Both the position numbers and the translations under genes were made by a program. A DNA stretch of 64,000 bases from Pseudoxanthomonas mexicana (GTDB lineage Bacteria; Pseudomonadota; Gammaproteobacteria; Xanthomonadales; Xanthomonadaceae), in assembly GCF_010093385.1 (NCBI RefSeq), contig NZ_PDWV01000018.1, positions 1 through 64,000 on the forward strand. Direction: 5' to 3'. The notes beneath the pieces were generated by a model. That model saw nothing but the letters and a program-made list of their open reading frames with translations. It did no database searches and was not told the DNA's origin. Numbering within the stretch: the stretch's first letter is position 1; the number at the start of each line of letters is the position of its first letter. Below, one piece after another: positions 1-64,000 of this stretch.

Positions 1-60
1 GTCGGGGGCCGTGTCCTGGGCCAGCCCCCCGGCATGCTGGCCCAGGACACGGCCCCCGAC
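1..60. repeat. Perfect 24-bp inverted repeat at window edge
   Basis: Bases 1-24 are the exact reverse complement of bases 37-60, with a 12-base loop between. The right arm lies in the reading frame of the partial gene that follows. A long perfect hairpin exactly at the sequence end is typical of a fold-back artefact at a contig edge, although a genuine hairpin cannot be excluded from the window alone. Confidence 0.85.
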
Positions 61-417
61 AACTACGGCCGCACCGTCGGCACCGGCCAACGCCAGGGCA
101 ACAACCAGGGCAACGCCGCCACCCCCAGCATGGAAGTGGACGGCCACCAGATCTACTACGACCTGCGCAACGAACTGAAAGTCGCCGACTGGCAGGCCCA
201 GGGCATGAAGGAAGTCTCCTTCCCCCTACCCGGCCGCCGCGAGCTGATGGTCTGCGCCCTGGAGATCGTGGCCACCCGCGGCTCCGGCGGCTGCCGCCTG
301 ATGCAACCCAACGACCCCGCCCTGGCCACCATCGGCGACGCCCGCGACGTGGTCAACGTGATGCGCATCTACCGCCGCGGCGAACTGATCTGGCGCGGAC
401 CGGGGGCGTACCGCTAG
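1..417 (+). CDS. Hypothetical protein, 5'-truncated at window edge
   Basis: The frame is open from base 1 to the TAG at 415-417. The first ATG is at 34, but this lies inside the hairpin described for bases 1-60, so the true start is probably outside the window. The readable 127 residues have a low-complexity, Gln/Asn/Gly-rich N-terminal part (GQRQGNNQGN), then a compact domain with two Cys and a C-terminal segment rich in Arg and aromatic residues (MRIYRRGELIWRG). I do not recognise the family. No membrane segment is visible. It could be the C-terminal part of an exported protein, because the N-terminal part resembles a linker after a signal peptide, but that is a guess. Confidence 0.5.
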   Translation, partial: VGGRVLGQPPGMLAQDTAPDNYGRTVGTGQRQGNNQGNAATPSMEVDGHQIYYDLRNELKVADWQAQGMKEVSFPLPGRRELMVCALEIVATRGSGGCRLMQPNDPALATIGDARDVVNVMRIYRRGELIWRGPGAYR

Positions 418-418
418 T

Positions 419-583
419 GCTTTTCCTTCCCCCCGCCTGCGGGGAGAAGGTGCCCAGCGGGCGGATGAGGGGCAGCGCGCGGTAACGAACCGGGCGCCGA
501 GGCATCCGCACTCCGCTCGCCCCCCCACCCACCGCCCGTATCAAGTCCCGGGCCCGGATTTCCCGCGCAGGGAGAGGGAAAGC
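419..583. repeat. MITE-like intergenic repeat
   Basis: This non-coding block fills the gap between two genes. It starts with GCTTTTCCTTCCC and ends with GGAGAGGGAAAGC, an imperfect terminal inverted repeat. Just inside are GCGGGGAGAAGGTGCCC and GCGGGCGGATGAGG, a sequence style I associate with short non-autonomous repeats scattered in xanthomonad genomes. No open frame of its own is convincing. Identity as a mobile or MITE-like element is inferred from the ends and style only. Confidence 0.5.
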
Positions 584-597
584 CCAACCGCCTGCAG

Positions 598-963
598 TCA
601 CTCCCCGTCAGCTCGCACCGTCACCCGCATCTCGCGCGCGAACACCCGTTCGAACCCGTGGTACGGCAGCGGACTGGCGGACCACACCGCGTCCTCCACG
701 GACCGTCGCCCCGCCTCGTCGAAGGTGCACGCCGGATGAGCCGCCACATGCAGTACCTCGCCACCCGGCAACTGCCGCACCAGCACCGGACACTGGCCCG
801 TGACGCCTTCCGCCGGCAGCACCCAGTGGGTGCGGATGGCATGCCGCACAGCCTGCGAATAGGCGCGGTGCAACTCGGCGTCTTCGGAGACGGGCTGGGC
901 GACGGCGGAGGTGGCCAGCAGCAGCATGAGTGCAGGGATGGCGTGGCGGCGGGCAGTTGTCAT
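598..963 (-). CDS. Secreted TolA C-terminal-domain-like protein
   Basis: This is a 121-residue protein starting at the ATG at 963; an upstream ATG at 1002 would place 13 extra polar residues before an otherwise clean signal peptide, so I prefer 963. Residues 1-22 form a signal peptide (Arg-rich start, LMLLLATSAVAQ, likely cleavage after AVA). The rest (AVRHAIRTHW, QCPVLVRQLPGGEV, FDEAGRRSVEDAVW) matches the layout of the TolA C-terminal / TonB-like domain: an initial helix, a strand pair with a conserved Cys, and a second Cys about 20 residues on that could form the usual disulfide. A role in envelope energy transduction or colicin/phage-type interaction is inferred only; it lacks the TolA membrane anchor and long helical domain. 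Confidence 0.6.
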   Translation of the reverse strand: MTTARRHAIPALMLLLATSAVAQPVSEDAELHRAYSQAVRHAIRTHWVLPAEGVTGQCPVLVRQLPGGEVLHVAAHPACTFDEAGRRSVEDAVWSASPLPYHGFERVFAREMRVTVRADGE

Positions 964-1007
964 GGGATACGCGCATACCGATGCGGAGTACATGCCGAAC
1001 ACACCCT

Positions 1008-1298
1008 CTATGCCGCGATCCGCGTGATGCGCGCGACCGCGTCGCCCAAGGCGCGGCGCGCTTCTTCCAGGTCATAGTCGGCCTGCAGGCCCAGCCAGAA
1101 GCGTTCGCTTGTGCCCAAGGCCGCCGCCAGCCGGACCGCCGTGTCGGCGCTGATGCCGCGCTTGCCCAGCACGATTTCGTGGACGCGGCGCGGCGGCCCC
1201 CCGGCCGCCCGCGCCAGCGCGTTCTGGCTGATGCCCATCGGCAGCAGGAACTCTTCCAACAGCACTTCACCGGGATGGATATTGGGCAGGGTCTTCAT
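1008..1298 (-). CDS. higA: HigA-family antitoxin (XRE, HTH)
   Basis: The 96-residue protein begins NIHPGEVLLEEFL, the hallmark of the HigA/VapI addiction-module antidote family, followed by an XRE-type helix-turn-helix (GISQNALARAAGG ... RVHEIVLGKRGISADTAVRLAAALG) and a C-terminal FWLGLQADYDLE segment. The ATG at 1298 is chosen over an upstream ATG at 1388 because it has a strong GAGGAG ribosome-binding site and gives the usual family length. It lies 23 bases downstream of the toxin gene, on the same strand, in the higB-higA order typical of this type II system. The antitoxin is expected to neutralise HigB and repress the shared promoter. Confidence 0.93.
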   Translation of the reverse strand: MKTLPNIHPGEVLLEEFLLPMGISQNALARAAGGPPRRVHEIVLGKRGISADTAVRLAAALGTSERFWLGLQADYDLEEARRALGDAVARITRIAA

Positions 1299-1321
1299 GG
1301 AAGAACTCCTCTCATGACAGG

Positions 1322-1603
1322 TCAGTGGTAATCGACGATTTCCACGCCGTGCGCGTCGCCCTGCTTCCAGCGGAAGCAGACGCGCCATTGATCGTTGATC
1401 CGAATACTGTGCTGGCCCTTGCGGTCGCCTTTCAGCGCCTCCAGCCGGTTCGCCGGTGGAATGCGCAGATCGTCCAGCGTGGCAGCGTTGTTCAACATGC
1501 GCAGCTTGCGACGGGCAACAGCCTGAATGCCGGACGGCAGACGCCGTGAAGGCGTGCCGTTCCAGACGTTCTCGGCTTCCTTGTCGGCGAAGTCCCGGAT
1601 CAC
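1322..1603 (-). CDS. higB: HigB-type toxin (RelE superfamily mRNA interferase)
   Basis: A 93-residue basic protein beginning MIRDFADKEAENVW, with SRRLP, LRIPPANRLEALKGDRKGQ and a C-terminal WRVCFRWKQGD...VEIVDYH. These are signatures of the HigB / RelE-ParE toxin family, whose members cleave mRNA at the ribosome. The basic residues and the terminal D-Y-H are intact, so the toxin looks functional. It uses a GTG start at 1603 with no obvious ribosome-binding site, close to a candidate promoter. It is followed on the same strand by higA, so toxin and antitoxin form a complete pair. Confidence 0.92.
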   Translation of the reverse strand: MIRDFADKEAENVWNGTPSRRLPSGIQAVARRKLRMLNNAATLDDLRIPPANRLEALKGDRKGQHSIRINDQWRVCFRWKQGDAHGVEIVDYH

Positions 1604-1609
1604 GGGGCT

Positions 1610-1638
1610 ACCATAACGCCGCCCGTCATGTAACGCAA
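1610..1638 (-). promoter_or_regulatory. Candidate promoter of higBA
   Basis: Reading the minus strand, TTGCGT (1638-1633) and TATGGT (1615-1610) are separated by 17 bases. The -10 ends only 6 bases before the GTG of higB, so a transcript from here would be leaderless or nearly so, which fits the missing ribosome-binding site. The boxes are weak matches to consensus. Confidence 0.3.
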
Positions 1639-1698
1639 CCCGTCATAGGCTAAACGAAAAAAGGCCCGAGGACGCCGGCTCCCGGGCACCACCCGTCC

Positions 1699-1770
1699 GT
1701 AGGCTGGGTCGACAGACCCAGCACCAGAGGTTTACGCGCACGGGATGCTGGGTCTGTCGACCCGGCCTAC
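1699..1770. repeat. GTAG-headed inverted REP pair
   Basis: Two copies of GTAGGCTGGGTCGACAGACC (left at 1699, right reversed and ending at 1770, with one or two mismatches) face each other across a roughly 25-base spacer. Each arm contains its own GGGTCGACAGACCC palindrome. The GTAG head followed by a short palindrome is the layout of REP elements moved by RAYT (IS200-like) transposases in xanthomonads and Stenotrophomonas; the inverted pairing makes it a REPIN-type doublet. It sits between the higB 5' end and the 3' end of the next minus-strand gene. Confidence 0.75.
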
Positions 1771-1796
1771 AAAAGCCGACGCCGTCACCCGCAAAG

Positions 1797-1819
1797 AAAA
1801 CCCCGCCGAGGCGGGGTTT
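1797..1819 (-). terminator. Rho-independent terminator
   Basis: A CCCCGC stem with a CGAG loop is followed on the minus strand by TTTTCTTT. It lies about 20 bases past the stop of the two-TM protein gene. Confidence 0.75.
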
Positions 1820-1838
1820 CAGTGGATCACACGGAGCC

Positions 1839-2429
1839 TCAGTTGAACCGCGCGCCGGGTTCGGGGCCGGGCACGCCGCGCGCGGGGTCCATCGCGTCGA
1901 CGACGGCGAGGCGCTGCGCGAGTTCATCATCGCTTAGTACGCCCTCGCGGTGCAGCCACTTGAAACGGCTACGGTGCTGCTCGGGCGAATCGTTCTCTGG
2001 CATGAAGTCGTATTGCTCGCGCATGTAAGCGGCTCGACGGGTGACGATCTCGTCGAGGATGCGCTGACCCTCCGGACCGTCGATGACCAGCAGATTGCCG
2101 GCCTCGGTCGGAATGATGGTGAAGCGCGTCGAGAACAGGTGATAGGCGCCGTAACAGGCCAGGCCCACCCAGATCCAGAACGAGATCTTCAGCCCCTGGT
2201 CGCCGGTCAGGCTCAGGCCCGTCGTCACCACACCGAGCACGATCCACAGCAGGCCCACGTTGCGCAGCCATTGGTTGCGCTCGACCAGGGTCTGCCGATC
2301 GCGGCTGATCGCCGAGTAAGGCACCGAGAACGAGCGGCTGCCGGAACTGTCCTGCACGTGGTAGTCCAGTTCCTCGTCACCGAAGACGTAACGCACCCGG
2401 TTGGAGTACTTCTTCTGACTGATTTCCAT
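1839..2429 (-). CDS. Two-TM membrane protein of unknown function
   Basis: A 196-residue protein from the ATG at 2429, chosen over an ATG at 2507 because of its GGGGAGG ribosome-binding site and because the upstream extension is unlike protein. Residues 1-55 are soluble and look like a small beta domain (YSNRVRYVFGDEELDYHV). Two hydrophobic segments follow at about 60-80 (VGLLWIVLGVVTTGLSL) and 88-108. A C-terminal cytosolic region (RFTIIPTEAGNLLVIDGP, KWLHREGVLSDDELAQRL) resembles a bPH-like fold followed by a SHOCT-like short helix (GVLSDDEL). I do not know the function. It has its own terminator and a second terminator upstream, so it is probably monocistronic. Confidence 0.75.
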   Translation of the reverse strand: MEISQKKYSNRVRYVFGDEELDYHVQDSSGSRSFSVPYSAISRDRQTLVERNQWLRNVGLLWIVLGVVTTGLSLTGDQGLKISFWIWVGLACYGAYHLFSTRFTIIPTEAGNLLVIDGPEGQRILDEIVTRRAAYMREQYDFMPENDSPEQHRSRFKWLHREGVLSDDELAQRLAVVDAMDPARGVPGPEPGARFN

Positions 2430-2510
2430 GTCGGCCTCCCCGCGGCCTCTCCGATGGCAGGGGACTATAAGCGACGGGGCGTGACACGTCAGCCCCGTGC
2501 AGGGCACAAA

Positions 2511-2535
2511 GAAAAACCCCGCCGAAGCGGGGCTT
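2511..2535 (-). terminator. Rho-independent terminator after icmF
   Basis: The stem GCCCCGC/GCGGGG (loop TTCG) is followed on the minus strand by GTTTTTC. It lies 15 bases past the mutase stop codon. Confidence 0.8.
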
Positions 2536-2549
2536 TCGTTTTCTGCGGC

Positions 2550-5500
2550 TTACATGTTCCGCCGGTACTCGCCGCCCACGTCGTACAGCGCGTGGCTGAT
2601 CTGGCCCAGGCTGTGGGTCTTCACCGCCTCGACCAGGGCCTCGAACACGTTGCGGCGCTCGCGGGCGGTACGCTGCAGGTAGGCCAGGCCGTGGCCGTCG
2701 TGGACTTCCGGCTCAGCGTGTTCTTCCATCGCCGCGGCGTGGCTGTGGTCGGTCTCGCCTTCCGGCGCCAGCCCGTTGCGGCTGGCCTGCCACGCGCGGA
2801 CGTTGGCGATCTGCTGGGCCTTCTCTTCCTCGGTCGAGCGGATCAGCTCGATCTCGGTGGCGATCTCGCCGCCGTGCTCGCGCGGCAGGAAGGTGTTCAC
2901 GCCCACCAGCGGCAGGCTGCCGTCGTGCTTCTTGTGCTCGTAGTACAGCGACTCTTCCTGGATCTTGCCGCGCTGGTACATGGTGTCCATCGCGCCCAGC
3001 CCGCCGCCGCGCTCGCTGATGGCCTCGAATTCCTTGTAGACCGCCTCTTCCACGATGTCGGTCAGCTGGTCGACGACGAAGCTGCCCTGCCAGGGGTTCT
3101 CGTTGAAGTTCAGCCCCAGCTCCTTGTTGATGATCATCTGGATGGCCACCGCGCGGCGCACGCTCTCTTCCGTGGGCGTGGTGATCGCCTCGTCATAGGC
3201 ATTCGTATGCAGGCTGTTGCAGTTGTCGAACAGCGCATACAGCGCCTGCAGCGTGGTGCGGATGTCGTTGAACTGGATCTCCTGCGCGTGCAGCGAGCGG
3301 CCCGAGGTCTGGATGTGGTACTTCATCATCTGGCTGCGCTCGTTGGCGCCGTAGCGCTCGCGCATGGCACGCGCCCAGATGCGACGGGCGACGCGGCCGA
3401 TGACGGTGTACTCCGGGTCCATGCCGTTGCTGAAGAAGAACGACAGGTTGGGCGCGAAGTCGTCGATCTTCATGCCGCGCGCCAGGTAGTACTCGACAAT
3501 GGTGAAGCCGTTGCTCAGGGTGAAGGCGAGCTGGCTGATCGGGTTCGCCCCGGCCTCGGCGATGTGGTAGCCGCTGATGCTCACCGAGTAGAAGTTGCGC
3601 ACGCCGTTGTCGACGAAGTACTGCTGGATGTCGCCCATCATGCGCAGGGCGAACTCGGTGCTGAAGATGCAGGTGTTCTGCGCCTGGTCTTCCTTCAGGA
3701 TGTCGGCCTGCACGGTGCCGCGCACGGTGGCCAGCGTCTCGGCCTTGATGCGGGCATAGGTGTCCGCGTCCACCAGCTGGTTGCCGGTGATGCCCAGCAG
3801 GCCCAGGCCCAGGCCGTTGTTGGTCGGCGGCAGTTCGCCGTGATACTGCGGCCGAACGCGGCCTTCGAAGAAGGCGTCGATCTTCTTCTGCGCCTCGGCC
3901 CAGCGCGCGTCGTCGGCCTTCAGGTACTTCTCCACCTGCTGGTCGATGGCGGTGTTCATGAACATTGCCAGGATGATCGGCGCCGGGCCGTTGATGGTCA
4001 TCGACACCGAGGTGGTGGGCGCGCACAGGTCGAAGCCGGAGTACAGCTTCTTCATGTCGTCCAGCGTGGGGATGTTGACGCCGGAGTTGCCGATCTTGCC
4101 GTAGATGTCCGGACGCGGCGCCGGATCTTCGCCGTACAGGGTGACGCTGTCGAAGGCGGTGGACAGGCGCGCGGCCGGCTGGCCGACGCTCAGGTAATGG
4201 AAGCGGCGATTGGTGCGCTCCGGCGTGCCCTCGCCCGCGAACATGCGGATGGGGTCCTCGCCGGTGCGGCGGTACGGATACACGCCGCCGGTGTACGGAT
4301 AGCTGCCCGGCAGATTCTCCTTCTGCAGGAACGTCAGCAGTTCGCCCCAGCCCTGGTACGGCGGCGGCGCGATCTTCGGGATCTGCTGGTGACTGAGCGA
4401 GGTGGTGTAGTTGTCGATGCGGATGGTCTTGCCGCGCACCTGGTACTCGTTCACCGGGTCGGTCACCGCCTTGTGGCGGGCCGGCCATTCGCGCAGCAGC
4501 TTGAGCGCTTCGGACGACAGCGACTGGATCGCATCGTTGTAGCGCTGGCGCAGCGTCAACAAGGAGCGGTCGGGGCCGTTGTAGGAGCGGGCCATGCCCG
4601 CGATGCTTTCCTCCGCAGCCGACGGAAGAGCATCGCGCCCATGGGGCGCATCTACAAGAGCGTCGGTGGCGTAAAGCTCCAGCGCCTTCGGCAACGCCGG
4701 ATCTTCCAGATCCTTCAACGCGTTCCAGTAGTGTTGCGCGCGGCTGGCGGTCTCGGCTTCGGTCTCGATGCGGCGATTGATGCCGCGGCCCTGTTCGGCG
4801 ATCTCGGCCAGGTAGCGCACGCGGCTGCCGGGGATCAGCACCGTGGCGCGTGGTTCCTTCAGATCCGTGTCGATGGCGGGCGTCCACTTCTCCGCCGGCA
4901 GCTGCAGCTTGTCGCGCAGCAGGCGGCACAGGTTGGCGAACATCCAGCTGACGCCGGGGTCGTTGAACTGGCTGGCGATGGTGGGATACACCGGCACGTC
5001 GGCGTCCGCGGTCTGGAACGCCACGCGGTTGCGCTTCCACTGCTTGCGCACGTCGCGCAGGGCGTCTTCGGCGCCGCGCTTGTCGTACTTGTTCAGCACG
5101 ATCAGCTCGGCGAAGTCGATCATGTCGATCTTCTCCAGCTGACTGGCCGCACCGTAGTCGCTGGTCATGACGTACATGGGGAAGTCGACCAGGTCGACGA
5201 TCTCCGAATCGCTCTGGCCGATGCCGGCGGTCTCCACGATCACCAGGTCGAAGCCCAGCGACTTCAGGAAGGCGATGCAGTCCTTCAGCACGGCATTGGT
5301 CGCCACGTGCTGGCGGCGGGTCGCCATCGAGCGCATGTAGATGCGCTCGCTGCGCAGCGTGTTCATGCGGATGCGGTCGCCCAGCAGCGCGCCACCGGTG
5401 CGGCGACGGGTGGGATCAACCGAGATCACCGCGATGTGCATCTGCGGGAAGCACGACAGGAAGCGGTTCATCAGCTCGTCGGTGACCGACGACTTGCCCG

Positions 5501-6185
5501 CGCCGCCGGTGCCGGTGATGCCGACCACGGGCGTTCCGCCCGTGCGGGAATGGGGAACGGGGAATGGGGAATCGGAGCCGGCGGCAGCCCATTGCTTGCG
5601 CAGCCTGGCCAGCTCCTGCTCATTGAAAACGCCATCCTCGATGGCGGACATCATGCGGCCGATGGCGGCTTCGTCGTGCAGATCGGGCCTGACGGCGTGC
5701 AGGGATTCCCCATTCCCTGTTCCCGATTCCCGCGCGTGCTGCGCACGCGCCACCACGTCCTGGATCATTTCCACCAGGCCCATCTTCATGCCGTCGTTCG
5801 GGTGGTAGATGCGCTCCACGCCGTAGGCCTGCAGTTCGGCGATCTCCTCCGGGGTGATGGTGCCGCCGCCGCCGCCGAACACGCGCACGTGGCCGGCGCC
5901 ACGCTCCTTCAGCATGTCGACCATGTACTTGAAGTACTCGACATGTCCGCCCTGGTAACTGGCCAGCGCGATGCCGTCGGCGTCTTCCTGCAGCGCGGCG
6001 CGCACGACATCCTCGACGCTGCGGTTGTGGCCCAGGTGGATCACCTCCGCACCCTCGCCCTGGATCAGCCGCCGCATGATGTTGATGGCGGCGTCGTGCC
6101 CGTCGAACAGGCTGGCCGCGGTCACGAAGCGCAGCGGCGTACGGTCGGTCTGGGCGGCGGGAAACTGGCTGGCGGGTGTACTCAC
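2550..6185 (-). CDS. icmF: Fused B12-dependent acyl-CoA mutase with G-protein chaperone
   Basis: A 1211-residue three-part protein. Residues about 17-150 form a cobalamin-binding Rossmann domain with D-x-H (SLFDGHDAA). Residues about 218-440 are a MeaB-type GTPase: P-loop GTGGAGKS at 225-232, [15 protein letters not shown], switch ETAGIGQSD and NKYD. Residues about 565-1170 form the mutase TIM barrel ([36 protein letters not shown]). This order is that of IcmF, which interconverts isobutyryl-CoA and n-butyryl-CoA and reloads its own cofactor; a methylmalonyl-CoA or other branched acyl-CoA substrate cannot be excluded by eye. It is about 100 residues longer than usual for IcmF, partly because three repeat-derived peptides sit near 151-163, 203-217 and 509-538. 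The start is GTG at 6185 with a weak ribosome-binding site. Confidence 0.85.
4581..4655. repeat. GTAG-headed REP pair inside the icmF coding frame
   Basis: The arms GTAGGAGCGGGCCATGCCCG and, reversed, GGCGCATCTAC match the intergenic doublet at 33099-33172 nearly base for base, including the GCGATGCTTT inner segment. Here the doublet is translated in frame as about 30 residues ([20 protein letters not shown] and onward) near residues 509-538 of the mutase, between the GTPase and the mutase barrel. The frame splits the TAG head into GTA-GAT, so no stop arises. Confidence 0.85.
5535..5577. repeat. GGGAATGGGGAA-type repeat in icmF frame, copy 1
   Basis: The tract GGGAATGGGGAACGGGGAAT and its continuation closely resembles the purine-rich intergenic repeat at 27256-27365. 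It is translated as [14 protein letters not shown] immediately before the GTPase P-loop. It is a linker position, which may explain tolerance. Confidence 0.65.
5702..5737. repeat. GGGAATGGGGAA-type repeat in icmF frame, copy 2
   Basis: The tract GGATTCCCCATTCCCTGTTC and the following CCGATTCCCGCG is the same repeat style in the opposite orientation to the copy at 5535-5577. It is translated as [10 protein letters not shown] at the boundary between the B12-binding domain and the G-protein domain. Confidence 0.65.
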
Positions 6186-6306
6186 GCGTGCTCACTCACG
6201 GTACGAATGCAGAAGCGGGATTGTAGCCGCTCGTGCGTGAGCACCTCACCTTTTGCATACCAATGGACCGGCTCGCCTCACGATACGGGAGCGTGCGGAA
6301 CGCCGG

Positions 6307-7236
6307 TCAGCACAGCCCGAACGGCAGCGCATGCGTGGACACGACGCGCTGCCCGACGGGGTCGCCACGAAGGAAGCGCAGCGACGCATCGAGCGTTTCC
6401 GGCGCGATGGTCACGCGGTGGTGGCCCAGGCCGGTGGTGCTGAGCAGCGTGGCCTGCGGCCAGTAACGCGCGTAGCGCTCACCCTCGCACCACGGCACAT
6501 CGGTGTCTTCCAAGTCGTGCACGATCAGGCCGGGACGACCGATGCGCGGGGCCGTGGCGTGGGCATGCAGGTCGCCCACGTCATGAGCGGTGAGTTCCTG
6601 GTACTCGTCGAACAGGCGCCGGCTGAGGAACTGCGCCAGTCCCACCATGCCGCCGAAGCGGCGCGCGGCGTCGAAGGGATCGGCCGCAGGCGCCAGCAGG
6701 ATCACCCGTTCTGCCTGCAGCCCGCGCGCCATGGCGATGGCGGTCCCTGCCCCGCCCAGCGAATGGCCGACGACGGCGGCCAGCGGGCCGACGTGTTCGC
6801 CTACGCGGACAATCGCGTCGGCGAACATCGGCAGCGTGGCGCGGCGGCCGCTGCTGCGGCCATGCGCGGGCTGGTCGAACGTCACCACGGCGTAGCCAGC
6901 GCGACGCAGCGGTTCCACCCACGGCAGGAAACGCAGGCCAAAGCTGGACCAGCCATGGGCCAGCAGGACGGTCGGCTGGCGGGCGGGATCGCCCCATGTA
7001 TAAGTGGTCAGCCGTTCGCGGCCGAAGACCAGTTCACCCACGCGCGCGCCGCCGGTATCGGCCTGCCTCGCCCGCGTGCGGGCACCGGGCATGGGCGTGC
7101 AGAACAGCTGGAACGCGCGGGTCAGCGTGCTGCGCGGGGCGAGCCAGCTGCCGACGGCCAGGCGGACGCTCAGCAGGCGCAGCGCGAGAGGTTTGCGAAC
7201 GGTCGTGCTATTTTGACGGACAGTGACAGCGGCCAT
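6307..7236 (-). CDS. Alpha/beta hydrolase
   Basis: A 309-residue protein with the alpha/beta-hydrolase core: strand-loop LLAHGWSSFG (oxyanion HG), nucleophile elbow VVGHSLGGAG, acid in EDTDVPWCEG and catalytic His in TTGLGHHRV. No signal peptide is seen, so it is probably a cytosolic esterase or lipase-like enzyme of unknown substrate. It starts at the ATG at 7236, 20 bases after the tetR stop, so the two genes look co-transcribed. The first 25 residues are basic and may be over-annotated: the coding bases 7196-7213 repeat a sequence found upstream of tetR and could be an operator inside or just before the true gene. Confidence 0.85.
   Translation of the reverse strand: MAAVTVRQNSTTVRKPLALRLLSVRLAVGSWLAPRSTLTRAFQLFCTPMPGARTRARQADTGGARVGELVFGRERLTTYTWGDPARQPTVLLAHGWSSFGLRFLPWVEPLRRAGYAVVTFDQPAHGRSSGRRATLPMFADAIVRVGEHVGPLAAVVGHSLGGAGTAIAMARGLQAERVILLAPAADPFDAARRFGGMVGLAQFLSRRLFDEYQELTAHDVGDLHAHATAPRIGRPGLIVHDLEDTDVPWCEGERYARYWPQATLLSTTGLGHHRVTIAPETLDASLRFLRGDPVGQRVVSTHALPFGLC
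7196..7213 (-). promoter_or_regulatory. Candidate TetR operator, copy in hydrolase 5' end
   Basis: On the minus strand this reads AAATAGCACGACCGTTCG, identical over 18 bases to the sequence at 7886-7903 upstream of tetR. The core ACGACCGT fits the ACG-nn-CGT half-site pattern common in TetR-family operators. It overlaps codons about 9-14 of the annotated hydrolase. Confidence 0.45.
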
Positions 7237-7256
7237 GGCGGCGGACCTCGGGAGCG

Positions 7257-7877
7257 TCAGGCGGGGGTGGAGACAGCGGGGGCGCCGTAGGACGCCAGCA
7301 GGCGGTCCAGGGAACGGCGGGCAAGCAACGGCGCCTGTTCGGCGTCGTAAAGACGGGCGTCGTGCAGGCCCTGGGCGACGGCGAACAGTTCGAACGCGAG
7401 CAGGACCGGGTCGGTTTTCGCCGACAGTTCGCCGGTGTCGATGCACATGCCGATCGCCTTCACCAGCTGCTGGCGCAGCTGCAGCAGCCAGTCGACGACA
7501 CGGTCGTGCAGCAGGCCCGGACGGGCGTCGTATTCGTGCGCGGCCGCCAGGATGACGCAGCCATCCGGGTTGTCGCACACCCAGCGGAACCAGTTCTCCA
7601 TGATCGCGCGCAGGCGCGGCAGGCCGCGCGGCTGGCCGATGGCCGGGGCGATTACGGCGCGGGCGTACCGCTCGGCCGTCCATTCCAGCACGGTCAACTG
7701 CAGGTCCTCGCGCGAGCCGAAGTGGGCGAACACGCCGCTCTTGGACATGCCGGCCGCCGTGGCCAGTTCACCGATGGACAGGCCCTCCAGACCGTGCCGG
7801 GCGGCGATGTCGTAGGCCCGCGCCAGGATCATCTCGCGGGTGGCGTTGCCCTTGTGGGTGGCGGCTTGCGGCGTCAT
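7257..7877 (-). CDS. TetR/AcrR-family transcriptional repressor
   Basis: A 206-residue protein with an N-terminal TetR helix-turn-helix (TREMILARAYDIAARHGLEG, LSIGELATAAGMSKSGVFAHF, GSREDLQLTVLEW) and a C-terminal ligand-binding domain of the kind seen in short AcrR regulators (RLRAIMENWFRWVCDNPDGC; hydrophobic helices ELFAVAQGLHDARL). The ATG at 7877 gives the usual length; a much longer open frame to 8225 runs into the divergent leucine dehydrogenase gene and is not credible. An 18-base motif lies 9 bases upstream of its start and again in the downstream hydrolase, so autorepression and control of the hydrolase are likely. The inducer is unknown. Confidence 0.9.
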   Translation of the reverse strand: MTPQAATHKGNATREMILARAYDIAARHGLEGLSIGELATAAGMSKSGVFAHFGSREDLQLTVLEWTAERYARAVIAPAIGQPRGLPRLRAIMENWFRWVCDNPDGCVILAAAHEYDARPGLLHDRVVDWLLQLRQQLVKAIGMCIDTGELSAKTDPVLLAFELFAVAQGLHDARLYDAEQAPLLARRSLDRLLASYGAPAVSTPA

Positions 7878-7885
7878 GCGGGCAG

Positions 7886-7903
7886 AAATAGCACGACCGT
7901 TCG
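7886..7903 (+). promoter_or_regulatory. Candidate TetR operator upstream of tetR
   Basis: AAATAGCACGACCGTTCG lies 9-26 bases upstream of the tetR start codon and is an exact 18-base match to the reverse strand at 7196-7213. It contains ACGACCGT and lies in the 217-base gap between tetR and the divergent leucine dehydrogenase gene. Confidence 0.55.
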
Positions 7904-8094
7904 ATTTGCACAACCGGCCTCGCGGCCGATGTGCCGTGGCGGCATGGTCATGCCGCCCACCGCCGATTGCATTAAACTGCCGCCCTGCGACGACCACGGC
8001 CATGTTCCGGAAACGTCGCTTTTTTCTTTTCTGACAACCCGTTAGCCGTGAAGGCAAGCCCGCGCCGGCCCCACCCGCGCACCGGAGCCCACCC

Positions 8095-9195
8095 ATGATC
8101 TTCGAAACCCTCGACACTTCCGGCCACGAACAGGTCATCTTCTGCCACAACCCGGATGCCGGGCTGAAGGCCATCATCGCCATCCACAGCACCGTGCTGG
8201 GCCCGGCGCTGGGCGGCGTGCGCATGCGGCCCTATGCCGACAGCGCGCTGGCGCTGAACGACGCGCTGCGGCTGAGCCGCACGATGACCTACAAGAACGC
8301 CCTGGCCGGCCTGAACGTGGGCGGCGGCAAGGCCGTGATCATCGGCGACAGCACCGTGGACAAGACCGAGGTGCTGTTCCGCAGCTTCGGCCGCTACGTG
8401 GATTCGCTGGGCGGCCGCTACATCACCGCCGAAGACGTGGGGACCGACGTCAACGACATGGAGAACGTCTACCGCGAGACCGAATACGTGGTGGGCGTGC
8501 ACCAGGTGCACGGCGGCTCCGGCGACCCGGCGCCGTTCACCGCCTACGGCGCGCTGCAGGGCCTGATGGCCACGCTGAACCGCAAGTTCGGCAACGAGGA
8601 GATCGGCAAGTACAGCTTCGCCGTGCAGGGCCTGGGCCACATCGGCATGGAATACGTGAAGCTGCTGAAGGAACGCGGCGCCAAGCTGTTCGTCACCGAC
8701 CTGAATCCGGCGCTGGTCGAACACGCGGTGGAGGAATACGGCGCCGAAGCCGTCAAGCCCGACGAGATCTACGACCTGCCGGTGGACGTGTTCAGCCCGT
8801 GCGCGCTGGAATACGCGATCAACGAGCAGACCCTGCCCCGCCTGAAGGCCAAGGTGATCTGCGGCACCGCCAACAACCAGATGTCGCATGTCACCGGCGT
8901 GGAAGCGGCCAAGCGCGGCATCCTGTATGCGCCCGATTACGCGGTGAACGCCGGCGGCGTGATGAACGTGTCGCTGGAGATCGACGGCTACAACCGCGAG
9001 CGCGCCATGCGCATGATGCGGACCATCTACCACACGGTCGGCAGGATCTTCGACCTGGCGGAGAAGGAAAACATCGCGCCGCAGTACGCCGCCGACCGCA
9101 TCGCCGAAGCGCGCATGACCGCGATCGGCAAGCTCAAGCTGCCGCTGGGCCGCACCGCGCCGCGCTTCATGGGGCATCTGCGCGGCGAACACTGA
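8095..9195 (+). CDS. ldh: Leucine (branched-chain amino acid) dehydrogenase
   Basis: A 366-residue member of the Glu/Leu/Phe/Val dehydrogenase family. The N-terminal domain has GPALGGVRMRPY and the glycine-rich catalytic loop GLNVGGGKAVI with Lys79; the C-terminal Rossmann domain begins VQGLGHIGMEYVKLL (G-x-G-x-x-G). Length and motifs match leucine dehydrogenase (EC 1.4.1.9), which deaminates leucine, valine and isoleucine to 2-oxo acids with NAD. It starts a run of leucine-catabolism genes: isovaleryl-CoA dehydrogenase follows after 53 bases. Valine or phenylalanine preference cannot be ruled out from motifs. Confidence 0.92.
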   Translation: MIFETLDTSGHEQVIFCHNPDAGLKAIIAIHSTVLGPALGGVRMRPYADSALALNDALRLSRTMTYKNALAGLNVGGGKAVIIGDSTVDKTEVLFRSFGRYVDSLGGRYITAEDVGTDVNDMENVYRETEYVVGVHQVHGGSGDPAPFTAYGALQGLMATLNRKFGNEEIGKYSFAVQGLGHIGMEYVKLLKERGAKLFVTDLNPALVEHAVEEYGAEAVKPDEIYDLPVDVFSPCALEYAINEQTLPRLKAKVICGTANNQMSHVTGVEAAKRGILYAPDYAVNAGGVMNVSLEIDGYNRERAMRMMRTIYHTVGRIFDLAEKENIAPQYAADRIAEARMTAIGKLKLPLGRTAPRFMGHLRGEH

Positions 9196-9248
9196 CGTAG
9201 GACGTTCCATCGACAACATGGATTGGCCGCAATAGGAGGGAGGACCGA

Positions 9249-10421
9249 ATGCGACCGGATACCGTCAGCGGGTTTCCGCTGGGCGAAGACCTGGATGCGC
9301 TGCGCGAAGCCGTGCAGCGGTTCGCGCAGACCGAGATCGCGCCGCGTGCGGCGCAGATCGACCACGACAATGCGTTCCCGCAGGACCTGTGGCCCAAGCT
9401 GGGCGAACTGGGCCTGCTGGGCATCACCGTGGACCCCGAATTCGGCGGCAGCGGCATGGGTTACCTGGCCCATCTGGTGGCGATGGAGGAGATTTCGCGC
9501 GCCTCGGGCTCGGTGGGCCTGAGCTACGGCGCGCACTCCAACCTGTGCGTTTCCAACCTCTACCTCAACGGCAACGCCGCCCAGCGCGCGAAGTACCTGC
9601 CGAAGCTGTGCAGCGGCGAGTGGAAGGGCGCGCTGGCCATGAGCGAGCCGGGCGCAGGCTCGGACGTGGTCGGCTCGATGAGCTGCCGTGCCGAGCTCAA
9701 GGATGGCGTGTGGCTCGCCAACGGCAACAAGATGTGGATCACCAACGGGCCGGAAGCCGATGTGCTGCTGGTCTACATGCGCACCGCCGGCAAGGACGCG
9801 GGCAGCAAGTGCATGACCGCCTTCATCGTCGAGCGCGGCATGAAGGGCTTCTCCACCGCGCAGAAGCTGGACAAGCTGGGCATGCGCGGCAGCAACACCT
9901 GCGAACTGGTGTTCGAGAACTGCGAGATCCCGGCCGAGAACGTGCTGGGCGAGGTCAATCAGGGCGTGCGCGTGCTGATGAGCGGCCTGAACACCGAGCG
10001 CCTGGTGTTGAGCGGCGGACCCATCGGCCTGATGCAGGCCGCGCTCGACATCACCCTGCCCTACGTGCGCGAACGCAAGCAGTTCGACGCAGCCATCGGC
10101 CCCTTCGGGCTGATGCAGGGCAAGCTGGCCGACATGTACACCGCCCTGCAGTCCAGCCGCGCCTTCGCCTACCAGGTGGCGCGCGGATGCGACGAAGGCC
10201 AGGGCTCGCGCGCCGCGGCGGCCGGCTGCCTGCTGCATGCCTCCGAAGCGGCCGTGCAGGTCACGCTGGAAGCCATCCAGTCCCTGGGCGGCAACGGCTA
10301 CATCAACGAGTACCCCGCCGGCCGCCTGCTCCGCGACGCCAAGCTGTATGCCATCGGCGCGGGCACCAACGAGATCCGCCGCATGCTGATCGGGCGGGAA
10401 CTGTTCGACGGCCGGGGCTGA
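9249..10421 (+). CDS. ivd: Isovaleryl-CoA dehydrogenase
   Basis: A 390-residue acyl-CoA dehydrogenase. Family signatures: [16 protein letters not shown] (FAD contact), [37 protein letters not shown], and [20 protein letters not shown]...[14 protein letters not shown]. The catalytic Glu fits [13 protein letters not shown], the position used by isovaleryl-CoA dehydrogenases, whereas most short-chain paralogues place it near the C-terminus. It converts isovaleryl-CoA to 3-methylcrotonyl-CoA, the second committed step of leucine breakdown. A GGAGGGAGGA ribosome-binding site lies 4-13 bases before the ATG. It probably shares a transcript with the leucine dehydrogenase gene. Confidence 0.95.
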
Positions 10422-10434
10422 TCTGGAGGTCGTC

Positions 10435-10503
10435 GTAGGGTGGGCCCCGGCCCGCCGTTACGTACGTGCGTCCATCGCGAAGGCGGGCTTGAGCCCGCCC
10501 TAC
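10435..10503. repeat. GTAG-headed inverted REP pair
   Basis: GTAGGGTGGGCCCCGGCCCG at the left faces GGCGGGCTTGAGCCCGCCCTAC at the right, each with an internal palindrome. It lies between the convergent ivd and DUF2189 genes and may also serve as a bidirectional mRNA-end hairpin. Confidence 0.7.
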
Positions 10504-10539
10504 GCCGCGCCTTGAGCACCCCAACGCCCCGCACGCCGC

Positions 10540-11313
10540 TCACTCCAGCGCCGGCCACGCGGCGGCATCCAGCGTCTCCCGGTACCCATGCCAACTGGCG
10601 TAGGCCAGCCAGGGCATCAGCAGGCCCAGGCCCAGCAGCGCGGTGGCGAAGCCGATCGCCGTCAGCACCACCAGCAGCAGGCCCCACACCAGCATCACGC
10701 GCTTGTTGCGCATCACGGCATGCACGCTGGAGACGGCCGCCGTCACCATGTCCACGTCGCGGTCGGCGATCATCGGCAATGAGAAGGCGGTAACGGCGAA
10801 GGTGAGCGTGGCGAACACCGCGCCGACCGCAGACCCCAGCGCGAGGAACTCCCAGAACGCGCCCGGATCCCCGCCGTCGAACGGGAAGAACGCACCGACC
10901 CTCATGCCGGCGCGCGACCACAGCAGGATGATCACCCCCTGCCCCAGCGCGAACACCCCCGCCTGCCCCAGCACGCGGCGCGCAAGCACGAACGAATCGC
11001 GCAGGCGCGGCGTGCGCCCCTGCTCCAGCGCCCGGCTGACGCAGTACAGGCCCACGCAGATCAAGGGCGCCACGAACACGAAGCCCGACAGCAGAGTCGC
11101 GAGCAGCGCGAAGCGCCCCAGCGCATAGGCCAGCCATGAGATGCCGGCACTGACCAGCACGATCACCACCCCGAACAGCAGGCTCAATGCCGGCGCGCGG
11201 CGCAGGTCCCGCCAGCCCGCACGCAGCCAGCGCCAGGGCGCGCCCGTGTCCAGATCGGCGCAGGGCACGACGAAAGGACGCGCCGCCGGGTCTGTCGCTG
11301 GTGGTTCCGCCAT
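10540..11313 (-). CDS. DUF2189-type integral membrane protein
   Basis: A 257-residue protein from the ATG at 11313. About six hydrophobic segments are seen: LSLLFGVVIVLVSAGISWLA, FALLATLLSGFVFVAPLICV, VFALGQGVIILLW, FLALGSAVGAVFATLTFAV, RVMLVWGLLLVVLTAIGFAT and LGLGLLMPWLAY. The segment SLPMIADRDVDMVTAAVSSV and the general layout match the DUF2189 family, which has no established function. It is convergent with ivd and divergent from the thiolase gene, so it is probably its own unit. No catalytic motif is visible. Confidence 0.8.
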   Translation of the reverse strand: MAEPPATDPAARPFVVPCADLDTGAPWRWLRAGWRDLRRAPALSLLFGVVIVLVSAGISWLAYALGRFALLATLLSGFVFVAPLICVGLYCVSRALEQGRTPRLRDSFVLARRVLGQAGVFALGQGVIILLWSRAGMRVGAFFPFDGGDPGAFWEFLALGSAVGAVFATLTFAVTAFSLPMIADRDVDMVTAAVSSVHAVMRNKRVMLVWGLLLVVLTAIGFATALLGLGLLMPWLAYASWHGYRETLDAAAWPALE

Positions 11314-11425
11314 GCTCCCCTCCTGCCACCAGCATACGCCGGCGCGGCCCTGTACCAACGGCCGATTTGCCCGCCGTCGGGCGGGGGCGGGATAATCGGC
11401 GCCTCACTCCTCGCGGGAACCTCCC

Positions 11426-12601
11426 ATGTCCGACATCGTCATCGCCGCCGCCAAGCGCACCGCCATCGGCTCGTTCCTTGGCCAGTTCAACGGCGTTCCC
11501 ACCCCGACGCTGGGCGCCGCCGCCATCGCCGCGGCACTGGAGCAGTCCGGCATTCCGGCCGCGGACGTGTCCGAGGTCATCATGGGCTGCGTGCTGCCGG
11601 CCAACCTGGGCCAGGCGCCGGCTCGCCAGGCCTCCCGCGCCGCGGGCATTCCCGATGCGGCCGGCGCCACCACCATCAACAAGGTGTGCGGCTCGGGCAT
11701 GAAGGCCATCATGCTGGGACATGACCTGATCAAGGCCGGGTCGGCCAGCATCGTGGTCGCCGGCGGCATGGAGTCCATGAGCAATGCCCCGCACATGATT
11801 CCCAACTCGCGCACTGGCAACCGCTACGGCAACTTCCAGGCCGTCGACCACATGGCCTGGGACGGCCTGACCAATCCCTACGACGGCCAGGCCATGGGCG
11901 TGTTCGCCGAGGCCACCGTGGCCAAGTTCGGTTTCACCCGCGAGGAGCAGGACGCCTACGCCATCGAATCGGTCACCCGCGCCCAGGCGGCACAGACCTC
12001 GGGCGCCTTCGACGGCGAGATCGTTCCGGTCAAGGTCGCCACCCGCAAGGGTGAGGTGGAAGTGGCCTCGGACGAGCAGCCGGGCAAGTCGGATGTCGCC
12101 AAGATCCCCACCCTGAAGCCCGCCTTCAAGAAGGACGGCAGCGTCACCGCGGCCAGTTCGTCCAGCATCTCCGACGGCGCTGCGGCCACCGTGCTGCTGA
12201 GCGCCGACGAAGCCGCCCGGCGCGGCATCCAGCCGCTGGCCCGGATCGTCGGCCACGCCACGTATTCGCAGGCACCGGAGTGGTTCACCACCGCGCCGGT
12301 CGCGGCCATCGACAAACTGCTCAAGCAGGTCGGCTGGACCGTGGACCAGGTGGACCTGTTCGAGGTCAACGAGGCCTTCGCCGTCGTGGCCATGGCGCCG
12401 ATCAAGGAACTGGGCATCCCCCACGCCAAGGTCAACGTCAACGGCGGTGCCTGTGCGCTGGGCCATCCGATCGGCGCCTCCGGCGCGCGCCTGGTGGTCA
12501 CCCTGGTCAACGCGCTGCGTGTCCGCGGCCTCAAGCGTGGCATCGCCACCCTGTGCATCGGCGGCGGCGAAGCCACGGCCGTCGCGGTCGAGATCGTCTG
12601 A
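11426..12601 (+). CDS. Acetyl-CoA acetyltransferase (thiolase)
   Basis: A 391-residue thiolase with all catalytic elements: acyl-accepting Cys88 in NKVCGSGMKAI, the His in GGACALGHPIGASGAR, and the second Cys in LCIGGGEA near the C-terminus. Biosynthetic/degradative type II thiolases (AtoB/PhaA type) have this length. In this neighbourhood it would cleave acetoacetyl-CoA made from HMG-CoA lyase products, or 2-methylacetoacetyl-CoA from isoleucine. Substrate cannot be decided from sequence. The ATG at 11426 follows GGGAACCTCCC. Confidence 0.9.
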   Translation: MSDIVIAAAKRTAIGSFLGQFNGVPTPTLGAAAIAAALEQSGIPAADVSEVIMGCVLPANLGQAPARQASRAAGIPDAAGATTINKVCGSGMKAIMLGHDLIKAGSASIVVAGGMESMSNAPHMIPNSRTGNRYGNFQAVDHMAWDGLTNPYDGQAMGVFAEATVAKFGFTREEQDAYAIESVTRAQAAQTSGAFDGEIVPVKVATRKGEVEVASDEQPGKSDVAKIPTLKPAFKKDGSVTAASSSSISDGAAATVLLSADEAARRGIQPLARIVGHATYSQAPEWFTTAPVAAIDKLLKQVGWTVDQVDLFEVNEAFAVVAMAPIKELGIPHAKVNVNGGACALGHPIGASGARLVVTLVNALRVRGLKRGIATLCIGGGEATAVAVEIV

Positions 12602-12615
12602 GTTCTTGCGCAAAT

Positions 12616-12651
12616 ATGGGGGGCGAAGCGGCCGTGCTTCGCCCGCCCCAT
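12616..12651 (+). terminator. Strong hairpin after the thiolase gene
   Basis: ATGGGGGGCGAAGC pairs with GCTTCGCCCGCCCCAT (one bulged base) 14 bases past the thiolase stop codon. There is no T-tract, so it may stabilise the 3' end instead of terminating transcription. Confidence 0.5.
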
Positions 12652-12692
12652 AAGGTTTAACAACGGAGTGACAAAGATAACCGGCCAGGCGC

Positions 12693-12720
12693 TTGACACG
12701 CGTAATGGGCTTGTCATCAT
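12693..12720 (+). promoter_or_regulatory. Candidate promoter for the Ala-rich lipoprotein
   Basis: TTGACA at 12693-12698 is a perfect -35 box. The best -10, CATCAT at 12715-12720 (spacer 16), is weak. It lies about 50 bases upstream of the first lipoprotein gene in a relatively AT-rich stretch. Confidence 0.4.
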
Positions 12721-12772
12721 GTTGCAGGCGCGCAATTGCGCGTTGCCTAACTAACGACGAGGAAATTCAACG

Positions 12773-13117
12773 ATGACCATGAACAAGGCTCTGATCGCGC
12801 TGGCTCTGGGTTTCGCCCTGGCTGCGTGCTCGAACCAGGAACAGGCCGCCGACGCCGCTGCTGACGCCGCCGCGACCGCGACCGAAGCCCAGGCTGCCGC
12901 CGACGCCGCCGCCGCCACCGGCGAAGCGACCGCCGACGCCGCCCAGCAGTCGGCCGACGCCGCTGCCGCTGCCGCCGACGCCGCTGCCACCGCCGCGACC
13001 GACGCTGCTGCCGCCACCACGACGGAAGCCGCTGACGCTGCTGCCGACGCCGCTGCCCAGGCTGCCGACACCGCCGAAGCCGCGACCGACGCTGCCAAGG
13101 AAGCCACCAAGCAGTAA
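12773..13117 (+). CDS. Ala-rich small lipoprotein, first of tandem pair
   Basis: A 114-residue protein with a lipoprotein signal (KALIALALGFALAACSN; lipobox LAAC). The mature part is almost only Ala, Asp, Thr, Glu and Gln arranged as repeating AADAA units with acidic residues spaced by 3-4, so it should form a long amphipathic helix or coiled coil, as in small envelope lipoproteins of the Lpp/OprI style. There is a Met codon two residues in (12779) that could also be the start; GACGAGGA precedes. It ends at a strong terminator. The next gene is a paralogue with the same design. The function is unknown; a periplasmic spacer or envelope-tethering role is inferred only. Confidence 0.75.
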   Translation: MTMNKALIALALGFALAACSNQEQAADAAADAAATATEAQAAADAAAATGEATADAAQQSADAAAAAADAAATAATDAAAATTTEAADAAADAAAQAADTAEAATDAAKEATKQ

Positions 13118-13155
13118 TCTGCTGGCGGTTGCCTGATTTGGCGTTAAACTGAGAG

Positions 13156-13181
13156 AGCCGCCAGTTCGCTGGCGGCTTTTT
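13156..13181 (+). terminator. Rho-independent terminator
   Basis: AGCCGCCAG, loop TTCG, CTGGCGGCT and a TTTTT run, 39 bases after the first Ala-rich lipoprotein stop. Confidence 0.92.
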
Positions 13182-13284
13182 CTGTATCCGGGACCGGGTT
13201 CCCTTCCGTGTCGCGCCTGTTCGCGATCGGACGCAGGGGCCTTGCCCGACACCATCTTCCACACTACCGATTTGGGGATCCACC

Positions 13285-13662
13285 ATGAAGATCAAGAGCA
13301 CCGTCCTGCTGGTCGCCGCCGCCCTGGCACTGAGCGCCTGCACGAAGAGCGAGAACACCGACGCCGCCGCTGCCGACGCCGCTGCCGCCGCCGACCAGGC
13401 CGCCGCCGCTGCCGGTGACGCCGCCACCGCCGCCGGCGACGCCGCTGCTGCCGCGGGCGACGCTGCCGCCGCTGCCACCGCCGACGCCGCTGCCGCCGCC
13501 ACGGCCGCCGCCTCCGACGCCGCTGCTGCGACCGAAGCCGCCGCCACCGACGCTGCCGCCGCCGCTGCTTCGGCCACCGCCGACGCCGCCCAGGCGACCG
13601 CCGACAAGGCTGCCGAAGTGGCCGAGAAGGCCGACGCCAAGGCTGAAGAAGTCAAGAAGTAA
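13285..13662 (+). CDS. Ala-rich small lipoprotein, second of tandem pair
   Basis: A 125-residue protein with lipobox LSAC ([21 protein letters not shown]). The mature part is an Ala/Asp/Thr/Gly repeat ([17 protein letters not shown]) followed by a more charged C-terminal end ([20 protein letters not shown]) ending in a Lys pair, reminiscent of Lpp-type lipoproteins whose terminal Lys is linked to peptidoglycan. That linkage is not shown here. A GGGGATCCACC stretch precedes the ATG, and a terminator follows. It differs from its upstream neighbour in the linker and C-terminus but shares the repeat design, suggesting duplication. Long minus-strand frames opposite both genes are artefacts of the GCC/GAC codon repeat. 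Confidence 0.75.
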
Positions 13663-13686
13663 TCGACTCGCGTTCGCGCGAATCGG

Positions 13687-13717
13687 AAAAGGCCCGCGCA
13701 AGCGGGCCTTTTCTTTT
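13687..13717 (+). terminator. Rho-independent terminator
   Basis: AAAAGGCCCGC, loop GCAA, GCGGGCCTTTT then CTTTT, 24 bases past the second Ala-rich lipoprotein stop. Confidence 0.92.
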
Positions 13718-13783
13718 GCACTGCGGTTTGGCGCGTGCCGGGCTTTATGGTCTGATGCCGCCTTTCCTGCCTTTCCGTACCGC

Positions 13784-15391
13784 ATGCCCGCCATCGCCTC
13801 GCAACTCGATCCGCGCTCGCCCGACTTCACTGCCAACGCGGCCTATCATCGTGTGCTGGTGCAGGAACTGGACCGCCGGCTGGCGCGCGCCGCCGACGGT
13901 GGCGGCGAGAAGGCCCGCAACCGGCATACCGAGCGCGGCAAGCTGCTGGCACGGGACCGCATCACCGCCCTGCTCGATCCCGGCTCGCCCTTTCTCGAGA
14001 TCGCCCCGCTCGCCGCCGAGGACATGTACGACGGGGCTGCGCCCGCGGCCGGCATGGTGTGCGGCATCGGCCGCGTGATGGGCAACGAGGTGGTGATCGT
14101 GGCCAACGATGCCACCGTCAAGGGCGGCACCTATTTTCCGATGACGGTGAAGAAGCACCTGCGCGCGCAGGAGATCGCGCGCGAGAACCGCCTGCCCTGC
14201 ATCTACCTGGTCGACTCCGGCGGTGCCTTCCTGCCGTTGCAGGACGAGGTCTTCCCCGACCGTGAGCATTTCGGCCGCATCTTCTACAACCAGGCGCGGC
14301 TGTCCGCGGAGAACATCCCGCAGATCGCCGTGGTCATGGGCAGCGGCACCGCCGGCGGCGCCTACGTGCCTGCGATGTGCGACGAAAGCGTCATCGTGAA
14401 GGAACAGGGCACGATCTTCCTGGGCGGCCCCCCGCTGGTGAAGGCCGCCACCGGCGAAGTGGTGGATGCCGAGGCGCTGGGCGGCGCGGAGGTGCACACC
14501 AGCGTGTCCGGCGTGGCCGACCACTTCGCCGAGGACGACCGCCATGCGCTGGAGATCGCGCGCGGCATCGTCGGCCATCTCAACCGCCGCAAATCCGTGC
14601 CGATCGCGTTGCGCGAGGCCCGTGAGCCGCTGTATGCCGCCGAAGAGCTGTACGGCATCGTGCCCAAGGACACGCGCCGGCCGTTCGATATCCGCGAGGT
14701 CATCGCCCGCATCACTGACGGCAGCGAACTGGACGAGTTCAAGGCACGCTACGGCAGGACCCTGGTGACCGGCTTCGCCCACCTGCATGGCTATCCGGTC
14801 GGCATCGTCGCCAACAACGGCATCCTGTTCGGCGAGAGCGCGTTGAAAGGCGCGCATTTCATCGAGTTGTGCAACCAGCGCGGCATCCCGCTGGTATTCC
14901 TGCAGAACATCACCGGCTTCATGGTCGGTCGCAAGTACGAGAACGCCGGCATCGCCAAGGACGGTGCCAAGATGGTCACCGCCGTCGCATGCTCGTCCGT
15001 GCCCAAGTTCACCGTGGTGATCGGTGGCAGCTTCGGCGCCGGCAACTACGCCATGTGCGGCCGTGCCTACGGCGCGCGCTTCCTGTGGATGTGGCCGAAT
15101 GCGCGCATCAGCGTGATGGGCGGCGAACAGGCCGCCAGCGTGCTGGCCACGGTGAAGCGCGACGGCATCGAAGCCGCGGGCAAGGCTTGGAGCACGGAAG
15201 AGGAAGATGCCTTTAAGGCGCCCATCCGCGACCAGTACGAGACCCAGGGCAGCCCCTGGTACGCCACTGCGCGGTTGTGGGACGACGGCATCATCGACCC
15301 CGCCGATACCCGCCGCGTGCTGGGCCTGGGCATCTCGGCCTCGCTCAACGCGCCGATCGAGCCGGCGAAGTTCGGCGTATTCCGGATGTAG
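13784..15391 (+). CDS. mccB: 3-methylcrotonyl-CoA carboxylase, beta (carboxyltransferase) subunit
   Basis: A 535-residue biotin-dependent carboxyltransferase. The N-terminal crotonase-like half carries [47 protein letters not shown] and [16 protein letters not shown]; the C-terminal half carries [36 protein letters not shown] and [10 protein letters not shown]. These signatures distinguish MCC beta from propionyl-CoA carboxylase. With the alpha subunit encoded at 20162-22153 it makes 3-methylglutaconyl-CoA. The start is the ATG at 13784; a longer in-frame extension reaches back across the lipoprotein repeat and its terminator and is rejected. The two subunit genes are separated by about 4.8 kb of unrelated genes. 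Confidence 0.95.
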
Positions 15392-15577
15392 CATCAGGCG
15401 CGCGCTCGTGCAGCGCCTCCTCTTCATCGTTGTGAGCGCCGCGTGCACAAGCCCGACTCCAGGGTGAACCACGCCCACCTGGCCTGTGCCACGCCATCAA
15501 TCGGCTGCGCAGGTCACAGTGCGCGCGCGAAAGGGCGGCGATAGTCCAGGGTCCCTGCCACCCGGAGCATCCCCTGC

Positions 15578-16111
15578 ATGTCCATCTGGAAAGACCAAGG
15601 CCCCGCGAAGAAAGAGGCCGTCACGCCTCCCACCGAACCCACGCCCGCCGGCATGCGTGAAGCCCCGGCCGTGGCCGATTTCTCGCCGACGGTCACCGCC
15701 CCGCCGGGTACCCGCGCACCAGAACGCACGCCGCAGGAGACGCTGAAGGAGTCGCTGATCGCCGCCGACCTGACCATCGAGGGCAAGATCGAGGGCACGG
15801 GCCATATCCGCATCGCCGGCCGGTTCAAGGGCGATGTCAACGTGCAGGGCGACCTGACCATCGAAACCGGCGCCAAGCTCAACGGCGGCGTCCGCGCCAA
15901 GAAGGTGACCATCGCCGGCGAACTCGAGGGCAACATCGAATCGGCCTCGCGCGTCGAACTGCTCGCCTCCGGGGTCCTGGTCGGCGACGTCAAGGCCGGC
16001 TCGCTCACCGTGGCGGCAGGTTCGCGCATGCGCGGACAGGCCGATTTCGGCTGGGACGAACCGGCCAAGGCCGGCAAGGGCGGCGGCACGGAGCCCGGCA
16101 ACGCCGCATGA
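15578..16111 (+). CDS. Bactofilin (polymer-forming cytoskeletal protein)
   Basis: A 177-residue protein. Residues 1-55 are a disordered Pro/Ala-rich tail; residues about 58-160 form a repeating beta-helix pattern (LTIEGKIEGTGHIRIAGRFK, GDVNVQGDLTIETGAKLNGG, VRAKKVTIAGELEGNIESAS) diagnostic of bactofilins; the C-terminus is a short Gly-rich tail. Bactofilins polymerise without nucleotide and scaffold cell-wall or chemoreceptor machinery. The gene overlaps the next gene by 4 bases (ATGA), so translation is coupled. No peptidase gene of the common M23 partner type lies adjacent. Confidence 0.92.
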   Translation: MSIWKDQGPAKKEAVTPPTEPTPAGMREAPAVADFSPTVTAPPGTRAPERTPQETLKESLIAADLTIEGKIEGTGHIRIAGRFKGDVNVQGDLTIETGAKLNGGVRAKKVTIAGELEGNIESASRVELLASGVLVGDVKAGSLTVAAGSRMRGQADFGWDEPAKAGKGGGTEPGNAA

Positions 16112-16476
16112 GCCAACCCCGCCCCGGCAGTGCCGGCGCCACCCGCACCTGCCCGCACTGCAAGGCGACCATCCTGGAGAGTGCGGCGGTCTGCCCCGGC
16201 TGCCGCCATCACCTGCGCTTCGAACCCGGTGCGGGCGCCAACGCGGTGCCTGCGCTCACCCCTTTGCGCATCGAGGGCACGCTGCAGCCACCCGCCGAGG
16301 GCGCAGCGTGGGAATACAGCGTGGTGTTGTCGATCCGCAACGACCGGGGTGAGGAAGTCACCCGCCAGGTCGTCGGCGTCGGCGCCATGCAGCCGCACGA
16401 ACGGCGCAGCTTCGTCCTGTCCGTGGAACTGAACCCCGCCACCGGCAAGGCTGCAGGACGGCGCACGCGGCATTAA
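16108..16476 (+). CDS. Zinc-ribbon protein coupled to bactofilin
   Basis: A 122-residue protein with an N-terminal rubredoxin-like zinc ribbon (CPHC at about 15-18 and CPGC at about 29-32) followed by a beta-rich domain (LRIEGTLQPP, EYSVVLSIRNDRGEEVTRQVV, RRSFVLSVEL). I do not recognise the second domain. It starts inside the bactofilin stop codon, suggesting a partnership, for example as a bactofilin-associated regulator. The C-terminus is basic (GRRTRH). It is convergent with the feo genes on the minus strand, with a gap of only 9 bases. Confidence 0.8.
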   Translation: MSQPRPGSAGATRTCPHCKATILESAAVCPGCRHHLRFEPGAGANAVPALTPLRIEGTLQPPAEGAAWEYSVVLSIRNDRGEEVTRQVVGVGAMQPHERRSFVLSVELNPATGKAAGRRTRH

Positions 16477-16485
16477 GACACGTGG

Positions 16486-16737
16486 TCAGCCCTTCTTGTC
16501 GGGTCCGCAACCATTGCAGCCGCCACAGGCGGCATCGTTGGCCGAGGAACCCGCCGGGGCGATCCAGCGCCCCAGCTTCTGCTGCCACGCCGCCCTGCCC
16601 TCGCGCAGCAGCGGCAGCGCCAGCGCGATCCGCGCCTTGCGCACCGGGCCGGGAAACTGCTTCTTCAGCACCACCCCCGCGCTGACCACCACCGCGATGG
16701 CGATGATGGCGTACTGCAGGGCGAGCGAGGCGTCCAT
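16486..16737 (-). CDS. Small membrane protein with Cys-rich tail, FeoB-associated
   Basis: An 83-residue protein with one TM segment at about 8-24 (QYAIIAIAVVVSAGVVL), a basic middle region and a C-terminal CGGCNGCG cluster followed by DKKG. This layout, immediately after feoB on the same strand (gap 3 bases), fits the FeoB-associated Cys-rich membrane proteins that take the place of FeoC in many bacteria. The three Cys could bind iron or sense redox state. Function is inferred from context. Confidence 0.75.
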   Translation of the reverse strand: MDASLALQYAIIAIAVVVSAGVVLKKQFPGPVRKARIALALPLLREGRAAWQQKLGRWIAPAGSSANDAACGGCNGCGPDKKG

Positions 16738-16740
16738 GGT

Positions 16741-18606
16741 TCAGCCGGCGCCCAATGCGCTGGCGACCTGGTAGGTCACCAGCGAGGCGAGGTAGGCCAG
16801 CGCGAACAGGTAGAACGCGGCGAAGCCCATCTGCTTCCACGAGTTGGTCTCGCGCTTGATCGTGGCCAGCGTGGAGATGCACATCGGGGCGTAGATGAAC
16901 CACACCAGCAGCGACAGCGCGGTGGCGAGCGACCAGCCATCGCTGATCACCGGGGTCAGCGCCTGGATCGCCGCGTCGTCGTCGGCGGCCGACAACGCGT
17001 AGATGGTCGCCAGCGACGACACCGCGACCTCGCGTGCGGCCAGGCCGGGAATCAGCGCGATGCAGATCTGCCAGTTGAACCCCAGCGGCGCGAAGAACGC
17101 CGCCATCGCGTGGCCGATGCGCCCAGCGAAGCTGTAGTCGATCGCCGGACCGATCGCGCCCTCGGGCGGCGCCGGGAAATTCAGCAGGAACCACAGCAGG
17201 ATGGTCAGGGCCAGGATGATGCCGCCGACGCGCTTGAGGAAGATCATCGCGCGCTCCCACAGGCCGATCAGCAGGTCGCGCGGGTGCGGAATGCGGTAGG
17301 AAGGCAGTTCCAGCAGCAGCGCATGCTCGCTCTTGTCGCGACGCCACTTCTTCATCACCCACGACACGACCAGCGCACTGAGGATGCCGGCGGCATACAG
17401 GCCGAACAGCACCAGGCCCTGCTGGTTGAAGATGCCCCACACGGTCTTCTGCGGAATGAACGCGCCGATCAGCAGCGCGTAGACCGGCAGCCGTGCCGAG
17501 CAGGTCATCAGCGGCGCCACCAGGATCGTCGCCAGGCGATCGCGCGGGTCCTGGATGCTGCGCGTGGCCATGATGCCGGGGATCGCACACGCGAAACTCG
17601 ACAGCAGCGGGATGAACGAGCGGCCGGACAGACCGGCCGAGGCCATCATGCGGTCGAGCAGGAACGCCGCGCGCGGCAGGTAGCCGCTTTCCTCCAGCGC
17701 CAGGATGAAGGCGAACAGGATCAGGATCTGCGGCAGGAACACGATCACGCCGCCCAGGCCGGCGATGATGCCGTCCACCAGCAGGCTGCTGAGCGGCCCT
17801 TCAGGCAACAAGCCGCCGGCCCAGCCACCGAGCGCGCCCGTACCCGCTTCGATCAGGTCCATCAGCGGCGTCGCCCAGGCATAGACCGCCTGGAATATCA
17901 GGAACATCACCACGGCCAGCGCCAGCAGGCCGAACACGGGATGCAGCAGCCAGCGGTCCAGTGCGTCATCGATCTTCGCCGTGCGCGTGGGCATGGTCAC
18001 GGCCAGCGACAACAGCCGGCGCGTTTCGGCGTGCAGGTCCGCGCCCTCGGCGAGGCGCGCGCTGGGTTCGTGCGGGTGCGCTGCCGTGCGATCGATCTGT
18101 TCGACCAGCGCACGCGCGCCGTTGTGCTTCACCGCCACGGTCTCGACGACCGGCACGCCCAGTTCGCGCTCCAGTGCAGCCAGGTCGATGGCGATGCCGC
18201 GGCGCTGCGCGGCATCCATCATGTTGACCGCCAGGATCATAGGCTTCCCGAGTTCGCGCACCTCCAGCGCGAAGCGCAGGTGCAGGCGCAGGTTGGTGGC
18301 GTCCACCACGCAGACCAGCACGTCGGGCGCGGGCTCGCCCGGATAGAAACCGCGGCAGACATCGCGGGTGACCGCCTCGTCCAGGCTGGCCGCGTGCAGG
18401 CTGTAGGCTCCCGGCAGATCGAGCACCGCGTAGTGGCGGCCGGATGCGGCCGAGTGCAACCGCCCTTCCTTGCGCTCGACGGTAACGCCGGCGTAGTTGG
18501 CCACTTTCTGGCGGCTGCCGGTCAGCTGGTTGAACAGCGCGGTCTTGCCGCAGTTCGGATTGCCGACCAGCGCCAGCCGCAGCGTCGAGGCGTCTGCGGC
18601 GCTCAT
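16741..18606 (-). CDS. feoB: Ferrous iron transporter FeoB
   Basis: A 621-residue protein. The N-terminal G domain has GNPNCGKTALFN (P-loop), YAGVTVERKEG (switch I), DLPGAYSL (G3) and VNMMD (G4). A membrane part of about eight segments follows, with Gate motifs (PLLSSFACAIPGIMATR, LMTCSARLPVYALLIGAF). It imports Fe(II) across the inner membrane. It overlaps feoA by 4 bases and is followed by the Cys-rich small protein, so the three genes form a feoAB(C-like) operon. A Fur-box-like sequence upstream of feoA indicates iron repression. At 621 residues it lacks the longer C-terminal extension of enterobacterial FeoB. Confidence 0.96.
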   Translation of the reverse strand: MSAADASTLRLALVGNPNCGKTALFNQLTGSRQKVANYAGVTVERKEGRLHSAASGRHYAVLDLPGAYSLHAASLDEAVTRDVCRGFYPGEPAPDVLVCVVDATNLRLHLRFALEVRELGKPMILAVNMMDAAQRRGIAIDLAALERELGVPVVETVAVKHNGARALVEQIDRTAAHPHEPSARLAEGADLHAETRRLLSLAVTMPTRTAKIDDALDRWLLHPVFGLLALAVVMFLIFQAVYAWATPLMDLIEAGTGALGGWAGGLLPEGPLSSLLVDGIIAGLGGVIVFLPQILILFAFILALEESGYLPRAAFLLDRMMASAGLSGRSFIPLLSSFACAIPGIMATRSIQDPRDRLATILVAPLMTCSARLPVYALLIGAFIPQKTVWGIFNQQGLVLFGLYAAGILSALVVSWVMKKWRRDKSEHALLLELPSYRIPHPRDLLIGLWERAMIFLKRVGGIILALTILLWFLLNFPAPPEGAIGPAIDYSFAGRIGHAMAAFFAPLGFNWQICIALIPGLAAREVAVSSLATIYALSAADDDAAIQALTPVISDGWSLATALSLLVWFIYAPMCISTLATIKRETNSWKQMGFAAFYLFALAYLASLVTYQVASALGAG

Positions 18607-18848
18607 GCCGCCGCTCCGTTGCGCAGGCGGATGCGCGCGGCTTCGGAACGTCGCAGTGCGAAGCGGGTGAAGCCCACCTGCACCAGCAGCGGTTCGGCAC
18701 CCAACGGGCCTTTCGCCACCACTTCCACTTCCTCGCCATTGACGAAGCCCAGTTCACGCAGGCGCCGGGCAATGGCGTCCTGCGGACCATGCTCTTCCAC
18801 GGACTCGACGATGGCGGGGATACGCGAGGGTAGCTCTGTGAGGATCAC
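18603..18848 (-). CDS. feoA: Ferrous iron transport protein FeoA (SH3-like)
   Basis: An 81-residue SH3-like protein (LRELGFVNGEEVEVVAKGPL, LLVQVGFTRFALRRSEAARI) typical of FeoA, which binds and modulates FeoB. It starts at a GTG at 18848; its stop overlaps the feoB start (ATGA). It is the first gene of the operon and lies 13 bases downstream of the candidate Fur box. Confidence 0.94.
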   Translation of the reverse strand: MILTELPSRIPAIVESVEEHGPQDAIARRLRELGFVNGEEVEVVAKGPLGAEPLLVQVGFTRFALRRSEAARIRLRNGAAA

Positions 18849-18860
18849 GCCAGACTCTCA

Positions 18861-18879
18861 AATGCGAACTATTCTCATT
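18861..18879 (-). promoter_or_regulatory. Candidate Fur box of feoAB
   Basis: On the minus strand the sequence is AATGAGAATAGTTCGCATT, a 19-base imperfect palindrome (9-base arms, 7 of 9 paired) that closely matches the canonical Fur site. It lies between feoA and the divergent leucine-catabolism gene, just upstream of feoA. Confidence 0.8.
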
Positions 18880-18956
18880 GTAGCATCGCCGCAGTGCAGG
18901 AAGGCTGCAACGCAGCGTGCCGGTATCATTCGGCGACTTCGCAAGGAACGGCTGCA

Positions 18957-19756
18957 ATGGCGGAAGCCCCGCAGGGACACCCTCTCGTACTGGAACGCGG
19001 CGGCGCCGTGGCCCGCCTGCGCCTGGACCGCCCGGCTCTCCACAACGCGTTCGACGCCGGCCTGATCTCGGCCCTGACCACTGCCCTGGACCAGCTGGCC
19101 GGCGACCCGGCCGTGCGCGTGGTGGTGCTGGAAGGCAGCGGGGCGTCTTTCTCGGCCGGTGCGGACCTGAACTGGATGCGCGGCATGGCGTCGGCCAGCG
19201 AGGCCGAGAACCGCGACGACGCCCTCGCCCTCGCCCGCCTCATGCGCACCCTGGACGAACTGCCCAAGCCCACGATCGCCCGCGTGCAGGGCGCGGCCTT
19301 CGGCGGCGGCGTGGGCCTGGTGGCCTGCTGCGACATCGCCATCGGCGTGCCCGAGGCGAAGTTCGGCCTGACCGAAAGCAAGCTGGGCCTGCTGCCGGCG
19401 TGATCTCGCCGTACGTCATCGCCGCGATCGGCACGCGCGAGGCACGGCGCTGGTTCGCCACCGGCGAGATCTTCGATGCCGCCACGGCGCTGCGGATCGG
19501 CCTGCTGCACACGGTGGTCGAAGCGGATGCGCTCGACGCCGCCATCGAGCGCCAGATCGCGCTGCTGCTGAAGGCCGGACCGGTAGCCGCAGCGCACGCG
19601 AAGCAGCTGGTCGCACGCGTGGCCGCCACGGCCGACCGCGATCGTGCCGACCGCGACAACGCCGACCTGATCGCGCGCCTTCGGGTGTCGCCGGAGGGAC
19701 AGGAAGGCCTGTCCGCCTTTCTCGACAAGCGCGCGCCCCGCTGGGTGGAGGACTGA
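18957..19756 (+). pseudogene. liuC: Methylglutaconyl-CoA hydratase (crotonase family), frameshifted
   Basis: The first frame (from the ATG at 18957 after an AAGGAA site) encodes a crotonase N-terminal half: RPALHNAFDAGL, SGASFSAGADLNWMRGM (oxyanion loop), GAAFGGGVGLVACCDIAI. It stops at 19401-19403 within KLGLLPA. The remaining half (VISPYVIAAIGTREARRWF and onward) continues in the +1 frame to 19756. Inserting one C into CCGGCGTGATC near 19399 (CCGGCCGTGATC) restores LLPAVISPYV and a 266-residue protein of normal family length. The product would hydrate 3-methylglutaconyl-CoA to HMG-CoA, the missing step between the carboxylase and lyase encoded nearby. It is either a true single-base deletion or a sequencing error. 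Confidence 0.85.
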
Positions 19757-19760
19757 ACCG

Positions 19761-20162
19761 ATGATCGACCATCTGGGCATCGAAGTTGCCGACTACGCGC
19801 GCAGCCGTGCGTTCTACGAGCGCGTGCTGGCGACCTTGGGATATGGCGTGGTCATGGAGGTCACGCGCGACATGACCGGCGGCTACGAGGGCTGCGGGTT
19901 CGGCCCGCCCGGTCGCCCGCACTTCTGGGTCGGCAAGGGCGACGGCGAGCCCGGTCGCGGTGCGCACATCGCGTTCACGGCTGGCAGCCGCGCGCAGGTC
20001 GACGCGTTCCATGCCGCGGCGCTGGCCGCGGGTGCGCGCGACAACGGCGCGCCCGGGCTGCGCCCGCATTACCACCCCCACTACTACGGCGCCTTCGCCA
20101 TCGATCCGGACGGCCACAACATCGAAGCCGTCTGCCACCTGCCCGCGGATACCGACGCCTGA
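19761..20162 (+). CDS. VOC (glyoxalase/dioxygenase superfamily) protein
   Basis: A 133-residue single-module-pair VOC protein (IDHLGIEVADYARSRAFYER, HIAFTAGSRAQVDAFHAAAL, YYGAFAIDPDGHNIEAVCH). The metal-ligand pattern is H near the N-terminus (DHLGI), H in AHIAF and a Glu in HNIEAV, as in glyoxalase-like enzymes. It lies 4 bases after the hydratase and overlaps the carboxylase alpha gene (TGATG), inside the leucine operon. A role in leucine catabolism, such as epimerase or detoxification of a side product, is inferred only. Confidence 0.85.
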   Translation: MIDHLGIEVADYARSRAFYERVLATLGYGVVMEVTRDMTGGYEGCGFGPPGRPHFWVGKGDGEPGRGAHIAFTAGSRAQVDAFHAAALAAGARDNGAPGLRPHYHPHYYGAFAIDPDGHNIEAVCHLPADTDA

Positions 20163-22153
20163 TGTTCTCGAAAATCCTGATCGCCAACCGCGGCGAGATC
20201 GCCTGCCGTGTCATCCGTACCTGCCGGCGGCTCGGCATCCGCACCGTCGCGGTGTATTCCGAGGCGGACGCCGATGCCCAGCACGTACGCCAGGCCGACG
20301 AGGCCTACCTGATCGGCGGGCCGCGTCCGGCGGACAGCTACCTGCGCGGCGACGCCGTCATCGCGGCGGCCAGAGAGGCTGGCGCGGAGGCCATCCATCC
20401 CGGCTACGGCTTCCTGTCGGAGAACGCCGACTTCGCCGATGCCGTCGCGGCGGCCGGCCTGGTGTTCATCGGGCCCTCGGGCACGTCGATGCGCAAGATG
20501 GGAAGCAAGGCCGGTGCGAAGGAACTGATGGCGGCCGCGGGCGTGCCCGTCGTCCCCGGCTATACCGGCGAGGACCAGTCGCCGAACACGCTGGCCCGCG
20601 AAGCCGCGCGCATCGGCTTCCCGCTGATGATCAAGGCCGCTCATGGCGGCGGTGGCAAGGGCATGCGCGTGGTGCACCGGCTGGAGGACTTCATCGCCCA
20701 GCTGGAAAGCTGCCAGCGCGAGGCCGCCAACGCCTTCGGCCGCGACCGCGTGCTGCTGGAGCGCTACGTGACGTCGCCGCGCCACATCGAGATCCAGGTG
20801 TTCGCTGATGCTCATGGCCACACGCTGCACCTCAACGAACGCGAGTGCTCGGCCCAGCGCCGCTACCAGAAGGTGCTGGAGGAGTCGCCCTCGCCGTTCC
20901 TGACGCCCGCGCTGCGCGCGGCGATGGGCGATGCGGCGGTGAAGGCCGCGCAGGCCATCGATTACGTCAACGCCGGCACCGTGGAGTTCATCGTCGATCC
21001 CGACGGGCAGTTCTATTTCATGGAGATCAACACCCGCCTACAGGTGGAGCACCCGGTCACCGAGCTCGTTACCGGGCTGGACCTGGTGGAATGGCAGCTG
21101 CGCGTGGCCGCGAGCGAAGCGCTGCCCCTGGCCCAGGAGGACATCCGCCAGCAGGGTCATGCGATCGAGGTGCGCCTGTACGCCGAAGACCCGGAGGCCG
21201 GTTTCCTGCCCGGGTCCGGTCGCCTGGAACGGCTTGCGCTACCCGAGGCGTCCCCGGGCGTGCGGATCGACGCCGGCGTGGTGGAAGGCGACACGGTCAC
21301 GATCTTCTACGACCCGATGATCGCCAAGCTGATCGTCCATGGTGCCGACCGGATGGAGGCGCTCGCCCGCCTGCGCGACGCCCTGGCGCGCTGCGACATC
21401 GCCGGCCCCAAGTCCAACATCGCGTTCCTGGAAAGGCTGGCGCGGCATCCGGCCGTGACCGGGGGCTGGATCGACACCGGCTACCTCGACCGCCCCCTGG
21501 ACGAGTTCATGCCCACCCCATCGCTGGCACCGGCACAGCAACTCGCACTGGTGGCTGCTGAACTGCTCTGGCAGGAAGCCCGCGCCCGCGCTCAGGCCGG
21601 GGATGGCGACGAACCGGATTCGCCCTGGGCCATCGCCGACGGCTGGCGGCTGGGTCATGCCGGCGCGCGCCCCCTCGCCTTCGCCCACCTGGGGCAGACC
21701 TGGACGGCGCTGGCGCACGGCCATGGCGGACGCTATCGCATCGAACTGGCCGATGAGGTGCACGAAGTCGAGGACGCCCGCCTGACCGGCGACCTGCTCG
21801 GTTTGCGTATCCATGGACAGGCGCGACGATTCCGCATCCTGCGGCATGGCACGCGCCTGACGCTGCACGATGGGGAACACCGGACGGCGGTGGAGACGGG
21901 GCCGGCCTACCGGCGCACGGATATGGCCGAGGCGTCGGGGAGCGGAAAGATCGTTGCACCGATGCCGGGACGCGTCGTGCTGGTGAAGGCGCGGCCCGGC
22001 GATGAAGTGGTGGCCGGACAGGAGCTGCTGGTGATGGAAGCGATGAAAATGGAACTGGCCGTCAAGGCGTCGCGCGACGGCGTGGTTGCCGACGTGCGCG
22101 CGGCGGCCGGCGATTTCGTCGAGGCCGATACCGTCCTCGTGGCGCTGGAATGA
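20162..22153 (+). CDS. mccA: 3-methylcrotonyl-CoA carboxylase, alpha (biotin) subunit
   Basis: A 663-residue protein combining biotin carboxylase (ILIANRGEIACRVIRTCRRL, GYGFLSENADFADAV, KAAHGGGGKGMRVV, FMEINTRLQVEHPVTE), a central linker domain, and a C-terminal biotinyl carrier domain with the biotin site VMEAMKMELAV (Lys629). It supplies carboxybiotin to the beta subunit for carboxylation of 3-methylcrotonyl-CoA. Acetyl- and geranyl-CoA carboxylase paralogues share the layout, but the neighbours (ivd, mccB, HMG-CoA lyase) fix the assignment. The ATG overlaps the previous stop codon (TGATG) and the next gene overlaps by 4 bases (ATGA). Confidence 0.94.
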   Translation: MFSKILIANRGEIACRVIRTCRRLGIRTVAVYSEADADAQHVRQADEAYLIGGPRPADSYLRGDAVIAAAREAGAEAIHPGYGFLSENADFADAVAAAGLVFIGPSGTSMRKMGSKAGAKELMAAAGVPVVPGYTGEDQSPNTLAREAARIGFPLMIKAAHGGGGKGMRVVHRLEDFIAQLESCQREAANAFGRDRVLLERYVTSPRHIEIQVFADAHGHTLHLNERECSAQRRYQKVLEESPSPFLTPALRAAMGDAAVKAAQAIDYVNAGTVEFIVDPDGQFYFMEINTRLQVEHPVTELVTGLDLVEWQLRVAASEALPLAQEDIRQQGHAIEVRLYAEDPEAGFLPGSGRLERLALPEASPGVRIDAGVVEGDTVTIFYDPMIAKLIVHGADRMEALARLRDALARCDIAGPKSNIAFLERLARHPAVTGGWIDTGYLDRPLDEFMPTPSLAPAQQLALVAAELLWQEARARAQAGDGDEPDSPWAIADGWRLGHAGARPLAFAHLGQTWTALAHGHGGRYRIELADEVHEVEDARLTGDLLGLRIHGQARRFRILRHGTRLTLHDGEHRTAVETGPAYRRTDMAEASGSGKIVAPMPGRVVLVKARPGDEVVAGQELLVMEAMKMELAVKASRDGVVADVRAAAGDFVEADTVLVALE

Positions 22154-22773
22154 GGGCCGCCATGGCGCCGCTGCGTCCGTGGGCCGTCGTGCTGCTGGCG
22201 GCCAGTCTGCTGGCCGGATGCGTCATGTTCGAACAAGCCCCTGCCCCGCTCACCTGCGACCCGACCCTGGTCGGACACTGGATTCCGCTGCCCGACAGCC
22301 CGCAGGATCGCGTGCCCCTGGGCAAGGACGACTATGCCGACGTCGACGCGACATGCCATGTCCGCCTGCGCGACAACAACCGCCAGGACGAACCCGGCTT
22401 CGATGCGCTGGGCTTCGAAGTGGACGGCGACCGCTACCTCGCCCTCGGCTTCAAGGAACTGGAAGGTCTGTTCGGTACCGGCAAGGAGGCCGCGCCGCCG
22501 ATACCCAAAGGCCTGCCCGCGGGTGCCGTCACGTTGCTGAAATACCGCATCCATGACGATACGCTGCAGATCGCGATGCTCGACACGGTGGCCATCATGC
22601 AGCGGGTCCGACAGGGCGGCCTGAAGGCGCGCGAGACTGACGCCAGCACTTACCTGTTCGAAGGCAGTCCTGCCCAGCTGCGCGACCTGCTGCGCAGGCA
22701 TCCGGAACTCTTCGACGCATTCGACGGCAAGGCCAAGACCCTGCGCATGCGTCGCGCGAAGGCGGGCACATGA
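22150..22773 (+). CDS. Putative lipoprotein inside the leucine operon
   Basis: A 207-residue protein with an N-terminal lipoprotein signal (WAVVLLAASLLAGCVMF; lipobox LLAGC). Its start overlaps the mccA stop (ATGA); a second ATG at 22162 is possible. The mature part contains GHWIPLPDS, a Cys pair (LTCD, ATCHV), a beta-rich region (YLALGFKELEGLF, VTLLKYRIHDDTLQIAML) and a C-terminal helical stretch (PAQLRDLLRRHPELFDAF). I do not recognise the family. Its position between two catabolic enzymes of one operon is unusual for a lipoprotein. Confidence 0.75.
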   Translation: MRAAMAPLRPWAVVLLAASLLAGCVMFEQAPAPLTCDPTLVGHWIPLPDSPQDRVPLGKDDYADVDATCHVRLRDNNRQDEPGFDALGFEVDGDRYLALGFKELEGLFGTGKEAAPPIPKGLPAGAVTLLKYRIHDDTLQIAMLDTVAIMQRVRQGGLKARETDASTYLFEGSPAQLRDLLRRHPELFDAFDGKAKTLRMRRAKAGT

Positions 22774-23690
22774 CGCTGCCCTCGCCTCCTCCCGACGCCG
22801 ACTTCGTCCGCATCGTCGAAGTGGGGCCGCGCGACGGCCTGCAGAACGAGAAGACGCAGGTCGCGACCGCCGACAAGGTGGCGCTGATCGACCGCCTGTC
22901 GCGCACCGGCCTGCTGACCATCGAAGCCACCAGTTTCGTCAGTCCGAAATGGGTGCCTCAGCTGGCTGATGCGGCCGAGGTGTTTTCGGCCATCCAGCGG
23001 CGACCGGGCACGGCGTATCCGGTGCTGGTGCCGAACGAAACAGGCTACGACCGTGCGCGCGCCGTGGGCGTGGAGGAAGTAGCGGTGTTCACCGCCGCGT
23101 CCGAAGCGTTCAACCAGAAGAACATCAATGCGTCCATCGATGCCTCCATCGAACGTTTCCGCCCCGTGCTGGCACGCGCCGCCGCCGATGGCGTGAAAGT
23201 CCGTGGTTACGTCTCCACCGTGCTCGGCTGTCCCTACCAGGGCGAGGTGCCGCTGGCGGACGTGGTGCGCGTGGCGAAACGGCTGCATGCGCTGGGCTGC
23301 TATGAAATCTCGCTGGGCGACACCATCGGCGTGGGGACGCCGCGCAAGGCGGCCGACATGCTGAAGGCGGTCGCCGCCGAAGTGCCCCTGCCTGCGCTGG
23401 CCGTGCATTTCCACGATACCTACGGCCAGGCGCTGGCGAACTTGCTGGCCTGCCTGGACGCGGGCGTGCGCGTGGTCGATGCCGCGGTCTCCGGCGCCGG
23501 CGGATGCCCCTACGCGAAGGGTGCCAGCGGCAACGTCGCCACGGAGGACGTGGTCTACCTGCTGCACGGCCAGGGCCTGCGCACCGGCGTGGACCTGGAC
23601 CTGCTGGCCGAAACCGGGCGCTGGCTGGCGACGCGGCTGGGCCGCGAGACCGGCAGCCGTGTCGGCAAGGCACTGGCGGCCGCCACATGA
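22770..23690 (+). CDS. mvaB: Hydroxymethylglutaryl-CoA lyase
   Basis: A 306-residue TIM-barrel lyase. Signatures: RIVEVGPRDGLQNEK at the N-terminus, VFTAASEAFNQKNIN, GYVSTVLGCPYQGEVPLADV, HFHDTYGQALANLLACL and the active-site Cys loop GAGGCPYAKGASGNVATED. It cleaves HMG-CoA to acetyl-CoA and acetoacetate, the last step of leucine degradation. It overlaps the lipoprotein gene by 4 bases and its stop overlaps the start of the PAS-GGDEF-EAL gene, so it is translationally coupled on both sides. Confidence 0.96.
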   Translation: MTLPSPPPDADFVRIVEVGPRDGLQNEKTQVATADKVALIDRLSRTGLLTIEATSFVSPKWVPQLADAAEVFSAIQRRPGTAYPVLVPNETGYDRARAVGVEEVAVFTAASEAFNQKNINASIDASIERFRPVLARAAADGVKVRGYVSTVLGCPYQGEVPLADVVRVAKRLHALGCYEISLGDTIGVGTPRKAADMLKAVAAEVPLPALAVHFHDTYGQALANLLACLDAGVRVVDAAVSGAGGCPYAKGASGNVATEDVVYLLHGQGLRTGVDLDLLAETGRWLATRLGRETGSRVGKALAAAT

Positions 23691-26251
23691 GCCATGACGC
23701 AGCCAGCGAAGGTCTCGACCTGCCGGCGCTCGTCGCCGCGCTGGAGCGCGCCGCTGCCGAACGCGCCCCGGATGACGCCACCGCCCTGCTCCTGCGGCAG
23801 GCACGCGACGCCCTGCTCGCCAAGCAGCAGGAGGCCGACACCGAACGTTCGCGCTATCGCAACCTGTTCGACGCCGTACCCGACCCGGTCAGCATCATCG
23901 CCGAGGACGGCACCGTGCTGGACCTCAACAAGGCCGGCATGCAGGCCTACAAGCGGCCGCGTGAGGAGATCGTCGGGCGCAACATCAACGTGCTCAATCC
24001 GGACCTGCCGCGCGACCACCTGGTGCCGGTCTGGGAAACGCTGAACCGCGGCGAGACCTACGTCATCGAAGTCACCAACATGCGGGGCGACGGCACGCGG
24101 TTCCCGGTGGAAGTGCATTCGGCCAACATCAACTTCGACGGACGCAAGAGCATCGTTGCGGTCGCACGCGACATCAGCTCCCGTCGGCTCGCGGAAATGC
24201 GCTACCGCGAGCTGATGGAGACCATCGACAAAGGGATCGTGGTCAACAACCGCGAGCTGGTGGTGCAGTACTGCAATGGCGCGGCCATGCGCATCTTCGG
24301 GATCCGCGAAGACCAGCGCGTTGGACAGGAACTGGCCCTGGACCGCTGGCACATCGTCGACGAGCACGGGCGCGAGATGCAGCGCCACGAACTGCCCGCG
24401 CAGCGTGCGCTGGACACCGGGCAGATGGTGGAAAGCGTGCTGCTGGGCATGTACCACCGGGAGCGCAAGCACCTGATCTGGCTGACCGCCACCTCGGTGC
24501 CGCAGTTCGCCCCCGGCGAAAGCCGACCGTCGCAGGTGACCACGCTGTTCAGCGACGTCACCGAACTCAAGCGCGACAGCGCGCTGTTCGACCGCGCGCA
24601 GTCACTGGCCCACATCGGCGGTTGGGAATGGGACATCGGCCGCGACCGCGTCTACCTGACCGACGAGGCCCAACGCATCCTCGGCGCGGCGCGCCCGCTG
24701 GTGACGCTGGACGACGTGCTGTCCTGCCTGCGCGAATCCGACCGCCACCGCCTGCGTGGCGCGCTGGACCTGATCACCGCCGGCGGCCAGGGCTTCGACC
24801 TGGAGCTGCAGGGCACGCAGGCCGACGGACACCCGTTCTGGATCCGCGTGATCGGCGACGCCGAACCCGGCGATCCGGGAGCCTCGCGGATCACCGGCAC
24901 CATGCAGGACATCTCCCAGGACAAGCAGGCCGAGGAGACGCTGCGCATCCAGGCGCGCACCGATCCGCTGACCGGCCTGATGAACCGCGATGCCGTGCTG
25001 ACCGAACTGGGCGCGCGCCTGGCCGACCCCGAACGCGCGCAGGTGGCGGTGCTGTACATCGACCTGGACCGCTTCAAGATGGTCAACGACGTGCTGGGGC
25101 ACAACGCCGGCGACGAACTGCTGGTGCAGGCCTCGGACCGCATCCGCGGCGCGGTGGGTACCGATGGCATGATCGCGCGCTTCGGCGGCGACGAGTTCCT
25201 GGTGATCTGCGATGCCGGCGAGGATCCGCATCTTCCGGAAAAGCTGGCGCATGCGGTGCTGGGGGCGTTCGCCGATGCCTTCCGCTTCGGCAAGGACGAG
25301 TTCGCCATCACCGCCAGCATCGGCCTGGCCGTTTCCCCCAGCGACGGCCTGCGTCCGCAGCAGCTGATCCAGAACGCCGACATCGCGATGTACGACAGCA
25401 AGCATCGCGCGCGCAACGGCTGGCAGAGCTTCACCCAGGAGCTTGCGCAGCGCCAGCAGGACCGCCTGCAGATCGAGACGCAGCTGCGGCGGGCGGTGGA
25501 CAACGAGGAATTCCGGCTGGTCTACCAGCCCCAGGTGGACCTGCGCAACGGACGCATCATCGCCGGCGAAGCACTGATCCGCTGGCAGAACCACCAGCTG
25601 GGAGAACTGCGGCCGGACGTGTTCATCAGCCATGCGGAGACGACAGGCGACATCGTCCGCATAGGCAGCTGGGTGCTGCGCGAAGCCTGCCGGCAGGTGG
25701 CGGCGTGGCGCGACCAGGGGCTGGGCATCGTGCGGGTGGCGGTGAACGTGTCGTACCGCCAGTTCGCCGGCGACGACCTGGCCGACCGCGTGCGCGCGAT
25801 CCTGACCGAGTTCGACCTGCCCGGCGCGGCGCTGGAGCTGGAGTTCACCGAGCGCGTGTTGATCGAGGACGCCCCCGCCACGCTGCGCACCTTCGCCGAC
25901 CTGCGCCAGTTGGGCGTGATGCTGACCATCGACGACTTCGGCGAAGGCTACAGCGCGCTGAACTACCTGCGCCGCCTGCCCATCCACGGCCTGAAGCTCA
26001 GCCCGCTGTTCACCGAGGGCGTGCCCAACAACCGCTCGGACGTGGCCGTCTGCCAGGCCGTCTCGGCCATCGCCCGCAGCCTGGGCCTGGGCCTGGTGGC
26101 CGAAGGCGTCGAGTCGGAGGCCCAGCGGCAGTTCCTGCTGAATCTCGGCGTCCCCGTCGGCCAGGGCTTCCTGTTCGCGCCCGGCCTGTCGCCGGACGAA
26201 TTCGCGCGGCGGCTGGCCGACGCCCCGCTGGAGCGGGTGCTGCACGCCTGA
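23687..26251 (+). CDS. PAS-PAS-GGDEF-EAL cyclic-di-GMP enzyme
   Basis: An 854-residue soluble protein. PAS domains are seen at about 60-165 (FDAVPDPVSIIAEDGTVLDL), 175-300 (GIVVNNRELVVQYCNGAAM) and a third near 305-415 (SLAHIGGWEWDIGRDRVYL). The GGDEF domain at about 425-585 has an intact active site (RFGGDEF near residue 500) but no RxxD inhibitory site at the usual offset. The EAL domain at about 600-845 keeps GEALIRW, FTERVLIED, TIDDFGEGYSALNYL and AEGVE, although the usual LKIDRSF is LKLSPLF, so phosphodiesterase activity is uncertain. It starts within the HMG-CoA lyase stop codon (ATGA), coupling it to leucine catabolism. The PAS ligands are unknown. Confidence 0.92.
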   Translation: MSHDAASEGLDLPALVAALERAAAERAPDDATALLLRQARDALLAKQQEADTERSRYRNLFDAVPDPVSIIAEDGTVLDLNKAGMQAYKRPREEIVGRNINVLNPDLPRDHLVPVWETLNRGETYVIEVTNMRGDGTRFPVEVHSANINFDGRKSIVAVARDISSRRLAEMRYRELMETIDKGIVVNNRELVVQYCNGAAMRIFGIREDQRVGQELALDRWHIVDEHGREMQRHELPAQRALDTGQMVESVLLGMYHRERKHLIWLTATSVPQFAPGESRPSQVTTLFSDVTELKRDSALFDRAQSLAHIGGWEWDIGRDRVYLTDEAQRILGAARPLVTLDDVLSCLRESDRHRLRGALDLITAGGQGFDLELQGTQADGHPFWIRVIGDAEPGDPGASRITGTMQDISQDKQAEETLRIQARTDPLTGLMNRDAVLTELGARLADPERAQVAVLYIDLDRFKMVNDVLGHNAGDELLVQASDRIRGAVGTDGMIARFGGDEFLVICDAGEDPHLPEKLAHAVLGAFADAFRFGKDEFAITASIGLAVSPSDGLRPQQLIQNADIAMYDSKHRARNGWQSFTQELAQRQQDRLQIETQLRRAVDNEEFRLVYQPQVDLRNGRIIAGEALIRWQNHQLGELRPDVFISHAETTGDIVRIGSWVLREACRQVAAWRDQGLGIVRVAVNVSYRQFAGDDLADRVRAILTEFDLPGAALELEFTERVLIEDAPATLRTFADLRQLGVMLTIDDFGEGYSALNYLRRLPIHGLKLSPLFTEGVPNNRSDVAVCQAVSAIARSLGLGLVAEGVESEAQRQFLLNLGVPVGQGFLFAPGLSPDEFARRLADAPLERVLHA

Positions 26252-26265
26252 GCGTGATGATCCCT

Positions 26266-26409
26266 GTAGGAGCGACGTCAGTCGCGACCGGAGACCTTCC
26301 GCTCCCACGTCCTCATTCGCAGGCCACGAACCCCGGGGCGCCTTGCTTACCGGCCCGACAAGGGGCACTGCCGGTCATGGTTCGCGGTCGCGACTGACGT
26401 CGCTCCTAC
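26266..26409. repeat. GTAG-headed inverted REP pair (GCGACGTCAGTCGCGACC type)
   Basis: GTAGGAGCGACGTCAGTCGC and the reverse complement of the same arm bracket 144 bases; the arm is at least 24 bases and essentially perfect at both ends. The identical arm pair recurs at 52385-52524. The interior (CCGGAGACCTTCCGCTCC and onward) is unique and non-coding. Confidence 0.8.
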
Positions 26410-26480
26410 AGTGGGTCCATGGCGCCCTCGCCACCCGCCATCGCGTAAAATGCCGGCCTTTTCCGCAGCAGGTCCGCCGC

Positions 26481-27251
26481 ATGCAGCTTTCCGATACCCG
26501 CGCCGTCATCACCGGCGGCGTCTCCGGCCTCGGCCTGGCCGTCGCCCGCCATCTCGTCGCCCCCGGCGGCCAGGCCGCGCTGTTCGACGTCAACGACGAC
26601 AAGGGTGCTGCGGCCGTCGCCGAGCTCGGCGAGGCCAACGTCCGCTACTTTCGCACCGACGTGACCGATGAGGCCGGCGTGGCCGCCAACATCGCCGCGG
26701 CGAAGGACGCCCTGGGCGGGCTGAATGCCGCGATCAACTGCGCCGGCATCCTCGGTGCCGGCCGGGTGCTGGGCAAGGAGGCGCCGATGCCGCTGTCCAC
26801 CTTCCAGACCACGGTGATGGTCAACCTGGTGGGCAGCTTCAACGTGGCCAAGGCCGCCGCCGACCTCATGCAGCACAACGCGCCGAACGCGGACGGCGAG
26901 CGTGGCGTGATCGTCAACACGGCGAGCGTGGCGGCGTACGAAGGCCAGATCGGCCAGGCGGCGTACTCGGCATCGAAGGGCGGCGTGGTCGGCATGACCC
27001 TGCCGATGGCGCGCGAGCTGTCGCGCTTCGGCATCCGCGTGATGACGGTGGCCCCGGGCATCTTCTGGACCCCGATGGTCGATGGCATGCCGGAAGCCGT
27101 GCAGCAATCGCTCAGCGCCTCGATTCCCTTCCCGTCCCGCCTGGGCAAACCGGAAGAATTCGCCGACCTCGTCGCCTACATCCTGGGCAACACGTACCTC
27201 AACGGCGAGACGATCCGCCTGGACGGCGCCGTGCGTCTGGCGCCGAAGTGA
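26481..27251 (+). CDS. SDR, 3-hydroxy(2-methyl)acyl-CoA dehydrogenase type II-like
   Basis: A 256-residue short-chain dehydrogenase. Nucleotide-binding VITGGVSGLGLAVARHL and NAG-like NCAGILGAG; catalytic Ser in NTASVAAYEG and YSASKGG (Tyr/Lys). The overall pattern (FDVNDDKGAAAVAELGE, TVAPGIFWTPMVDGMPEAVQ, SIPFPSRLGKPEEFADLV) resembles the HSD10-type 3-hydroxyacyl-CoA dehydrogenase that oxidises 2-methyl-3-hydroxybutyryl-CoA in isoleucine degradation. That fits the adjacent branched-chain catabolism genes, but the exact substrate is inferred. The ATG at 26481 is preceded by AGCAGG. Longer upstream frames begin in the REP pair and are rejected. Confidence 0.85.
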   Translation: MQLSDTRAVITGGVSGLGLAVARHLVAPGGQAALFDVNDDKGAAAVAELGEANVRYFRTDVTDEAGVAANIAAAKDALGGLNAAINCAGILGAGRVLGKEAPMPLSTFQTTVMVNLVGSFNVAKAAADLMQHNAPNADGERGVIVNTASVAAYEGQIGQAAYSASKGGVVGMTLPMARELSRFGIRVMTVAPGIFWTPMVDGMPEAVQQSLSASIPFPSRLGKPEEFADLVAYILGNTYLNGETIRLDGAVRLAPK

Positions 27252-27255
27252 GGCG

Positions 27256-27365
27256 GAAGCGGGAACGGACGGCGGGAACGGGAAACAGGGAATGACAGTT
27301 CCCCGCCGCCTACCGACTCGCAGCGCACCCTCGTTCCCCACTCCCTGCTCCGCATTCCCGCTTTT
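27256..27365. repeat. GGGAACGGGAA-type intergenic repeat pair
   Basis: GCGGGAACGGACGGCGGGAA and GGGAAACAGGGAATGAC on the left face the pyrimidine-rich counterpart GTTCCCCACTCCCTGCTCCG and ATTCCCGCTTTTCCC on the right, making a long imperfect inverted repeat that fills the gap between the SDR gene and efpL. The same motif occurs in frame inside icmF. Confidence 0.6.
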
Positions 27366-27380
27366 CCCAACGGATATCTC

Positions 27381-27947
27381 ATGAAAGCTTTCGACATCAA
27401 GAAAGGCAACGTCGTCGAACACAACGGCGGCGTGTACCAGATCCGCGACATCGAGCGCAGCTCGCCGCAGGGCCGCGGCGGCAACGTGCGCTTCCGTTTC
27501 ATCATGTACAGCGTGCCGGGTGGCAACAAGCTGGACGCCAGCTTCGACGCCGACGACAACCTGTCCGAAGTGGAGCTGCTGCGCCGCCAGGCCACGTATT
27601 CGTACAAGGACGGCGATGCGTTCGTGTTCCTCGACGATGAGGACTACACGCCGTACACGCTGGACGCCAACGTCATCGGCGACGACGCCGGTTACATCAC
27701 CGACGGCCTGAGCGGCTGCTACGTGCAGGTGATCGACGAACTGCCGGTCGCGCTGCAGCTGCCGCAGCACGTCACGCTGGAAGTGGTGGAAACGCCGCCG
27801 GAACTGAAGGGCGGCACCGCCACCAAGCGCCCGAAACCGGCCAGGCTCAGCACCGGCATCGAAATCATGGTGCCGGAGTACATCACCACCGGCGAGCGCA
27901 TCCTGGTCAACACGACCACGGGCGAATTCGGCGGCCGGGCGGACTGA
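27381..27947 (+). CDS. efpL: Elongation factor P-like protein EfpL (YeiP)
   Basis: A 188-residue three-domain OB-fold protein: [20 protein letters not shown] (KOW-like N-terminal domain), a loop [14 protein letters not shown] where EF-P carries its modified residue, and the YeiP-type C-terminus ([31 protein letters not shown]). Compared with EF-P, the tip has the R/G-rich SSPQGRGG loop that distinguishes EfpL, which rescues ribosomes stalled at Pro-rich and some other motifs without modification. It is probably monocistronic, preceded by a repeat and convergent with the next gene (7-base gap). Confidence 0.93.
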
Positions 27948-27954
27948 TCCGCGC

Positions 27955-29775
27955 TCAGGGTGCGCCTGCGGCCAAGGCCCGCAGGCGCGCGCCGATGGCA
28001 TCCACATTGGCCTCGATGCCGCGCAGGGTCTCGCGCTGTTCCTCGGGAAGCCAACGTTCCAGGTCGCGACGCAGCGCGGCATCTTCGTTCCGCAACCGCG
28101 CCACCCTCGCCTGCGCTTCGGCGACGATACGCGTCCGTTCCTCAGTCTGCGGCAATCCATAGCCCTCTCCCGCGAGTTCGGCGGGCCGGCTTACGAAGCT
28201 GGTATCCCCCAGCCATGCCTTCAGCGCTTCCACCGCGGCCGCGGCACCGTCGGGCATGTCGCGCCCGAGATAGCGCCGCTTGAGTTCGTCGCGCAGCAGG
28301 AGCTGCTGCCGGCGCTGCGCCGCATGCTCCAGTACCAGCAGGGCCGCGCTCGCCTTCAGGTCCGCCTTCGACAACCAGCGCGCGCGCTCGCCAGGCGGCA
28401 GCGCCAGCCACGCATGCGCATCCCGTTGCGGCAGCGCCAGCGCATCGCGCGCGACCGAGAACAGCGCCTCGTAGCGCGCACTCGCCGGTTCGAAGTAATC
28501 CCCCAGGCGGCGGGCCTCATCGGCGTTGTCGAGTGGACGGCGATCGGCGATGTCTTCCCGCTCCAGCTTCCGCAGCAGGCCGGTGGGCGTGATGCTCGCC
28601 AGCGAGGCGTCCGCGAGCCGTGGGATACCGTCGTGAAGCAGCTTCCACGTCTCCACCGCGCAGTTGTTGCCGATGAAGTAGTAGCGCCCGTCGTAGCTCC
28701 AGTGCAGTTGCGCGGCCCGCTCCAGCAGCGATGCAATTTCGTCCTCCTGCAAGCGCAGCGGGATGGACTGCAGGCCACGCAGCTCGACCCGGGTGTACTC
28801 CTCGATCACCTGGTCCAGCGGCAGCAGGAACAGGCGCGACGGATACGAGCCGGTCAATCCGCGCCAGCCGGAGATCTGCACGTCGCCCACGAAGGCGCGG
28901 AACGACAGCACGCGATGATGGGCCAGGTCCAGCCTGCAGTCGGGCCCCGGCGTGCGTCCCGGCGCGCACACGACCAGCCTCAGCATGCTGTGTCCCCAGC
29001 GGCTCATCGCCTGCGTGTTGCCTTCGGCCAGCAGGTAGTCCACCTCGTAGACGCGGGCGGGATCCAGCGCCAGCAACGAGGCCTCGCCCGCCTCGGCATC
29101 CACGTCCAGGAACGGCAACCCGGGTGCGCAGGCATGCGCCGTCGCCGGCACCCTGAAGTGGGCCGAGAAGTGGCGATGCAGCGCCGGACGCCGACAAGCG
29201 TAGGAAGGGTCGAGCACGAAATGCTCGAGATTCACCGCTACGAATTCGGCAGGTCGTTCCAGCTCATAAGGATCGGGCGTACGCGCGACGAAATCGTTGC
29301 GGGAACGACGCCCCGCGACGGCAAACACGCTGCGCTGCCATCCCGCCAGATCGCGCAGGCGCGGATCGCCGGACAGGACGTTGCGCTGCGCACGGTCGTA
29401 GGCGTGGGCCAGTTCGTGTACCAGCGCACGACGGACCACGCTCAACCCGGCATCGTACGGCGACACGCCGTCGCGCGACCGCCATGCCTGCAGCAGCCGG
29501 CGCGGCAGCAGGATGCGATGGCCGACCCGTCGGCCGGCGACGTGCGCGGGCAGTCCGTCACGCCATTCCAGGACGAGCCCGGCTGGCAAGCCGTCGCGCC
29601 ATGCCTGCGGCAGACGCGGCAGCACCTCGTCGACCAGCGCCTGCGTCGCGACGACATCTTCCGTGGCGAGATGTGTGGGATCGATGTCGAGCGCGGACGC
29701 CGTCGCCACCGGGCCCAGCCACGCCCACAGCAGGAGCGCGGCGATGCGCCGGCCCCGGGGCCGACGCGGGTGCAT
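27955..29775 (-). CDS. Periplasmic DUF4105 (Lnb-like) protein with HExxH domain
   Basis: A 606-residue exported protein (signal RIAALLLWAWLGPVATASA). The N-terminal region at about 100-200 contains ALVHELAHAYDRA, a zinc-peptidase-like HExxH helix, with ELERPAEFVAVNLEHFV as a possible third-ligand region. The middle region (YEVDYLLAEGNTQAMSRWGHSML, DLAHHRVLSFRAFVGD, YYFIGNNCAVETWKLL) matches DUF4105, a papain/NlpC-like fold that Pfam links to the lipoprotein N-acyltransferase Lnb; the His of WGHSM and the Cys of GNNCAVE are the expected catalytic pair. A C-terminal charged helical domain follows. It overlaps the DUF2388 gene by one base. Zinc-peptidase activity and transacylase activity are both inferred. 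Confidence 0.75.
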   Translation of the reverse strand: MHPRRPRGRRIAALLLWAWLGPVATASALDIDPTHLATEDVVATQALVDEVLPRLPQAWRDGLPAGLVLEWRDGLPAHVAGRRVGHRILLPRRLLQAWRSRDGVSPYDAGLSVVRRALVHELAHAYDRAQRNVLSGDPRLRDLAGWQRSVFAVAGRRSRNDFVARTPDPYELERPAEFVAVNLEHFVLDPSYACRRPALHRHFSAHFRVPATAHACAPGLPFLDVDAEAGEASLLALDPARVYEVDYLLAEGNTQAMSRWGHSMLRLVVCAPGRTPGPDCRLDLAHHRVLSFRAFVGDVQISGWRGLTGSYPSRLFLLPLDQVIEEYTRVELRGLQSIPLRLQEDEIASLLERAAQLHWSYDGRYYFIGNNCAVETWKLLHDGIPRLADASLASITPTGLLRKLEREDIADRRPLDNADEARRLGDYFEPASARYEALFSVARDALALPQRDAHAWLALPPGERARWLSKADLKASAALLVLEHAAQRRQQLLLRDELKRRYLGRDMPDGAAAAVEALKAWLGDTSFVSRPAELAGEGYGLPQTEERTRIVAEAQARVARLRNEDAALRRDLERWLPEEQRETLRGIEANVDAIGARLRALAAGAP

Positions 29776-30074
29776 CAACGGGCCAGGATGGCCTGCGCCA
29801 GCTGCATGTCGCTGGCGCGACGCGCGGCTTCGTCCGTTTCGCGCAGGTGGCGCAGCGCGGCTTCCAGCTGGGCCCCACGGATGCGGCCATTGCTGGCCAC
29901 GAAACTGGCGGCATCCTCGCGAGCCTGGACGACGATCTTGTCGTCGCCGGAGGAGCTGTCGGACGAGGCCGACGAACCGGCCGAGGAAGCGCCTGCCGAC
30001 GAACCGGCGAAGCTGCCGGCGAGTACCGGCACGGAGAACGCCAGCAGCACGCCGGCCAGGATCAATCGGGACAT
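29775..30074 (-). CDS. DUF2388-family secreted small protein
   Basis: A 99-residue protein from the ATG at 30074. A signal peptide (SRLILAGVLLAFSVPVLA) is followed by a Ser/Ala/Gly-rich low-complexity stretch (AGSSAGASSAGSSASSDSSS) and then the conserved core DDKIVVQAREDAASFVASNG, RIRGAQLEAALRHLRE, SDMQLAQAILA, which is diagnostic of DUF2388 (TIGR02448). The function is unknown. It is translationally linked to the DUF4105 gene (TGATG), suggesting that the two act together in the envelope. Confidence 0.85.
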   Translation of the reverse strand: MSRLILAGVLLAFSVPVLAGSFAGSSAGASSAGSSASSDSSSGDDKIVVQAREDAASFVASNGRIRGAQLEAALRHLRETDEAARRASDMQLAQAILAR

Positions 30075-30218
30075 GGAGATTTCCACACGGGGGAACGCCG
30101 TGACCGGCGCGGAGCGCAAAGATTACCCGCAAATGCCCGGCGAGCACCTGAATCCGGTGGCTCGCAAGAGCATCGCCCGTATCGTCGCTCCTGCAGGGTT
30201 GCGGGTGCCGAACGCGGG

Positions 30219-31607
30219 TCAGGTGTAGAACAGCTTGCCCGGATTCATCAGGCCGTTGGGATCCAGCACCCGCTTGATGCCCCGCATCACCGCGATCTCT
30301 TCGGCGCTGCGCGTGCTCTCCAGATAGCCCTTCTTCACCAGGCCGATGCCGTGCTCGGCCGAAATGCTGCCCTGATGGCGCTTCAGCGAGGCCGCGAGCA
30401 GCTTGGTGACCTGCTCGCACTGGGTGACGAAGTCCGCGTTCTCCATGCCATCGGGCTTCAGCACGTTGATGTGCAGGTTACCGTCGCCGATATGGCCGAA
30501 CCACACCACCTCGAACTGGGGATACGCCTCGCCCAGCAAAGCCTGGGTCTCGGCCAGGAAAGCCGGCATGGCCGAGATCCGCACCGACACATCGTTCTTG
30601 TACGGCACGTAGCGGGCCAGGGCTTCGGTAATGCCCTCGCGCAGGCGCCACAGCTGCGCGGCCTGCGCGTCGGACTGGCTGATCACGCCGTCGCTGACCC
30701 AGCCCTGCTCCATGCAGGCCTCGAAGGCGGCCATCGCGGCGGCTTCCTTCGCCTCGTCGCCGATGGCGAACTCGGTGACCACGTAGTACGGGTGCACCTC
30801 GTCGAATGGCTTCTGCGCGCCGTGCGCCAGCACATGCTGCAGCGCGCGGTCGGTGAAGAACTCGAACGCCTCCAGCTGCAGGCGCTCGCGGAATGCGGCG
30901 AAGACCTGCATCAGCACCTCGAACGACGGCAGCGCCAGCAGCATGACGTTGGTCGGCGGCGGCGGATCGGTCAGCCGCACGGTGGCTTCCACCACCACGC
31001 CCAGCGTGCCCTCGGACCCGATGAACAGATGGCGCAGGTCGTAGCCGCTGGAGTTCTTGATCAGCGCCTTGTTGAGCTCCAGCACGTCGCCGGCGCCGGT
31101 GACCACCTTCAGGCCGGCGATCCATTCGCGCGTGTTGCCGTAGCGGATCACGCGGATGCCGCCCGCGTTGGTCGCGATGGTGCCGCCGATGGCGCACGAG
31201 CCCCGCGAGGCGAAATCCACCGGATAGACCAGGCCCTGCTCGCGCGCCGCATTGTGCACGGCCTCCAGCGGCATGCCGGCCTGCACCGTCAACGTACGGT
31301 CGACCGCATTGAAATCGATCGCCTGGTTCATGCGTTCCAGGCTGAGCACCAGTTCGCCGTTGGCCGCCACGGCGCCGCCGGACAGGCCGGTGCGGCCGCC
31401 CGACGGCACGAGCGCGACGCGATGCGCGTTGGCCCACTGCACGACGGCCTGGACGTCCTCGACGGTGGCCGGCAACGCGATCGCCAGCGGCGCGGGCGTC
31501 CAGCGCCGGGTCCAGTCGCGGCCGTAGTGTTCGAGGTCGGCGGGATCGGTCTTCAGGCGCAGCCCGGGGGCGGCGTCGAGCAGGGTTTGCAAGCGCGGAT
31601 CGCTCAT
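30219..31607 (-). CDS. FAD-linked oxidase, D-2-hydroxyglutarate/D-lactate dehydrogenase-like
   Basis: A 462-residue flavoprotein of the vanillyl-alcohol-oxidase/GlcD family: FAD pocket VALVPSGGRTGLSGGAV, SRGSCAIGGTIATNAGGIRV, SGYDLRHLFIGSEGTLGVVV; C-terminal GHIGDGNLHINVLKPDG (metal-binding His pair), ISAEHGIGLVKKGYL and DPNGLMNPGKLF. It oxidises a D-2-hydroxy acid and passes electrons to a quinone, ETF or cytochrome. It is divergent from serA, and serine-pathway SerA of other bacteria makes D-2-hydroxyglutarate that is recycled by exactly such a dehydrogenase. D-2-hydroxyglutarate is therefore the most likely substrate. The start at the ATG at 31607 gives the normal family length. Confidence 0.88.
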   Translation of the reverse strand: MSDPRLQTLLDAAPGLRLKTDPADLEHYGRDWTRRWTPAPLAIALPATVEDVQAVVQWANAHRVALVPSGGRTGLSGGAVAANGELVLSLERMNQAIDFNAVDRTLTVQAGMPLEAVHNAAREQGLVYPVDFASRGSCAIGGTIATNAGGIRVIRYGNTREWIAGLKVVTGAGDVLELNKALIKNSSGYDLRHLFIGSEGTLGVVVEATVRLTDPPPPTNVMLLALPSFEVLMQVFAAFRERLQLEAFEFFTDRALQHVLAHGAQKPFDEVHPYYVVTEFAIGDEAKEAAAMAAFEACMEQGWVSDGVISQSDAQAAQLWRLREGITEALARYVPYKNDVSVRISAMPAFLAETQALLGEAYPQFEVVWFGHIGDGNLHINVLKPDGMENADFVTQCEQVTKLLAASLKRHQGSISAEHGIGLVKKGYLESTRSAEEIAVMRGIKRVLDPNGLMNPGKLFYT

Positions 31608-31799
31608 TGCACGGGTGGGTTCTCGGGGGCGCTCAGGGTGCCAGCGATGCCGTGCGGCGTCCAGCCGATGGCGAGGTCGTTTCAGAGGCAACCAAGCCGG
31701 GAAATCGGCAACCGAGCATTCCATCCCGCGCCGCAGCATCGACGGCGCGCATCTGGCATAGTGACGACCCCTTTCCATCCCCCGCACGACCTTCCGGCA

Positions 31800-33041
31800 A
31801 TGTCGAACAAGAAGACCTCGTACCCGAAGCAGGACATCCGCGTACTGTTGCTGGAGGGGGTCAGCCGGACTGCGGTGGAGACTTTCCGGGCGGCGGGCTA
31901 CACGCAGATCGAGTTCCACGAAAAGTCCCTGCCGGAAGACGAACTGAAGCGCCGCATCGCCGAGGCGCACATCGTCGGCATCCGCTCGCGCACGCATCTG
32001 ACCGACGACGTGCTGGCGCAGGCGCGCCGGCTGATCGCAGTGGGCTGCTTCTGCATCGGCACCAACCAGGTGGACCTGGACGCCGCGGAGCTGGCCGGCA
32101 TTCCGGTCTTCAACGCACCCTACTCCAACACCCGCAGCGTGGCCGAGCTGGTGATCGCCCAGGCCATCATGCTGATGCGCGGGATTCCGCAGAAGAACGC
32201 CGAGTGCCACCGCGGCGGCTGGAGCAAGTCGGCCGCGGGCAGCCACGAGGTGCGCGGCAAGACGCTGGGCATCATCGGCTACGGCCACATCGGCACGCAG
32301 GTCGGCGTGCTGGCCGAGGCGCTGGGCATGCACGTGCTGTTCCACGACATCGAGACCAAGCTCTCGCTGGGCAACGCGCGCCCGGCCATCGGCCTGGACG
32401 ACCTGCTGGCGCAAAGCGACGTGGTGACCTTGCACGTGCCGGAAACGCCGGCCACCCAGGGCATGTTCGGTGCGGCGCAGATCGCCGGCATGAAGCGCGG
32501 CGCGCACCTGATCAACGCCTCGCGCGGCACGGTGGTCGACATCGACGCGCTGGCCGATGCGCTGAAGTCGGGCCAGGTGGGCGGAGCGGCGGTGGACGTG
32601 TTCCCGGTCGAGCCCAAGGGCAATGCCGAATCGTTCGAATCGCCGCTGCGCGGGCTGGACAACGTCATCCTCACGCCCCACGTCGGCGGCTCTACCCTGG
32701 AAGCGCAGGACACCATCGGCATCGAGGTGGCGGCCAAGCTGGTGCGCTACAGCGACAACGGCAGCACGCTGTCGGCGGTGAACTTCCCCGAGGTCACCCT
32801 GCCCGGCCACGACGGCAGCCGTCGCATCCTGCACATCCACCGCAACGGGCCGGGCGTGCTGTCGCAGATCAACGACATCTTCCGCGACCGCGGCATCAAC
32901 ATCGACGGCCAGTTCCTGCGTACCGATCCCAAGGTCGGCTATGTGGTCATCGACGTCACCGCCGACGAGGAACAGACCACCAGCCTGCGCGAGGCGATGG
33001 CGGCCATCGACGGTACGTTGCGGGTACGCGTGCTGTACTGA
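31800..33041 (+). CDS. serA: D-3-phosphoglycerate dehydrogenase
   Basis: A 413-residue D-isomer-specific 2-hydroxyacid dehydrogenase. The NAD-binding segment is GKTLGIIGYGHIGTQVG; the catalytic set is Arg in NASRGTVVDIDAL, Glu in PVEPKGNAES and His in LTPHVGGSTLEAQ; a C-terminal ACT domain (ILHIHRNGPGVLSQINDIF ... INIDGQFLRTDPKVGYVVID) gives feedback control by serine. It catalyses the first step of serine synthesis. The short E. coli-like form (about 410 residues) uses 2-oxoglutarate as hydride acceptor in some bacteria, which fits the divergent hydroxyglutarate-type dehydrogenase. Confidence 0.96.
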   Translation: MSNKKTSYPKQDIRVLLLEGVSRTAVETFRAAGYTQIEFHEKSLPEDELKRRIAEAHIVGIRSRTHLTDDVLAQARRLIAVGCFCIGTNQVDLDAAELAGIPVFNAPYSNTRSVAELVIAQAIMLMRGIPQKNAECHRGGWSKSAAGSHEVRGKTLGIIGYGHIGTQVGVLAEALGMHVLFHDIETKLSLGNARPAIGLDDLLAQSDVVTLHVPETPATQGMFGAAQIAGMKRGAHLINASRGTVVDIDALADALKSGQVGGAAVDVFPVEPKGNAESFESPLRGLDNVILTPHVGGSTLEAQDTIGIEVAAKLVRYSDNGSTLSAVNFPEVTLPGHDGSRRILHIHRNGPGVLSQINDIFRDRGINIDGQFLRTDPKVGYVVIDVTADEEQTTSLREAMAAIDGTLRVRVLY

Positions 33042-33098
33042 GCAGGAAGCATTGGCGTGGCAAGGCTGGCGCTCCTGAGTTTCGTCGCGCAGGCGACT

Positions 33099-33172
33099 GT
33101 AGGAGCGGGCCATGCCCGCGATGCTTTTCCACATCCGCCTGCAGCAGCATCGCGCCCATGGGGCGCTCCTAC
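33099..33172. repeat. GTAG-headed inverted REP pair supplying a stop codon
   Basis: GTAGGAGCGGGCCATGCCCG (left) faces CGCGCCCATGGGGCGCTCCTAC (right). The TAG of the right head, read on the minus strand, is the stop codon of the NUDIX gene at 33169. The doublet is a near twin of the one inside icmF (4581-4655). Confidence 0.8.
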
Positions 33173-33738
33173 AGAGCGGCATCCTCGCCCGCGAGGGCCT
33201 GCATCGCCAGCCACTTGCGGGCCATGCGGCTGATCGACACGTCGGCATCGCCCGCGAGCGCTGCGATGTCGCGCCAGGCCAGGTCCAGCGACTCCTCGCT
33301 GACCACGTAGGCCTCGCTGCCGCCTGCGCGCACCACGTAGCGCACGTCGTAGTGCCAGGGGCCGGGACCGCCCTTGCGCTCGGGAATCCAGTGGCGGTCC
33401 AGATCGAAGATGTCGCCCTCCACCGCCAGGTCGGACAGGCCCGACTCCTCCTCGGCTTCCTTCAGTGCGACACGGGCCATGTCGGTATCGCCATCGGCGT
33501 GCCCGCCCAGTTGCAGCCAGCGGTCCAGCTTGCGGTGATGGGTCATGAGGATGCGCCGGCCATCACCGCTGACCAGCCACGCGCCGCCGGTCAGAGGGCC
33601 TTCCAGCCGCTCGCGGACGAACGGGTTGGCCGGCCCGTCCAGCAGGGCCAGGAACTGGGCGATGACCGCTTCTTCGTCGGGCCAGCGGCGGCCGTAATCG
33701 GCCAGGTGTTCTCGTAGCGAAGCATAAGCGGCTGACAC
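33169..33738 (-). CDS. NUDIX hydrolase
   Basis: A 189-residue protein with a NUDIX box GGHADGDTDMARVALKEAEE-ESGL (Glu pair intact; the first acidic position is Asp). Other parts: AWLVSGDGRRILMTHHRKLD (first strand pair) and WHYDVRYVVRA. It would hydrolyse a nucleoside diphosphate linked to another moiety; the substrate is unknown. A GTG at 33738 with an AAGGAAAAG site is the preferred start; an ATG at 33792 would add 18 Arg-rich residues. Its stop codon is the TAG of a REP head, so the repeat fixed the C-terminus (GEDAAL). Confidence 0.88.
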   Translation of the reverse strand: MSAAYASLREHLADYGRRWPDEEAVIAQFLALLDGPANPFVRERLEGPLTGGAWLVSGDGRRILMTHHRKLDRWLQLGGHADGDTDMARVALKEAEEESGLSDLAVEGDIFDLDRHWIPERKGGPGPWHYDVRYVVRAGGSEAYVVSEESLDLAWRDIAALAGDADVSISRMARKWLAMQALAGEDAAL

Positions 33739-33924
33739 GACGTGCTTTTCCTTTCCGCGATGGCGAAGACGGCGCCGATTATCGCCGGCCATGCTGCACC
33801 TGCGCTTGTGATCCCCCGCCCGCTTTGGCAAGGTACGGCCTTCCGTGGGGACCGTCCCCATGACCGTTGTCACCGCCCGGTGGGCCTGTCCATCGGCACT
33901 CAGTCATCTCAGGGGACGCTGCGA

Positions 33925-35415
33925 ATGCTCAAAGCTCTGTTCAGGGTCAAGCCGGTCGCGCCGGCAGGCCACGTCGATGCCGGTGAACCCTTCGAAGGCA
34001 GCCTGGACGGCGAAGCCACCCTGAAACGGACGCTGACGGCCAAGCACCTGGTCATGCTGGGCGTGGGTGCGGTGATCGGCGCGGGCATCTTCGTGCTGAC
34101 CGGCCAGGCCGCCGCCAACCATGCCGGCCCCGCGATCATGCTGAGCTTCGTGCTGGCCGGCTTCGCCTGCGCCATGGCGGGCCTGTGCTACGCCGAATTC
34201 GCTTCGATGATGCCGGTGTCCGGCAGCGCGTACTCCTATTCCTACGCGACCCTGGGCGAAGCCGTGGCGTGGTTCATCGGCTGGTGCCTGGTACTGGAAT
34301 ACCTGTTCGCCTCGTCCACCGTCGCGGTGGGCTGGTCGGGCTACCTGGTGAGCTTCCTGACTTCCACGCTGGGCGTACCCTTCCCCGAGCAACTGGCCAC
34401 CGCGCCCATCACCTGGGCCGACGGCGGGTTCGTCGCCACCAACGGCATCATCAACCTGCCCGCGGTGCTGATCGTCGCGGCGGTCAGCGGCTTGTGCTAT
34501 GTCGGCATCACCCAGTCGGCCTTCGTCAACGCGATCATCGTGGCGATCAAGGTGCTCGTCATCGCGGCGTTCCTGGGCTTCGGCGTGCAGTACGTGGACC
34601 CGGCCAACTGGACGCCCTTCATCCCGGAGAACACCGGTCCCGGACAGTTCGGTATGGACGGCGTGTTCCGCGCAGCGACCATCGTGTTCTTCGCCTACAT
34701 CGGCTTCGACGCGGTCTCCACCGCGGCCGGCGAAGCGAAGAATCCGCAGCGCGACATGCCCAAGGGCATCCTGGGTTCGCTGGCCATCTGCACCGTCATC
34801 TACATCGCCGTCTGCGCGGTGCTGACCGGCATGACCCACTACAGCCTGCTGGGCACCGCCAAGCCGGTGGCCACCGCGCTGGAAGAGGTCCTGAAGGCCG
34901 ATCCCGGCGCCAGCGTCGGCTGGCTGAAGACGGCGGTGGAGATCGGCGCGATCGCCGGCCTGTCGTCGGTGATCCTGGTGATGCTGATGGCGCAGCCGCG
35001 CATCTTCTATTCGATGTCCCGCGACGGGCTGCTGCCGCGCCTGTTCGGCAAGGTGCACCCGAAGTTCCATACGCCCTACGTCGGTACGATCATCGTCGGC
35101 GTGCTGGCCTGCCTGCTGGCCGGTTTCATGCCGCTCAGCGTGCTGGGCGAGCTGGTCTCGATGGGTACGTTGCTGGCCTTCGCCACCGTGTGTCTCGGCG
35201 TGCTGGTACTGCGCTTCACCCGCCCCGACCTCGCCCGCCCGTTCCGCGTGCCCATGTTCTGGCTGATCTGCCCGCTGGGCGTGCTGGCCTGCCTGTTCCT
35301 GTTCATGCAGTCGTTCATGGAACACTGGCAGATCTTCGTGGGCTGGACGGTGCTGGGGCAGGTGATCTACTTCGCCTACGGCTTCCGGAACAGCAAACTC
35401 AGGCAGCGCGCCTGA
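33925..35415 (+). CDS. APC-family amino acid permease, copy 1
   Basis: A 496-residue membrane protein with about 12 TM segments and APC signatures: MLGVGAVIGAGIFVLTGQAA in TM1, the YAEFASMMPVSGSAYSY stretch and FFAYIGFDAVSTAAGEAKNP. These match the cationic/neutral amino acid transporter (CAT/YfnA-like) group. The substrate cannot be assigned. It starts at ATG 33925. Its neighbour at 35491 is a close paralogue in the same orientation with a terminator between, so the pair is a tandem duplication with separate transcription ends. Confidence 0.9.
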   Translation: MLKALFRVKPVAPAGHVDAGEPFEGSLDGEATLKRTLTAKHLVMLGVGAVIGAGIFVLTGQAAANHAGPAIMLSFVLAGFACAMAGLCYAEFASMMPVSGSAYSYSYATLGEAVAWFIGWCLVLEYLFASSTVAVGWSGYLVSFLTSTLGVPFPEQLATAPITWADGGFVATNGIINLPAVLIVAAVSGLCYVGITQSAFVNAIIVAIKVLVIAAFLGFGVQYVDPANWTPFIPENTGPGQFGMDGVFRAATIVFFAYIGFDAVSTAAGEAKNPQRDMPKGILGSLAICTVIYIAVCAVLTGMTHYSLLGTAKPVATALEEVLKADPGASVGWLKTAVEIGAIAGLSSVILVMLMAQPRIFYSMSRDGLLPRLFGKVHPKFHTPYVGTIIVGVLACLLAGFMPLSVLGELVSMGTLLAFATVCLGVLVLRFTRPDLARPFRVPMFWLICPLGVLACLFLFMQSFMEHWQIFVGWTVLGQVIYFAYGFRNSKLRQRA

Positions 35416-35423
35416 TCGTCTTC

Positions 35424-35454
35424 AAGGCCGGCGGGCACACCGCCGGCCTTTTTG
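35424..35454 (+). terminator. Rho-independent terminator between the permease genes
   Basis: AAGGCCGGCGG and CCGCCGGCCTT form a long stem followed by TTTTT, 9 bases past the first permease stop. Confidence 0.92.
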
Positions 35455-35490
35455 GTTGTACTCCTCGATAACGTCCCGAGACCACGCACG

Positions 35491-36921
35491 ATGCTCCGAC
35501 AGCTCCTGGCCACCAAGCACCCCCACGCCGCCCATACCGAAGCCGAAGGGCTCAGCCTGCGCCGCACGCTCGGCCCGTGGGGCCTGACCGCGCTCGGCAT
35601 CGGCGCGGTGATCGGCGGCGGCATCTTCGTGATCACCGGCCAGGCCGCGGCCAACCACGCCGGCCCCGCCATCATGCTGTCGTTCGTGCTGGCCGCCATC
35701 TGCTGCACGTTCTGCGCGCTGGCCTATGCCGAATTCGCCGCGATGGTGCCGGTGTCCGGCAGCGCCTACACCTACACCTACGCGACGCTGGGCGAACTGA
35801 CCGCCTGGTTCATCGGCTGGATGCTCGTGCTGGAATACGGCGTATCGGCGCCCGCGGTCGCGGTCAGCTGGCCCGGCTCCTCCCTCAGCCTGCTCGAACA
35901 TTTCAACATCTACCTGCCGCAGGCCCTGGTTAGCGCGCCGCTAGACGCGCAACTGCGGCCGACCGGCGCCATCGCCAACGTCCCCGCCGCGGTGATCGTG
36001 CTGCTGCTGACCTGGCTGTGTTACGTGGGCATCCGCAAGTCGTCGGCCATGAACATGGCCATGGTGGTGCTGAAGACGGGGCTGATCGTGCTGGTGATCG
36101 TCGCCGGCTGGCAGTACGTCGATCCGGGCAACTGGCAGCCCTTCATTCCGGCCAATGAAGGCCCGGGCAAGTTCGGCTGGGACGGCGTGCTGCGTGGCGC
36201 GGCGATGGTGTTCTTCGCCTACATCGGGTTCGAGGCGGTGTCGGTGGCGGCCCAGGAATCGCATCGCCCGCAGAAGGACCTGCCCGTCGGCATGCTGGCG
36301 TCGCTGGCCATCTGCACCATCCTCTACATCGCCATGGCGGCGGTGATGACCGGCCTGGTGCCCTATACCGCGCTGGGCACGGCCGAACCGGTGGTCACCG
36401 CGGTGGCCGCCCATCCGGAACTGGGCTGGCTGCGGGTGACGGTGGAGATCGGTGCGCTGATCGGCCTGTCGTCGGTGGTGCTGGTGATGATCATCGGCCA
36501 GCCGCGCATCTTCATGATCATGGGGCGCGACGGCCTGCTGCCGCCGGTGTTCACCAAGATCCATCCCGAATACCGCACGCCGCACATCAATACGGTCATC
36601 ACCGGCGTGGGCATCGCCCTGCTGGCGGCGCTGTTCCCGCTCGACATCCTGGGCGAACTGACCTCGATGGGCACCCTGATCGCGTTCGCCTCGGTCTGCG
36701 TGGGCGTGCTGGTGCTGCGCCGCACGCAGCCGGACCTGCCGCGTCCGTTCCGCATCCCCGCGGCCTGGCTGGTCTGCTCGCTGGGCGTGCTGAGCTGCAT
36801 GGCGCTGCTGTCGGCGATGACGGCGCACAACTGGATGCTGATGGGCGTCTGGACCGCGGTCGGCTTCCTGATCTATTTCCTGTACGGCTACCGCCACAGC
36901 CGGTTGCGCACGCCCCGCTGA
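35491..36921 (+). CDS. APC-family amino acid permease, copy 2
   Basis: A 476-residue paralogue of the previous gene with the same signatures (LGIGAVIGGGIFVITGQAA, AEFAAMVPVSGSAYTYTYAT, FFAYIGFEAVSVAAQESHRP, PRIFMIMGRDGLLPPVFTKI) and about 12 TM segments. The N-terminus is shorter and the linker between TM5 and TM6 differs, suggesting a different substrate. It starts at ATG 35491 and ends at its own terminator. Confidence 0.9.
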   Translation: MLRQLLATKHPHAAHTEAEGLSLRRTLGPWGLTALGIGAVIGGGIFVITGQAAANHAGPAIMLSFVLAAICCTFCALAYAEFAAMVPVSGSAYTYTYATLGELTAWFIGWMLVLEYGVSAPAVAVSWPGSSLSLLEHFNIYLPQALVSAPLDAQLRPTGAIANVPAAVIVLLLTWLCYVGIRKSSAMNMAMVVLKTGLIVLVIVAGWQYVDPGNWQPFIPANEGPGKFGWDGVLRGAAMVFFAYIGFEAVSVAAQESHRPQKDLPVGMLASLAICTILYIAMAAVMTGLVPYTALGTAEPVVTAVAAHPELGWLRVTVEIGALIGLSSVVLVMIIGQPRIFMIMGRDGLLPPVFTKIHPEYRTPHINTVITGVGIALLAALFPLDILGELTSMGTLIAFASVCVGVLVLRRTQPDLPRPFRIPAAWLVCSLGVLSCMALLSAMTAHNWMLMGVWTAVGFLIYFLYGYRHSRLRTPR

Positions 36922-36947
36922 GCGGTGCCGGCATCGGGGCAAAGAAG

Positions 36948-36973
36948 AAGGCGCGGTTTACCGCGCCTTTTTT
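36948..36973. terminator. Bidirectional terminator
   Basis: AAGGCGCGG, loop TTTA, CCGCGCCTTTTTT. It separates the plus-strand permease from the convergent HiPIP gene and has A and T tracts on both sides. Confidence 0.9.
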
Positions 36974-36994
36974 GCTTTCCGTGAACCGGACGTA

Positions 36995-37324
36995 TCAGGG
37001 CTTCTTGGCCCAGGCGCTGCACCAGCCCTTCGCGGCGACCGAGTTCTTCGGGAACAGCGTGCACGGGCCATAGGCCTGGCCCGCCGGCGCCTTGAAGAAG
37101 TTGCAGTTGGCGCAGTGATCACCCGCCTTGTGCTTGGGATGCTTCACGGTGGCGGCGTTCTCGCTGTAGGCCAGCGCCTTGGCGGTGGGGTTGTTGGCGT
37201 CCAGCTTGGGGAGGGCGGCAGGCGCAGCGGCCTCGGCACGCACCGCGTGCCAAGCCAGCGGGGCCACGGCGGCGGCGGTCAGGGTGGTGGTCAGGAAACG
37301 GCGGCGGGAGGCATCGTGGCTCAT
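36995..37324 (-). CDS. High-potential iron-sulfur protein (HiPIP), Tat-exported
   Basis: A 109-residue protein with a Tat signal ([22 protein letters not shown]). The mature part carries the HiPIP Cys pattern HCANCNFF, a Cys in YGPCTLFP and a Cys in GWCSAW, i.e. C-x2-C, then two single Cys, for one [4Fe-4S] cluster. HiPIPs are small periplasmic electron carriers feeding terminal oxidases or reaction centres. It is monocistronic here. It starts at the ATG at 37324. Confidence 0.92.
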
Positions 37325-37437
37325 ATGGCTGGGCACCTGCGGGAAGGAGGCTGCAGTGTCGCGCTTCCGGCCCGCCGACCGCATTGAGCAGGATCAATCG
37401 ATCGGGCCGCCAGACGGGTTCCGTTAGAATGCGCAGC

Positions 37438-38079
37438 ATGAACGCCCTGCCCTACGACGCCGACCAGCTGCGCGACCGCGCGCAGTCCATCATCTCCAAC
37501 GTGCGCGAACTGTCGCAGCTGGGCTGGACCCCGGCCACCAGCAGCAACTTCTCGCAGCGCCTGGACGAACGGCATGCGGCCATCACCGTCTCCGGCCGCG
37601 ACAAGGGCCGGCTGGTGGAGGCGGACATCATGGTGGTGGACTTCGAAGGCAAGGCCGTCGGCAGCGACCATCGCCCCTCGGCGGAAACCCTGCTGCACAC
37701 CCAGCTCTATCGGCGTTACCCCGAGATCGGCTGCGTGCTGCACACCCACTCGCTGGTGCAGACGGTGGCCTCGCGCCTGTTCGCCGGCACCGGCCACGTC
37801 CGGCTGGAGGGCTTCGAACTGCTGAAGGCCTTCCACGGCAACCACACCCACGAGATGGCCATCGATGTGCCGGTGTTCGCCAACACCCAGGACATGCCGA
37901 CCCTGGCCGCGCAGGTTGACGCGCTGCTGGACCGGCAGCCGCTGTGGGGCTACCTGATCGACGGCCACGGCCTGTACGCATGGGGGCGCACCATGGCCGG
38001 GGCGCGCCGGCATCTGGAAGCCTTCGAATTCCTGTTCGCGGCCGAACTGGAATTGCGCAAGCTCGGCTGCCGCGGCTGA
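37438..38079 (+). CDS. mtnB: Methylthioribulose-1-phosphate dehydratase
   Basis: A 213-residue class II aldolase-like enzyme: [51 protein letters not shown] (zinc His pair LHTHS), [10 protein letters not shown] and [12 protein letters not shown]. It dehydrates methylthioribulose-1-phosphate in methionine salvage. It is followed by mtnD and mtnC in the same direction, with MtnD and MtnC catalysing the next steps. A 17-base perfect palindrome overlaps its stop codon. Confidence 0.93.
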
Positions 38080-38094
38080 TAACCGCCGGTTATC
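38078..38094. repeat. 17-base palindrome after mtnB
   Basis: GATAACCGCCGGTTATC: 7-base perfect arms around GCC. It lies in the short gap between mtnB and mtnD. It could be a hairpin for processing or an operator; no evidence for either. Confidence 0.4.
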
Positions 38095-38173
38095 CCCGCG
38101 TTACCTTTCCGCCACAGGGCGTCCGGGCCGGGTTTGCTACCCTAGCGTTCCCCCGCCGCCTCACGCCATTGCC

Positions 38174-38734
38174 ATGAGCCGCCTGCGCATCTTCAAGGAA
38201 TCCGACCCGGCCACCCCGGAGTTCGCCAGCTACGACCCCGATTTCATCGCCACCGAGCTGAAGAAGATCGGCGTGACCTTCGAACGCTGGAAGGCGAACA
38301 AGCCGATCGAGCCCGGCGCCTCGCCGGAAGAAGTGATGGACGCCTATCGCGCCGACATCGACCGTCTGGTGGCCGAGCGCGGCTTCAAGACCGTCGATGT
38401 GGTCAGCATCGCGCCGGACAACCCGCAGCGCGAGGCGATGCGCGCCAAGTTCCTCGACGAGCACTACCACAAGGAAGACGAGGTGCGCTTCTTCGTGGCG
38501 GGGTCGGGCCTGTTCACGCTGCACGTGGACGGCAAGGTCTACGAGATCGAGTGCGTGCAGGACGACCTGATCGCCGTGCCGGACGGCGCGCTGCACTGGT
38601 TCGACATGGGCCCGGAGCCCCGCTTCGTCGCCATCCGCTTCTTCACCGAGCCGGATGGCTGGGTGGGCCACTTCACCGGCACCACCATCGCCCAGCAGTT
38701 CCCGCGCTACGACGGTCTGACCGACGGGCATTGA
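38174..38734 (+). CDS. mtnD: Acireductone dioxygenase
   Basis: A 186-residue cupin. The metal ligands fit the ARD pattern [12 protein letters not shown] (His, His, Glu) and a later His in GALHWFDMG. It oxidises the acireductone formed by MtnC to 4-methylthio-2-oxobutanoate (Fe form) or to an off-pathway product (Ni form). It lies 94 bases downstream of mtnB on the same strand. Confidence 0.94.
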
Positions 38735-38786
38735 TCGATCCTGCCGGCCCGGGGCCTGCCCGGCGGCACGCCCCTATCCAGAACAA

Positions 38787-38812
38787 GAGCAGCGGAGCGC
38801 GCTCCGCTCTAC
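38787..38812. repeat. Single GTAG-headed REP
   Basis: On the minus strand this reads GTAGAGCGGAGCGCGCTCCG and ends in GCTGCTC. AGCGGAGCGCGCTCCGCT is a perfect palindrome. It abuts the mtnC start and the intergenic gap to mtnD is mostly occupied by it. Confidence 0.6.
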
Positions 38813-38831
38813 AGTGACCGTGAACATCGCC

Positions 38832-39533
38832 ATGCCCGTTTCCGCCATCCTGACCGACATCGAAGGCACCACCAGCAGCATCTCGTTCGTGAAGGACGTG
38901 CTGTTCCCGTACGCACGGCGCGCCCTGCCCGGCTTCGTGCGCGACCACCGCGACGACCCGGACGTCCGCCGCTGGCTGGACGTGGTGGCCACCGAGCACG
39001 GCAGCATCTGCAGCGACGACGTCATCGTGGAGACGCTGCAGGGCTGGATCGACCAGGACCGCAAGCACACGGCGCTGAAGGCGCTGCAGGGCATGATCTG
39101 GCAGGCGGGCTACCGCGATGCCGACTTCACCGCCCACATCTATCCCGACGCGGCGCCCGCGCTGCGCGACTGGCACGCGCGCGGCTATCCGCTGTACGTG
39201 TACTCGTCCGGCTCGGTGCCGGCGCAGAAGCTGTTCTTCGGCCATAGCGACGCCGGCGACCTGACGCCGCTGTTTTCCGACTGGTTCGACACCGAAGTCG
39301 GCGGCAAGCGCGAAGCCGACAGCTACCGCGTGATCGCCGGCCGCATCGGCGTGCCGGCCAATGCCATCCTGTTCCTGTCCGATGTGGTGGAAGAGCTGGA
39401 TGCCGCGCGCGAAGCCGGCCTGCAGACGCGCCTGATCGACCGCCTGGACGACTACCCTCAGCCCCGCGAGGGCGAGGCCGCGCACGGGCATGTGCGCGTG
39501 GCGTCGTTCGCCGACATCGCGCTGCCCGACTGA
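38832..39533 (+). CDS. mtnC: Enolase-phosphatase (acireductone synthase)
   Basis: A 233-residue HAD-superfamily enzyme: [25 protein letters not shown] (DxE motif, typical of MtnC), [15 protein letters not shown] (motif II Ser), and [16 protein letters not shown] (motif IV). It enolises and dephosphorylates 2,3-diketo-5-methylthiopentyl-1-phosphate. I chose the ATG at 38832; a GTG at 38814 would add six residues, but it lies at the edge of the REP and both lack a good ribosome-binding site. mtnA is not in the window. Confidence 0.92.
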
Positions 39534-39542
39534 ATCCGAACC

Positions 39543-40415
39543 ATGGCGTCGCAACGCACGGCTACGCTGACGGGGCTGGCCGCCATCCTGCTGTGGGCTT
39601 CGCTGGCGGTACTGACGACCGCGACCGGCAACCTGCCCCCGTTTCAGGTGCTTGCGGTCAGTTTCGGCATCGCGGCGCTGCTGGGGCTGGCGCGCGCGGC
39701 ACTGCGCGGCGCCGCGGGCTGGCGCGAGCTGCGCCAACCCGGCGCGGCGCTGGCGCTGTCCACGCTGGCGTTGTTCGGCTACCACGCGCTCTACTTCATC
39801 GCGCTCAAACGCGCGCCGGCGGTGGAGGCGAGCCTGCTCAATTACCTGTGGCCGCTGCTGATCGTGGTCTTCGTCGGCCTGGTCGGCGGAGTAACGGTGC
39901 GTGCCGGGCAGTGGGCAGGCACGCTGCTCGGCCTGGTGGCCGCGGCGCTGCTGGTGACCCGCGGGCATGGCCTGCAGGTAGCCCGTGCGCACGTGCCGGG
40001 CTACCTCGCCGCACTGGGTGCCGCGGTGATCTGGGCCGCGTATTCCGTGTTCAACCGCCGCTTCGCCGAGGTCCCCTCCGCCGCCATCACCGTGGCCTGC
40101 GCGGGCGTCTCGGTCCTGGGCGCTGCGGTCCATCTGCTGTTCGAAGGCACGGTCGCGCCCGATGCCACCCAATGGCTGGTTCTCGCCGTGATGGGCGCCG
40201 GCCCCGTAGGCGCCGCGTTCTGGCTCTGGGACCACGGCACCAAGCGCGGCGACATCGCCCTGCTGGGCAGCCTCTCCTATCTCGCGCCCTTGCTGTCGAC
40301 GTTGCTGTTGGTCATCTCGGGTCGCGCGGAGCCGCACGGGATCCAGGCCGTCGCGATCGCGATGCTGTTGGCCGGCGCGTGGCTCAGTGTGCGATCCAGC
40401 CGCGCCGCCCGTTGA
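39543..40415 (+). CDS. EamA-family (YddG-like) amino acid exporter
   Basis: A 290-residue DMT-superfamily protein with about ten TM segments. The two EamA halves are readable: AAILLWASLAVLTTATGNLPPF, YHALYFIALKRAPAVEASLLNY, LGAAVIWAAYSVFNRRFAEV and GDIALLGSLSYLAPLLSTLL. The pattern TGNLPPFQVLAVSFGIAALL resembles the YddG aromatic-amino-acid exporter group. The substrate is inferred. It lies 9 bases downstream of mtnC, so co-transcription is possible. Confidence 0.85.
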   Translation: MASQRTATLTGLAAILLWASLAVLTTATGNLPPFQVLAVSFGIAALLGLARAALRGAAGWRELRQPGAALALSTLALFGYHALYFIALKRAPAVEASLLNYLWPLLIVVFVGLVGGVTVRAGQWAGTLLGLVAAALLVTRGHGLQVARAHVPGYLAALGAAVIWAAYSVFNRRFAEVPSAAITVACAGVSVLGAAVHLLFEGTVAPDATQWLVLAVMGAGPVGAAFWLWDHGTKRGDIALLGSLSYLAPLLSTLLLVISGRAEPHGIQAVAIAMLLAGAWLSVRSSRAAR

Positions 40416-40550
40416 TATCTATTCGAGAGCGATTCGCGTTTCTACACGCATCGTGCGGATTGCCTAGACTGCGCGCCACGTCGCCCGCCCGCCTTCGCCA
40501 GCCAGCCACGTCAACCTCGCCCGCCAGCCTTCGCTCGCCTGCCAGGTTCC

Positions 40551-40582
40551 AGGACGCCTCCTTCGGGAGGCGTTTCCTTTTC
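40551..40582 (+). terminator. Rho-independent terminator
   Basis: GACGCCTCC, loop TTCG, GGAGGCGTTTCCTTTT. It lies between the convergent exporter and YdeI-like genes. On the minus side it overlaps the final bases of the downstream gene. Confidence 0.75.
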
Positions 40583-41159
40583 AGGCCCCGTGGATCTTCT
40601 CGCCCCGCGCGAGCATGGCCACCAACTTTTCCACGCGTGCCTGCCGGGTCTCCGGCTTCACCGCTGTCTGCACGCGCCAGCACACCGCGTACCGGTTGGT
40701 CTTGTCGAGCGTGTCGAAGAAGGCCTTGGCCTTTCGGTTTTTCGCCAGGGCCTTGGCGAGTTCCGCCGGCACCTCCATCGACTTCGCACCGTCGTAGGCC
40801 GCGTCCCATCGACCATCGGCCCTGGCGGCCTCGACTTCGCGCAGGCCTGCGGGCCGCATGCGACCCGCCGCGACCAGGCTTTCGATCCTGGCGACGTTGA
40901 TCTTCGACCATGTGCTGCGTGCGCGCCGGGGCGTGAAGCGCTGCAGGAAGCACTGCGCGTCGTACCCCTTCTTCTGTCCGTCGATCCAGCCATGGCACAG
41001 TGCCACGTCCAGCGCCTCGCTGTAGCTCACCGACGCGACGCCCGAGTCCTTCTTGGCGATCCTCAGCCACACGCCCGTGGATTCCGGATGCTGCTCCAGC
41101 CAGCGCTCCCACGCCGCAGCATCCATGAAGTGCTCGATGGGAAGTTCCGCCCCGGCCAT
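40581..41159 (-). CDS. YdeI/OmpD-associated family protein
   Basis: A 192-residue protein with the YdeI-type core: EHFMDAAAWERWLEQHPEST, GVWLRIAKKDSGVASVSYSE, ALDVALCHGWIDGQKKGYD, LQRFTPRRARSTWSKIN, and a C-terminal Lys/Arg-rich helix (WRVQTAVKPETRQARVEKLV). The family is soluble and poorly characterised. The start is the ATG at 41159. It lies 2 bases after the metallophosphoesterase gene's stop codon and may be co-transcribed with it. Confidence 0.85.
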   Translation of the reverse strand: MAGAELPIEHFMDAAAWERWLEQHPESTGVWLRIAKKDSGVASVSYSEALDVALCHGWIDGQKKGYDAQCFLQRFTPRRARSTWSKINVARIESLVAAGRMRPAGLREVEAARADGRWDAAYDGAKSMEVPAELAKALAKNRKAKAFFDTLDKTNRYAVCWRVQTAVKPETRQARVEKLVAMLARGEKIHGA

Positions 41160-41161
41160 GA

Positions 41162-42742
41162 TCAGGGCTCCGCGACCTGCAGGCGATACGAGGTGCGAGC
41201 CGATCGCTCGCCCTGCCACCGGTCGAAGGCGCGCACTTCGACTGCATGCGCGCCCTCGGCCAGGTCGGTGGGCAGCGCGCCGCGCCACAGGTGCTGGGAT
41301 GCCTCCGCTTCGGGCGAGCGGTCGTAGCCACGCAGCGCATCGGCCATGTCGTCGCGCATGTTCTCCACCAGCAGCCTGGGGTCGGGCTGCGCCACGCGCC
41401 TCATCGGTTTCCATTCGCCGCCGTCGATGCGGTACTCCACGCGGGTCTCCGCATCGCCCATGTAGACATTGGCGAACACGCCCCACGCCGGATACGCCCC
41501 CTTCCGCAGCACGCGCGGCGCGTGCAGGCCGATGCCGCTGTCGTCCGCATCGCGCGCCGGATGCCACGACAGCGCGTAGGCGCCGCCGGCGTCCACGCGC
41601 AGCCGCGCATAGCCATTCGGCGTGCCATCGGCCATCGTCGTGTCGGGAATGCCCTCGGCATCCTTGATGCCCGACCAGTAGGCGCCGCAGGCCGCGCCGA
41701 CGTTGTACTCATGCAGCGGCCGCATTCCGTGCCAGCCGGTGGATGCGTCGTGGTACCAGTGGCGCTGGGTGTGGGTGTGCCCGCTGAGCAGCAGCACATG
41801 CGGGAAGTCCTCCAGCATGGCGAACAGGCGCTCGCGGTCCTGCGGGCGGAAGCCGCGCGCACCGGATTCGTAGAACGGGATGTGCACGCCGATCACCAGC
41901 AGGCGATCCTTGCGCACCGTGGGCAGGTACGCCTGCAGGAAGGCGAACTGGTCCTCGCGCAGCCCGCCGACGTACGCAGGCGTGCTACCCGGCTGGTAGA
42001 TCACGTCGTCCAGGCCGATGAAGGTCGCGGCCTCTTCTTCCCAAGCGAACGTGTCCGGGCCCAGGTGATGGCGGAACGTGCGCAGCGAATCCTCATCGCC
42101 GGCGGCATCGAAATCGAGATCATGGTTGCCCGGGATGAACAGCCAGGGCACCTGCAGGCTCATCGTCGTGCGCAGGATCTGCGGATACAGCGACAGGTCG
42201 TCGTTGGTCACATCGCCCAGGGTCAGGCCCAGCGCGGCACCATGACTCCCGACCAGCGGCTGCACGATGTCGCGCCAGTAGTAGTCCACGTCCTTCACCG
42301 AAGACGTTTGGCTGTCGGCGAACAGCAGTACGTCGAGTGCGCTGTCCTTCGCCGCCGCCCGTGGATGCAGCCCGAAGTGCGTGCAGTCGGGCTGGCGCTC
42401 CGGGATGCCGCCGTACTTCAGCGCGGGCCCGGCGTGGTACTGCAGGTTGCGCCAGCGGGCCGGCAGGCCGTCGGGGCGCACCGCCAGGTCGTAGCCCGCC
42501 GGCTTGATGATGAAGAGCGTGCGGCCGTCGATGTACTCGAGGCTGTACTCGCCCTGCGCGTCCGTCACCGCAATCTCGATGCCGTTGGACACCTTGACGC
42601 CCGGGAGGCCCGGCTCCCCCGCGTCGCGGGTCCCGTTGCCGTTGCGGTCCTCGTACACCTGTCCCCAGCTGCACGGCGGCGGCAGCGCATGGGCGGGGAC
42701 CGTCAGCAACGCCAGGACGAGGGCAATCAACGAAGCGCGCAT
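41162..42742 (-). CDS. Secreted calcineurin-like metallophosphoesterase
   Basis: A 526-residue exported protein (signal SLIALVLALLTVPAHA). The N-terminal domain has an SD-repeat-like/CARDB-like insert (YEDRNGNGTRDAGEPGLPGV). The phosphoesterase core shows VLLFADSQTSS, LTLGDVTND, IPGNHDLDFD, VIGVHIPFYES and LLSGHTHTQRHW, the metallophosphoesterase five-block pattern. A C-terminal calcineurin-type accessory domain (YRIDGGEWKPM, AVEVRAFDRWQGERSARTSYR) follows. It is a periplasmic or secreted phosphoesterase of unknown substrate. The signal starts at ATG 42742. Confidence 0.9.
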   Translation of the reverse strand: MRASLIALVLALLTVPAHALPPPCSWGQVYEDRNGNGTRDAGEPGLPGVKVSNGIEIAVTDAQGEYSLEYIDGRTLFIIKPAGYDLAVRPDGLPARWRNLQYHAGPALKYGGIPERQPDCTHFGLHPRAAAKDSALDVLLFADSQTSSVKDVDYYWRDIVQPLVGSHGAALGLTLGDVTNDDLSLYPQILRTTMSLQVPWLFIPGNHDLDFDAAGDEDSLRTFRHHLGPDTFAWEEEAATFIGLDDVIYQPGSTPAYVGGLREDQFAFLQAYLPTVRKDRLLVIGVHIPFYESGARGFRPQDRERLFAMLEDFPHVLLLSGHTHTQRHWYHDASTGWHGMRPLHEYNVGAACGAYWSGIKDAEGIPDTTMADGTPNGYARLRVDAGGAYALSWHPARDADDSGIGLHAPRVLRKGAYPAWGVFANVYMGDAETRVEYRIDGGEWKPMRRVAQPDPRLLVENMRDDMADALRGYDRSPEAEASQHLWRGALPTDLAEGAHAVEVRAFDRWQGERSARTSYRLQVAEP

Positions 42743-42794
42743 GGCTGCTCCAGCCGGAAGGACCGGAGGATTATGGCGCAGGGCCGGTGCACTT

Positions 42795-42864
42795 GTAGGA
42801 GCGCCCTCGGGCGCGATGTTTTTTTAGCAGCAGCGAAGAGCATCGCGCCCAAGGGCGCTCCTAC
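42795..42864. repeat. GTAG-headed inverted REP pair (GCGCCCTCGGGCGCGATG type)
   Basis: GTAGGAGCGCCCTCGGGCGC and its reverse CGCGCCCAAGGGCGCTCCTAC are separated by about 28 bases. The same pair recurs at 59909-59984 and 62734-62797. It lies between the metallophosphoesterase gene and the 3' end of the his operon. Confidence 0.85.
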
Positions 42865-42880
42865 AGTCGGTGGGGATGCG

Positions 42881-43507
42881 TCATCGGGGGGCGTGCCGCT
42901 CCCGCAGCACACCGACGGCATCGGCCAGCGACAGGCCGCGTGCGCGCAACAGCACGGTCAGGTGGTAAAGCAGGTCCGCACTCTCGCCGAGCAGCGCGGT
43001 TTCGTCCTGGGCGACGGCGGCCAGGGCCGTTTCCACGCCCTCTTCGCCCACCTTCTGCGCGACGCGGCGCACACCGGCCTCGAACAGCCGCGTGGTGTAA
43101 CTGTCGGCCGGTCGTTCGCGCTCGCGCTGCGCAACGAGGGCATCCAGTTCCGACAGGAATGCCGACGGTGCCGACGGGAAGCAACTGGCGCGCTGCAGGT
43201 GGCAGGTGGGACCGTGCGGACGCGCGAGGACGAGCAGCGTGTCGTCGTCGCAATCGGCTTCGACCGACACCAGTTCCAGCACGTGGCCGGAGCTCTCTCC
43301 CTTGGTCCACAGCCGCTGCTTGCTGCGACTGAAGAAGGTCACGCGCCCGCCGGCAAGCGTGGCCTGCAGCGCTTCGCGGTTCATGTAGCCCAGCATCAGC
43401 ACCCGCAGCGTCGCGGCGTCCTGCACGATGACGGGCAGCAGGCCGTTCCCCTTGTCCCAGTCGAGACGGGTGGCGTCGAACGCCGGTCGCCGGTTGTCAG
43501 TCGCCAC
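42881..43507 (-). CDS. hisIE: Bifunctional phosphoribosyl-AMP cyclohydrolase / ATP pyrophosphatase
   Basis: A 208-residue fusion. HisI domain (residues 1-110): [57 protein letters not shown] (zinc Cys/Asp). HisE domain (about 118-200): [44 protein letters not shown]. It catalyses steps 2 and 3 of histidine synthesis. It starts with a GTG at 43507 and overlaps hisF by 11 bases. It is the last gene of the operon, and the region beyond it is filled by a REP pair. Confidence 0.96.
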
Positions 43508-44273
43508 GTCTCACCTCGATGCCTTGCTGCGCCAATGCCTGCTTCAGTGCCGGAATGCGGATGTGCCCGCTGTGGAATACGCTGGCTGCAAGCGCGCCAT
43601 CCACATCCGCCTGCTGGAACACGTCGATGAAATGCGCCACCTCGCCCGCGCCGCCCGAGGCGACCAGCGGCACTTCGCAGATGGCGCGTACCGCGCGCAG
43701 CTGCACCAGGTCGTAACCCCGCCGCACGCCGTCCTGGTCCATGCAGTTCAGCACGATTTCGCCGGCGCCCAGGCGCTGCGCCTGCATGACCCAGTCCAGC
43801 GTCCTCAGCCCGGCACCCTGCATCTTCGAGGGGTCACCGGTGTAACGACGCACGCGCCATTCGCCGTCGGCTTCCAGGATGGAATCCACGCCGACCACGA
43901 CGCACTGTACGCCGAAGGCCTGCGCCAGCTCACCGATCAGCTCCGGGCGCTCCAGCGCGGGCGTGTTGACCGACCCCTTGTCGGCCCCGCTGTACAGCAC
44001 GCGACGGGCGGTCTCCACGTCGCGGATGCCACCCGCCACGCAGAACGGAATATCCAGCAGTCGCGAAACACGCTCGATCCAGGCGTAGTCCACCGAACGG
44101 CCTTCCGGACTGGCGCTGATGTCGTAGAACACCAGCTCGTCGGCCCCTTCGTCGCGGTAGCGCAGCGCCAGATCGGCGATATCGCCCATGTCGACGTGGT
44201 CGCGGAATTTCACGCCCTTGACCACGCGGCCTTCGCGCACGTCAAGGCAGGGAATGATGCGCCGGCTCAGCAT
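43497..44273 (-). CDS. hisF: Imidazole glycerol phosphate synthase, cyclase subunit
   Basis: A 258-residue TIM barrel: [20 protein letters not shown] (catalytic Asp in CLDV), [54 protein letters not shown] (second catalytic Asp) and [13 protein letters not shown]. It works with HisH to form IGP and AICAR. Its start lies 7 bases inside the 3' end of hisA. Confidence 0.97.
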
Positions 44274-45004
44274 ATCAGCGCTTCCGGCAGGGCGAAGCGG
44301 CCTTCCAGCAAGGCGCGCCCGAGCACGATGCCGCCACAACCGGCATCGCGCGCTCCGACGATATCCGCCACCGCGCTCACGCCGCCCGAGGCCTGCACCG
44401 CCAACGTCGGGACGGTGGCGCGCAGGTAGGTGTACAGATCGAGGTTGGGCCCGCTCAGCATGCCGTCGCGGGCGATGTCGGTGCACAGCAGATGGCGCAG
44501 GCCGGCATCGGCGTAGCGCGTGGCGAGCGCGTCCAGGGTCTCGGCCGCGGTCTCGGTCCAGCCATGCACCGGCAGGCGCCACGCACCACCGGCATCGAGC
44601 CGTGTGTCCAGCGCCACGGTGATGCGCTCGCTGCCGAATTCGGCCAGCCACGACAGCACCGTATCCGGCTCACGGACCGCCAGTGAGCCGACCACCACCC
44701 GCTGTGCGCCGGCGTCCCGGATGCGTGCCACGTCGTCGCGATGGCGTACACCCCCGCCCGTCTGCCCCTTCAGCGCGGTCGTACGCGCGATCTCCCCCAG
44801 CAACGGCGCGAGCGTATAGCCGCCGGCACGCGCCGCATCCAGATCGACCAGGTGCAGCCATTCGGCACCCTGTGCGGCATAGCGCTGCGCGACCTCCAGC
44901 GGCGCGCCCTCGTAACGCGTCTCGCGGGCGTAGTCGCCCTGTGCCAGCCGGACCACGCGGCCATCGCGCACGTCGATGGCGGGATACACCGTGAAACCTG
45001 TCAT
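44267..45004 (-). CDS. hisA: ProFAR isomerase (5'-ProFAR to PRFAR)
   Basis: A 245-residue TIM barrel related to His[21 protein letters not shown] (catalytic Asp in AIDV), [56 protein letters not shown] and [14 protein letters not shown]. It isomerises ProFAR. It overlaps hisH (4 bases) and hisF (7 bases) in the operon. Confidence 0.96.
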
Positions 45005-45603
45005 TGCAGTCCGTACTCGATGAAGTTCTTCAGCAGTCGTGCGCCGACGGCGCCCGAGCGTTCGGGATGGAATTGCGCCCCCGCGACGTTGCCCCGCTGC
45101 ACGACGGCGGCGAAGCGCTGGCCATGCTCGCTGCTGCACAGGCAGTCCTCGTCGACGGCGGCGGCATAGCTGTGTACGAAGTAGGCGTGGTCGCCGTCGG
45201 CGATGCCCTCCACCAGCGAACCAGCGCGTCGCCGCTGCAGGGTGTTCCAGCCCATGTGCGGCACGCGGATGCCGGGTGCGGCGTGCAGCTTGCGCACGCG
45301 TCCCGGCAGCAGGCCCAGGCAGGGGGTGTCGTCCTCCTCGGAATGCGCGAACAACAGCTGCACACCGACGCAGACGCCCAGCAGCGGCTTGTCCAGCGTG
45401 CGCAGCACGTCGACCAGGTCCAGTTCCCGCAGCCGCGCCATGCACACGGCGGCGGCGCCCACGCCGGGCAGGATCACCCGGTCCGCCGCGCGGATCGTCG
45501 CCGCGTCGCCAGTCAGTTCCGCGTCCACGCCCAGGCGCTGCAGCGCGTAGCGCACCGAGCCGATGTTGGAGCCGCCGGCATCGACCAGCACGACCTTCGT
45601 CAC
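45001..45603 (-). CDS. hisH: Imidazole glycerol phosphate synthase, glutamine amidotransferase subunit
   Basis: A 200-residue class I glutamine amidotransferase: [28 protein letters not shown] (oxyanion), [12 protein letters not shown] (catalytic Cys), and [18 protein letters not shown] (catalytic His-x-Glu). It supplies ammonia to HisF. The start is a GTG at 45603 immediately at the hisB stop codon (overlap of 4 bases). Confidence 0.95.
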
Positions 45604-46673
45604 AGGGCCCCCTTGGTCGACGGCAGTTCGGCCCCCTCGCGCTTCACCGCCTGGCGCAGCGCGCGCGCCAGCGCCTTGAAGCTGGCCTCGACCTTGTGGT
45701 GGTCGTTGTCGCCTTCCACCTTCAGGTTGAGGTTCAGGCCTGCCGCATCGCACAGCGAACGGAAGAAATGCGGCACCAGTTCGGTCGGCAGGTCGCCGAC
45801 GCGCTCGCGCCGGAACTCGCCGGTGAAGACGAAGTATGGCCGCCCACTGAAATCCAGCGCGGCGCTGGCCAGCGTCTCGTCCATCGGCAGGGTGAAGCCA
45901 TAGCGGCCGATGCCACGCTTGTCGCCCAGCGCCTCTTTCAGCGCCTGCCCCAGCGCGAGGCCGGTGTCCTCGACGGTGTGGTGCTCGTCGATGTGCAGGT
46001 CGCCATCGGCGCGCACGTCGAGTGCGAACCCGCCGTGTTTGCCGATCTGTTCCAGCATGTGGTCGAAGAAGGGCAATCCCGTCTTCGCGACCGGCTCGGC
46101 GATGCGGTCGAGGTCCACCTCGACGCGGATCTTCGTCTCCTTGGTGTTCCGCTGCACCACCGCACGTCGCGGCGCATCCGCGAGTTCATGCGCAATGCCG
46201 GCCCAGTCCCACTCGCCGCCGAACTGCGCGGTCTTCAGCTGGAATGCCCGGATGTTCAGGTTCTCGGCGAACTGGTTGTCGGTCTGCCGGTCGCCCACCA
46301 TCGCCGAACGCGACCAGTCGACGCTGCGGTCCTGCAGGTAGGGGATCACCAGACCGATGCCCGGCTTGCGCGTGGGACGATTCTCGTGCGGCCAGCTTTC
46401 GTCGATCAGCACGTCGCGGAAGCGGATGCCCTGGCTTTCGAAGACCTGCATCATCAGCGCGTGCGGCCCTTCGAACGAGGGGCGCGGGTACTGCTCCGAA
46501 CCCAGGCCGTCCTGGTTGCTGACCATCACGAACTGGTAGCCCGCGTCGCGCAGCTTGAGCAGCGCCGGAACGACCCCGGGGACGAAGCGCAGCTTCTCGT
46601 AGGCGTCGATCTGGAAATCCTCGGGCTCCTCGATCAGGGTGCCGTCGCGGTCGATGAAGAGGATCGGTGTCAT
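45600..46673 (-). CDS. hisB: Bifunctional histidinol-phosphatase / imidazoleglycerol-phosphate dehydratase
   Basis: A 357-residue fusion. The HAD phosphatase (residues 1-165) has [40 protein letters not shown] and [12 protein letters not shown]. The dehydratase (about 170-357) has the manganese motifs [32 protein letters not shown] and [29 protein letters not shown], split into two pieces here. It catalyses two non-consecutive steps of histidine synthesis. The fused form is typical of Enterobacteria and xanthomonads. It overlaps hisH and hisC by 4 bases each. Confidence 0.96.
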
Positions 46674-47749
46674 GGGGTGGGATTCGGGTTCAGGGCCGAC
46701 AGCACGCGATCGTTCTGTTCCGGCGAGCCGATGGTGATGCGCAATGCGTCGTCCAGCTGGGGCGCGGCGCGCTGGTCGCGCACCACCACGCCGGCGGCGA
46801 GCAGTGCACGGAAAGCGCCATCAGGATCATCGAAGCGCCCCAGCAGATAGTTTCCCTGCGAAGGATAGACGCGGCGTACGCCGGGTATCCGCGCGAGCGC
46901 GTACAGCAGCCGTTCGCGCTCACGACGCACGACCGCCACGCGTTCCCGCGTCTGCTCCAGCGCCGTATCGGACAGGCCTTCCAGCGCGAGGTCGGCACAC
47001 GGCGTGGGCACCGGATACGGTGCCTGGCAGCGCTGCAGCACGGCGACCAGTTCCGCGCCACCGATGACCACGCCGATGCGCGCGGCGGCCAGGGCATGCG
47101 CTTTCGATAACGTACGCAACACGGCGACGTTGGCGTGCGCACCCAGCAGCGTGGTCGCGGACGCGCCGTCGGCGAATTCGCCGTAGGCCTCGTCCACCAC
47201 CACCAGCGCGTGGCCTTCCAGCGCGTGTGCCAGGGCTTTGATGCCGTCCAGCGGGATGGCCGAACCCGCCGGATTGGAGGGCGAGCACAGGAACACCAGC
47301 TTGGCCCCCTGACCGAGCGCCGCCTCGCGGATGGCGTCGAGATCGGCGCCGAAACCGGCGTCGCCATCGACCAGCGGCACCTCGATGATGCGTGCGCCCT
47401 GCAGCCGAGCGCAGACCACGTACATGCCGAACACCGGCGGCGTCACCACGATGGCGTCCTGTCCGGGCACGCACAGCGCGCGCACCAGCAGGTCGATGCC
47501 TTCGTCGCTGCCGCGCCCGACCAGCAGTTGCTCCGGCGCCACGCCATAAACCTGTGCCAGACGCGCGCGAAGCGCCGGTGGCTGCGGATCCGGATAGCGG
47601 CGGCTGCGACCCTGCCCGTCGGCTGGGTTGGCCCACGCCGATTCGTTGGCGTTCAGCCACACCTCGCCACGCAGGGCTTCGCTGCGCGCGGACTTGTAGC
47701 CGGCGAACCCTTGCAGGTCCGGGCGTACCAGGGAAAGCACGTCGCTCAT
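46670..47749 (-). CDS. hisC: Histidinol-phosphate aminotransferase
   Basis: A 359-residue fold-type I PLP enzyme: [87 protein letters not shown] (PLP Lys in SKAHALA) and an Arg in [11 protein letters not shown]. It starts at ATG 47749, 4 bases inside the hisD end. A longer upstream frame runs into hisD and is rejected. Confidence 0.95.
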
Positions 47750-49059
47750 GCGGCCGCCTTTCGCAGGCGCAGCGCCACGGCGTTGGCATGCGCATCCAGT
47801 CCTTCGGCGCGCGCGAGCGTCAGCGCGCACCCGCCGATGGCGGCAATGCCGGTACGGCTGGCCGACTGCACGCTGACGAAATTCTGGAAACTGGCCACAC
47901 TCACACCGCTGTAGGCACGCGCGGCGCCGCCGGTCGGCAGCACGTGGTTGGTACCGCTGCAGTAGTCGCCTAACGCTTCCGGCGTGAAGTCGCCGAGGAA
48001 CACCGAGCCGGCGGCTTCCACCTTGTCCAGCCGCGCGCGCGGTTCGCGCAGCGCCAGGATGAGGTGTTCCGGCGCGTAGCGGTTGCTGATGGCGAAGGCA
48101 TCGTCGAGCGTGGCGACCTTGACCAGGCGCGAGGCCGACAACGCCTGCTGCGCGATATCCGCCCGGTCCAGACGGGCAAGCTGCGTGGCGAGTTCGTCCT
48201 GCACCCGGGCGATAAGGGCGTCGTCATCGGACAGCAGCAGCACCTGCGAGTCCGGGCCATGCTCGGCCTGCGAGAGCAGGTCCGCCGCGACGAAGGCCGC
48301 GTCGGCGCCCGCATCGGCGATCACCAGCACTTCCGAGGGACCCGCTGGCATGTCGATGGCGGCGGCGCCGGCCTGCGCGACCTGCTGCTTGGCTTCGGTC
48401 ACGTAGCTGTTGCCGGGACCGAACAGCTTGTCGCACTTCGGCACGCTGTCCGTGCCGAAGGCCATCGCGGCGATCGCCTGCGCGCCGCCCAGCTTGAACA
48501 CGCGACGCACACCCGTCAGTTGTGCGGCCACCAGCACGGCGGGATCGGCGCTGCCGTCGCGGCGTGGCGGCGTGCACAGCACGACTTCGCGGCAGCCGGC
48601 CAGGCGCGCCGGCACGCCCAGCATCAACGCGGTCGACGGCAACGGCGCACTGCCCGCGGGCACGTACAGGCCGACGCGCGGGATCGGCCGGATCATGCGT
48701 TCGCAGACCACACCGGGGGCGGTTTCCACGGCGTATGGCTGCGCCATGCCGGCACGGTGGAAGGCCTCGATCCGTTCCGCCGCCTCCTGCATCGCCTGGC
48801 GCAGAGCAGCCGGCACCGCCGTGTGGGCAGCGGCGAATTCTTCTTCGCCCACCTCGAATGCGGCCAGCTCCACGCCGTCGAAGCGTGCGGTGACCTCGCG
48901 CAGCGCCACGTCACCGCGCGCCTGCACGTCGGCCAGCAGGCCGGCCACGGCATCGCGCGTGCGTTGCGCGACCGCCTGCACGGGCCGTGCGAGCACGGCG
49001 TCGCGCCCGGCAGCATCCAGCGCATTCCAGTCGTACACCGGAGCGGGCGAAGCGCTCAT
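47746..49059 (-). CDS. hisD: Histidinol dehydrogenase
   Basis: A 437-residue zinc enzyme: [80 protein letters not shown] and [20 protein letters not shown]. The conserved zinc-binding His and the two catalytic His ([14 protein letters not shown]) are present. It oxidises histidinol to histidine in two steps. It starts at ATG 49059 and overlaps hisG by 4 bases. Confidence 0.97.
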
Positions 49060-49970
49060 GCCAGCGACCTCTCGACCGACAGCACCATCAATCCCTGCGC
49101 GCCGGCGCGCTGCAGTTCCTCCAACCGCTGCCAGGTGACCACGCCATGGCACATGGCCTGCAGCGACAGGGGGCCGTCCTCGCCGCCCGGCAGCGTGACC
49201 AGGCCCTCGCTGTCGGTCAGCAGGCGCGACAGCGCCGGCACGGTCTCGCGTTCGGCACGGAACATCAGCAGCTTGCTGTCCTTGAGTTTCAGCACGCCGT
49301 CGAGGCGGCGCAGCAGCATGTCGGCCAGACCGGCACGGGTGTCGTCGAACTCGCGCGCCGGACCGGCCAGCACCGCCTCACTCTCGAGCAGCGTTTCCAC
49401 CGGCTTCAGCTGGTTGGCGGCGAGCGTGGCACCGCTGGAAACCAGATCGCAGATCAGGTCCGCCGTGCCCAGCTTGGGGGCGATCTCGACCGAACCGGAC
49501 AGCTCGACGACGGCAGCATCGATCCCGCGCGCCCGCAGCCACTGCCGCAGCACGGAGGGATAGCTGGTGGCGATGCGCAGGCCCTGCAGCTGCTGCGGAC
49601 CTTCCCATTCCCAGCTTTCGGGAATGGCCAGCATCAGCCGGCAACTGCCGAAGCCGAGCGGCCGCAGTTCGCGGTAGGCCTGTGGCAGCCCGATCAGGGC
49701 ACGCTCGCCGGCCTGCTCATCCAGTTCGTTGCGGCCGACGATGCCGAAATCGCACACGCCGTCGGCGATCAGGCCGGGAATGTCGTCGTCGCGCACCAGC
49801 AGCAGGTCGACCGGCAGGGATTCGCCGTAGCAGAACAGCTTGTCGCGGCTTTCGCGCCAGCTCAGGCCGCAGGCGGCCAGCAGGGTGCGGGCCGGCTCGG
49901 CCAGCCGTCCGCTCTTCTGGATGGCGATGCGCAGACGCTCGCGCGTCGCGGGGGTCAGGGAGGGGCTCAT
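49056..49970 (-). CDS. hisG: ATP phosphoribosyltransferase, long form
   Basis: A 304-residue long-form HisG with the C-terminal ACT-like regulatory domain. [71 protein letters not shown] and, in the regulatory part, [24 protein letters not shown]. It catalyses the first committed step and is inhibited by histidine. The ATG at 49970 follows the TrpR-like gene by 8 bases. Confidence 0.96.
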
Positions 49971-49978
49971 GGAAGGAC

Positions 49979-50305
49979 TCAGTGGGAGGCGGAAGCCGTC
50001 GCCGCCTGCTGGCGGTGGACGGCGGCGGCGGAAACACCGGCACCCCGCTCCAGGGTACGGGCGACGCGGCCGATCGTGGTCACGCTGACCTGGGTGAGAT
50101 CGTGGATTTCCCGGTAGGGCACACCCTTCAACAGGAGCGGCACCACGCGCCAGCGGTCGGCCATGGCCTCCAGCTCGGCGGGCGTACACAGGTCCTCCAG
50201 GAAGGCACGCACCTCACCGGCTTCCGACAGCGCCACCAGGGCCTCCGCGAGGGCCTGCAGCGGCGCGTTGTCGGCGACTTCATCCTGGGGAGAGCGGCGC
50301 TTCAT
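49979..50305 (-). CDS. TrpR/YerC-family regulator, leader gene of the his operon
   Basis: A 108-residue helical protein: [40 protein letters not shown] (recognition helix) and [20 protein letters not shown]. This is the TrpR-like YerC/YecD fold. In many xanthomonads and other bacteria such a gene leads a his operon, so it is a likely histidine-responsive repressor of the downstream genes. It starts at ATG 50305 and overlies a perfect inverted repeat 18 bases upstream, a good operator candidate. The co-repressor is unknown. It is 8 bases from hisG. Confidence 0.85.
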
Positions 50306-50322
50306 GTCGAGGGTGCACGCAC

Positions 50323-50348
50323 TAATGTATTAACGTGTTAATACATTA
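50323..50348. promoter_or_regulatory. Perfect 12-bp inverted repeat upstream of the his operon
   Basis: TAATGTATTAAC and GTTAATACATTA flank GT, a 26-base perfect palindrome in a sharply AT-rich patch of an otherwise high-GC region. It starts 18 bases upstream of the TrpR-like gene start codon, so it probably overlaps the his promoter. It is the best candidate operator for the TrpR-like regulator. Confidence 0.7.
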
Positions 50349-50463
50349 AACGAATAACAGAGAGGCCGTCAACCCGGACACTGGCTGGAATGGGGATCGC
50401 TTTCCGTTACTTCCGGCATGGGCACGCCAGGGGACCGACGATGGGCTGGAGCGGGCAAGGACG

Positions 50464-52368
50464 ATGAGTACACTGCCAAGGACGCCGGAAGGCGCCGCGG
50501 GTAACCGCCGCGGCGCCCTGACCGGCCACCCGGGGGGGACGGGCATGGGGCAACGGAACGACATCACATGGCATCGGCGGCTGGTGCAGTGGGTCCTGCT
50601 GCTGGCGTTATGGCCACTGGGTGCCGCGGCCGCGACGCAGGCGCACATCGCGCACGACGCCAGCTACCTGCCGCTGGCGCCGCAGACCAGCTACCTGCAC
50701 GATGCCGGCGGCGCGGCCACGGTCGAGGACGCCAGGCGCCTGCTGGCCGAAGGCCGTTTCGCCCCCCTGCCCGATGGCGATGCCTCGTTCGGCTTCCAGA
50801 CCGGCGCGTTCTGGTTCCGGGTGAACGTCGTCAACGGCAATCCGCGCGAGCAGCGCTGGCTGCTGGTACAGCAGTACGCGCTGAGCGACCGCATCGATGT
50901 GTACGCGCGCTACCCCGACGGCCACATGGTCCACCACGCCGGCGGCGACACGTTCCCGTTCGAGCAGCGCAGCATCCGCTACCGGCATCCGAACTTCTGG
51001 CTGGACCTGCCCAGCGGCCAGCCCGTCGAACTGCTGGTCAGGGTGCAGAGCCAGAGTTCGATGCAGGTGCCGCTGTTCTTGTATACGCCCGCCGCCTTCG
51101 CCGAGCTCTCGCGCGACGGGCAGCTGGGCATCGGTATCTACTACGGCATCCTGCTGGCGCTGTTCTTCTACAACCTGGTGCTGTGGCTGGTGCTGCGCGA
51201 CGGCAGCTACTTCTGGTACCTGTTCCACATCACCGCGTTCGGGCTGGTGCTGTTCCCCCTGAACGGGCTGGGCTTCGAATACCTGTGGCCGCATTCCACC
51301 TGGCTGGCGGACAAGTCGGTGCCGCTCTCGGTCTGCCTGGCCCAGATCGGCATGCAGCAGTTCTCGCGCACCTTCCTCGACCTCAACACCCGATGGCGCT
51401 GGGGCGACCGCATCAGCAAGGCGATCATCGCGTTCTTCGTGCTGCTGGGCATCGCCGCCACCCAGCTGCCCTACCACGTGGCCACGCCGATCGCGTCGGC
51501 GGCCGTATTCCCCAGCATCGTCTGGATCGCGGTGGTCGCCCTGGTGGTGGTGCGCAGCGGTTATCGCCCGGCGAAGGTGTTCCTGCTGGCGTGGGCGATG
51601 TTCCTGCTGGGCACGGGCATCTTCGTGGCACTGGCATTCGGCCTGCTGCCCAAGACCTTCTTGACCGAATACGGCGTGCAGATCGGTTCTGCGCTGGAGA
51701 TGCTGCTGCTGTCGGTGGCGCTGGGCTACCGTTACGCCGCGCTGCGCAACGAGAACGAGCGCATCGTGCGCGATGCGAAGACCCTGCTGGAGGAGCAGAT
51801 CGTCGTCCGTCCCGGCGAACTGCGGCAGGCGATGTCGGAACTGCAGACGGCGCACCACCGCCTGCGCGAGTCCAGCCGCCTCGACGGTCTAACCGACCTG
51901 TACAACCGCACCCACTTCCGCGAAGCGTTCGAGCACCTGCTGTCGCAGTCGCGCAACTCGCGGCGTCCCATCTCGCTGCTGATGATCGACCTGGACCACT
52001 TCAAGCGCATCAACGACACCTACGGCCACCTGGTCGGCGACGACTGCCTGCGCTGCACGTCGAACACGCTGGCCGAGACGCTGCGGCCGTACGGTGCACT
52101 GCTGGCGCGCTTCGGCGGCGAGGAATTCATCGCCGCCCTGCCCGGCATGGGCCTGGGCGAGGCCAGCGTGGTGGCCGAGGAGCTGCGCCAGGCGCTGCGG
52201 ACCGCGCCATGCCGAAGTGGCGAATTGGAGATCGCCGTTTCGGCCAGCATCGGCGTGCACTGCGTCGACCTGGAGGCCCGCGACAGCCTGGAGTCCGCGC
52301 TGCAGGTGGCCGACCAGGCGTTGTATGCGGCCAAGGCCGAAGGACGGGATTGCGTGCGGACGTTGTAG
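50464..52368 (+). CDS. 7TMR-DISM-GGDEF diguanylate cyclase
   Basis: A 634-residue membrane protein. After a signal-like segment (LVQWVLLLALWPLGAAAATQ), residues about 60-210 form a periplasmic 7TMR-DISMED2-type sensor (ALSDRIDVYARYPDGHMVHH, LLVRVQSQSSMQVPLFLYTP). Seven TM segments follow from about 215 to 425 (IGIYYGILLALFFYNLVLWL and onward), then a short coiled linker and a C-terminal GGDEF domain with an active RFGGEEF (near residue 550) and a degenerate I-site. It should make c-di-GMP in response to a ligand, possibly carbohydrate-like. The start at 50464 (AAGGA site) adds 28 residues to an alternative ATG at 50548. Confidence 0.92.
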   Translation: MSTLPRTPEGAAGNRRGALTGHPGGTGMGQRNDITWHRRLVQWVLLLALWPLGAAAATQAHIAHDASYLPLAPQTSYLHDAGGAATVEDARRLLAEGRFAPLPDGDASFGFQTGAFWFRVNVVNGNPREQRWLLVQQYALSDRIDVYARYPDGHMVHHAGGDTFPFEQRSIRYRHPNFWLDLPSGQPVELLVRVQSQSSMQVPLFLYTPAAFAELSRDGQLGIGIYYGILLALFFYNLVLWLVLRDGSYFWYLFHITAFGLVLFPLNGLGFEYLWPHSTWLADKSVPLSVCLAQIGMQQFSRTFLDLNTRWRWGDRISKAIIAFFVLLGIAATQLPYHVATPIASAAVFPSIVWIAVVALVVVRSGYRPAKVFLLAWAMFLLGTGIFVALAFGLLPKTFLTEYGVQIGSALEMLLLSVALGYRYAALRNENERIVRDAKTLLEEQIVVRPGELRQAMSELQTAHHRLRESSRLDGLTDLYNRTHFREAFEHLLSQSRNSRRPISLLMIDLDHFKRINDTYGHLVGDDCLRCTSNTLAETLRPYGALLARFGGEEFIAALPGMGLGEASVVAEELRQALRTAPCRSGELEIAVSASIGVHCVDLEARDSLESALQVADQALYAAKAEGRDCVRTL

Positions 52369-52384
52369 GGCGACCGGGTCCACT

Positions 52385-52524
52385 GTAGGAGCGACGTCAG
52401 TCGCGACCGTGCACCGTGAGAGCATGGACTTGGTCAGACCAGCGACAAGATCGCCGCACCGTCCTTGGCTGCCCTGTCGCAAGGGCAGCTTCATTCATGC
52501 GGTCGCGACTGACGTCGCTCCTAC
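52385..52524. repeat. GTAG-headed inverted REP pair (GCGACGTCAGTCGCGACC type)
   Basis: The same 24-base arm as at 26266-26409, GTAGGAGCGACGTCAGTCGC and its reverse complement, spaced by about 90 bases of unique DNA. It lies between the diguanylate cyclase gene and the ammonia-lyase gene. Confidence 0.8.
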
Positions 52525-52533
52525 AGAGGACTC

Positions 52534-54423
52534 TCAGCGGTTCCGGACGGCGGCGAGGATCTCCCCCGACTCCACCAGGCGCACGGCGGTGGCGACTTCG
52601 CCATCCAGCGCGCGGTCGCGGTCGAGGAACGGGATCTTCGCGCGGATCGCCGCATGCGCGGCGGCCACGGCATGACCCGGATGGAAGGCCTCGCTGGCCG
52701 CCAGGGCGGCGCGCAGGGCATCGACCTCGGCCAGGAACACGTCGCGCCCCTCGGCGCCAGGCGATGGGCCGCCCGATACTTTCGTGGCCAGTCCTTCCGC
52801 ATCGGTGCGGACCGACAGCGCGCGCGCGGCATTGATCATGTCGCGTCGCAGGTCCAGCGCCTGCGCGGCGGTGTACAGCTCCAGCGCCAGCACCTTGCCG
52901 AGGTCCTGCACCATCGCCAGCACGTGGCGCGCCTCGTTGGCACCCATCGACACATGGTCTTCCGCGTTCGCACTGGTCGGCACCGAGAACACGCTGGCCG
53001 GATGCGCGCGGCTGGCCAGATCGTTGACGATGGCCGCAGCGGTGTACTGCACGATCATGTGGCCCGACTCGGTGCCGTCCTCGTTGCCGATCAGGAACGC
53101 CGGCAGGCCGTCGTTGGTGGCCGGATCGACCAGCTTGTTGAGGCGGCGCTCGGAAATCGAGGCCAGCGTGGGGATGGCCGCCTTCACGTAGCTCATCGCC
53201 AGCGCCAGCGGCATGCCATGGAAGTGGCCGGCGGAGATCACCTGCTCTTCGACATGCTCGGCCTCGCGGTCGGGGAAGACCAGCGGGTTGTCGGTGACCG
53301 CGTTGAGTTCGATCTCCAGCACGCGCTTGGCCTGCTCCACCGCATCGCGCACGGCGCCATGCACCTGCGGAATGCAGCGCAGCGAATAGCTGTCCTGCGG
53401 CTGGTGCTTCTTGCCGCCACGGAACGGCATGCAGCGCTGGTAGAACTTCTCGCGGCCGTGGCGTTGGTCGACCGGCACCCAGTCCCAGCCGATGTCGAAG
53501 CGCAGCGCCTGCGCTTCGGCCGTATCCCAGCTGCGCGGCAGCCACGGGCGGAACTTCGGCACTAGGTGGTACGGGATGTCGGCCAGCGTCGAGCCATCCA
53601 GCAGGTCGCGCAACCGTGCCGCCACATGCACCTGGCCCGGGTGCGGACGCAGGGCGTGCACTTCCTCGGCGAAGGCGCCCAGGCGACCGGCGAACGCATC
53701 GATGGTCATCGCGGCGGCGAGGTCCGCCGTATCCAGCAACTGGTCCAGCCGGTAGGTCGCCAGCACGCCCATCGCCAGCATCTGCGCCGTGCCGTTGTTC
53801 AGCGCCAGGCCTTCCTTGTAGGACAGCGAGACCGGCGACAGCCCGGCGCGCTTGAGGGCTTCCGCACCCGGCATGCGCTCGCCATCGTAGAACGCCTCGC
53901 CGCCGCCCAGCAGCACGGTGGCCAGGTGCGACAACGGGGCCAGGTCGCCCGATGCGCCCACCGAGCCCAGCGACGGCACCACCGGCACGATGCCGGCATT
54001 GAGCATTGCGGCAAGCGCCAGCAACGTCTCGACGCGGATGCCGGAGTGTCCTTTCAGCAACGTGTTGATGCGGATGCCCAACATGGCGCGGACGATCTCC
54101 GGCGCCATCGGCTCGCCCACGCAGACGGCATGGGTGACGATCAGGTTGTACTGCAGCTCTTCGTGCAGCGAGCGGCCGGACTTCACCGCGCCCGGCAGTT
54201 CGTCGCGCAGCGGATGCGCGCCCAGCAGCTTGTCGGCATTGCTGCCGAAACCGGTGGACACGCCGTAGATCGGTTCCTCGCGGCGGACCTGTTCGGCCAG
54301 GAAGTCGGCCGCGCGTGCGACCGCCTTCAGCGCGCCCTTGTCCAGTTCGACGCTGGCGCCGAACGCGATCTCGACCAGCTTGTCGCGGGTGAGCGAGGCA
54401 CCATCCAGCAGGATCGGCTTCAT
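52534..54423 (-). CDS. HAL/PAL/TAL-family aromatic amino acid ammonia-lyase, extended
   Basis: A 629-residue MIO-dependent lyase. The MIO triad Ala157-Ser158-Gly159 lies in GSVGASGDLAPLSH and the catalytic Tyr53 in YGVSTGFG is present. The pocket segment LQYNLIVTHAVCVGEP has Thr-His where histidine lyases usually have Ser-His, and tyrosine lyases have His-His or His-Leu, so histidine is the likelier substrate but not certain. It is over 100 residues longer than the usual 510: a block of about 60 residues at 282-341 (PYHLVPKFRPWLPRSWDTAE and onward) is inserted before QDSYSLRC, and the C-terminal part is also longer. It lies one base from hisS, not in a hut operon. Confidence 0.8.
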   Translation of the reverse strand: MKPILLDGASLTRDKLVEIAFGASVELDKGALKAVARAADFLAEQVRREEPIYGVSTGFGSNADKLLGAHPLRDELPGAVKSGRSLHEELQYNLIVTHAVCVGEPMAPEIVRAMLGIRINTLLKGHSGIRVETLLALAAMLNAGIVPVVPSLGSVGASGDLAPLSHLATVLLGGGEAFYDGERMPGAEALKRAGLSPVSLSYKEGLALNNGTAQMLAMGVLATYRLDQLLDTADLAAAMTIDAFAGRLGAFAEEVHALRPHPGQVHVAARLRDLLDGSTLADIPYHLVPKFRPWLPRSWDTAEAQALRFDIGWDWVPVDQRHGREKFYQRCMPFRGGKKHQPQDSYSLRCIPQVHGAVRDAVEQAKRVLEIELNAVTDNPLVFPDREAEHVEEQVISAGHFHGMPLALAMSYVKAAIPTLASISERRLNKLVDPATNDGLPAFLIGNEDGTESGHMIVQYTAAAIVNDLASRAHPASVFSVPTSANAEDHVSMGANEARHVLAMVQDLGKVLALELYTAAQALDLRRDMINAARALSVRTDAEGLATKVSGGPSPGAEGRDVFLAEVDALRAALAASEAFHPGHAVAAAHAAIRAKIPFLDRDRALDGEVATAVRLVESGEILAAVRNR

Positions 54424-54424
54424 G

Positions 54425-55807
54425 TCAGCGCCCCGCCAGTGCGCGCGCCTGTTCCAGCTCCACCTTCAGGCTGCTGGCCAGTTCCTCGCGCTTCACGTCG
54501 AACTGCTGCTCGCGCAGCAGGTCCTTCACCGTCACCACACCACGCGCCAGTTCGTCCTCGCCCGCCAGCACCACGAAGCGGATGCCCGCGCGCGAGGCGT
54601 ACTGGAACTGCTTGGCCAGCTTGCGGCTTTCCATCTGCACTTCGGTGTTGATGCCGGCCGCGCGCAGGCGGCGGGCGATATCCAGCGACTCGGCCAGCTG
54701 GCCCTCGTCCATCAGGGCGACCATGGCCTGCACGCTGCTCTCGTCGCTGCCGGCGATCAGGCCAGCCTCGCGCAGCTGCCAGAACAGGCGGGTCAGGCCG
54801 ATGGAGATGCCCACGCCCGGCAGCTTCGACTTGGTGTAGTGGCTGGCGAGGTCTTCGTAGCGGCCGCCGGAGCAGATCGAGCCGATCTGCGGGCACTCGT
54901 CCAGCTGGGTCTCGTAGACGGTGCCGGTGTAGTAGTCCAGGCCGCGGGCGATGGAGAAGTTCAGGCAGTACGCGCTTTCCGGCACGCCCAGCGCCTTGAC
55001 CAGGTCCAGCACTTCGCGCAGTTCGGCGGTGCCCTGGTTGAAGGTGTCGCTGCCCTGCCCCAGCGCGTCGAGCTTCGCGAGCGCATCGGCGTGGCCGGTG
55101 CTGCGCACGGCGATGAAGTCCAGGATGCGGTCCACGCCCTCAGCCGACATGCCGAAGCCTTCGCCGGTCAGCGTCTCGCGCACGTAGTCGGCGCCGCGCT
55201 TGTCCAGCTTGTCGACTTCGCGCAGCACCAGCGCCTGCTGTTCGCCGTCGGTGACGCCCTGCGCCTCGAAGAAGCCGCGCATCAGCTTGCGGTTGTTCAG
55301 CTGGATGGTGAAGTCGCCGATGCCCAGGTCGCTGAACACGGCATGGATCACCGCCAGGATCTCGGCATCGAAACGCACGCTCAGTGCGTCCTTGCCGATC
55401 ACGTCGATGTCGCACTGGTAGAACTCGCGGAAACGGCCGCGCTGCTGGCGCTCGCCGCGGTAGACGCGCTGGATCTGGTAGCGGCGGAACGGGAACGTCA
55501 GTTCGTGTTCGTGCTCGGCCACGTAACGGGCCAGCGGCACGGTCAGATCGAAGCGCAGCGCCAGTTCGGGCAGGCCCTCGCCTTCCTTCGCCAATGCACC
55601 GGTGGACTGGACGAAGTAGACCTGCCGCTCGGTTTCGCCGCCGGACTTGGTCAGCAGGGTCTCGGACAGCTCGAAGACCGGCGTTTCCACGGGCAGGAAG
55701 CCGAAGCGCTCGTAGTTCCTGCGGATGGTGTCCAGCATGCGCTGGAAGGCGATCTGCTCGCGCGGGAGCAGTTCCATCACTCCGGGCGGGGTACGGGGCT
55801 TGATCAA
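54425..55807 (-). CDS. hisS: Histidyl-tRNA synthetase
   Basis: A 460-residue class II synthetase: [56 protein letters not shown], motif 2 [20 protein letters not shown] and the His-specific motif [16 protein letters not shown]; motif 3 [16 protein letters not shown]-terminal anticodon-binding domain from about residue 360. The start is a TTG at 55807 with a GGAG site about 9 bases upstream; the conserved N-terminus [12 protein letters not shown] would be lost with the ATG at 55777. It is followed directly by the ammonia-lyase gene. tRNA-Pro lies upstream on the other strand. Confidence 0.96.
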
Positions 55808-55956
55808 GCGGGCAACTCCGACATGCGTAGACCGCGCATTTTACGTGTCCGGCGCCATCGGCCGCAGCCTTCCGGTGCCGCGGACCCGCGTGTGGCGAAA
55901 AGTCGGCCCCGGGTCTTGCCGGAACCGGGGCCGGTCACTACAATGGCGCGCTCAGT

Positions 55957-56033
<77 letters not shown>

Positions 56034-56037
56034 ATTG

Positions 56038-56066
56038 AAAAAGCCGGCCCTGGGCCGGCTTTTTTG
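56038..56066 (+). terminator. Terminator after tRNA-Pro
   Basis: AAAAAGCCGGCCC, loop TG, GGGCCGGCTTTTTT, 5 bases past the tRNA. It may also serve the convergent glycosyltransferase operon. Confidence 0.92.
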
Positions 56067-56113
56067 TGCCTGAAGGAACGGTTCTCACGCGACCGGAACC
56101 CGCGCCGCCGCCT

Positions 56114-57043
56114 TCAGAACGCCACAAACGCCTGCAGGCGCAGATATCGGTACGAATAACTGTCGGTCCCCGTATCCGTCAGCACCGGCGTATCCGTGTA
56201 GCCGGCATCCAGCCGCAGCCATGTGTCCTTCCAGCGCGGCGTCTCCACGCCCACTTCCAGCATGCGCGCCCGCTTGGACGTGTCGCCCGCGCTGCGCTGC
56301 CGGCCCAGGCCCGCGCGCGCCGTGTACTGATAGCCACCCACGTGCCGGCGCCAGCCCACCACGCCCAGCGCCTCGCCGTACCAGCGCGGCGAATAGTAGT
56401 CCGCCTCGCGCGGCTCGCTGTTGCGGTAGTAGCGCGTACGCAGCTGCAGGCTGAGACCCTGCTCCGGCGCCACCGCGAACACTACGTTGCCGCGCAGGTG
56501 CGTGCGCAGGTTGTCGCCCACCCCGAAGTCCTGCAGGCCCGCCACGCCGCTGGCCGACCAGCGCTCGCCCATCGGCACGTCGATGCCCGCGCCCGCGAAG
56601 GTCTGCACCCAGCCCTGTGCGATGCCGTTGCGCGTCTCCAGCACGTCGCGCTCGATGAAGAACTCCTTGCGGTAGGCGTCCAGGCTGTGGATCGATGCAC
56701 GGCCGATCAGGTCGTCCCCGTTCGTGCCCACATCGCCGTCCCACCGCCACCGCTCGCCCGCATCGCCCGCGCCGCTGACGAACACGCGGTCCTGGTCGTC
56801 GCGCCAGCCACGCCCGGAAAAGCGCGCGTGCTCCACCTTCACGCCCCACCAGTGCTCGATGTCGCGATGGTCCACGTCCCAGCCCAGCGCCAGCTTGCGG
56901 GCCTCGTTGCCATCCGCGTCCGATCCCACCCACAGATCGGTGCGCACGGCCTGGGTGGTTCCGTCGGTTTCCGCCTGCGCCAGCGCAGCGGGGGCCGCAG
57001 CGGCCAGGGCCAGCGCGGCGGTCATCAGGTATGGCTTCATCAT
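56114..57043 (-). CDS. Outer-membrane beta-barrel protein paired with the glycosyltransferase
   Basis: A 309-residue exported protein (signal MTAALALAAAAPAALAQ). The mature part is alternating aromatic/polar beta-strands (DHRDIEHWWGVKVEHARFSG, RYYRNSEPREADYYSPRWYG, RHVGGYQYTARAGLGRQRS) ending in YRYLRLQAFVAF, a C-terminal Phe typical of outer-membrane barrels. It overlaps the glycosyltransferase gene by 4 bases (ATGA). Similar pairs (YaiO-like barrel next to a membrane glycosyltransferase) suggest export of a polysaccharide. The specific product is unknown. Confidence 0.8.
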   Translation of the reverse strand: MMKPYLMTAALALAAAAPAALAQAETDGTTQAVRTDLWVGSDADGNEARKLALGWDVDHRDIEHWWGVKVEHARFSGRGWRDDQDRVFVSGAGDAGERWRWDGDVGTNGDDLIGRASIHSLDAYRKEFFIERDVLETRNGIAQGWVQTFAGAGIDVPMGERWSASGVAGLQDFGVGDNLRTHLRGNVVFAVAPEQGLSLQLRTRYYRNSEPREADYYSPRWYGEALGVVGWRRHVGGYQYTARAGLGRQRSAGDTSKRARMLEVGVETPRWKDTWLRLDAGYTDTPVLTDTGTDSYSYRYLRLQAFVAF

Positions 57044-58461
57044 TTGGTCCCCCAGGTCTTGCGCAGGCGCAGCAGTTCGGCGGCATAGCCCATCACGCAC
57101 ACCGGCTGCAGGATCATGGTGTAGGCCAGCGTGTAGAACACGAAGCCGGAGATGTTCCGCCGGACCCGCAGATCCTGGCTTTTGAACATGCGCGACTGCA
57201 CCCGGAAGATGACGATGTTCCACAGCGCCGCCAGCGGCAGCACCAACAGGGTCATGATGCCGGCGATCCAGTAATAGCCGAAGAAGGCCAGCACGATGCC
57301 GGGAATGAAGGCGAACGTGTACACCAGGTCCAGCGGCAGGAACAGCAGGTTCCACCAGATGAACAGCGTGGTCATGCGCGGCTTCACCAGCAGGCGGCCG
57401 TGGCGCGCGAAGGCTTCCATCAGGCCACGCGACCAGCGCTGGCGCTGGCGGGCGAACTGACCCACCTTCGTGGGCACCTTGGTGAACAGGCAGGCCTCTT
57501 CGCAATAGCCGATGCGCGCGCCGGTTTCCAGCAGCGCCCACGACACCACGATGTCCTCGCCGACGCACTCGGGCCAGCCGCCCACGCCTTCCAGCGACGC
57601 GCGGGTGTAGAGCGAGAATGCGCCCTGCGCCACCAGCGTGCCGTGGTACATGCTCTGCATGCGCTTCACCGCCGCGATGCCGTGGAAGTAGTCCCACTCC
57701 TGGCTGCGCGTCAGCCAGTTCTCGCGCGAGTTGCGCACCAGCACCGCGCCGGCAACGGCCACCGTGCCGGGCGGATCGGACAGGAAGCGTTCCACCAGCT
57801 TGCGCAGCGCGTCGGCGCGCAGGTAGGAATCGCCGTCCACGGTGACCACCAGCGCCTGGCGCGTCTCGGCCAGACCGCGGTTCAGCGCCTTGGACTTGCC
57901 GCCATTCTTCGGCTGCGCCAGCACGCGGATCCGCAGGCCCGGGCGCGCGAGCTGGACGGCCATCGCACGGGCGATGGCCAGGCTGTCGTCGGTCGAGCCG
58001 TCGTCGATCACCACCACTTCCACGCTGCCCGGATAGTCCTGGCGCGCCAGGCTGGTCAGGGTATCGGCGATGTTCTCGCTCTCGTTGTAGCAGGCGACCA
58101 ACACGCAGACGTCCGGCAGACGGTCGTACTTGCGCAGCACCGGGCGGCGGTCGGACAGGATGGAACCGATCAGGAAGGCATTCATGAACCCCGGCACGTA
58201 CGCGATGAACGCGATCACGAACAGCGCCAGCCCGAAGCCCAGCGGCTTGGACAGCTCGTTCAACCAGGGCTGGGACAGCTTCACCGACATCGCGGCCCAG
58301 GCCAACGACGCGAGCAGGATGAAGATGTATTTCGCCCGGACGGGCACATAGAAGCGGCGGCGCGCGGGCGCGGCATCGCCCACGGGCTGCCAGGACGGCT
58401 CGGCGACCGGTTCAGGCGGCGAGGTGTCCGGCAGCGGGAGGGACGTCTTGACGTCGTACAT
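57040..58461 (-). CDS. Family 2 membrane glycosyltransferase
   Basis: A 473-residue protein: two N-terminal TM segments (YIFILLASLAWAAMSV and GFGLALFVIAFIAYVPGFMN), a GT-A domain with VLVACYNESENIADTL, VVVIDDGSTDDSL, TVDGDSYLRADAL (DxD), CVGEDIVVSWALL and the processive-type motif QRQRWSRGLM (QxxRW), then three to four C-terminal TM segments. This is the PgaC/IcaA or cellulose-synthase-like layout, so it probably polymerises and translocates a beta-linked polysaccharide. The ATG at 58461 is used; the longer frame from 58515 is unlikely. It overlaps the barrel gene. Confidence 0.88.
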   Translation of the reverse strand: MYDVKTSLPLPDTSPPEPVAEPSWQPVGDAAPARRRFYVPVRAKYIFILLASLAWAAMSVKLSQPWLNELSKPLGFGLALFVIAFIAYVPGFMNAFLIGSILSDRRPVLRKYDRLPDVCVLVACYNESENIADTLTSLARQDYPGSVEVVVIDDGSTDDSLAIARAMAVQLARPGLRIRVLAQPKNGGKSKALNRGLAETRQALVVTVDGDSYLRADALRKLVERFLSDPPGTVAVAGAVLVRNSRENWLTRSQEWDYFHGIAAVKRMQSMYHGTLVAQGAFSLYTRASLEGVGGWPECVGEDIVVSWALLETGARIGYCEEACLFTKVPTKVGQFARQRQRWSRGLMEAFARHGRLLVKPRMTTLFIWWNLLFLPLDLVYTFAFIPGIVLAFFGYYWIAGIMTLLVLPLAALWNIVIFRVQSRMFKSQDLRVRRNISGFVFYTLAYTMILQPVCVMGYAAELLRLRKTWGTK

Positions 58462-58585
58462 GGGGGGATTGCATCGACAGGGGGGCGCCCCTTCAATGCA
58501 ATTGCCGTGCCACACGTCACATCACGCAATAACGGAGATTTCACTGCATTTTGCAACGTCCGTCACAAAAACATGACGCTTCGCG

Positions 58586-59866
58586 TCACTTTTCGCCCTC
58601 GGAGACCCCCAGCAATCCGGGGTGCCGCACCTGCCCTTCGCCGCGCACCACGAAGCGTTCGACGGTCAGTGCTTCCAGGCCCATGGGGCCGTAGGAATGC
58701 AGCCGGGTGGTGGAGATGCCGATTTCGGCGCCCAGCCCCAGTTCGCCGCCATCGGAGAAGCGCGAGGACGCGTTCACCATGACCACGGCCGAACGCAGGG
58801 CGTGCACGAACGCGTCCGCGTGGGCGGGATCGCGGGTGACGATCACTTCGGTATGGTCCGACGTATGGCGGCGGATATGGGCAATGGCGGCGTCGAGGTC
58901 GTCGACCACGCCGATGGCGAGGACCAGGTCAAGGAACTCGGCGGCGAAGTCCTCCTCGGTCGCCGCCGCCGCATCCGGTATCCATGCCCTGCCCGCCTCG
59001 TCCACGCGCAGGTCCACGCCGCGTGCGCGCAGCGCGGCCGCGGCCTTCGGCAGGAAGCTCGGCGCGATGTCGCGATGGACCAGCAGGGTCTCCAGTGCGT
59101 TGCAGGCCGACGGCCGGGACACCTTGCCGTCCACCAGCAGCGCCAGCGCCAGGTCCTCGTCGGCGCCGGCATCCACGTACTGGTGGCAGACGCCCTTGTA
59201 GTGCTTGATCACCGGCACGCGCGCGTGCTCGGCCACGAAGCGGATCAGCCCCTCGCCGCCGCGCGGGATCACCAGGTCGATGATGTCGCTGAGCTGGATC
59301 AGTTCCAGGATGGTCTCACGGCGCAGGTCTTCGACCAGCGTCAGCACCGCCTCCGGCAGGCCGGCATCACGCAGCGCGCGCTTCAGCGATGCCGCGATGG
59401 CGGTGTTGGAATGGATCGCTTCCGATCCGCCGCGCAGGATCACCGCGTTGCCGGCCTTCAGGCAAAGCGCGGCGGCGTCGGCCGTCACGTTCGGGCGTGC
59501 TTCGTAGATCATCGCGATCACGCCCAGCGGCACGCGCACGCGCTCGACATGGATTCCGTTGGGCCGGTCGTAGGCACGGGTGACCTGGCCCACGGGGTCC
59601 GGCAGCTCTGCCACTTCGCGCACGGCAGCGGCGATGCCCTGCAGGCGTGCCGTATCGAGCCGCAATCGATCCAGCATGGCGCTGCCGATGCCTTTTGCGG
59701 CGGCCGCTTCGATATCGCGCGCATTGGCGGCCAGGATCACGGCTTCGTCGGCCAGCAGGGCATCGGCCATCGCGCGCAGCAGGGCGTTCTTGGCCTCCGT
59801 CGGCAAGGATGCGATGGCCGTCGCTGCGTCGCGGCATTGCAGGGCCAACGTCTTGATGTCGGTCAT
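58586..59866 (-). CDS. proA: Gamma-glutamyl phosphate reductase
   Basis: A 426-residue NADPH-dependent reductase. [60 protein letters not shown], catalytic Cys in [14 protein letters not shown], and [20 protein letters not shown]. It makes glutamate-5-semialdehyde in proline synthesis. The ATG at 59866 is used; a longer frame reaches the REP. It is the last gene of an argC-argH-YciI-proB-proA run and is separated from proB by a REP pair. A TGACGC-TTCG-GCGTCA hairpin lies at the 3' end. Confidence 0.95.
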
Positions 59867-59908
59867 TCGATTTCCTTGCTCACGATCGGTCATGGAACCC
59901 ATGCCCTT

Positions 59909-59984
59909 GTAGGAACGCCCTCGGGCGCGATGCTTTTCGATCTGGATTCCCGAGCAGGAGCATTGCGCCCGAGGGCGCTCCTAC
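59909..59984. repeat. GTAG-headed inverted REP pair (GCGCCCTCGGGCGCGATG type)
   Basis: GTAGGAACGCCCTCGGGCGC faces GCGCCCGAGGGCGCTCCTAC with about 30 bases between. It is the same type as 42795-42864 and 62734-62797. It interrupts proA-proB spacing without disturbing either gene. Confidence 0.85.
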
Positions 59985-60013
59985 AAAAGCGTGTGGTACG
60001 GGGAGGCGATGCC

Positions 60014-61162
60014 TCATAGCAGCACCAGATCGTCGCGATGCACGACGTTCTCGCCATAGGTGTAACCGAGTATGCCCTCGATCTCGCGCGAATGGCGCCG
60101 GGCGATGCGGCGGATGTCCACCGCCGAGTACTGGCTGACGCCGCGTGCGATGCGGCGTTCGCCTGCATCGTCGCGCAGCACCAGCTCGACCATGTCGCCG
60201 CGGCGGAAGTCGCCCTCCGCCGTGGTCACGCCGCCCGGCAGCAGCGAGGCACCCTTCTGCCCCATCGCGTTCGCCGCACCGGCATCCACCACGATGGCGC
60301 CAGCCTCCACCGGCACGTTGCGCAGCCAGTACTTGCGCGCAGCCAGACGGTTCTGCGCGGGGCGGAAACGCGTGCCGATCAGCGCACCACGCGCCAGGGC
60401 GGACACGGTGCCCGCCTGCGTGCCGTTGAACAGGAAGGTCTCGATGCCGGCGGCGGCCGCCTTCGCCGCGGCTTCCAGCTTGGTGTGCATGCCACCGGTA
60501 CCGACACCGCTGCCGGCGCCGCCGGCCATGGCGAAGAACTCGGGCGTCAGCGCTTCCACGTCCAGGATCGGCTGCGCCCCGGCCTGCGTGCGCGGGTTGG
60601 CGGTGTAGAAGCCGTCGATGTCGGTGGCGATGAACAGGGCGTCGGCATCCACCAGCGCGGCCACGACCGCGGCGAGGTTGTCGTTGTCGCCCAGCTTGAG
60701 CTCGTCGACGGAGACCGTGTCGTTCTCGTTGACCACAGGCAACGCACCGAGCGCCAGCAGTTCCTGCAGCGTCGCGCGCGCATTGAGGTAGCGACGCCGT
60801 TTGCGCAGGTCGTCGTGGGTCAGCAGGACCTGCGCGACGGGCCGATCGAAGAACCGCTGCCACAGCGCGATCAGCTGCGCCTGCCCGAGTGCGGCCAGCG
60901 CCTGCCGTTCGGCCATCGCGGCGCCGGCCTGCGGCTTGCGGTGCAGCAGGCCGCGTCCCGCCGCCACCGCCCCTGACGACACGATCACCACTTCGCGCCC
61001 GGCCGCGATGCTGGACGACACGAACTGCGCCAGGTTCAGCGCATGGCGCGGACTGAGTCCTTCGCCCTCGCCCGCCAGCAGGCTGCTGCCGACCTTGAGC
61101 ACGGCACGGCGCCAGGCCGGCAAGGGTTGTTCTGCGAACGGAAGCGGCGAGGCGGGCGTCAT
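60014..61162 (-). CDS. proB: Glutamate 5-kinase with PUA domain
   Basis: A 382-residue protein: kinase domain with RAVLKVGSSLLAGEGEGLSP, VIVSSGAVAAGRGLL, LPVVNENDTVSVDELKLGDN, DNLAAVVAALVDADALFIAT and GTGGMHTKLEAAAKAAAAGI, then a C-terminal PUA domain (GAIVVDAGAANAMGQKGASL ... YSAVDIRRIARRHSREIEGI). It phosphorylates glutamate for proline synthesis and is usually feedback-inhibited by proline. It lies 7 bases downstream of the YciI-like gene. Confidence 0.95.
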   Translation of the reverse strand: MTPASPLPFAEQPLPAWRRAVLKVGSSLLAGEGEGLSPRHALNLAQFVSSSIAAGREVVIVSSGAVAAGRGLLHRKPQAGAAMAERQALAALGQAQLIALWQRFFDRPVAQVLLTHDDLRKRRRYLNARATLQELLALGALPVVNENDTVSVDELKLGDNDNLAAVVAALVDADALFIATDIDGFYTANPRTQAGAQPILDVEALTPEFFAMAGGAGSGVGTGGMHTKLEAAAKAAAAGIETFLFNGTQAGTVSALARGALIGTRFRPAQNRLAARKYWLRNVPVEAGAIVVDAGAANAMGQKGASLLPGGVTTAEGDFRRGDMVELVLRDDAGERRIARGVSQYSAVDIRRIARRHSREIEGILGYTYGENVVHRDDLVLL

Positions 61163-61169
61163 GGTCGGA

Positions 61170-61427
61170 TCAGCGGGTGTTCCATTCGTACACGGTGAGG
61201 TCGGAAGTGCCGGTCAGCGCCAGGGGATCGCGGGCCGCGACCGCCCGCGCCTCGTCCAGCGAGGATACGTTCACCAGCACGTAGGCGCCGCCCGACCTGC
61301 CGCTGAAACCGCCGGTCATTTCCAACTGCCCCATCGCGCGCAGTTCTTCGAGGAAGGCGAGGTGCGGCGCGATGACCGCATCGTCGAACGACGGCCGACG
61401 CATCGCCATGACCAGGTAGCGCGTCAC
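61170..61427 (-). CDS. YciI-like (DGPF domain) small protein
   Basis: An 85-residue protein: [80 protein letters not shown]. The YciI fold is a ferredoxin-like dimer with a conserved His/Asp pair. It starts at a GTG at 61427 with a GGGAGG site, overlapping the argH stop (GTGA). Its function in the arg-pro block is unknown. Confidence 0.8.
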
Positions 61428-62715
61428 AACGCCTCCCATCGCGCGACCAGGGCATCCAGGCGCAGGTCCGCCGCGGCGCCAGGCGACGTCCGCGCGGCCA
61501 GGCTGCCCTCCGGTGTGCGCCCCTCCCCTGCGCTGTCCGCGGATGCGGCGGCCGCCTTGTAGGCCTCGCGGAACGGGACCCCTGCCCCCGCGGCTTCGAC
61601 GGCGACATCGGTGGCATACATGCCCGAATCGATCGCCGCACGCAGCCGGTCCCCGCGCCATTCCAGGTTCGCCAGCAGCGCCGGCAGCAGTTCCAGGGCC
61701 GGCAATCCGCGGCCGAAGCCATGCAAGATCGCGCCCTTGCTGGCCTGCAGGTCGCGGTGGTACCCGGACGGTAGCGACAGCAGCTGTTCGATCTCCATCC
61801 GTGCTGCCGCGACGCTGGCATGGGTGGCGCGCATCAGCTCGATCACGTCCGGGTTGCGCTTGTTCGGCATGATCGAACTGCCGGTGGTGTACTGCGCCGG
61901 CAGCGCGACGAAGCCGAACTCGGCGCTGGTGAACAGCGACAGGTCCCACGCGATGCGGCGCAGGTCCAGCGTGGCGCCGCCCAGCGCTTCCAGCGCGGCC
62001 AGTTCGAACTTGCCGCGCGAGAGCTGCGCGTAGAGGGGGCTGACCTGCATGCGCGCGAAGCCCAGCGCGGCGGTGGTGTGCTCGCGGTCCAGCTTGAGGT
62101 TGACGCCGTAGCCCGCCGCGGTGCCCAGCGGATTGGCATCCACCAGCTTCAGCGTGTCGCGCGCGCGCATGGCATTGTCGATGAAGGCTTCCGCCCAGCC
62201 CGCCCACCACATGCCGGCCGACGACACGACCGCCCGCTGGATGTGCGTGTAGCCGGGCAGCGGCAGGTCGCGTTCGGCCTGCGCGCGGTCCAGTGCCACC
62301 TTGGCGATCTCGCGCGACAGCACCGCCACGCGGTCCAGCTTTTCCTTCAGCCACAACCGCGTGGCCACCAGGATCTGGTCGTTGCGGCTGCGTCCGGTAT
62401 GGATCTTGCGGCCGGCATCGCCCAGGCGTTCGGTCAGCCGCGCCTCGATGGCGGAGTGGCCATCTTCGAAACGCTCATCCAGCACGAAGTCGCCGCGCTG
62501 GAAATCCTCGGCAAGGATCGCCAGTTCGCGCTTCAACCCGGCCAGTTCGTCGCCCGACAGGATGCCGATGCGCTGCAGGCCTTCGGCATGCGCGGTGCTC
62601 GCCTGGATGTCGTGCAGGAAGAACTCGCGTCCAGCACCACGTCGTCACCTGCAAGGAAACGCTGGATCTCCGCATCCACCGCCACGCCGGGCTTCTGCCA
62701 CAACAGATTCGTCAT
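61424..62715 (-). pseudogene. argH: Argininosuccinate lyase, frameshifted near its 5' end
   Basis: The downstream frame (62536 to 61424) encodes a long ArgH body: [76 protein letters not shown] (lyase signature). The N-terminal 29 residues ([20 protein letters not shown] and onward) lie in another frame that starts at the ATG at 62715. Restoring one base in CTGGACGCGAGTTC (expected CTGGACCGCGAGTTC, near 62629) joins them into 430 residues with [13 protein letters not shown], the family sequence. ArgH cleaves argininosuccinate to arginine and fumarate, normally essential for arginine synthesis, so a sequencing error is at least as likely as real loss. Confidence 0.85.
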
Positions 62716-63744
62716 CGAAATCTCCATAGAACTGTAGGAGCGCCCTCGGGCGCGATGCTTTTCTACGACCCATGATCGCGCCCGAGGGCGCTCCTCCAAA
62801 GGCACGCCTTCGAGCTCTTCATGGCCGAACGCCAGGTTGAGGTTCTGCATCGCCTGCGTCGCCGCGCCCTTGAGCAGGTTGTCCAGGGTCGCGACCACGA
62901 CCAGACGCTTGCCGCCGGGGGCCAGGGTGAAGCCGCCGATCTCCACGCCGTGCCGGCCCGCGATGCGGCTGACCCAGGGCGCCTCGTCCAGCACCTGGAT
63001 CAACGGTTCGCCCGCATAGCGCTCGCGATACAACGCACGGACGTCTTCGATCTTCATCGCCGTCTGCAGCCACAGGTTCACCGTCATGGTGATGCCACGG
63101 AAGTGCGGCGCCACGTGCGGCATGAACTCCACCGGCAGACCGAGTTGGCGGCTGACCTCGCGCTCGTGCAGATGGTCGGCCAGCGCGTAGGGCATCAGGT
63201 TGTCCCGCAGCAGCTCGGTGTTGTTCTTGTCCGACGGCGTGGTGCCCGCGCCGGAATAGCCGGACACGCCGAAGCACTGCGGCGGACCGGCCAGACGGTC
63301 CTTCAGCGGGGCGATGGCCAGCTGCATGGCGGTGGCGTAGCAGCCCGGATTGCTGATGCGCTTCTGTCCCGCGTACTTCTGCCGGGTCAGTTCGGGCAGG
63401 CCGTAGTACCAGCGCTCGTCGAAACGGTAGTCGGCGGACAGGTCGACCACAACGGTATCCGGCGCCTGCGCGTCGATGGCCGCGACAAGCTCAGCGGCCT
63501 TGCCGTTGGGCAGCGCCAGGATCACCGCGTCCGCGCCCTTGCCGCCCACCTGTTCGTGGCTCAGGTTCTCGTAGCGCAGTTCGCCGGAGAACTCCGGGAT
63601 GTGTTCGCTGACCTTCTGTCCGTCGAGCTCGCGCGAGGACACGAACGCCAGTTCGAGGTGCGGATGGCGCGCGATCAGGCGGATCAGCTCGGCGCCTGTG
63701 TGCCCGCGGGCGCCGACGATGCCGACGGTCTTGGAGGTGCTCAT
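62533..63744 (-). CDS. argC: N-acetyl-gamma-glutamyl-phosphate reductase, read through a REP
   Basis: The ArgC enzyme itself is residues 1-316 (63744 to 62797): [59 protein letters not shown] (catalytic Cys), [35 protein letters not shown]. The gene should end near 62794, where the REP head would provide TAG in frame; here it reads GAG, so the frame runs on through the REP and the first 29 codons of argH and stops at 62533 only because of the argH frameshift. The real protein is therefore probably ArgC of 316 residues plus an 87-residue aberrant tail, or the mutation is a sequence error. The start is the ATG at 63744, overlapping the GNAT stop. Confidence 0.85.
62734..62797. repeat. GTAG-headed REP pair inside the argC-argH junction, one head mutated
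   Basis: GTAGGAGCGCCCTCGGGCGC faces ATCGCGCCCGAGGGCGCTCCT; the right head should be CTAC (as at 42864 and 59984) but reads CTCC at 62794-62797. On the minus strand this turns the in-frame TAG into GAG. It occupies almost the whole gap between argC and argH. Confidence 0.85.
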
Positions 63745-64000
63745 GGGGAATCCTGTTCGTGCCGTGCCAGCTTGGCCAGCAGGTTGCGTTTCACCGCCGG
63801 CCATTCGCCGTCGATGATCGAGAAGACGACGGTGTCCCGCAGGGAGCCGTCGGAGTGGCGCTTGTGGTTGCGCAGGACGCCGTCCTGCTTGGCACCCAGC
63901 CGGGCGATGGCGGCACGCGAGCGGGGATTGAACCAGCTGGTCTCGAACACCACGCTGATGCAGCCCAATGTCTCGAACGCATGCGTGAGCAGCAGCAGCT
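63741..64000 (-). CDS. GNAT-family acetyltransferase, truncated by window end
   Basis: The C-terminal 85 residues of a RimJ/RimL-like N-acetyltransferase ([60 protein letters not shown]) are readable to the window end. The frame is open to base 64000, so the start is outside the window. Its stop overlaps the argC start (TCAT on the plus strand), so it is the gene upstream in the arg block. A role in arginine synthesis is possible by context only. Confidence 0.75.

Follow-up and report, generated by a model that had tools for sequence, protein, structure and literature searches.

The main finding obtained in this work was that a single interdomain linker of the fused isobutyryl-CoA mutase/GTPase IcmF looks, from the sequences compared, like a place where mobile DNA has landed repeatedly and given new protein sequence. 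In Pseudoxanthomonas mexicana, the 64,000-nucleotide stretch analysed (the window) carries icmF on the minus strand at 2550..6185, an intact open reading frame of 1211 residues that matches NF045497 over its full length with 1640.1 bits (cut-off 1500) and in which Pfam recognizes B12-binding, MeaB and mutase domains. The gene is thus identified as IcmF, its activity being predicted, and the intact 1211-residue mutase described in an earlier note on this DNA was confirmed. A plus-strand open reading frame at 1950-6443 was discarded as a gene, being antisense to IcmF. In an alignment of 187 IcmF proteins, the repeat lies in the variable linker between the G-protein and the mutase domains (linker 2; 4572..4670, minus strand, residues 506-538), whose length ranges from 6 to 90 residues, 9 being the commonest, and is 33 residues in the window protein. 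Pfam puts the site between the MeaB-like and mutase domains, in agreement with the location proposed earlier, and a linker between these IcmF domains is described in the accessible text of PMC10481361. The nearest solved chain, 4xc6 from Cupriavidus metallidurans, aligned weakly across the site (about chain residues 515-530), and five linker peptides gave no Pfam match at E up to 1.

The translated element at 4581..4655 (residues 511-535) is a GTAG-type REP doublet, REPIN-like, with arms of 29 nt each (4579-4607 and 4629-4657) that are 79% complementary and separated by a gap of 21 nt. It has the GTAG head and the palindromic stem of a REP doublet, the left head being exact and the right one, GTAGATGCG, having two mismatches to the pattern, and its family shows the inverted pairing and the many genomic copies that define a REPIN. 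Its 25 codons replace the previous estimate of about 30. The element had been called almost a copy of the doublet that lies between genes at 33099..33172; the two belong to the same family and agree in the left arm and through most of the right one, but the inner spacer differs. Similarly, the head is indeed read as GTA-GAT, but the proposal that this change was needed to avoid the TAG was ruled out, because the ordinary GTA-GGA reading of the head is also open and offsets 0 and 2 are mostly open in the doublets of the same genome. The earlier note had also raised the possibility of an assembly insertion, and this was rejected since the sister genome G021, a one-contig assembly with a 97% identical IcmF, carries the same insert with different substitutions.

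The doublet family is well represented outside icmF. The own genome contains 37 exact occurrences of the head pattern and, with up to two mismatches allowed, 33 forward and 29 reverse ones (11 and 16 for the reversed-pattern control). In the 64-kb window alone, at three mismatches, the pattern did not exceed shuffled sequences (5 matches against 3.47 expected, with 25 of 100 shuffles reaching 5); despite this count, the exact genome-wide matches indicate that the family is not a product of chance. For an 87-nt stretch over the doublet, the own genome gave 41 matches and G021 gave 96, and 19 of the 38 genomes of the genus had a match. Further GTAG-type doublets of the window, recognized by a head/tail rule, lie between genes at 42795..42864 and 59909..59984, and at the 3' end of argC (TIGR01850) at 62734..62797, where the repeat is read in frame. 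By a loose form of the rule, 28 other own-genome doublets were collected from 24 regions and the window, one or two of which may belong to a related family. One of them is read at the end of argC; the others were placed between genes or at gene ends by open reading frames and third-position GC rather than by family scans. The own genome also has two Y1 transposase genes, both full-length matches to the REP-associated tyrosine transposase (RAYT) family NF047646. One of them (L125; 126.9 bits, cut-off 80) has three doublets of the family to one side of it and one or more to the other, the arrangement looked for in a cognate RAYT, and a RAYT of this lineage most likely moved the icmF copy.

Homologues with empty and filled sites support the earlier claim that a mobile palindrome was accommodated in the linker. 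By protein search, icmF was found in 30 of the 38 genus genomes, 28 of which gave a full linker. In total, 190 IcmF loci were collected and 187 gave a near-full protein, L029, L030 and L105 being left out as partial (the L030 linker is empty-like); removal of 20 near-identical rows left 167 non-redundant proteins. Near relatives are over-represented in this sample, because 80 named loci were the best of at least 586 and 80 further genes came from 80 of 246 matching genomes taken nearly in score order, with the genus left out. The 167 linkers comprised 69 of repeat class (or a remnant), 60 empty and 38 other. Empty-site linkers are typically 8-12 residues long, bounded by a conserved LY on one side and by DRSL or DKTL on the other, as in AADALTDGG before DK or PADALVGEG before DRSLL (L015), and they miss the stretch at about the repeat borders, as predicted for an insertion; the sister species has the same insert. 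Within the genus, 26 of 28 linkers were of repeat class (L011, L018 and L019 as remnants only), one was empty (L015, 9 residues) and one was other. Two genus members have linkers identical to those of P. sacheonensis and P. sangjuensis (L021/L036 and L025/L092, respectively), so that this genus is probably Pseudoxanthomonas. Judged by linker sequence, the repeat family of the window occupies icmF only in the own genome and G021 among these 28, and the only other IcmF found with it, at the same place and with a shorter spacer, was that of a distant Thermomonas (L034, the genome of L148).

The same linker is filled by very different repeats in other lineages. The 69 inserts form 13 classes, assigned by peptide patterns composed after inspecting the linkers, and most of them begin within a few codons of one point. 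Six classes (A1-A6) are GTAG stem types, B, C, D and H are CTCTCCC-like hairpins, and E, F and G are of the VIPAKAGIQ, VIPSAARDL and VRPERSPQGE types, respectively. Comparison of the insert DNA showed that classes B, C, D and H belong together, leaving at least five unrelated kinds; only two other cross-class links were seen, the composite L101 and a double insert in L212 (A2 with A4). In L101, linker 2 reads as a class-B repeat followed by a class-E-like tail, as if a second repeat had landed beside the first. Several of these kinds are multi-copy repeats: the A2 insert had 22 and 20 matches in the own genomes of two species and the A3 insert 66 and 63, while the G insert had 47 in its own genome and none in the second genome queried. 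A joined query of ten inserts, with 38 candidates scored per genome, recovered each at its own icmF and, among the matches listed, further copies that were clear for C, D, E, A4 and H, at least two for F and at least one for A5. In most rows of repeat class, folding of the insert DNA was better than that of 60 mononucleotide shuffles, while the inserts of L002 (z -1.1) and L034 (z -0.8) fold weakly. Parsimony on a FastTree tree built without the linkers gave 55 changes, 52 of them into a repeat class, but poor resolution of some branches, and probably also exchange, makes this count too high. We therefore take the 13 classes, or the five kinds, as the safer lower bound. A DNA tree built for the genus and two rows from outside it had good support at 13 of its 27 inner branches, and 9 were open. 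The presence of unrelated repeats at the same place in other species strengthens the earlier suggestion of a route to new linkers.

The reading frame of the inserts is also informative. In all 19 GTAG-type icmF inserts, which are partly related to each other, the head stands at frame offset 0. Among the 56 readings of the 28 other own-genome doublets, 46 were open at offset 0, 47 at offset 2 and 5 at offset 1, where GTAG doublets meet the TAG; since offset 2 is about as often open as offset 0, the single frame is not explained by openness alone. The peptides read at offset 2 contain more cysteine (6.6% vs 0.7%), which suggests that they may be selected against. For the B-C-D-H group, most of the six frames were open in eight copies that were judged to be non-genic, and a peptide of an alternative frame appeared in only one of 187 linkers (L044) by peptide list; the statement that inserts of the B-D group share one frame is partly circular, because the peptide patterns were made after seeing the linkers. 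Regarding substitutions, the insert differs between the window and its sister in 6 of 25 codons, all six nonsynonymous and none synonymous, whereas the rest of icmF differs in 167 of 1186 codons, 29 nonsynonymous and 138 synonymous (Fisher p = 4.8e-5, the insert counts being small). On these small counts, and with linker 1 evolving fast as well, the amino acids of the insert show no constraint while the rest of the enzyme is constrained.

Starting from what was observed directly, that is, the identity of the repeat, the empty and filled sites, the several multi-copy kinds, the frame and the relaxed amino-acid evolution, we hypothesize that palindromes insert recurrently and that harmless copies keeping the frame survive in a tolerant interdomain loop, a reading that we regard as likely. 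The site would be a short loop of about 9 residues, presumably flexible, that tolerates added residues. A REPIN-like GTAG doublet would have entered it before the window species and its sister separated, moved most likely by a RAYT of the lineage, and the insert is presumably translated in the cell. In-frame insertions giving a harmless, cysteine-poor peptide would persist and the rest would be lost, a filtering probably acting at the peptide level. In other lineages, the same few codons would have received different palindromic repeats, some of them of kinds that lack a GTAG head, and within the genus recombination or lineage sorting may also have distributed alleles of the same class.

A hot spot at the DNA level, in which the RAYT prefers a target with pyrimidine-T before GTAG regardless of what the protein tolerates, would account for some of these data. 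In 14 of the 19 GTAG-type inserts, across five stem classes, the heads share one nucleotide directly after the fifth linker codon (mostly Leu), so that target choice could fix the frame of these elements; the other five begin elsewhere, all still at offset 0. Own-genome copies are preceded by CT or TT in 45 of 56 flanks and the icmF insert is preceded by CTT, hence target choice may contribute. Nevertheless, kinds without a GTAG head (classes B-H) occupy the same few codons, ValS, ABC-F and GcvP, discussed below, are entered at other sequence, and CT and TT are so common that the preference alone could hardly pick one codon, for which reasons we consider a hot spot an unlikely explanation. It seems more doubtful still that the inserts were retained because longer linkers alter the coupling between GTPase and mutase. 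The position between the two domains (described in the available part of PMC10481361) and the repeat class in 26 of 28 genus members are what such tuning would lead one to expect, but the linkers, from 6 to 90 residues, have no common sequence, one genus member (L015) is empty, and the lack of amino-acid constraint between window and sister tells against it. Since the insert gathers amino-acid changes freely, a tolerated passenger fits better than a tuned part.

We find it very improbable that a few old insertions were followed by later exchange, with an ancestral repeat overwritten by recombination among repeats or alleles, despite several traces of the kind that such a history would leave. 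Besides the single nucleotide at which many GTAG inserts start, there are, among near relatives, six pairs of one class whose inserts are equally long and 87-94% identical, for which reason each pair is probably one insertion spread by descent or exchange, and L013 (A3) is nested with good support inside a class-B clade, its insert being alike to that of L006. On the other hand, empty sites are frequent (60 of 167), the five kinds have no detectable common DNA save in the composite L101, the A1 family appears again in the distant Thermomonas L034 with a shorter spacer, and a comparison of the similarity of the linker flanks gave no clear sign of exchange. Recurrent insertion with survival of harmless frame-keeping copies is our preferred reading.

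Similar inserts occur in other proteins, which indicates that the process extends beyond IcmF. With a class-B peptide as query, 15 of 38 genus genomes gave matches; the six best all belong to IcmF, which is no surprise because the query was an IcmF peptide that included its flanks. Of fifteen further matches, picked for long open frames, five are convincing as in-frame inserts, located in ValS (two), an ABC-F-like protein (two) and GcvP (one), while the other ten lay upstream of genes, antisense, or were unclear; the L228 region, obtained from the IcmF search, had no convincing in-frame insert. The ValS loop before DAEKWI, read at L233-L262, L213 and L215 (32 loci, L215 repeating L258), is occupied in 11 of the 31 genus genomes by translated repeats of two kinds, one GEGARRADGG-like and the other VGGASAPT/VGVASAAT-like. 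The ABC-F-like inserts of L220 and L221, which come from two species, share one position between the ATPase halves; the ABC-F family cut-off was exceeded in L220 and just missed in L221. In the GcvP of one genus member (L216), a class-B repeat sits in a loop, in frame. Tolerant loops in general thus appear to be entered, the IcmF linker being the most often occupied among those seen. A bolder view, that the loops of IcmF, ValS, ABC-F and GcvP are standing gates by which unrelated mobile palindromes go on adding coding sequence in this family of bacteria and that some inserts tune domain coupling, is at present a speculation to which we give little credence.

In-frame REPs are themselves already known. 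REP singles and dimers within open reading frames, coding for 20-30 amino acids, were reported in 2013 (PMC3733652), and in the sections of that paper available to us its authors propose that intragenic REPs form flexible linkers or loops and describe different REPs at about the same recB site in two Xanthomonas species. The accommodation, which the earlier note held to be unusual, is not unique, given these published intragenic REPs and the similar inserts of ValS, ABC-F and GcvP. The intragenic GTAG/CGTC REPs of that study likewise lie within coding sequence; as far as its accessible text goes, its account of intragenic REPs does not name IcmF, and what differs here is that, throughout a family of bacteria, one enzyme linker accommodates several unrelated kinds, for which the frame and the substitutions were analysed as well. 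Relative to the accessible part of that work, what is new is that unrelated repeats have entered one and the same linker again and again, and no report of repeats in the IcmF linker, or of many unrelated kinds using one linker, was found in the open-licence literature, where IcmF itself was queried narrowly. The palindromic elements of Rickettsia (RPEs) are also read in frame within unrelated genes (PMC10969869, from its available text). Host and elements are different, RPEs being set apart here by description rather than by sequence, and, according to that text, they spread over many genes whereas here many kinds reach one site. A GTAG head of the GTAGGAGCG type is given for Xanthomonas and some Pseudomonas in the portion of PMC2817692 at hand. 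The icmF doublet shares with the RAYT-associated REPs and REPINs the GTAG head, the inverted pairing and a RAYT gene among the copies; these, as far as described there, are mainly extragenic, unlike the icmF copy, which is coding and has one degenerate head.

The linker provides a natural series, in which many inserts at one site of one enzyme can be compared, close relatives with an empty site included, and it makes testable how non-coding mobile DNA becomes protein, whether neutral or put to use. It also calls for caution, since such linkers may differ in length for reasons other than function.

Other observations concern neighbouring sequences. In seven proteins (L048, L051, L053, L054, L059, L066 and L104) from Arenimonas, Dokdonella and relatives, a linker 2 of 52-61 residues contains a GERR..DRRK..F.W-like segment, two peptides of which had no Pfam match. 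The 62734-62797 doublet is passed without a stop by argC, which continues in frame into an apparent argH start, the sequence downstream being one that we take to resemble the beginning of this gene; the argH-like frame shifts shortly afterwards, an apparent frameshift or sequencing error. Finally, linker 1 of the window IcmF has translated short repeats of a GGGAATC type at both ends, inverted to each other, one in its upstream part (5703..5732, minus strand) and a similar one of opposite orientation in its downstream part (5544..5576, minus strand), both with coordinates taken from residue numbering. This linker is fast-evolving, with 10 nonsynonymous and 7 synonymous differences in 70 codons between the window and its sister.
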